DNA from: a virus
DNA: 22,994 bases
Reading direction: 5' to 3' (one strand)
Virus record (IMG/VR): IMGVR_UViG_3300035168_000014
Coordinates: 1 to 22,994 of that record
Below, piece by piece: positions 1 to 22,994 of the stretch. Made by a program: the position numbers and the translations under genes. The number at the start of each line of letters is the position of its first letter. Within the stretch, counting starts at the first letter, position 1. Under the pieces are notes generated by a model. The model saw only the letters and a program-made list of their open reading frames with translations, made no database searches and was not told the origin of the DNA.

Positions 1-315
1 TCGGCGATATCGCCCTGCAGAGCGGTGACCGCGTTTCCGCGCGCCGTCTCTTCGGCGTCGATCGCCGCCTGGAGCAGCGTGTCGGCAGCCTCGCGATCCG
101 CGATCTCATCGGCGATATCGCCCTGCAGAGCGGTGACCGCGTTTCCGCGCGCCGTCTCTTCGGCGTCGATCGCCGCCTGGAGCAGCGTGTCGGCAGCCTC
201 GCGATCCGCGATCTCATCGGCGATATCGCCCTGCAAAGCGGTGACCGCGGCCTGGAGCAGCGTGTCGGCGGACTCGCGATCTGCAATTTCGTCGTCGATA
301 TCGCTCTGCAGGGCG
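1..315. repeat. 108-bp tandem repeat inside the fibre gene
   Basis: Units start at 1, 109, 217 and about 292. Bases 1-108 and 109-216 read as identical by eye. The unit at 217 is 75 bp long: it lacks 33 bp (11 codons) and has some substitutions, and the one at 292 is more diverged. All unit lengths are multiples of three, so each change keeps the fibre frame. The array may continue to the left of the window. An identical pair points to a recent duplication or gene conversion. Confidence 0.9.
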
Positions 316-704
316 GCGTCAGCGGCCCCACGGGTGGACGCCTCCGCGGTCAAATCCGTCTGCGATGCCGAGCCGGCGAAGATGTCCGCCTTCTTCGTCC
401 ATGATCCGGACCCGCTTGCGCCGCTTTTGAGATAGAGCCCGCGGTAGCTGGCCGTCGCGTCTGCGAACACGACCGCCCACACCCCCGCCGCATGGTCGAG
501 ATCGGCGAAGAGCAGCGCGCGCGTCTCATAGGGCAGCACATTGGTGAGCGCGCTCACATCGAGGAGCGAATCCAGTGCCGCATTCTGTAGAGCCTCATAG
601 GCGCGTATTTCCGCCTTGCTCGGCTCATGCAGCCCACTCGACGGCACCCCATCGGTCACATAATCGCGATAGACGGATCTCGCCGTCTCCTGACGCGTCG
701 CCAT
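1..704 (-). CDS. Tail fibre / tip-associated protein, N-terminal part (runs off window)
   Basis: The frame opens at an ATG (704-702) behind AGAGG, 12 bases after the stop of the J-like gene, and stays open to base 1, so 234 codons of a longer gene are visible. It begins MATRQETARSVYRDYV. Residues ~1-115 look like a globular fibre head containing a typical segment (YRGLYLKSGSGASGSW). After this come alpha-helical repeats rich in Ala, Asp, Glu and Gln: one 25-residue unit (ALQSDIDDEI...LLQAAVT), a second 25-residue unit, then 36-residue units with an added segment IDAEETARGNA. Such repeats usually form a trimeric coiled-coil shaft in phage fibres. Its place directly after the tail-tip gene fits a receptor-binding fibre. 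The C-terminal receptor-binding part is outside the window. Confidence 0.75.
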   Translation of the reverse strand, partial: MATRQETARSVYRDYVTDGVPSSGLHEPSKAEIRAYEALQNAALDSLLDVSALTNVLPYETRALLFADLDHAAGVWAVVFADATASYRGLYLKSGASGSGSWTKKADIFAGSASQTDLTAEASTRGAADAALQSDIDDEIADRESADTLLQAAVTALQGDIADEIADREAADTLLQAAIDAEETARGNAVTALQGDIADEIADREAADTLLQAAIDAEETARGNAVTALQGDIA

Positions 705-715
705 CTAATGTCCTC

Positions 716-2791
716 TCAGGAGATTGTGATGTAGCTCGACGCCGATAGGGCGCTCGGCGTGTCGAGTTGGACAAACCAACTGCGGACTTCATAGATTTCA
801 CCGATCGTCACCGGATCGGCCGTCTGTCGCACCCATTGCGAGACGACGGTGTCGAGGCTGGCCCAAGGACCAAGCGCGACATGCGCGCCATCGACGAGTC
901 GCGCCTGGACGTAGTAGACGAGCGAGGTATCGGTCGGAGTTGCGGCGGAGATTTTCGCCGTCGATTGGATGTATTCTTCGTCGGAGATCGTGACCTGCGC
1001 CAACACCGGCGCATCGGGCGGTGTGATCGTAACCGGCGAGGGAACTGGAGCGCTCGAGGTCTCATGCGGCGACACCGGATCGTAGTCCGGGACCACATCG
1101 TCGTAGTCATTCTCGCCGACGAGCGCGAGCTTGATCTGGAACCCTGTCAGATCTTCCGGCATCTGAGTCGGCGCTTCGAAGCGATAGATGCCGTCGATTT
1201 CCGGCATCTGATCGCTCTGCACTGCGACGACACGCTCTCCGATGCAGCGCACGAGCGAGAACCCGCCAATGATCGTCAGTCGCCGCGCTGGGTTCTGCCG
1301 CTTGAAGAGGCGGTATCCGAGACGCGTCGCCTGATTGAAGCTTGCGACCTCGCGCAGCGTTACGGCTTCAGTTCTCTCGCCGACGATCGCGATTGACTCG
1401 TCATCCGTAACCGGCGGCGCTTCGATGACCTGATAGTTCTCTCTCGGCTCCATGTAGGAGACCGTGAGGTAGTTGAAGGAGTCCAGCGCCGGCGGCAAAT
1501 CCTCGATGACGATCTCGGAAATGTCGTCGTCAGTGAGCGTGAGGGTCGGAGCTTCGTCTCGCGCAATCCAGAAATTCAACATGCCTTCGCCGTCTTCCCA
1601 TACTGTGCAATCGCATGCTGCTCTCAGGCGTGCCTCGACATCCTTTACCGCTTCTCCAGCGTGCCATTGCGCGTCACAGCGCGCCCATGGCTCTGTCCCG
1701 CCGCCGAACTTGTCGACGAGGCGGTCACAATAATTCGCCTCCGTGATGACTTGGTCCCATCGGATTTTTGATGGCGGCCGGCGAGCGCCGTCGTAATGAG
1801 TCTCGTACCAGACGAGCACGAGTATCGCGTTGCGCGACCACGTCCACGTCGCTTTTTGCGTGAAATACCAGTCCAGATAGTCGGCGCGGGAAGTCGCGTA
1901 GAACGGCAGGATTTCAGCGTCGTCGAATGTCTGCTCTTCTTCGCGCGGATCGTAGATCGTCGCGGCGCGAATGATCCACATCATAGTGGGCCATGCGCGG
2001 GGATAGGTCTTCATGCGGTCGAGAATGACCTGTCCGCCGACAGCCATCGCATACATGATGGCGAGGTTCTTTCCGAGGTGACGTTCCGTGTCGTAAAGCG
2101 TCGGCAGGAAATGTGCGGCGAGCGGTGACGGGTTGCCGTCGAGAGTGCCGTTGCGGAAATCGAACGCCATCGCCGGGAGGTTCCCGACCGGCTCTGGACG
2201 CCAGACCTGCCCGGTCCAGATCTGAATATATTGGAACGTGTATTTGAGGCCCGCGCTTGGCCAGCGGACATCCGGGCCGCAGTCGACGATATTGATCAGG
2301 CCGTTCGTGAACCCAGTGAGAATCGGGAAAGGCCCGGTCGACCACCCCGTCACATCCTCGCCGTCGACGATGTAGTTTTCGACTGCGTCGATCGGCTCTC
2401 CGTTCAGGATGACGCCAGCGAGGAGGTGGAACCCGTCCTCACACTCCTCCCATGCTTTGATTCCGCCGACCGGGATGCGCCCGGCGCCGTAATAGCGCGG
2501 CGAGATCGACTGCGCTTCGATGCGCTGAAGCGTCGGCTGAATCGGTAGAGAGGGGTCGAAACGCGGCTTCCGTCCCGACGCCAGAAGCGCGGTCACGCCG
2601 ACCGCCAAGCCGAGCTCGACAAGTCCCGTGACGAGGGCGCCGACCGTCAGCGTCCCGACGATCGTCGCGGTCGCCGAGACGCCGATCGCGGTCAATGCGC
2701 CAGCGACGAGCGGCGCGATGATCGGGGCGGCATGTACTGGCGTCGCGACAAGCGTGGAGAGCGCCGTTGCGGCGAGAAGCCTCCTCTTCAT
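716..2791 (-). CDS. Phage tail tip protein (host-specificity protein J-like)
   Basis: 691 aa. Proteins of this type close the distal tail and carry the host-recognition apparatus. Residues 1-22 (MKRRLLAATALSTLVATPVH...) look like a signal peptide, with AHA-type small residues near the cut point. They are followed by a Gly/Ala/Val-rich hydrophobic stretch to about residue 75, similar to N-terminal membrane-active segments of tail-tip proteins. Then comes a long beta-rich body (e.g. RYYGAGRIPVGGIKAWEEC) and a C-terminal fibronectin-III-like segment from about residue 590 (PPDAPVLAQVTISDEEYIQS). Position between the tail-tip genes and the fibre supports the role. Its start is only 17 nt after the Bro-N stop and has no strong Shine-Dalgarno, so it may depend on translation from upstream. 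Family assignment rests on order and overall look, not on a catalytic motif. Confidence 0.7.
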   Translation of the reverse strand: MKRRLLAATALSTLVATPVHAAPIIAPLVAGALTAIGVSATATIVGTLTVGALVTGLVELGLAVGVTALLASGRKPRFDPSLPIQPTLQRIEAQSISPRYYGAGRIPVGGIKAWEECEDGFHLLAGVILNGEPIDAVENYIVDGEDVTGWSTGPFPILTGFTNGLINIVDCGPDVRWPSAGLKYTFQYIQIWTGQVWRPEPVGNLPAMAFDFRNGTLDGNPSPLAAHFLPTLYDTERHLGKNLAIMYAMAVGGQVILDRMKTYPRAWPTMMWIIRAATIYDPREEEQTFDDAEILPFYATSRADYLDWYFTQKATWTWSRNAILVLVWYETHYDGARRPPSKIRWDQVITEANYCDRLVDKFGGGTEPWARCDAQWHAGEAVKDVEARLRAACDCTVWEDGEGMLNFWIARDEAPTLTLTDDDISEIVIEDLPPALDSFNYLTVSYMEPRENYQVIEAPPVTDDESIAIVGERTEAVTLREVASFNQATRLGYRLFKRQNPARRLTIIGGFSLVRCIGERVVAVQSDQMPEIDGIYRFEAPTQMPEDLTGFQIKLALVGENDYDDVVPDYDPVSPHETSSAPVPSPVTITPPDAPVLAQVTISDEEYIQSTAKISAATPTDTSLVYYVQARLVDGAHVALGPWASLDTVVSQWVRQTADPVTIGEIYEVRSWFVQLDTPSALSASSYITIS

Positions 2792-2808
2792 GTAGCGGGA
2801 GCCGATTG

Positions 2809-3561
2809 TTACTTGGCGCCGGGCTTGCGAAACGGGAGAATGCCTTGGCCGCGGCGAGCGGCGACACGGCGCTCGATCGCCTCACGTCCGCCATCCGTTA
2901 GCCATTCCCGACAGGTCGCCGGATCGAACAGCCGCGCCGTGCGCTTCCCGAGGCTCCCTTCGCGCATAGCGACATGTCGCTTCACATGCGCAGAGACGAG
3001 ACGGCTGGAGACGAACTTGTCGAGGCCGCGCATTCCGCTCGCGCCCGGCACCTTGGCGAGGTCGACGACCTGCCCCGCGGTGTAGCCCTTGCCGATCGAG
3101 AACTCGCCCGAGGCGACCGCTTCCGCGATCATGACCGGCAACATCGCGTTGACGGCAGCGACCGCGGCCTCGCCGGCGATGCGCGCGATCTTGGCTTCGT
3201 CGAAGCCGCCGGCGCCATAGGCCCCGGTCTCCCGGATCGACGGGAGAACGTCAGCCGTCACCCACTTACGGAAGCGATGCGCGACGGAGCCGGGCGTCAC
3301 GGCGTCGCGGCAGCGCAGCGCGAGCGCATAGAGACCGGATTCGGAGACGATGAGGACATTCGGATTGCCTCGGGATTTCTCGGGGTTGAACCCCGAGAAA
3401 TCGACGGTCTGTTTTTCATCAGCGTCCAGCTTTGCGACCGCGTCGCTCACATCCGCGAGCCCGAGCGCGCCGCAGACATCCTTGGCGACGAACCAATGCT
3501 TGCCATTGCGGTCGACGGCGCGAATGAGGCATTCGTCGAAACAGAACGGAGTCATTTTCAT
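2809..3561 (-). CDS. Bro-N domain antirepressor-like protein
   Basis: 250 aa, probably a DNA-binding antirepressor-type regulator. Residues ~6-115 are a Bro-N domain: FDECLIRAVDRNGKHWFVAKDVCGALGL, then LIVSESGLYALALRCRD and FRKWVTADVLPSIRETGAY. The C-terminal half (YTAGQVVDLAKVPG...CREWLTDGGREAIERR) is a separate helical region, ending RRGQGILPFRKPGAK. The ATG at 3561 is chosen because GGAG lies 9 nt upstream, exactly as in the KilA-N gene. The frame stays open 40 codons further up to 3681, but that stretch is the structured leader. An antirepressor in the middle of a tail module is out of place: these are normally early genes, so this is probably an inserted accessory cassette. Its last ~48 bases resemble the end of the KilA-N gene at 12806. 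Confidence 0.85.
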   Translation of the reverse strand: MKMTPFCFDECLIRAVDRNGKHWFVAKDVCGALGLADVSDAVAKLDADEKQTVDFSGFNPEKSRGNPNVLIVSESGLYALALRCRDAVTPGSVAHRFRKWVTADVLPSIRETGAYGAGGFDEAKIARIAGEAAVAAVNAMLPVMIAEAVASGEFSIGKGYTAGQVVDLAKVPGASGMRGLDKFVSSRLVSAHVKRHVAMREGSLGKRTARLFDPATCREWLTDGGREAIERRVAARRGQGILPFRKPGAK

Positions 3562-3673
3562 TTTTCCAGTCTCCAATGGCGTCCGGCCCGGCAGGCCCGA
3601 GACGCACGGGTTCGCTTTCGCGATGCCGGAGCCATTGGAGCTCGCGGGTCGCGCCTTCCCCCTGCCGAGGGGG
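3559..3673 (-). ncRNA. Structured 5' leader of the Bro-N gene (candidate cis-regulatory RNA, copy A)
   Basis: Read on the minus strand: hairpin CCCCCT-CGGC-AGGGGG (3673-3658); a 17-nt linker; then a helix between CTCCAATGGC (3640-3631) and GCCATTGGAG (3580-3571), 10 perfect pairs, extended inward by TCCGGC/GCCGGA. Inside are TCGC-GAAA-GCGA (3623-3612, GNRA loop) and CCCG...CGGG (3610-3596). The unpaired CCTGCCG (3595-3589) complements CGGCAGG of the first hairpin, so a pseudoknot is possible. The 3' strand of the main helix holds the GGAG ribosome site 9 nt before the ATG. Copy B at 13816-13703 has the same architecture with compensatory changes. The two copies differ in length by one base and have indels, so coding pressure does not explain the conservation. 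Confidence 0.75.
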
Positions 3674-3715
3674 AATCTCATGATTTCAGTGTTCTGCCGT
3701 TGATCCCGTGGCCTC

Positions 3716-3745
3716 TCGACAGAGCCGCCCTGTCGCCGCTAGATT
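3716..3745 (+). promoter_or_regulatory. Candidate promoter of the lipoprotein gene
   Basis: TCGACA (3716-3721) and TAGATT (3740-3745) are separated by 18 bases and lie 37 bases before the ATG at 3783. Both match sigma-70-type boxes only partly. A plus-strand gene inside a minus-strand operon needs its own promoter, which raises the prior. Confidence 0.35.
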
Positions 3746-3782
3746 GAGGGGCTCTTTCCGGGCTTCAATCGGGGGAACTTTT

Positions 3783-4163
3783 ATGCGTCTATTCGTGCTC
3801 ATTGCCGCCACGTCGCTCGCCGGCTGCATCTCGTCTCAAACAGCGATGACCGGGCCGTCGACCGCCCATGTCGAAGTCTCCGCCGGCGGGCTTCTCTTCA
3901 AGGATCAGGCGCAGCCGACCTTTCTTCGAAAGGCCGCGGAACTGACAGCGGCGGCAGGCAAGAAATGCTTCTCGACGACCGGCCAGAAGACTTTCGATGG
4001 CATGGTCGATAGCGTCGCGGTGACCCGCACCACGCTGTTCTCACAGACACAGCAAACTGTGAGCACGCCGACGAGGGCGCTCGCGGCAGATATTCAGATG
4101 TCCGACAAATGCGACGCCAGCACCTACGACGCCGCCGCGATCCTGTCGCAGGCCAAATCGTGA
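3783..4163 (+). CDS. Small lipoprotein on the opposite strand (phage moron)
   Basis: 126 aa. The ATG at 3783 follows GGGGGAA (3771-3777). The N-terminus MRLFVLIAATSLAGC is a lipoprotein signal peptide with lipobox LAGC, so Cys15 would be the lipidated residue of a membrane-anchored periplasmic protein. The mature part (e.g. FLRKAAELTAAAGKKC) has two further cysteines, Cys62 and one near the C-terminus, that could form a disulfide. It is the only well-supported plus-strand gene of the left half. It converges on the tail gene ending at 4124, and the two share 40 bp at their 3' ends. Opposite strand, own promoter candidate and export fit a prophage-expressed moron, possibly a superinfection-exclusion or host-fitness factor. 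The family is not recognised and the role is inferred from context only. Confidence 0.75.
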   Translation: MRLFVLIAATSLAGCISSQTAMTGPSTAHVEVSAGGLLFKDQAQPTFLRKAAELTAAAGKKCFSTTGQKTFDGMVDSVAVTRTTLFSQTQQTVSTPTRALAADIQMSDKCDASTYDAAAILSQAKS

Positions 4164-4519
4164 CGGAGCGACCACCCAGACAGGATCGAAAACTGCCCAA
4201 CATGCACGCGGCCGTTCGTCGCGGCGACGCTGAACCGGCCGGCATTGACGCCAAGCACGCGGCCCTGGCCGCCGCCCCCGATGATCACCGCGTCGCCTGG
4301 CTCAACTTCTTCGGCAGAGATGCGACGGAGCCCCATTCTCTCCGCGATGATCGCGGCGCCCTCTTCGGCGCCGCGGCTCTCCCATAGCGCGCGCTGCTCA
4401 TCGGCGCTCGGTCCGACAAAGCCCAGCGACTCGGCCCATGCGACGACTGGCTCCGAACAGATCATCGGAACGCGCCCGACAGCGAAGGCGCGGAAGAACT
4501 CGATCGGGCTCAGCTCCAA
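4124..4519 (-). CDS. Tail-tip assembly protein, DUF6950-like (NlpC/P60-position) protein
   Basis: 131 aa starting at a TTG (4519-4517) that overlaps the previous stop; the next Met is residue 18 (MICSEPVVAWAESLGF). It occupies the place where siphovirus tail modules usually carry an NlpC/P60-type peptidase, just before the J-like tip gene. A single cysteine in an N-terminal helix (Cys20) and a later small-barrel region (EEVEPGDAVIIGGGG...GRVLGVNAGRFSVAATNG) resemble the layout of DUF6950 proteins, a family I recall as remotely NlpC-like. The usual catalytic Asp-Cys pair is not evident, so activity is doubtful. The start codon is uncertain. Its 3' end overlaps the convergent lipoprotein gene by 40 bp. 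Confidence 0.55.
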   Translation of the reverse strand: MELSPIEFFRAFAVGRVPMICSEPVVAWAESLGFVGPSADEQRALWESRGAEEGAAIIAERMGLRRISAEEVEPGDAVIIGGGGQGRVLGVNAGRFSVAATNGRVHVGQFSILSGWSLRHDLACDRIAAAS

Positions 4520-5088
4520 TAGAGCACCCGCATGTTGCTGGCGTATCCAGAGATGCGCTCGAGGATATCGTCGCCGGGGAAGCGCGCTGTCTGATCGCGA
4601 TGCGTCAAAAACACATTTGGCGATCGGAACCGCGATGATTGGAAGCTCTCAGTTTCCAGCGTGAAGCTCGTAGTGCGACCCTTCGCGTCGACGTGCTTCA
4701 CAAGCCGCTCCATGATCGTCGTCCGCAGAATGATCGGGTCGGAGGCGAGGCTCCAATCATCATTGAACATGATCAGATAGGCCGCGCACTCCCGCCCATG
4801 GATCTCCGCCTTCTGGTCGACATAGATCGACGCGAATTCAGATGATGGCAGGGCCGAAAGTGCGAACGTCATCGGCTCGTTCTTGTCGCCGTAGCCTGCG
4901 AACATGCCGGAGATCGAGCCAACCGTCCCGACGGCCTCCCAGACATGGCTGGTGCTGTCCGTGAACGATCCTCCCTCACCCCGATAGAGGTAGCGCGTCC
5001 CGCTTGCCAGATCGAATCTGGCGCCGATCGTCGCCTTTACATCCGAGCGCGTCGCCAGCGCATAGAGGGCCTCTCCGAGGATGCTCAC
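4510..5088 (-). CDS. Tail-tip protein, function unknown
   Basis: 192 aa. The GTG at 5088 overlaps the previous stop (GTGA) and is preceded by GAGGAGG, a strong ribosome site; the frame extends further up but without a comparable start. The protein starts VSILGEALYALATRSDVKATIG and has a mixed alpha/beta look, with no transmembrane segment or catalytic motif that I recognise. It sits third after the tape measure in a row of co-translated genes (distal tail protein, this gene, DUF6950-like, J-like). By position it is a baseplate hub or tip-connecting protein, similar in place to the DUF2163-type hub proteins of GTA-like tails, but the sequence does not let me assign that family. Confidence 0.6.
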   Translation of the reverse strand: MSILGEALYALATRSDVKATIGARFDLASGTRYLYRGEGGSFTDSTSHVWEAVGTVGSISGMFAGYGDKNEPMTFALSALPSSEFASIYVDQKAEIHGRECAAYLIMFNDDWSLASDPIILRTTIMERLVKHVDAKGRTTSFTLETESFQSSRFRSPNVFLTHRDQTARFPGDDILERISGYASNMRVLYWS

Positions 5089-5789
5089 CAGCGATCCTCC
5101 TCGAAATCGAGATCGATCGTTCCGAAGAAATCCTGCTGGTCCAGAGTCTCCGCGACCTCCAATGTCTCCCGCGTCGCGAGGCATCGCACGATAGGCGCCT
5201 CCGTATAGGCCGGGTCGTCGACTGCGATAGCGGCGCGCAGATATGGCCAGATCGAGAGCGTCGACTTCCCCGAGACACCGTCTTCCGACGGAAAGATCTG
5301 CTCGATCGTGTAGAGGCGATCTTCGAAGCCGATGTAATTCCCGGCCGTCAATTCGACCTCGGACGGTCCGACTCGCTGGACATCGATCGTCATCGCCCGC
5401 GCCGAGGCGGCGGTCGCGACGAGGAAATCCACCGGCTGGCCGTAGAAGGTAGAACCGCCCGAGAATGTCGACCCGTCAGAGAACGTCACGCCGAGCGGCA
5501 GGGCGACCGCCGCCCGCTTGCGCGGCGTCCGCAATTCGTCCATCGGCGTGATGTAGATCGGCTTCCGCTGCGCCAATCTGGTGACCATCGCCCGCATGGT
5601 GAGCACGCGGCCGCCATAGAGCGCAGTGGCGCGGTGGCCGAACTTCCATCGGCCGGCGTCGGCTGTAACGCTCTGCCCCGGCCCGACGAGCGTCTCGCCG
5701 CCGAAATTGACGGGGTGGATTCTGCCGCGTGACATATATTTCGGCCGGAGCACGCTCGGCCAATGCGCGATCGTCGGGTCATAGGCCAT
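5085..5789 (-). CDS. Distal-tail-like protein directly after the tape measure
   Basis: 234 aa. Its ATG shares one base with the tape-measure stop (TGATG), so the two are translationally coupled. Beta-rich sequence with a short internal repeat SDGSTFSGGSTFYG near residue 108 and a conserved-looking core (WKFGHRATALYGGRVLTMRAM). The gene immediately after the tape measure normally encodes the distal tail protein, the ring joining tube and tip, and the size fits. I see no diagnostic motif, so the name comes from position. The C-terminus (DLDFEEDRW) is strongly acidic. Confidence 0.55.
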   Translation of the reverse strand: MAYDPTIAHWPSVLRPKYMSRGRIHPVNFGGETLVGPGQSVTADAGRWKFGHRATALYGGRVLTMRAMVTRLAQRKPIYITPMDELRTPRKRAAVALPLGVTFSDGSTFSGGSTFYGQPVDFLVATAASARAMTIDVQRVGPSEVELTAGNYIGFEDRLYTIEQIFPSEDGVSGKSTLSIWPYLRAAIAVDDPAYTEAPIVRCLATRETLEVAETLDQQDFFGTIDLDFEEDRW

Positions 5790-8700
5790 CAGATCGCGCG
5801 CCGGCTCGCCTCAGATTGTTTTTTGTTGTTCGCGGCGATCATCGTCGCGGCAGTCTTTCTGATCTCGACGATGATTTCGCCGTCGGACATCACGCGCGGG
5901 GTAGCCTCCACACCAGGGGCGTAATTGTTGAAGGTGAACTTCGGCGCGGCCGGCGGCTGTGTGAAGCTTATGACCTGCGGAGGCGCGGCCGGCGGCGCCG
6001 TCATATGAACCGGGATGCGGCGACCATCCGGCAGCGGGACGAACGCCTCCGGCCCGCGGCCCTCGCCAAATAGCGCGAGTTGCGGCCGATCGGCGACCCC
6101 GCCAGAGGCGTAGCGATGCAGCGGCAGCGCGCCGGCGCTCGTCATGATCCCGCCGCTCTCGAATTTGAAGAGGCCGCCGAGAAAGTCTCCGATGCCGGAG
6201 AAGAGGCCCCCGAGGAATCCGCCTCCACCGGAGTTACCGCCCCCAGCGATTTTGTCGAGCAGTCCACCGCCTCCCGCGAGCCCGGCTCCGGAGAGGTTCA
6301 CGTTCGCGGCCTTGATGTTTACGTTCGCGGCATTCTTCTCGCTGCCGCCGCCGATCCCGAGCAGGCTCCCGAGCGGGCCGAGGCTATCGGAGCCCATGGC
6401 GCCCATGAAGCTTTCCACGATGTTGCCGATCGACTGGCGCATCATGTTCTCGGCCATCCGCCCGAGCGCATCTTTCGCGGCCGCGCCGACATCCTCCCCG
6501 CGCGCCAAAGCCACCGCGGAGCCGCCGGCGATATCGGCGACGCCCGAGCGCAAAACGTCGTACGAAGCGACGCGCTTGCGCATTTGATCCTGCGCGGTCG
6601 CATTGTCGGCGGCTTTCTGCGATAGCTTTTCGATCTTCCTGGCAAGCTCTTCGGCGATCGGGATTCCGAGCCGCTGCGCCTCATTGAGAAGTTTCTGCTG
6701 CTCTTCGGCTGCGGCGATCGCGCCCTTGTTCACGCCCCAGGCGCCGGACGCCAGATCGATCGCGCGGCGCTGATCGTCGAGCGAGCGGGTTTCGTCACGG
6801 AGCCAATTGTCGACCTGTTCGATATTGATTGCGCGGATCGTGGAGTCGTACTTCCGATAGGCTTCTGTCGCCTCATTGATCTTTTGCGCCTGCCCTCCGA
6901 ATGACGATTGTGCGGAAGCGGCCTCGGCGGGGTGCGACTTGAACCCCTCCCAAGCGCCGATCCCCTGCGTCCGCATGATCCAATCCGCCATGCGGTTTTG
7001 GTTCTCGGCTGAGAACATGTCATTCCCGCCGAGTCCGAGCGCGCGCATCGCGTCACGCTGCGTCGTGTTCGTGATCTGGAATGCGCCCTTGGCGCTCGAA
7101 TTGAGGCCCTGGGCGCGCCTGACCTGATCTCCCCATGCGAGGCTCTCCGCCATCGTCATGTCGACGAGCGGCTTCGGCGAGCGCATGTAGCCGAGCGAGG
7201 TATTGTAGGGGTCGCCGAACTTGTCGGTTCCCTCGGCGCGCATGATCGAGCGGTAGAAGTCTCCGCCGGAGCGCGCGAAGAACGGAACGACGTTCCCGGC
7301 CGCCGCTGGCGGCGCTGAGGAGCCTTGCGCGCCGGACGCGCCGATCCTCGCCGCCGCGCTATCCATCGCATCGGCGAGGCGCGTAGCGGCATTGCCGGCC
7401 CGGTCGAATGGAACGACGACGGAGCGATCATAGATGCTGAGGTCCGAGCCAGCGCCGCCCGCCCGGTTCGCTCTCTTCAGATCGTCCTGAAGGGTGAGCT
7501 GCGCCTCCTTGATCGCACGCTGGTAAGGGTCGAGCCCGGCGAGCTCGGCGCGGCGGGTCGCCTGCTTGGCCTGCTCCCGCATTGCGCGCGCGGACTCCAG
7601 CAGCACGACATTGCGCGCGCCCTCGGCCGCCGTGACCGCCGCGAGCCGGTCCTTGCTGGTCTCCATCTCGGCGCGGAACGCCTGTTCCGCCGCGATCTGC
7701 GCCTTCTGGCCGATCGTCTCCGCCTCGGCCGAGCGCATCGCCAGCATATTCGCCTCGGTCACGCGCTCGAGCGGTGACCGCAACAGACCGATCGCGACCC
7801 CGAGCTTGTCGAATGCCTCCCGCGCTTCATTCGCGCGGTCGCCGAGCGCGGCCAAGCCGTCCTTGTCGGAGAGCATGGCCCTGATGGCGTCGCGCGCGTC
7901 CTCGAGCTGGCGGCGCTGTGCGAGATCGGGGCGGATCTGGTCCATCGTCTGCGTCGCGCTCTGCGCCAGGACATTGAGCCGCTCCTGCTGGCGCAGCGCG
8001 TCGATGCGGCCCGCATCCTGCGGCGCGTTCTGTTCCCGCAGCCTGCCATAGCGGATATCGACCTCGGCCAATCCGGCCTGCAGTGGCGAGAGCCCGCGGA
8101 GCTGCGCCCGGTCGCTCGCGTCGCGGGACATGTCGTCGAGGCGGCGGGAGGATTCGGCGAGCGCGGCGTTGCGGGCGCCTTCCGCAGCCAGCGCCGCAAG
8201 CGTCTCGTCATGGGTCTGGCGCAGCGTCGTGACGCGCGCCTGCTCCGCCGCGATGCTCGCTCGCTGCTCGAACGAATAGGCGCCGATTGCTCGAACAGCC
8301 AGATCGCTGTCCTGCCGCATGCGCTCCGCTGGCGTCTGGAAATTGGCGAGCGCCGTGGACAACTGCGCCACGATTTCCTTCGCCGCGCCCGCCCTTTCGC
8401 CGAGCGCGGCGAGACCATCCGCGGTCTCTGTTAGCGGCTTGATCGCCGCGAGCTGGCGCTCCATCGTCCGGCGCTGGACCTCATCCGGGGAAAGCTGATC
8501 GATCAGCGGCCCGGCAAGTTCCGACCTGCGATTGAGGTCGATCCGATCGCGCTCCCGCTGTGCGGGCGTAATCTCCGGCGCCAATCCGATCCTGCGCTCG
8601 TAATCGGATAGCGAACCGGCGCCTGGGGCAGGGAGAGCGGCCGCAGCCTGGCGCGGCAGCTCGATCCGCTGGAATTTCGGCAGCAGAGCATCGATCCCGG

Positions 8701-10303
8701 CGCCGATCCCATCGATCGCCTTTCCGGGAAGCGACGTGAAAGCCTCCCATCCGCGCGCGAGAAGTCCGGTCGAATCCTTGGCCTTCTTCACCTCTTCATC
8801 GAACATCCGCGTCTTCAGAGCCACGGCTTCGGAGAAGCGCCCCATTTGCTCCAGCGCGGTAACGGTCTCACGCGTCGCCAGCGACACCGGGCCGAAGCGG
8901 CGTTCGAACGCGCCGAGGCCCTGGTCCCCGACAATCTTCACGATTTCCGCATAGGCGTCGGCGAGCTCGAGGCCGAAGGCGCGGGAAAAGCGCGGCGCGT
9001 CGCCGAGAAGCGTCGGGATATTCTCGACACCGATTCCGGCCTGGGCGATCTGCGCCGCCCCAGAGACGGCCTGTCCCCGCGACATCGCGCCGGAGCGCGC
9101 CGTCGCATCGGCGATGGCGGATAGCTGGCCGGCGGAAGCACCGGCGGCACGGCCGACGCCATTGAGCGCGCGCTCCAATTCCGCTTGCTGATCGCGGAAT
9201 CGCATCACGGCGACGCCGGCCGTGCCAACAATGGCCGTCAGAATTGTGAGGGGATGCGTCGCGACGCGGAGCGCGGTCGAGCCGACCTCGGCGATAGCCG
9301 CTTTCGCGCCGACGCTGGACGACGACAGGGCGTCGAAGACCTGGGCACCTTGAGAGGTGACGATCTGCATCGGCGACGCGCCCATTGCCGCCATCGTCGC
9401 AGCATCCTGGATCTGGCGCGACAGATTCACCCATTCATGCCGGGCGAGCCCCGCGGCCTTCGCATTGTCGTTGACGCCCTTCGTCACTGCGGCGAGAGGA
9501 TCGGAAGTCGCGAGGCCAACGCCGAGGATCTGCGCCGCCGCGTCATCTGTCGTGGCGGCGCCGGATACGGAGCCGCTAGATGCAGGTCTGAAGCGCCCGA
9601 TAGCATCCCGATGGATGTCGATGCCTTGTGCAACATCGCCGACTGCGATCGGCGCACGTGACTGGCCAGCCCCGATCTGCGCTTGGTTCCGGCTTGCGGT
9701 CAACTTGACCGCATTGGCCTCGAATTTCCGCGCAGCCACCTCGACGCCGCCGCCCATGTTTGCGAACGCGGTCGTCGTCGCGCCGCTCATGCGCGTGGCA
9801 TTGGCCTCGAGCTTCTTCGCGAGCGCCGCCATCTTGTCGATATCGGCGGAGGCGCTTGCCGCTTCCTTTCCAGCAGCGGCGGCAGAGCCGCCCAATTTCC
9901 CGAGCGACTTCTCGGCTCGCGCCGCAGCGCTCGCGGCCTCATTTGTCGCGGAAGCGATCTCCGCTCCGGCCTTGGTCGCATCCTGTCCAGCATCGGAAAG
10001 AGCATCGCCGATTTTGCCGGCGGATTTCGCGACTTCCGTCGCCGCAGACGACGCTTTCTTCGCGGCATCCGCAAGAGCGCTGCCGAGTTCATCGGAGGCC
10101 TTCTCGGCTTTCGCGGCGCCGGCGCCGATCTCCGCCGTGGCGGCCGATGTCTGCTTGCCAGCCTTCTGGACAGCGGCGCCCATTTGATCGGCGGACACCT
10201 CCGCCTTCTTCGCCGCAGACGCGAATTTATCGAGGGCCAGCGTGCCCTTTTCAGCATCGGAGGAGTCAATCGCTATGCCGAGTTTTGCAACGTCGTCAGC
10301 CAT
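5789..10303 (-). CDS. Tail tape measure protein with internal muramidase-like domain
   Basis: 1504 aa, by far the longest gene, preceded by GGAGGAGACG. It sets tail length and is ejected with the DNA. Residues 1-220 are Ala/Lys/Glu-rich coiled coil (e.g. KKASSAATEVAKSAGKIGDA). About 280-520 resembles the prophage tail-length tape-measure family, with a hydrophobic segment near 353 (HPLTILTAIVGTAGVAVM). More coiled coil follows to ~980. About 1010-1135 is a lysozyme-like domain: YRSIMRAEGTDKFGDPYNTS, with Glu in RAEGT as the likely acid and SAKGAFQITNTT as the second conserved block. It probably opens peptidoglycan during injection. The region from ~1337 is Gly-rich and hydrophobic, and then SGGVADRPQLALFGEGRGPE is a common tape-measure C-terminal motif. 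By the usual ~1.5 A per residue rule the tail would be roughly 0.2 micrometres. Confidence 0.92.
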   Translation of the reverse strand: MADDVAKLGIAIDSSDAEKGTLALDKFASAAKKAEVSADQMGAAVQKAGKQTSAATAEIGAGAAKAEKASDELGSALADAAKKASSAATEVAKSAGKIGDALSDAGQDATKAGAEIASATNEAASAAARAEKSLGKLGGSAAAAGKEAASASADIDKMAALAKKLEANATRMSGATTTAFANMGGGVEVAARKFEANAVKLTASRNQAQIGAGQSRAPIAVGDVAQGIDIHRDAIGRFRPASSGSVSGAATTDDAAAQILGVGLATSDPLAAVTKGVNDNAKAAGLARHEWVNLSRQIQDAATMAAMGASPMQIVTSQGAQVFDALSSSSVGAKAAIAEVGSTALRVATHPLTILTAIVGTAGVAVMRFRDQQAELERALNGVGRAAGASAGQLSAIADATARSGAMSRGQAVSGAAQIAQAGIGVENIPTLLGDAPRFSRAFGLELADAYAEIVKIVGDQGLGAFERRFGPVSLATRETVTALEQMGRFSEAVALKTRMFDEEVKKAKDSTGLLARGWEAFTSLPGKAIDGIGAGIDALLPKFQRIELPRQAAAALPAPGAGSLSDYERRIGLAPEITPAQRERDRIDLNRRSELAGPLIDQLSPDEVQRRTMERQLAAIKPLTETADGLAALGERAGAAKEIVAQLSTALANFQTPAERMRQDSDLAVRAIGAYSFEQRASIAAEQARVTTLRQTHDETLAALAAEGARNAALAESSRRLDDMSRDASDRAQLRGLSPLQAGLAEVDIRYGRLREQNAPQDAGRIDALRQQERLNVLAQSATQTMDQIRPDLAQRRQLEDARDAIRAMLSDKDGLAALGDRANEAREAFDKLGVAIGLLRSPLERVTEANMLAMRSAEAETIGQKAQIAAEQAFRAEMETSKDRLAAVTAAEGARNVVLLESARAMREQAKQATRRAELAGLDPYQRAIKEAQLTLQDDLKRANRAGGAGSDLSIYDRSVVVPFDRAGNAATRLADAMDSAAARIGASGAQGSSAPPAAAGNVVPFFARSGGDFYRSIMRAEGTDKFGDPYNTSLGYMRSPKPLVDMTMAESLAWGDQVRRAQGLNSSAKGAFQITNTTQRDAMRALGLGGNDMFSAENQNRMADWIMRTQGIGAWEGFKSHPAEAASAQSSFGGQAQKINEATEAYRKYDSTIRAINIEQVDNWLRDETRSLDDQRRAIDLASGAWGVNKGAIAAAEEQQKLLNEAQRLGIPIAEELARKIEKLSQKAADNATAQDQMRKRVASYDVLRSGVADIAGGSAVALARGEDVGAAAKDALGRMAENMMRQSIGNIVESFMGAMGSDSLGPLGSLLGIGGGSEKNAANVNIKAANVNLSGAGLAGGGGLLDKIAGGGNSGGGGFLGGLFSGIGDFLGGLFKFESGGIMTSAGALPLHRYASGGVADRPQLALFGEGRGPEAFVPLPDGRRIPVHMTAPPAAPPQVISFTQPPAAPKFTFNNYAPGVEATPRVMSDGEIIVEIRKTAATMIAANNKKQSEASRRAI

Positions 10304-10769
10304 CGTCTCCTCCTTTCCTTTTCGCAGTCACGACATGCGCGACATCGCGCAACCCATCCTTGATTGCGCGTTGCCGATCTGCCTTGCTCTTTGCCTCGGC
10401 CGATTGAGCCGCAAGATAGGTGTCGTCTAGATCTTCGATGAGTTCGATTTCCCATGGGGCGAGCCGCACTCTGGCCCGCCGCATGAACGCATCGATATCC
10501 GGCCATTCGATAGGGGATGGCCCTGCCATTGACGGTGATTTGCGGCGCCTGAGACGCGCCCACGCTTCCCAGATATGCCGTAGCGCTTCCGGGAATGGCG
10601 GCGTCGCAAGCTCCGCCTCTATTTCGGCGACGACATCCGCGCGCTGCTTTCGAATTGCTCTTTCGAGGCGCGATAGCAGCCGGTCCCGCCGCGTCCGGCC
10701 TTCGTCGGAATAGTCGAGATAGAACGCGCGCTCGGCGTATGCCTTCAGGCCGTTGCCGAGCGCGACGTA
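10296..10769 (-). CDS. gpT-like C-terminal part of tail assembly chaperone (made by -1 frameshift)
   Basis: An open frame of 157 codons with no ATG or GTG near its beginning. It overlaps the end of the gpG-like gene in the -1 frame and ends 8 bases inside the tape-measure gene. It reads YVALGNGLKAYAERAFYLDY..., with an acidic and aromatic middle (EIELIEDLDDTYLAA) and a basic end (VVTAKRKGGDDG). In many siphoviruses the chaperone upstream of the tape measure is made in two forms, gpG and a longer gpGT, by -1 slippage near the end of G. Position, missing start and frame all fit. The fusion would be about 294 aa (137 from gpG, 157 from this part). The window holds no other candidate for gpT. Confidence 0.75.
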   Translation of the reverse strand, partial: YVALGNGLKAYAERAFYLDYSDEGRTRRDRLLSRLERAIRKQRADVVAEIEAELATPPFPEALRHIWEAWARLRRRKSPSMAGPSPIEWPDIDAFMRRARVRLAPWEIELIEDLDDTYLAAQSAEAKSKADRQRAIKDGLRDVAHVVTAKRKGGDDG

Positions 10770-11179
10770 AAAGCGTTGTCGTCGCTCAGGAACTCGAGCG
10801 CCTGGATGAGCAGAGCTCCCTTCTTCGGATCCGAGAGCAGCTTGCGCGCGTTCTCCGGCGAGAACGGGTAGACCTCGCCGCCGAACTTGACCTCGGTCCA
10901 CCCCAGCATGCGCTCGACGACGAAGGAAATGTTCCTGTCACGGACCGCGGTCGTGCTCTCTTCCGGCGCCACCCATTTCCTGCCGTTGACGCGCGCCTGT
11001 TCTTGTTCGCGGTCACGATGCAGGCGCTCCCGCGAGAGGCGGTCGCGCTGCTCGAGCGTCTTCGCATGGCCGGGGCCGGCGAATGTCCAAACCCAGTCTG
11101 ACGGACGCCCCTTGATGATGACTGGCATCTTCGCGTCGTCGGAATAGTCCAGGTCGGAAAGATCGAAATCGTCGCTCAC
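10745..11179 (-). CDS. Tail assembly chaperone, gpG-like
   Basis: 144 aa. Located between the tube protein and the tape measure, the normal place for the chaperone that coats the tape measure before tube polymerisation. The ATG at 11179 follows AAGGGGGAACTGTG. The N-terminus is acidic (MSDDFDLSDLDYSDD). The middle contains WVWTFAGPGHAKTLEQRDRL and a segment seen in such proteins, VAPEESTTAVRDRNISFVVE. The last codons overlap the gpT-like frame, and a T-run slippery site lies eight codons before the stop. Confidence 0.75.
   Translation of the reverse strand: MSDDFDLSDLDYSDDAKMPVIIKGRPSDWVWTFAGPGHAKTLEQRDRLSRERLHRDREQEQARVNGRKWVAPEESTTAVRDRNISFVVERMLGWTEVKFGGEVYPFSPENARKLLSDPKKGALLIQALEFLSDDNAFTSRSATA
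10766..10774 (-). promoter_or_regulatory. Probable -1 ribosomal slippage site for gpGT
   Basis: Minus-strand bases GCT TTT ACG: slipping back one base on TTT re-pairs perfectly because the base before it is also T, and moves reading from ...NAF-TSRSATA-stop to ...NAF-YVALGNG. It is not a canonical X-XXY-YYZ heptamer, since the P-site codon GCT would re-pair poorly; slippage would mainly involve the single TTT codon. Confidence 0.5.
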
Positions 11180-11194
11180 AGTTCCCCCTTACGA

Positions 11195-11695
11195 TCAGGC
11201 GCCGACAGAGGCGACTTCATAGACCGACGTGTTGATGCCGATGTTGAAATTGCGCCGCGTCACATTCGAAACGTTGCCGTGATTGGTCGGGCGGGACATC
11301 ACCATGCCTGCATAGTACTGCACGGAATTGGTGTAGCCGCTCCCGCGAGCATCGTTCATCACGATCTTGAAGTGATAGTTGAAGTCCGTCTTCTCGGCGT
11401 CGATCAGGTCCTCCTGACCGTCGTCGAGCGCATCACGCCCGACGATGACGGCCTGGGTCCCTGCGTTGCGCGGTCCCTTGATCTTGCGGACCCGACGATT
11501 GCCGAGCGCAGTGAACGTGATCTCATCGGACGCGTCACCGATCGTGCCGAGGTCTTCGACCTCTTCGACCTCCACCCATCCGGTCAGCGCTTCGAAATGC
11601 GTGATGGCGGCGGAATTGCTCAGCGCATTGATTGCATCGACATCGGCGACCGGGCCGATATAGAACCGCGTGCCAGCAGTTGCTTCGACAGCCAT
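11195..11695 (-). CDS. Major tail tube protein
   Basis: 166 aa, preceded by AGGAGAACGACA, a strong ribosome site suited to a highly made structural protein. Beta-rich, with features of tail tube subunits: an N-terminal MAVEATAGTRFYIGP, then WVEVEEVEDLGTIGD, a central FTALGNRRVRKIKGPRNAGT, and YYAGMVMSRPTNHGNVSNV. No signal peptide or membrane segment. It lies between the tail terminator and the chaperone genes, the standard place for the tube gene. No sheath gene is present nearby, so the tail is non-contractile. Confidence 0.8.
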   Translation of the reverse strand: MAVEATAGTRFYIGPVADVDAINALSNSAAITHFEALTGWVEVEEVEDLGTIGDASDEITFTALGNRRVRKIKGPRNAGTQAVIVGRDALDDGQEDLIDAEKTDFNYHFKIVMNDARGSGYTNSVQYYAGMVMSRPTNHGNVSNVTRRNFNIGINTSVYEVASVGA

Positions 11696-11708
11696 TGTCG
11701 TTCTCCTT

Positions 11709-12134
11709 TCAGCGTGCGAACGCTTGCCACCTGATGGTCACTTGCGTTCGGGTCCAAGAGTCATTTTGCATCGCGGCGCCGGCGCTCGGTCTGCCGTCGA
11801 TTTTCAGAGCGAAGCTCTGATCTGCCGGGCGCAGCGGTGTGCCCACAGCGAAGTGCGCGACAATGGCGGCAGAGATCCTCTTCGATGCGAGCTCGCCGGC
11901 GCCGCGCGGCATCACGACAGACACCTGAAGAAGCCCGCGCATCAGGACTGAGGCGCTGTGCCCGATGAAGGGCGAGATGTTCCGATTCGGGAGATAATCG
12001 ACCGCGATCCAGGTGCCGGCCGGAGGATCGAAAGGCACGTCCGGCCACGCGATCGGCAGTGGCGGCGCGAAGGTCAGGTCTTCCAAGTGCCTGAAAAGCA
12101 ACGCAGGGATAGCGACTTCCGGCGCTTCGCTCAC
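11709..12134 (-). CDS. Tail terminator protein (DUF4128-like)
   Basis: 141 aa. The GTG at 12134 follows GGGGAAGG at a suitable distance; no ATG is available near it. The sequence (FRHLEDLTFAPPLPIAWPDVPF, then FDPPAGTWIAVDYLPNRN and a C-terminal RTQVTIRWQAFAR) is typical of tail terminators, which cap the tube at the head-proximal end and stop polymerisation. It lies just before the tube gene, as usual. Its 5' end is 17 bp from the plus-strand ORF at 12152, so its ribosome-binding region and the putative start of that ORF overlap on opposite strands. Confidence 0.75.
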   Translation of the reverse strand: MSEAPEVAIPALLFRHLEDLTFAPPLPIAWPDVPFDPPAGTWIAVDYLPNRNISPFIGHSASVLMRGLLQVSVVMPRGAGELASKRISAAIVAHFAVGTPLRPADQSFALKIDGRPSAGAAMQNDSWTRTQVTIRWQAFAR

Positions 12135-12145
12135 CGTGCTACCTT
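12117..12145 (+). promoter_or_regulatory. Candidate promoter giving a leaderless transcript of the 74-aa ORF
   Basis: TTCCGG (12117-12122) and TACCTT (12140-12145) are 17 bases apart. The ATG at 12152 is seven bases after the -10 box, where transcription would start, and no Shine-Dalgarno precedes it. Box matches are modest. Confidence 0.3.
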
Positions 12146-12151
12146 CCCCTC

Positions 12152-12376
12152 ATGATGCGCGATGACGACGACCCGCCCTTGATGTCCGACGCCGAGGTCC
12201 ATGCGGTGTTCAAGAGGCTCATCGAGACGATCGGAGACCGTCACGCCGAGACCGAACTCGGCGAGAAGACATTGCGCGCCGTCGAGCTATTCGTGGGCGG
12301 ATGCATGCTCGTGATGTTCAAGGAGATCGATCACGACGCTCATTCGCCCGGACCGCCGCCTTCGCGCGAGCCGTAG
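12152..12376 (+). CDS. Small plus-strand protein of unknown function
   Basis: 74 aa: MMRDDDDPPLMSDAEVHAVF... then a predicted helical body (FKRLIETIGDRH, LGEKTLRAVELFVGGCMLVMF) and a Pro/Ser tail. It fills a 183-bp gap between two minus-strand tail genes where no minus-strand gene exists, and overlaps the end of the gp10-like gene by 59 bp. By hand count about 61 of 74 codons end in G or C, as in real genes here. No ribosome site is visible, but a promoter-like pair ends just before the ATG, so it may be translated leaderless. Alternative start at Met11 (12182). The protein is unrecognised. Opposite strand and position make it a moron candidate like the lipoprotein gene. Confidence 0.5.
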   Translation: MMRDDDDPPLMSDAEVHAVFKRLIETIGDRHAETELGEKTLRAVELFVGGCMLVMFKEIDHDAHSPGPPPSREP

Positions 12377-12809
12377 CTTCCGCAACTATCCACGGCCAAT
12401 TCTGAGCGGCGCGTCCGACCACTCGATAGCCGGATTGATTATAGGCCCGGCCGAGCGAGTCCTCGCCGACGAATCCATACTCGAGTCGGCGCGCATAAAT
12501 CGCGGAAAACCCTAGGTATACTGTCCCGCCGAGAGGGACATTTTGAATGATGAGATTGATCGGTCCTGCGTCGTAGGAATACGTCACGCCTGTGGCTGGC
12601 TTTGCTTCCGCGCGCATCACCGGCATCTGGGTTCCGCTGGCCTCGAGAGAGGCACGGTAGAAGCCGGTGTCTATGAGCTTTTCCGCAAGGATAATGCCCT
12701 GGATCTCTTCCGCGACATCTTGGGCGGCCATGTGAAACACAGCCTCGACGCGTTCTTTCGTGGACCTCACCCAGTCATCGATCTGGGCTGCGAAGGTCTT
12801 TTGCGTCAC
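12318..12809 (-). CDS. HK97 gp10-like tail-completion / neck protein
   Basis: 163 aa. I take the GTG at 12809, which overlaps the KilA-N stop (GTGA); the frame is open further up, but that part is a shadow of the KilA-N gene. Starts VTQKTFAAQIDDWVRSTKERVEAVFHMAAQDVAEEIQ, the N-terminal helix typical of HK97 gp10-like proteins. It continues through a Gly-Phe-Tyr segment (LIDTGFYRASLEAS) and the family's aromatic block (YLGFSAIYARRLEYGF). Such proteins sit at the neck and are needed to complete the tail-to-head joint. It precedes the tail terminator as in many siphoviruses. With no strong ribosome site of its own, its translation probably couples to the KilA-N gene in front. Confidence 0.7.
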   Translation of the reverse strand: MTQKTFAAQIDDWVRSTKERVEAVFHMAAQDVAEEIQGIILAEKLIDTGFYRASLEASGTQMPVMRAEAKPATGVTYSYDAGPINLIIQNVPLGGTVYLGFSAIYARRLEYGFVGEDSLGRAYNQSGYRVVGRAAQNWPWIVAEATARAKAAVRANERRDRSP

Positions 12810-13705
12810 TGCTTCGCGCCGGGATTCACGAGATGGAGAACGCCTTGGCCGCGCGGCTCCGGGCGCCGGGCGAAGGGCTCCTTGGATTGCAGCGCCGCGA
12901 TGAGTGGGCCGCCAATGGCGGCCTTCCATTCGGCGATCAGCCGGATCGAGAACAGCGCGCCCTCGTGTCGCGTCTCTTGCGGCGGCGGGAGCCGGTCGCC
13001 GGCGTGCCCATGCTGATCGAAATAGGATTGCAGGCTGCGGCGCACGAGCGCGACGCCGTTCCCGCGCCCCTTGCGGGCAACGCGAAGATCGAAGAACCCA
13101 GCCGCTTCCGACCTCTTCGTCCCATTGAGCAGGTCATAGACGGACAGATGCGATACGGCAGAAACGCGCGTGTCTTTGCGGAACTCCTCTTCGGCGAGGG
13201 TGCGCATGATTTCCGTGTCGCGCTTCGCGTCGGCTTCGTCGAGCCGCCTCTTGAAGTCCCGAAGCTGCTCGTCCTGCGAGCGCAGATGCGCGCCGAAGTC
13301 GCGAAGGGCGATCGCGTTCTCTTTGGTTGCCTCGATGAGGGCCGCGATCATCGCGTCCGGCGCAGCGGGCTTCCCGCTCACGATATCCCAAACCCAGCCC
13401 GAGACGACGACAGCGAACTCCGGCGACGCCCATTGCGCGAGGTGCATCGCGACGCGCGGGTGGACCCAGGTGCCTTGGAGCTCGGGGATTCCTCCTCTAA
13501 GCGATTGAATTATTTCCGTTGTCGGTATACCGATTTCGGTCGCTAAGGCCTTTAGAAAGGCCTCGGTGGGCTCATTGTCGTGGCGATAGCGGCTCCAAGG
13601 CCGCCCCACCGCTTTGCACATGGCGGTAGCGTTGAAATAGCCGTCTCCTTCACGCTGGTGGATCAGCGTGCCGCGATATTCGCGAGAGATGAGAGCATTC
13701 GTCAT
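12806..13705 (-). CDS. KilA-N domain antirepressor-like protein
   Basis: 299 aa. Residues ~5-110 are a KilA-N DNA-binding domain: YRGTLIHQREGDGYFNATAMC, then GTWVHPRVAMHLAQWASPEF and VVSGWVWDIVSG. About 125-175 is coiled coil (RSQDEQLRDFKRRLDEADAK). The C-terminal region ends PRGQGVLHLVNPGAKQ, resembling the end of the Bro-N protein at 2809. ATG 13705 is chosen over the ATG at 13720 because GGAG (13718-13715) lies 9 nt upstream, the same spacing as in the Bro-N gene. KilA-N proteins of phages act as regulators or antirepressors; target unknown here. It is wedged between the minor head and gp10-like genes, an unusual place for a regulator, so I regard it as an inserted cassette. Confidence 0.85.
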   Translation of the reverse strand: MTNALISREYRGTLIHQREGDGYFNATAMCKAVGRPWSRYRHDNEPTEAFLKALATEIGIPTTEIIQSLRGGIPELQGTWVHPRVAMHLAQWASPEFAVVVSGWVWDIVSGKPAAPDAMIAALIEATKENAIALRDFGAHLRSQDEQLRDFKRRLDEADAKRDTEIMRTLAEEEFRKDTRVSAVSHLSVYDLLNGTKRSEAAGFFDLRVARKGRGNGVALVRRSLQSYFDQHGHAGDRLPPPQETRHEGALFSIRLIAEWKAAIGGPLIAALQSKEPFARRPEPRGQGVLHLVNPGAKQ

Positions 13706-13816
13706 GTCTATGGTCTCCATCGGCTCCGGCCTGACAGGCCCGAGAGCGCACGGGGTCGCTAAGCGACGCCGGGCCGATGAAGCTCGGTGTCGCGCTCAAT
13801 CCCCCTGTCAGAGGGG
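13703..13816 (-). ncRNA. Structured 5' leader of the KilA-N gene (candidate cis-regulatory RNA, copy B)
   Basis: Same architecture as copy A (3673-3559). Hairpin CCCCT-CTGAC-AGGGG (13816-13802); linker with the shared GCGCGAC; main helix CTTCATCGGC (13782-13773) with GCCGATGGAG (13724-13715), then CCGGC/GCCGG; inner hairpins GTCGC-TTA-GCGAC (13767-13755) and CCCG...CGGG (13754-13739). CCTGTCAG (13738-13731) complements CTGACAGG of the first hairpin. Compared with A, two main-helix pairs change on both sides (A-T to T-A, T-A to C-G), as do two loop-loop pairs, and one C-G becomes T-G. GGAG is again inside the helix, 9 nt before the ATG. It lies in a 159-bp space after the minor head gene. Confidence 0.75.
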
Positions 13817-13864
13817 AAATTCGATTGGCTCAGAGAGGCAGGCGCTGGCGCCGCGCCGCAGTGA

Positions 13865-14887
13865 TCAGCGCAGCCCGCGAGTATAGTTGATGCGGATTTC
13901 TTCTCTGCATCTACAAACCGGCTCGTCGTACGGCGCGTGCATCTGCGGGGCCATGCCGGGCGGAACCTGATAGGCCTGCCGCCATGGCACCCCTTTCCGG
14001 TTCAGCCGCTCGACCTCGCGGTGATTGTGCCGGACGCGCTCATCGCCGGCGGAGTGCGGAATCTTGAGGAGGTCTTGCTCTTGCACCTGCCCCTTATCGA
14101 TCGCCTGCTCGTAGGATTCGATCTTCGCGGCCCCGAGCGCGCGGATCGTCTCCGTCCGCGAGATCGTGTCGGCGCGATATTTCAGCGAGCGGTTCCGATA
14201 GGCCGCGACCATCTTCGCGCGTGTCTCGGCAGGGATTGCCTCGCCGGTCTTGATTGCCTTCAGAACGGCGGCATCAAAGCGCTTATCGCGGAGCCCGCGC
14301 CCGAGCGCCTTGCGCAGCTCCGCGGGGTCGGTTGACGCCAACTCGGCGGCGTAGCGGCGACCCCACGCCTCTTGCCCGCTGGTGAGGCCGATGACCCCGC
14401 CGGTGCGCTTCTTCGTCCGCGGATCGATGCGCCCGACGATATCGAGCGCGGTGTCGCGCGGGTTGCGGCCGGCTTCCAAGCCGGCGCGCATGTGCGCGCG
14501 AATCATGTCGCGCTGATCGTCGACGATTTCGGTGACGAGCGTCGACGATTTCTCCCGAGCCCACGCCTCGGCGCGGGGAGAGCGGATATCGAACAAGACC
14601 TTGATCAGCGCGCCATCGGCTCCGCGCGCCGCCGGGATCGTGTCAGACACCGCGGCCCCGCCGGCGCCATAGGCGGCGACGATCTCATTTCGGAGGCCGG
14701 CGAAGTCGTTGGGGTCCAATCCGACCGCGCGGAAAGCGCCTTCGATATCGCCGACGCGGAGCCTGTCCTCGAGCTGCTTGATCGACACCTTGTCTGCGAT
14801 GCGCCGGATCGCGGCGAGGAAGGCATCTCGAATGCGCGGCTCGAATTGGTCGAGCAGCGCATCGATCGGATCGCGGTTCGCCGGCAT
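13865..14887 (-). CDS. Minor head protein, phage Mu gpF-like (head morphogenesis)
   Basis: 340 aa. The N-terminal two thirds are helical (PIDALLDQFEPRIRDAFLAAI). About residues 150-250 contain SGQEAWGRRYAAELASTDPAEL and a conserved YRNRSLKYRADTISRTET, the core of Mu gpF/SPP1 gp7-type minor head proteins. The C-terminus has the matching zinc-like pattern: SAGDERVRHNH, then PPGMAPQMHAPYDEPVCRCRE. These proteins occur in few copies in the head and help DNA packaging or ejection. The gene usually sits next to the portal; here it is seven kilobases away, behind the connector genes. The ATG at 14887 has only a weak ribosome site. Confidence 0.8.
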   Translation of the reverse strand: MPANRDPIDALLDQFEPRIRDAFLAAIRRIADKVSIKQLEDRLRVGDIEGAFRAVGLDPNDFAGLRNEIVAAYGAGGAAVSDTIPAARGADGALIKVLFDIRSPRAEAWAREKSSTLVTEIVDDQRDMIRAHMRAGLEAGRNPRDTALDIVGRIDPRTKKRTGGVIGLTSGQEAWGRRYAAELASTDPAELRKALGRGLRDKRFDAAVLKAIKTGEAIPAETRAKMVAAYRNRSLKYRADTISRTETIRALGAAKIESYEQAIDKGQVQEQDLLKIPHSAGDERVRHNHREVERLNRKGVPWRQAYQVPPGMAPQMHAPYDEPVCRCREEIRINYTRGLR

Positions 14888-14908
14888 TGGCGCGTGTCAG
14901 ACGCTCGA

Positions 14909-15418
14909 TCAAGCCGAGCGGGCGAGGATGCAGATTTGGAACGTCGCCGACGCCCCGGACGAATTGGCGATGCGCAAAATATCCGCGGTCCCGGCTGCGA
15001 TCGTCGCGAGCCCAGCAGCGCCGGGAGAAGCGATCTCGAAGACGCCGCCGGGGCTGATCGGCCACAGCGCAGCCGAGAAGCCGGGGACGTAATTGGTCGC
15101 GCCACCCATGGTCAGATTCGTGGTGTTTGGGGTTCCGCTCAGAGGCTCGTTGACGACGACGAGCGCGACGAGTTCCGCCGCGGCGACAGTGGCCCCGAAT
15201 GCATCGGTCAGCACTCCGGCAAGGTCGATGTCGTCATTGGTGTTGCTTGCGACTGTGCGCTCGGCGAGATAGGCGAGATCGGCCTGATTGGCGCCGGTCC
15301 CATTCGAGAACGAGAGCGTCTTGTTGATCGCCGCCGACCACTGGGGCGCGACGCCAGCAACGGCAGGGCGGGTCTGCGAAACGGACGCGCTTGCTTTGAT
15401 GACCGCGGAAACGCCCAT
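14909..15418 (-). CDS. Unidentified structural protein
   Basis: 169 aa with a clear start: AGGAG precedes the ATG at 15418. The sequence is low in charge and rich in Ala, Thr, Gly and Val (MGVSAVIKASASVSQTRP..., LVALVVVNEPLSGTPNTTN), with predicted beta strands and no signal peptide. That composition is typical of virion surface or decoration proteins. The place between the HEXXH protein and the minor head gene fits a head or neck structural component. I do not recognise the family. Confidence 0.6.
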   Translation of the reverse strand: MGVSAVIKASASVSQTRPAVAGVAPQWSAAINKTLSFSNGTGANQADLAYLAERTVASNTNDDIDLAGVLTDAFGATVAAAELVALVVVNEPLSGTPNTTNLTMGGATNYVPGFSAALWPISPGGVFEIASPGAAGLATIAAGTADILRIANSSGASATFQICILARSA

Positions 15419-15430
15419 TGTCCTTGTCTC

Positions 15431-15841
15431 CTATTTTCGAGCCCACTTCGGGCGACGGGATTGCTCGTATGCGGCGCCGAGCCGCAGGACGATGTCTTGG
15501 ATCGCGTAGGCTTCGAATTCTGGCGACGGATCGCTCTCGTCCATTTGCTTGCGAATCGTCTGCCAAATGTGAGTAGCCTCATGCGCGATAAGCGCCATGG
15601 TTTCGACGGCAGGCTTCGCGGCGAAGCGCTCATGAATGCAAACGATGATCGTTACATCGCATGTCGTTCTATTTTCGAACGTGACGGCGCGCGCGTCGGT
15701 TCGCGGGTAAGACTCGTCTTTGACGCCGAGATGCTTCATCGCTTGGCGCCACGCTGTCTCAGATGGGCAAAACCCGTAGTACGTCCGTGGAAACATTCCG
15801 GGCTCGCACCAGATGACGCGATCGGCGTTGCGCTTCGTCAC
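15431..15841 (-). CDS. Small HEXXH protein (putative metallopeptidase)
   Basis: 136 aa; GTG at 15841 overlaps the previous stop (GTGA). The motif AHEATHIWQ gives His87, Glu88 and His91, the zinc-binding and catalytic residues of HEXXH metallopeptidases, followed by Glu108/Glu110 (PEFEAYAIQ) as a possible third ligand. The N-terminal half has four cysteines, at 12, 25, 61 and 68. No signal peptide, so it would act in the cytoplasm or within the virion. I recall proteins like this as hypotheticals in alphaproteobacterial phage head-tail regions, with no known substrate. It might trim a structural protein, but no target is evident. The motif could also be degenerate and structural. Confidence 0.6.
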   Translation of the reverse strand: MTKRNADRVIWCEPGMFPRTYYGFCPSETAWRQAMKHLGVKDESYPRTDARAVTFENRTTCDVTIIVCIHERFAAKPAVETMALIAHEATHIWQTIRKQMDESDPSPEFEAYAIQDIVLRLGAAYEQSRRPKWARK

Positions 15842-16194
15842 CGGCGGGCCTGCAATTCCCAAAAGACGATCGTCCCGGCCGGCGAGAGCGGCGAGACACG
15901 AACGATCTCGTGCGCGACGCCGCCAATGATGAGAGCGTCGGATTCTGTCGGCGCGATCGAGAGGCCCGCCGTCGAGACGAACAACCGCTTGTCGCCTGCC
16001 CTGATGCGCGTCCCGTCGATCTGCTGAATCGTGTAGCCGACCTCGACGAGGAGACAGTCATGATCGGCCGTCGCGGTAATGGGATCGTAGGATGGCCCGG
16101 AACGAGATGTGCGGCGGATCTGTGCGACCTGCCCGGCTTCCGCGATGGCGATTTCTGCTTCGGCGCGGATCTCTGCGTAGTCGATGGCGCTCAT
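15838..16194 (-). CDS. Head-closure (stopper)-like protein
   Basis: 118 aa. The ATG at 16194 overlaps the preceding stop (ATGA); a longer frame to 16239 lies over the previous gene. After an acidic/helical N-terminus (MSAIDYAEIRAEAEIAIAEA) comes a small beta-barrel-like body: QIRRTSRSGPSYDPITA, LLVEVGYTIQQIDGTRI, AGDKRLFVSTAGLSIAPTES, then AHEIVRVSPLSPAG. The pattern of a GPSYDP segment followed by GD(K/R) and a final strand is common to stopper proteins placed after the connector gene. These seal the packaged head and form the tail docking surface. Assignment is by pattern and position. Confidence 0.6.
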   Translation of the reverse strand: MSAIDYAEIRAEAEIAIAEAGQVAQIRRTSRSGPSYDPITATADHDCLLVEVGYTIQQIDGTRIRAGDKRLFVSTAGLSIAPTESDALIIGGVAHEIVRVSPLSPAGTIVFWELQARR

Positions 16195-16715
16195 GCCCGA
16201 TACAACCGCCCCACGACGGACGATTGCCCGCCGCTGCATGTGAAGGGTCGGATAAGGGCCATGACCAACGCCGACGCCGGCCGGCTTTCGTTCACGCCCG
16301 CGAGAGGATTCGCATATTCGGTCTCGATCGGCCCGATGACGCGGCGCTTGACCGCTTTGCTCGGCGTGATGACCGGCGACAGCGCTCCAGGCGTCGCCAA
16401 TTCGATCAGCGCCAATTCGGCGCAGGCATCGACGATCTCGCCTGGGATTTCATCGGACGCGATCCCCCATCCCTCGCCATCGACGACGCCCGAGCGCGGC
16501 CAAGAGAGCGCTTGAGCACGGCCATGGGTTCGGACGCCAGCCCAGGTGACGGAGCGCGACAAATAGGCCGTGGCGCGCCGGATCGCCGTTTCCTTTGCTG
16601 TGTCCTCTCCAGTCCACGCCGCGCTCCCGCGCGCGGCGTGATAGGCTGAGCAGTCGACGAGAGAGACGAGGGCGTCCGCGTCACTAAGACCCGCCCCCGT
16701 TTCGATGATCAACAC
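16191..16715 (-). CDS. Head-tail connector, DnaT-like family
   Basis: 174 aa, starting at a GTG (16715) behind AAAGGCGG; the first 32 bases overlap the end of the HNH gene. The sequence has the features of the DnaT-like/head-tail connector group: GLSDADALVSLVDCSAYHAARG at the start, a helix ETAIRRATAYLSRSVTWAG, the SWPRSGVVD block, then EIPGEIVDACAELALIEL, and a C-terminal strand part (KAVKRRVIGPIETEY). These proteins dock on the portal and extend the neck. It follows the capsid genes and is followed by the stopper-like gene, as expected. Confidence 0.75.
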   Translation of the reverse strand: MLIIETGAGLSDADALVSLVDCSAYHAARGSAAWTGEDTAKETAIRRATAYLSRSVTWAGVRTHGRAQALSWPRSGVVDGEGWGIASDEIPGEIVDACAELALIELATPGALSPVITPSKAVKRRVIGPIETEYANPLAGVNESRPASALVMALIRPFTCSGGQSSVVGRLYRA

Positions 16716-17493
16716 TCGATGCCGCCTTTCTCTCTGCCCAAATACGGCGCATCATTTCACTTCGCTTCGCTCGATATTCCGGCGTCCTGGTCGCAGCAGC
16801 GGCCGCCGCTTTCCTCGTCGTCGATTCCCGCAGAGCGTCAAGCCGCCTTGCTTGAGCCTCGCGCGCGCTGCTGTCTGCGTAATGGCGCAACATCCCTTCA
16901 GAAATTGAAGAGCGATGTTTTGCGCTTCGCGGTCCTTTGCCGGCCATCCCGCGCCTGATATTTTCTTCCAGCGTGACCGGCTCAAGATGATCTGGGTTCA
17001 CACATGCCCGATTGCGGCAAAGGTGATCTATCACCAAGCCATTTTGGATCGGGCCGTGATGGCGTTCATAACTGACTCGATGCGCGCCAGTTAGCCGACC
17101 AGATTCATCCTTGACGCGGCCGTAGCCGCCGCGCCGTTGGCCAGTCCAAATCCAGCAACCCGTCACATCATCTATCTTCACATACTTTTCGAAAGCATCA
17201 TGCACGGACATGGCGAATGCTTCAGACATGCATTTAATTCCGCAATATTTCTTCTTTCGAACTTCGGACGGCGTTCCGCTGATCGCACCACCGCATTTTG
17301 CGCATGGCTTAGACGCGATTGTCCTCTTTCCTTTATTCTGAGGGGCGCGGCCCTTCAATGAATCGGCGTAGCAGTTGCTGGAGCAATACGACGATTTCCT
17401 CAGATGAGAGGCAAGCCGTTCGAAAACAGTGCCGCAAACGCAGCACTCACATTGCACCCGCTCTCCGCGTGTGCGATTTCTCACTTCAGCCAT
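16684..17493 (-). CDS. HNH homing-type endonuclease with zinc fingers
   Basis: 269 aa, ATG at 17493 behind GGGAGG. Residues ~15-45 and ~63-90 are two Cys4 zinc-finger-like units (CECCVCG...YCSSNC and CAKCGG...YCGIKC). About 110-185 is the HNH nuclease: GCWIWTGQRRGGYGRV, AHRVSYERHHGPI, then VIDHLCRNRACVNPDHLEP with the catalytic His-Asn-His set. The C-terminus (TRTPEYRAKRSEMMRRIWAER) resembles a NUMOD3-type DNA-binding segment. Free-standing HNH genes of this kind spread by cutting uninfected alleles, and some phages use HNH nucleases in packaging beside terminase; this one is far from terminase, which favours a homing role. The gene has its own structured leader and a promoter candidate, and ends 32 bp inside the connector gene. 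Confidence 0.88.
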   Translation of the reverse strand: MAEVRNRTRGERVQCECCVCGTVFERLASHLRKSSYCSSNCYADSLKGRAPQNKGKRTIASKPCAKCGGAISGTPSEVRKKKYCGIKCMSEAFAMSVHDAFEKYVKIDDVTGCWIWTGQRRGGYGRVKDESGRLTGAHRVSYERHHGPIQNGLVIDHLCRNRACVNPDHLEPVTLEENIRRGMAGKGPRSAKHRSSISEGMLRHYADSSAREAQARRLDALRESTTRKAAAAAATRTPEYRAKRSEMMRRIWAERKAASSVDHRNGGGS

Positions 17494-17556
17494 CTCGACC
17501 CTCCCACGGTCGTCGGTGGTTAGGCCGGGAGCGGAGTTTGCACCTCCATCCCGGCC
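17491..17556 (-). ncRNA. Structured leader of the HNH gene
   Basis: On the minus strand GGCCGGGA (17556-17549) pairs with TCCCGGCC (17530-17523), eight bp, with an inner GGAG/CTCC stem and loop GTGCAAA. It is followed by TAACCACC and then a second helix CGACC (17512-17508)/GGTCG (17500-17496), which places the ribosome site GGGAGG in its loop; CCAC/GTGG would compete with it. The architecture differs from the antirepressor leaders. Only one copy is in the window, so no covariation can be judged. Confidence 0.5.
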
Positions 17557-17566
17557 GCTTTGCTAT

Positions 17567-17594
17567 AGCATATTTCGTCGATCATTTCGCCCAA
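17567..17594 (-). promoter_or_regulatory. Candidate promoter of the HNH gene
   Basis: TTGGGC (17594-17589) and TATGCT (17572-17567) are separated by 16 bases and lie just before the HNH leader hairpin. An AT-rich patch (CGAAATATGCTATAGC) in an otherwise GC-rich window makes the -10 more credible. It overlaps the end of the zinc-ribbon gene. Confidence 0.35.
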
Positions 17595-17815
17595 TCGCTC
17601 AAGATAACGCCGCAGCGCCGGCATTGCGCACCATTCGGCGTTAGCCAAAACAGGAACTCGCCGCATTTACAGCGCCAGTGCACGTCCGGCTCGACGGCGT
17701 GCTTCGGAGCGCCCCAGTTGCGCCCGCACTTCGGGCATTCCATGTGCGTCGCGCCAACAGGAGCGACGCCGCTCCACTCATGCTCGCAGGCGCCGCAAAC
17801 GAACATCCCGGACAT
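17582..17815 (-). CDS. Zinc-ribbon protein, probably N-terminally frameshifted
   Basis: 77 aa from the ATG at 17815: MSGMFVCGACEHEWSGVAPVG... with four cysteine pairs (CGAC, CPKC, CKC and CRRC), enough for two zinc ribbons, and a conserved-looking WLTPNGAQC region. I recall alphaproteobacterial phage proteins with the same pattern that begin MSNVV and run through a PH.SG motif into a C..CKHEW ribbon. Here MSNVVDLRPVKCEEIDG is encoded just upstream, from 17873, but in a different frame. Deleting one C from the run of six at 17823-17818 would join them as ...EIDGPHMSGMFVCGACEHEW (96 aa). The function of the family is unknown to me; zinc ribbons often bind nucleic acid. Confidence 0.6.
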   Translation of the reverse strand: MSGMFVCGACEHEWSGVAPVGATHMECPKCGRNWGAPKHAVEPDVHWRCKCGEFLFWLTPNGAQCRRCGVILSDWAK

Positions 17816-17873
17816 GTGGGGGGCCGTCGATTTCCTCGCACTTCACCGGACGAAGATCGACGACGTTGCTCAT
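17778..17873 (-). pseudogene. Out-of-frame N-terminal piece of the zinc-ribbon gene
   Basis: A 31-codon ORF that starts at an ATG overlapping the previous stop (TAATG), the coupling style used throughout this operon, and reads MSNVVDLRPVKCEEIDGPPH before leaving the zinc-ribbon frame. It ends at 17778, inside the zinc-ribbon gene. Without a one-base change at the C6 run (17823-17818) it is a separate mini-protein. It could be a real frameshift mutation, a programmed shift or a sequencing error. Confidence 0.5.
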
Positions 17874-18184
17874 TAGGCGATCGTCTTCGCGCTGATCTTG
17901 GCCCCTGACTGTCCGACAATCGTCAACGACTGCCCCGCCGGTATGACGACACCCGCGGAACTGGCGGCAGTCGCAGTCGTCGTGTCAGCGTCCGGTGTTG
18001 TCCCGATCGCGACGGAGACCGGGCCGTTCTCGCCGTTGACGATGAGCGCAACCTCACCAGTTGCAAGCGTCGCAGTTGTCGACGCCGGGATTGTGAGCGA
18101 TTCACGAATGCGTGGGCGCCCGACGCCGGGCGCATGGATAGAGCCGATGCTGCCAGGGGTGAAGAAGCTGACGTAAACGGTCAT
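17873..18184 (-). CDS. Small unidentified virion-associated protein
   Basis: 103 aa; its ATG overlaps the previous stop (ATGA). Sequence is poor in charge and rich in Thr, Ala, Val and Gly (MTVYVSFFTPGSIGSI..., IPASTTATLATGEVALIVNG, VVIPAGQSLTIVG), suggesting a compact beta-sandwich. Its position within the head gene block and its composition fit a capsid decoration or head-fibre-like protein. No family is recognised, and no signal peptide or membrane segment is seen. Confidence 0.6.
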   Translation of the reverse strand: MTVYVSFFTPGSIGSIHAPGVGRPRIRESLTIPASTTATLATGEVALIVNGENGPVSVAIGTTPDADTTTATAASSAGVVIPAGQSLTIVGQSGAKISAKTIA

Positions 18185-18762
18185 TGCTGCTCTCCCGCGG
18201 CGATCTCAGCCATCGCGGCGTTCGCCTCTTCCTCTGTCGCGAAGCCCTTGGACACGATGGCGTCGCCGGACTTCACGAACCACCGTCCGCCGGGGCCTTT
18301 GGCGACGGTCAGGGAAGGCGGTTCTGAGCCCGGTGCGCCAGCGGTGCTCTCTGCCACAACGATCGCGTCGGGAATCGCAATGTCGACGCTGATCTCCTGC
18401 ACATCCGCAACCGTCAGGCCACGCGGCACGCCCTGCTCGCCGGCTCCGGACCGCTCCGGCGCCGAGCCGCTCTGCCCTTCCTGCGGCGCCTGCGCGCCTT
18501 CGGTCGACGCCTGGCGCGCGGCCACAGCGGCCTTGCGCTGCGCCTCCTCTTCCGCCGCAATCCGCTCGGCCTCGGCGCGTGCGTGCTCAGCGGCTTCGCG
18601 CTCGAGGCGGGCCATCTCCTCATCAGCGATCTCCCGCCACGACTGGCCGGCCTCGTCGACGAGCTCGTAATCCGCCGGAGCGGCCTCATACGTCTCCCGC
18701 GCGATCAGATGCCAGCCGCGCCCACCGTCGCGCTTCACACGAACAAGGTTTTCAAGGATCAT
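18181..18762 (-). CDS. Unidentified head-region protein with central coiled coil
   Basis: 193 aa from the ATG at 18762, which shares one base with the previous stop (TGATG); a GTG one codon earlier (18765) is an alternative. Residues 1-35 form a basic N-terminus (MILENLVRVKRDGGRGWHLI) and residues ~45-85 are a strongly helical Glu/Ala/Arg coiled coil (DEEMARLEREAAEHARAEAE). A low-complexity linker rich in Gly, Ser, Pro and Gln follows, then a small C-terminal domain (GRWFVKSGDAIVSKGFATEE). The role is unknown; the gene is coupled to its neighbours and so probably co-produced with the capsid. Confidence 0.6.
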   Translation of the reverse strand: MILENLVRVKRDGGRGWHLIARETYEAAPADYELVDEAGQSWREIADEEMARLEREAAEHARAEAERIAAEEEAQRKAAVAARQASTEGAQAPQEGQSGSAPERSGAGEQGVPRGLTVADVQEISVDIAIPDAIVVAESTAGAPGSEPPSLTVAKGPGGRWFVKSGDAIVSKGFATEEEANAAMAEIAAGEQQ

Positions 18763-19094
18763 CACGCGCTCGCTCCGCTCGTCTTCAGGACCCCCTCGTC
18801 ATTCCAGATCGTCACGCCGTCATCGGCCGGGTCGGTCGCCGGGATAGCGTCGAGCATTGCTTTTTGATCCGCGCTCGGGACGTTGGACGCGAAGTCGGAT
18901 TCGGCGATGACGACAGAGCAGTTCTGCGCCTCGAACGACTTCGGAACCACATAGGGGCCATAGACCGCTGCCGCCGCGTTGGTGACGCGCCCGCCGATGC
19001 TCGAATTGCCGACCTGCCGGACATAGCCTGAGCCATCGACGATCGTCGCGGTGAGCGTGTGGCCCGCGGGGAGCGAATGGAGAGACCAGGACAT
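18762..19094 (-). CDS. Unidentified small protein after the major capsid gene
   Basis: 110 aa, ATG at 19094 behind GGAGAACG. Sequence MSWSLHSLPAGHTLTATIVDGSG... is beta-rich in its first two thirds, including YVRQVGNSSIGGRVTNAAAAVYGPY, and ends in an acidic tail (ATDPADDGVTIWNDEGV). The first gene after a major capsid gene is often a decoration or head-stabilising protein, so that is the likeliest role. No family is recognised. Confidence 0.6.
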   Translation of the reverse strand: MSWSLHSLPAGHTLTATIVDGSGYVRQVGNSSIGGRVTNAAAAVYGPYVVPKSFEAQNCSVVIAESDFASNVPSADQKAMLDAIPATDPADDGVTIWNDEGVLKTSGASA

Positions 19095-19116
19095 CGCAAC
19101 GTTCTCCGGTTCGAAA

Positions 19117-19140
19117 GCCGGCGGCTCATGGGCCGCCGGC
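19117..19140 (-). terminator. Strong hairpin directly after the major capsid gene
   Basis: A perfect 9-bp GC-only stem (GCCGGCGGC / GCCGCCGGC) with a six-base loop CCATGA, eight bases after the capsid stop codon. On the minus strand it is followed by TTTCG, too short a T-run for a full intrinsic terminator. It may act as a partial terminator or as an mRNA-stabilising 3' structure that raises capsid output over downstream genes. Confidence 0.5.
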
Positions 19141-19148
19141 GCTGTTCA

Positions 19149-20315
19149 TCAGCCCTGGAGGACGGCGATATGATCCTGCTTGATCGCCTTGAACCCCCAG
19201 GCGAGCCGGACGTGATAGACGACCTGCAGGAACTGGCGATAGACCGCGATCTCGAAGGCGAGGCCCGTGCGAGGATCGACGATCGTCATCACATCATCGG
19301 CGCTGTCGCCGCCCTCCGGCATGGCCGGCGCTCGCGTCGCAAGCACGATCGCGGAACGGGCGAAGGCGACGTTCGGCGTATGGGAACCGAAGATCGTCAT
19401 CTCGACCGCATCGGCGAGCGTCTGACGGAGACCGGGGCCGCCGATGACGATATCCGCCTCGACCTCCGTCGTTCCCGTAACGACGTTGTACTTGTTCGTG
19501 TCTCCGGCGAACGTCACCAGATCGCCAGCCTTGATGCCGGTGGTGTTGACTGTGCCGCCGTCGAGGTGAATCGTCTTGTCGCCGATCGCATAGCCGGCCG
19601 TGAGATCGACATCATAGGCCGCGCCGGCGCCGGCGGTGTGCGTCGTGATCGCGTTCGAATGGCGAAGGGCCATGTTCATGACACGGTCTGTCATGCCGTT
19701 GCGCAGCATGTCCGAGGAACCGGCCTCGTTGACCTTGCTGAGCACAGTCTGCTTGCCACGCAGGTTCGCCATGGCGGCGTGGCCGAGAACGAGCTGAAGG
19801 TCGTTTGTCGGCGCGCCGTTGGTTTCGAGAATGCCGAGCACGCCCGCGAAGTCGGAGAGGTCGCCAGCGGTTCCGAACGGCGCGGTGCCGGCGGTGCCAC
19901 CGTAGCCGCGCGAGGCGTTCTTGTAGGCCTCGAGCCAGAGGTCGAGCTCGATCTCGTTCACCAGCGAGCGCATTGCCTGATAGAACCGATCGGCCTGAAT
20001 CGTCGAGAACGTGCCCGCGTTCATGAGCCCCTTCGTCTCTTCCCCGTTCCAGCGCACTGCGACATGCTTCGACTTGGAGATCGTCACCGAGACATTATCG
20101 ACGGTGGTGTCGCCGGTGTTCGGAGCCGTGACCCCCGGTGTGTTGCTCGCGGTGGAAGCGGCCGTCGTGACCGGGACAATGACGGGCTGATCGAGCGCGG
20201 CGCGCTCGATGCTGGAAGAGCGCGAGACGGCCGGGATGAAACCGGTCAGCTCGCGGGAAACGACATCCAGGGCCTCGTAGAGGTCGGGCGTAAGATTCGT
20301 CAGCGTGTTCGCCAT
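19149..20315 (-). CDS. Major capsid protein, P22 coat-like
   Basis: 388 aa, ATG at 20315 behind AAAGGAACG. The N-terminus MANTLTNLTPDLYEALDVVSREL followed by FIPAVSRSSSIERAALDQPV is the characteristic opening of the P22-type major capsid family. VAVRWNGEETKGL and the P-domain helix region (SLVNEIELDLWLEAYKNAS) follow, and about residues 225-300 form an inserted beta domain (GDKTIHLDGGTVNTTGIKAG, GDLVTFAGDTNKYNVVTGT) comparable to the P22 I-domain. Builds the icosahedral HK97-fold shell. It lies right after the scaffold gene. P22-like coats assemble on a scaffold and do not need a maturation protease. Confidence 0.9.
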   Translation of the reverse strand: MANTLTNLTPDLYEALDVVSRELTGFIPAVSRSSSIERAALDQPVIVPVTTAASTASNTPGVTAPNTGDTTVDNVSVTISKSKHVAVRWNGEETKGLMNAGTFSTIQADRFYQAMRSLVNEIELDLWLEAYKNASRGYGGTAGTAPFGTAGDLSDFAGVLGILETNGAPTNDLQLVLGHAAMANLRGKQTVLSKVNEAGSSDMLRNGMTDRVMNMALRHSNAITTHTAGAGAAYDVDLTAGYAIGDKTIHLDGGTVNTTGIKAGDLVTFAGDTNKYNVVTGTTEVEADIVIGGPGLRQTLADAVEMTIFGSHTPNVAFARSAIVLATRAPAMPEGGDSADDVMTIVDPRTGLAFEIAVYRQFLQVVYHVRLAWGFKAIKQDHIAVLQG

Positions 20316-20368
20316 CCGGCGTTCCTTTCGTCAATGATGCTTGGGAGGTGAGCGTTTCGCGCACGGCC

Positions 20369-20383
20369 CGAGTCACTGACTCG
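20369..20383 (-). other. Inverted repeat in the scaffold-capsid spacer
   Basis: CGAGTC-AGT-GACTCG, six pairs with a three-base loop, in the 99-bp spacer between the scaffold stop (20415) and the capsid start (20315). No T-run follows. This spacer is longer than almost all others in the operon. It could hold a processing site or an operator; nothing more is visible. Confidence 0.35.
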
Positions 20384-20414
20384 CCGACGGCAGTTCTGCT
20401 CGCTGTGTTCGAGA

Positions 20415-21185
20415 TCAGTCGACGAGAGTGATCTTGTCGACCCTCATCGCTTTCATTTTCGCTTCTGGTTCGAGACGCTCGAACTCCGCGCGCGACATTG
20501 TCTTGGCCCCGGCATGCGATCCGTTGTTCCCCTTCGGATCCGGGCCGGTCGGCTTGAGAAGAAACTTCTTCCCCTTCGACGCTGACCAGTCGCGAACGAA
20601 CGAGCCGACATCGACCTCGCCGAGATCGGTCTCGACGATCGCCTTCCGGTTCCCGTTTTCGTCCCGCAGGACTTTGATGAGCGGAGCCAGATGGTCGACC
20701 GCCGCAGGCAGAAGGTCCGGGTCGACTCCGACCTCGCCGAATGCCTTGTGGAGCGACGAAAACCGCTCCGTCTTGTCGATATAGGCGTCTCGGGTCGAGA
20801 CGGCCGTGTTCAGAGCGGCGACTTCATCCTCGTGCTTCTTCACGAGCCCGGCGATGCGCTGCTCATAGAGCTGGCGCTGCGATTGCAGGTGCTCGGCTTC
20901 CGCCTTCCGCTTGTCTGGATCGGCCTCGGCCTTGAGCCGCAAATACTCCTCGGGGTCGAAGCCCTCGGGGATTTCGGCGAGGCGGCGTTCTGCCTCCGCC
21001 AGCTTCACGCCGCTGGCCTTGTTGGCCTTGTCGAGCTTGTCGAGCGTCGCTTTCAGCGTCGCAGCGCCGGGGTGGCGCCCGAAATCCTCGACATCGAGAA
21101 CGAACTTCCCGTCCTTCTCGGCGTAGTGTTCCTTCAGTCCATCCTCGATACCATCGAGGCTATCCAGGATCGCTTTGACCGCCAC
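20415..21185 (-). CDS. Capsid scaffold protein, GP20-like
   Basis: 256 aa. The GTG at 21185 is chosen because AGGAGAG lies five bases upstream and it falls 10 bases after the portal stop; the longer frame to 21266 lies over the portal gene. The N-terminal segment VAVKAILDSLDGIEDGLKEHY is typical of the phage minor structural protein GP20 family. About residues 45-160 are coiled coil (LKATLDKLDKANKASGVKL, LVKKHEDEVAALNTAV). The C-terminal part is basic then helical (KGKKFLLKPTGPDPKGN, EFERLEPEAKMKAM), which may contact the coat. Scaffolds of this kind fill the procapsid and leave before DNA packaging. Its place between portal and coat genes agrees. Confidence 0.8.
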   Translation of the reverse strand: MAVKAILDSLDGIEDGLKEHYAEKDGKFVLDVEDFGRHPGAATLKATLDKLDKANKASGVKLAEAERRLAEIPEGFDPEEYLRLKAEADPDKRKAEAEHLQSQRQLYEQRIAGLVKKHEDEVAALNTAVSTRDAYIDKTERFSSLHKAFGEVGVDPDLLPAAVDHLAPLIKVLRDENGNRKAIVETDLGEVDVGSFVRDWSASKGKKFLLKPTGPDPKGNNGSHAGAKTMSRAEFERLEPEAKMKAMRVDKITLVD

Positions 21186-21195
21186 TGGCGCTCTC

Positions 21196-22662
21196 CTATT
21201 GTGCCATGCCGGGCGACGGCCCGGTTCTATTCGGCTCCGGCAGGATCGCCGCAGCCGCTTCCGCATCGGTCTCTGGACCGATGGAATCCTGATCGATGAG
21301 CTCGCGCTCTTCTTCCGGTGTCCGATCCGGCGGAACAGCGCCGCCCTTTTGCAGGCGCCAGAACGTCGACTCCCATGAATAGGCGCCGGCCTGCCAGCCG
21401 GAGACGATCGCCGTGATTTCCTGTGCGCTCAGCGTGCGATCGAAGAAGTCGAGGTTCGGGGTCACCTTCACGGCATTTTCGTCTTCGCCGATCCATGACG
21501 CCGCGTGCTTCAGCGCGCGCTCCAGTCCGGCCGCGCTCGCCATCGCGATCGTCTTCAGCGTCGTCACCTGACTGCCGAGGCGTAGTTTCAGAGCCTCGCC
21601 GCTTTCGGCGCTGCGCTGTTGCGTCCCGGCGAGAAGGTGAGCGCCGAGAGAGACAGCACGATCGAGCGCAGATTGAATCGCGCCGGCTTGCGCCGCGAGC
21701 CCCGGCCCTGAGAACTCGAGGAATTTCGCCTCGCCCCCAGGCTTGAGCACCCAGATGACGCCGGCGCCGATCCCGTTCGGGACCTCTCCATTCTCGAGCG
21801 ATGTTTTCGGGTTCTCGTATCCCGTCACGACCGGCGTCGGCTCCGCCGTCATGTGAAGCCCGGTCTGGTAATCAGCGTCGAGACGGTAGATCTTCAGAGC
21901 GACCTTCGCGAGCCCATAGAGCGGGACATCGTCGGGGTCCGGCGTGAGGTCGTTGCAGCCGATGAAGACGAAGGGGATTGCGTCCAGCGCTGCGGCGACC
22001 CCATTCCTCGGGCGCTTCAGCGCTGGCTCATAGGCGCCAGCCGCCCATGTCTCGTCTTTGGCCTTCGTCCAGATCCGGGACACGTAGGCGCCATTGATGA
22101 TCGCGCATTCCCGATACTGCTCGACCTCGCTCCACTTCCCGGTTTCGCGATCGAGCCGGCACGCCGTCTCGTCGAGTATCAGGAATTCGAGCCGGCCACC
22201 GGCATCTTCCCAATTCGCGATCGCCTCAGCGCGGTAGCCCGCGAGATAAGGCTCTCCATCTCGAATTCCAGGAATCAGCCCATAGCGCCCGGTGACGAGC
22301 AGTTCCGTCGCGACGCGCCGATGCAATTGATCGAGCGTGAGGCCATCGATCGTCGCGCGCCCCCGCAAGGGTTCCAGTCCTTGGGGAAGCTCGATCACCG
22401 CAGCGGTGTCGAGGATCGTCCCAAGCGCTCCGCGCACGGTCGGCGCGACAAGTTCGGGGAATTCGGCGCGGAATCGATAGTCGTCATAGGCCTGTTGGCG
22501 GACTTTGAGATCAGCGATCTTGCGCGTCCCCGACTTCATGGGGAGATGCGCCTCGCCAGCGGCCTTTACTTCGTCCTCTCCATCGAAGCAGCGGCGCATG
22601 GTCCGCCACGACGCCGCGAACTCTGTGTAGCGCGGATGGCGATTGGTCGGGTCAAAGGACAT
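21196..22662 (-). CDS. Portal protein (DUF4055 family)
   Basis: 488 aa. The ATG shares one base with the terminase stop (TGATG). Starts MSFDPTNRHPRYTEFAASWRTMRRCFDGEDEVKAAGEAHLP, the typical opening of DUF4055 portal proteins. YRFRAEFPELVAPTVRGALGTI follows, and later LARAVSLGAHLLAG-like and RSAESGEALKLRLGSQVTTL segments form the conserved C-terminal core. Twelve copies make the vertex ring through which DNA is pumped and to which scaffold, terminase and connector bind. The position directly after terminase and before the scaffold is canonical. The last ~30 residues are Pro/Glu/Ala-rich and probably disordered. Confidence 0.88.
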   Translation of the reverse strand: MSFDPTNRHPRYTEFAASWRTMRRCFDGEDEVKAAGEAHLPMKSGTRKIADLKVRQQAYDDYRFRAEFPELVAPTVRGALGTILDTAAVIELPQGLEPLRGRATIDGLTLDQLHRRVATELLVTGRYGLIPGIRDGEPYLAGYRAEAIANWEDAGGRLEFLILDETACRLDRETGKWSEVEQYRECAIINGAYVSRIWTKAKDETWAAGAYEPALKRPRNGVAAALDAIPFVFIGCNDLTPDPDDVPLYGLAKVALKIYRLDADYQTGLHMTAEPTPVVTGYENPKTSLENGEVPNGIGAGVIWVLKPGGEAKFLEFSGPGLAAQAGAIQSALDRAVSLGAHLLAGTQQRSAESGEALKLRLGSQVTTLKTIAMASAAGLERALKHAASWIGEDENAVKVTPNLDFFDRTLSAQEITAIVSGWQAGAYSWESTFWRLQKGGAVPPDRTPEEERELIDQDSIGPETDAEAAAAILPEPNRTGPSPGMAQ

Positions 22663-22994
22663 CAGTAGAAGCCGTGGAATTCGGCGGAGACCGCAGGGGT
22701 GGAGACGGAGCCGGCCGGCCAGAACGCCATCATCACAGCGTCGGCGAGGTTCGGCGAACGAGTCCCGTCCGGAGCCTTATTGATGATGAGCTTCAAGCGC
22801 GCGCTCTTTCCCATTGTCGGTTGGCTCAGCTCTTTCTGAAGCTGGCGCAAGAATGGAGCCTTCGACGAAATCGAAATCATGTCGTCAGCTGAGAACCGCA
22901 CGCCCTCTTTCGTCGCACGATAGGTGCGCTCGAAGCGCCGGCGGAGTTGCCACCACCCTTGCGCCTTCAGATTGGCGTAGAAGTCCTTGTTCAG
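22662..22994 (-). CDS. Terminase large subunit, C-terminal end (partial)
   Basis: 110 codons are visible, open to the right edge; the ATPase domain lies outside the window. The fragment reads LNKDFYANLKAQGWWQLRRRFE..., then LIINKAPDGTRSPNLADAVMMAFWPAG. The QGWW.LR.RF and SPN.ADA..MAFW blocks are the usual end of the RNase H-like nuclease domain of large terminases, where the final aspartate (in ADAV) is a metal ligand. Together with the portal gene behind it this fixes the right end of the window as the start of the packaging/head module. The stop overlaps the portal ATG by one base. Confidence 0.85.
   Translation of the reverse strand: MNKDFYANLKAQGWWQLRRRFERTYRATKEGVRFSADDMISISSKAPFLRQLQKELSQPTMGKSARLKLIINKAPDGTRSPNLADAVMMAFWPAGSVSTPAVSAEFHGFY

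Follow-up and report, generated by a model that had tools for sequence, protein, structure and literature searches.

Two related C4-like leaders precede the Bro-N and KilA-N genes of a phage and may gate translation of the gene behind them

The window analysed here is the whole 22,994-nt stretch of viral record IMGVR_UViG_3300035168_000014. On its minus strand, a Bro-N gene and a KilA-N gene, both antirepressor-type with unrelated N-terminal domains, each stand directly behind a structured leader (Table 1). The initial annotation, made from the sequence alone, had placed two related leaders and these genes here; both leaders are present, no further copy occurs in the record, and the gene assignments were borne out by Pfam.

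Table 1. Positions of the two leaders, their parts and the genes that follow them
Feature	Position	Strand	Remarks
Leader A, whole element	3569..3676	-	own-model cmsearch 85.1 bits (R1), 73.6 bits (R2)
Leader A 5′ hairpin P1 (TTCCCCCT..AGGGGGAA)	3656..3675	-	
Leader A CGGCAG, P1 loop, first strand of long-range pairing 1 (a1-like)	3662..3667	-	partner CTGCCG 3594-3589; partner-swap test
Leader A GGCGCG linker, first strand of long-range pairing 2 (b1-like)	3650..3655	-	partner TGCGTC in P4 loop, two G.U
Leader A closing helix P2, 5′ strand (CTCCAATGGCTCCGGC)	3625..3640	-	
Leader A hairpin P3 (TCGC GAAA GCGA)	3612..3623	-	
Leader A hairpin P4 (CCCG..CGGG)	3596..3610	-	loop contains b′-like TGCGTC (3606-3601)
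Leader A CTGCCG, second strand of long-range pairing 1 (a′-like)	3589..3594	-	
Leader A P2, 3′ strand; end is Shine-Dalgarno GGAG (3574-3571)	3571..3587	-	Shine-Dalgarno pairing covaries family-wide (alignment columns 50-55/129-134)
Bro-N gene behind leader A	2809..3561	-	Pfam PF02498, E 3.4e-19
Leader B, whole element	13713..13819	-	own-model cmsearch 81.4 bits (R1), 85.1 bits (R2)
Leader B 5′ hairpin P1	13800..13818	-	
Leader B CTGACAG, P1 loop, a1-like strand	13805..13811	-	partner CTGTCAG 13737-13731
Leader B GAGCGC linker, b1-like strand	13792..13797	-	partner GCGCTC in P4 loop
Leader B P2, 5′ strand (CTTCATCGGCCCGGC)	13768..13782	-	
Leader B hairpin P3 (GTCGC TTA GCGAC)	13755..13767	-	
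Leader B hairpin P4 (CCCG..CGGG)	13739..13754	-	loop contains b′-like GCGCTC (13749-13744)
Leader B CTGTCAG, a′-like strand	13731..13737	-	
Leader B P2, 3′ strand; end is Shine-Dalgarno GGAG (13718-13715)	13715..13730	-	
KilA-N gene behind leader B	12806..13705	-	Pfam PF04383, E 9e-18

The helices originally described for the two leaders exist, and they hold in other members of the family as well. The main helix (P2) is longer than had been noted, at 15–16 bp, extending inward as (T)CCGGC/GCCGG(A), and the loop contact spans 6–7 bp rather than 4. The segments GCGCGAC and CCCGTGCG (GTGCG), which had been taken as conserved unpaired parts, are instead the two mutually pairing strands of a second long-range helix. 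In both leaders the 3′ strand of P2 bears the Shine-Dalgarno sequence, 9 nt ahead of the ATG. The a and b sequences differ between the two leaders of this same phage. By coincidence, the Bro-N reading frame stays open through leader A, starting at an ATG at 3681.

The RNA family that includes leaders A and B counts at least 58 distinct members, found on plasmids, in alphaproteobacterial genomes and in viral contigs, and all of the named hosts, Shinella and Xanthobacter among them, are alphaproteobacteria; L195, G760:14095 and minus-strand shadow matches were not counted. Six helices are supported by covariation, two of which are the long-range pairings. Among 11 hand-aligned sequences, double changes occurred at 28 of 48 pairs, 95.8% of cells paired, and none of 500 shuffles or slides matched the observed covariation; the structure is well above chance. 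For the nested helices, the outcome was the same in a larger set of 44 sequences (40 distinct). Across 39 distinct members, none of 10,000 partner swaps gave either long-range pairing as good a fit as the strands' own partners did. G.U cells numbered 82 and A.C cells 3, an excess that fits an RNA read in the sense of the gene. Leaders A and B are a conserved RNA, encoded on the coding strand. The initial annotation had let its claim depend on homologues with covariation upstream of antirepressor-type genes, and many were found.

It had also proposed a comparison with Rfam. No family matched the leaders at the gathering score, with C4 absent even at E ≤ 10, and no match at the gathering score was obtained in 15 homologous loci. 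Pattern scans of viral contigs, with both window copies as template, gave no matches or chance-level numbers, and scans of genome contigs gave chance matches, except for unclassified inverted repeats in Rhodoplanes. A BLASTN search against phages produced nothing useful.

Throughout the family the Shine-Dalgarno sequence lies inside P2, with the start codon mostly 4–11 nt downstream. Its predicted accessibility was lower than in shuffled leaders for 39 of 40 members (mean 0.215 versus 0.437), and its end was only ∼80% paired in nested-only folding, from which pseudoknots are excluded. An unbiased test of position was provided by 80 viral loci picked solely by their phrog_4652 protein: in 31 of them the element is present, always in sense orientation and with its end right before the start codon, and the remaining 49 gave no element even at E 5. 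The antirepressors directly behind the element carry four unrelated N-terminal domains (Bro-N, KilA-N, Rha and P22_AR_N), the Rha-type genes being Rha+KilAC. Other genes in this position encode ParB-like and HNH proteins and phrog_4652, a phage protein with a Cas7-like predicted fold; the element also precedes genes without a known role in lysogeny, such as the tail-assembly-like phrog_6454 (L042) and an HNH gene (L061).

C4, a textbook case of an antisense immunity RNA, is known in gamma- and betaproteobacterial phages. The known counterparts of the leaders are C4 of phages P1 and P7 (RF01695) and its c4-a1b1 target (RF03163), which form clan CL00128. The initial annotation had known no RNA family of this shape, yet the leaders follow c4-a1b1 plus C4 of phage P1 in which elements they have and in how these are ordered: an a1 hairpin loop, a b1 linker, a long stem around a hairpin, a b′-loop hairpin and an a′ strand. 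The closing stem is 17 bp in phage P1 and 15–16 bp in the leaders, a single 7-nt a′ strand is common to both, the a1–b1 gap of 7 nt in phage P1 is also the modal value in the family, and the b′–a′ gap is 6 nt in phage P1 and 4–8 nt (mostly 5–6) in the family. The phage P1 a1/a′ core, TGACAG/CTGTCA, is identical to that of leader B. Both kinds of RNA lie upstream of phage antirepressor genes, as judged for the family by position. Of the features that define C4, the closing stem with a short hairpin, the b′-loop hairpin and the single-stranded a′ were found with covariation behind them, as was the c4-a1b1 feature of an upstream a1 in a hairpin loop, followed by b1, complementary to a′/b′; a match to the Rfam model and a2/b2 targets at the ribosome binding site of the repressed gene were not. 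When RF01695 was searched directly in the record, the result was only 9.3 bits, away from the leaders (phage P1 scores 68.8 bits), and our own family model found nothing convincing in phage P1. Common descent with C4 therefore rests on layout, not on sequence, the family having diverged too far in sequence for the Rfam models.

There are also clear differences. C4 is a trans-acting antisense RNA that RNase P cuts from a precursor to give a free RNA of ∼77 nt (PMC5320573). In phage P1, a1/b1 lie ∼70 nt from C4, whereas in the family a short linker joins them to the C4-like domain. In the family, unlike in C4 of phage P1, the closing stem has the Shine-Dalgarno sequence as its 3′ strand, and unlike C4 the element stands ahead of many unrelated genes. 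C4 has been reported (Weinberg) from beta- and gammaproteobacterial orders and Caudovirales (PMC5320573), in contrast to the exclusively alphaproteobacterial named hosts found here.

We interpret the leaders, with a probability of roughly 0.7, as a compact RNA of C4-like type, carried by alphaproteobacterial phages, that would gate translation of the next gene, so that Bro-N would be under the control of leader A and KilA-N under that of leader B. Once the element is transcribed, the a1 and b1 strands would lock onto b′/a′; the closing helix would then hold the Shine-Dalgarno sequence and block 30S binding, and the antirepressor-type gene in a phage operon would thereby stay silent or low in the lysogen. 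Our reading is that such a gate would act mostly in cis. It might open if some factor, or the passage of translation or RNA traffic, disrupted the helix. Several points speak against a gate: translating through a helix of 15–16 bp would require an opener, some of the genes behind the element have no known lysogeny role, and the end of the Shine-Dalgarno sequence is incompletely paired in the nested-only folds. The loop (a/b) sequences of the family are very diverse, which suggests that pairing specificities may be mutually insulated, as for C4 antisense RNA. A broader proposal, to which we give even odds, is that a C4-type immunity RNA has been turned into a self-contained, detachable cis switch, with antisense and target fused in a double-pseudoknot and the ribosome binding site inside, and that this cassette is shuffled between unrelated phage genes, including that of the Cas7-like protein, each phage having its own pairing specificity.

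The leaders could alternatively be a C4 system proper, in which the C4-like domain is excised by RNase P and acts in trans on the a1/b1 of other transcripts, giving inter-phage immunity. The layout equals that of phage P1, C4 itself is such a processed trans RNA (PMC5320573), and both the diversity of the loops and the differing a/b sequences of leaders A and B would suit this. However, a2/b2 targets near the downstream gene did not exceed chance (3 of 44 loci, foreign control 2 of 44), whereas an equivalent scan of phage P1 recovered both target sites; excision would, moreover, strip the message of its Shine-Dalgarno sequence, which lies inside the domain. We consider this version unlikely. 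Somewhat less likely again is translational coupling, in which the gate would be opened by ribosomes that finish the upstream gene and melt P1 together with its loop contact. The upstream stop is close in most members, mostly 3–45 nt ahead of P1, and coupled antirepressor control has a precedent in IsrK-orf45-anrP (PMC4825925), but tight packing of genes is general in phages, leader A has no same-strand upstream gene at such a distance, and P2, which is stable in itself, lies ∼80 nt away from the stop.

A riboswitch-type or protein-bound switch, with a ligand or protein stabilizing or opening the double-pseudoknot, appears improbable. A compact fold with a built-in Shine-Dalgarno sequence has the outline of a translational riboswitch, and a single element is used ahead of many unrelated genes; against this, conserved unpaired bases are almost absent (the exceptions are a single C behind P4 and the A that follows the b1-like strand), leaving no obvious pocket. 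The Cas7-like protein was rejected as the RNA's partner: all 22 copies of phrog_4652 in leader-bearing records stand behind a leader, but records in which the leader precedes another gene lack this protein. GC-rich DNA folds readily and the Bro-N frame runs open through leader A, so that a chance likeness, an artefact of coding sequence or a site acting as DNA (palindromic, for recombination or packaging) might be suspected, but such explanations are already contradicted by the shuffles and slides, the partner swaps, the G.U bias and the invariable position in sense just ahead of the start codon, and we regard them as very improbable.

The cis-acting gate that we favour has partial parallels elsewhere. 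The P22 immI region or ‘ant moron’ (mnt, arc, sar, ant) combines an antirepressor with small repressor genes as an insertion within the late operon; translation of ant is under RNA control there, by the antisense RNA sar, which binds ant mRNA (PMC11016777, PMC2629481). An antirepressor island is common to both, as RNA control would be, and several of our loci, being small late-region islands with an opposite-strand RHH-like or HTH gene, resemble the ‘ant moron’ (PMC2629481). P22, however, uses sar, a separate antisense gene opposite the ant ribosome binding site, whereas structure and strand bias in the family point to the sense strand, on which a cis-encoded C4-like fold would hold the Shine-Dalgarno sequence. 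In the T4-type homing endonucleases I-TevI, segB and mobE, RNA structure at the ribosome binding site holds down translation of inserted phage genes (PMC3014915), as we propose here; those structures are described as local, whereas the family is conserved, has two long-range pairings and is common to unrelated genes.

If correct, this assignment would extend the C4-like kind to alphaproteobacterial phages in a form new relative to C4, with regulator and target in one molecule and the Shine-Dalgarno sequence built in. It would link the C4-like layout to antirepressors of four unrelated families, and the element could help to flag lysogeny-control modules in prophages that lack annotation. The widespread phrog_4652 is a probable member of this lysogeny-control layer. 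The leader is not a requirement of phrog_4652, as the 49 leaderless homologues, fully without the element, include some more than 70% identical to the query. Nor was it upheld in general as a marker of late-operon genes only, with some copies adjoining ParB or methyltransferase genes.

Exactly two copies of the element occur in the window record, leader A before the Bro-N gene and leader B before the KilA-N gene. Their sequences, read directly, fold alike into a 5′ hairpin (P1), a long closing helix (P2) and inner hairpins (P3 and P4). The segments GCGCGAC and GTGCG, which the initial annotation had taken as unpaired, are instead the two strands of a long-range pairing between a linker and the P4 loop (pairing 2); pairing 1 involves the P1 loop. 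Rfam gave no match at gathering score in the window or in 15 homologous loci, and no meaningful match for the leaders at E ≤ 10. A small lipoprotein-like gene (MRLFVLIAATSLAGC...) diverges from leader A, which therefore seems to stand at the head of its own transcript. The Bro-N reading frame stays open through leader A back to an upstream ATG, making an ORF of 290 aa, and automated gene prediction may therefore run across the RNA; loci L059, L044 and L053 likewise have extended frames.

Coordinates of the leaders and associated features
Record	Positions	Strand	Feature
Window	3676-3569	-	leader A
Window	13819-13713	-	leader B
Window	3681-3559	-	frame open to Bro-N, ATG at 3681
Window	3708-4163	+	lipoprotein-like gene
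L013	3000-3113		leader, Shinella plasmid p1_Teo12
L015	2980-3060		3′ half of leader, Methylocystis parvus OBBP plasmid pMpar-1
L022	3605-3696		inverted repeat, Rhodoplanes serenus
L027	42-103		inverted repeat, Rhodoplanes serenus
L038	2011-2673		phrog_4652 gene
L054	10608-10769		leader variant
L106	7367-7573	- (oriented)	small RHH-like or HTH gene upstream of leader operon
L107	8230-8427	- (oriented)	as L106
L109	7482-7694	- (oriented)	as L106
L110	8036-8251	- (oriented)	as L106

BLASTN against plasmids, the only records with known host names, found intergenic relatives of the leaders in Xanthobacter, Shinella and Azospirillum, and in L015 only the 3′ half of a leader, before a Bro-N gene related to that of the window. 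This truncated leader and its gene suggest, but do not prove, that the host of the window phage is a Methylocystis relative. When 347 genomes from the order that includes Rhodoplanes were searched, the first covariance model, built from a hand-shaped alignment, gave six further homologues. A second model of 11 sequences (R2) confirmed all 32 loci from a 3′-end pattern scan of viral contigs, giving 44 sequences, and a protein-based collection blind to the RNA added 18 distinct leaders. Further genomes yielded still more, one of them carrying three. In a thin whole-phylum sample only 2 of 398 genomes matched, one previously known and the other (L195) doubtful. Searches of genomes scored just the best candidates in each, so their frequencies are lower bounds. 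The L013 leader is a natural broken copy, with a decayed Shine-Dalgarno (SD) side and no gene directly behind, a Rha-type gene lying farther downstream. The L054 variant has a big insertion within P3 and preserves both long-range pairings. Near-identical GC-rich inverted repeats (AAGTCGGGCCTGCCCGACTTGCG) on different Rhodoplanes serenus contigs are a separate family, unrelated to the leader.

Double compensatory changes were present in every helix of the 11-sequence alignment: P1 (5 of 6 pairs), P2 (8 of 17), P3 (3 of 6), P4 (3 of 4), pairing 1 (5 of 8) and pairing 2 (4 of 7). The structure is formed by 95.8% of cells, which no shuffle or slide approaches, and the nested helices gave an equal outcome in the 44 sequences and in 31 sequences found by protein alone. 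Because fitting to the structure shaped part of the covariation alignments, the safer evidence is the hand alignment, which omits one bulged base in the Shinella row and one base in the L037 row, and a partner-swap test. Among 39 distinct members, own partners averaged 6.7 (pairing 1) and 6.8 (pairing 2), against 4.7 and 5.1 when swapped (0 of 10,000 permutations for either); the viral pattern scan had pre-fixed part of one pairing 1 strand and nothing of pairing 2. G.U was far above A.C on the leader strand, which fits a sense-strand RNA.

As a yardstick we used the phage P1 immI region, where Rfam detects both the antisense RNA C4 and its target, c4-a1b1. The leader family shares with these a1 in a hairpin loop followed by b1 in a linker, then a long stem around a short hairpin, a hairpin with b′ as its loop, and a 7-nt a′ strand. 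The a1–b1 gap is 7 nt in phage P1 and mostly 7 in the family; the b′–a′ gap is 6 and 4–8 (chiefly 5 or 6), respectively. The phage P1 a1/a′ core, TGACAG/CTGTCA, is identical to that of leader B. In contrast to phage P1, the two halves are fused, the SD lies within the stem, and no a2/b2 site is detectable; neither model matches the other family. We therefore class the family as a C4-like variant outside RF01695. C4 itself is cut out by RNase P and acts in trans (PMC5320573).

The GGAG ending the P2 3′ strand normally lies 4–11 nt upstream of the start codon, and in most members the element begins close after the preceding stop. The fold, strand, SD burial, gene association and detachability are established. 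Burial of the SD in P2 would repress translation of the downstream gene, which resembles the hidden ribosome-binding sites of T4 I-TevI, segB and mobE (PMC3014915). The estimate of SD accessibility was obtained by nested folding alone.

The gene most frequently behind the element is phrog_4652, a widespread phage protein of unknown function. The complete element precedes 31 of 80 phrog_4652 loci and the other 49, close homologues among them, have nothing; the element is therefore detachable. The protein model has a Cas7-family (RAMP) fold at moderate confidence (mean pLDDT 73.9), and all PDB matches are to subunits of Csm, type VII or Cmr type, with probability 1.00 and E-values from 3e-5 but TM scores of just 0.3–0.45. 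Relatives in actinophages lacking the leader RNA adjoin immunity repressor, antirepressor (Ant) or excisionase (Xis) genes. Elsewhere the element precedes Bro-N, KilA-N, Rha with KilAC, P22_AR_N, ParB-like and S24-peptidase-like genes, an HNH gene flanked by portal and scaffold, members of a tail-assembly-like family, and unknowns. Several phages and prophages carry the element together with its gene as a small island amid tail genes, accompanied on the opposite strand by an HTH gene or by an RHH-like gene assigned below the Pfam cut-off; L045, L053 and L103 have similar small genes upstream of the leader operon. The arrangement suggests that the late region contains a mini-immunity module, and these islands resemble the P22 ‘ant moron’ (PMC2629481).
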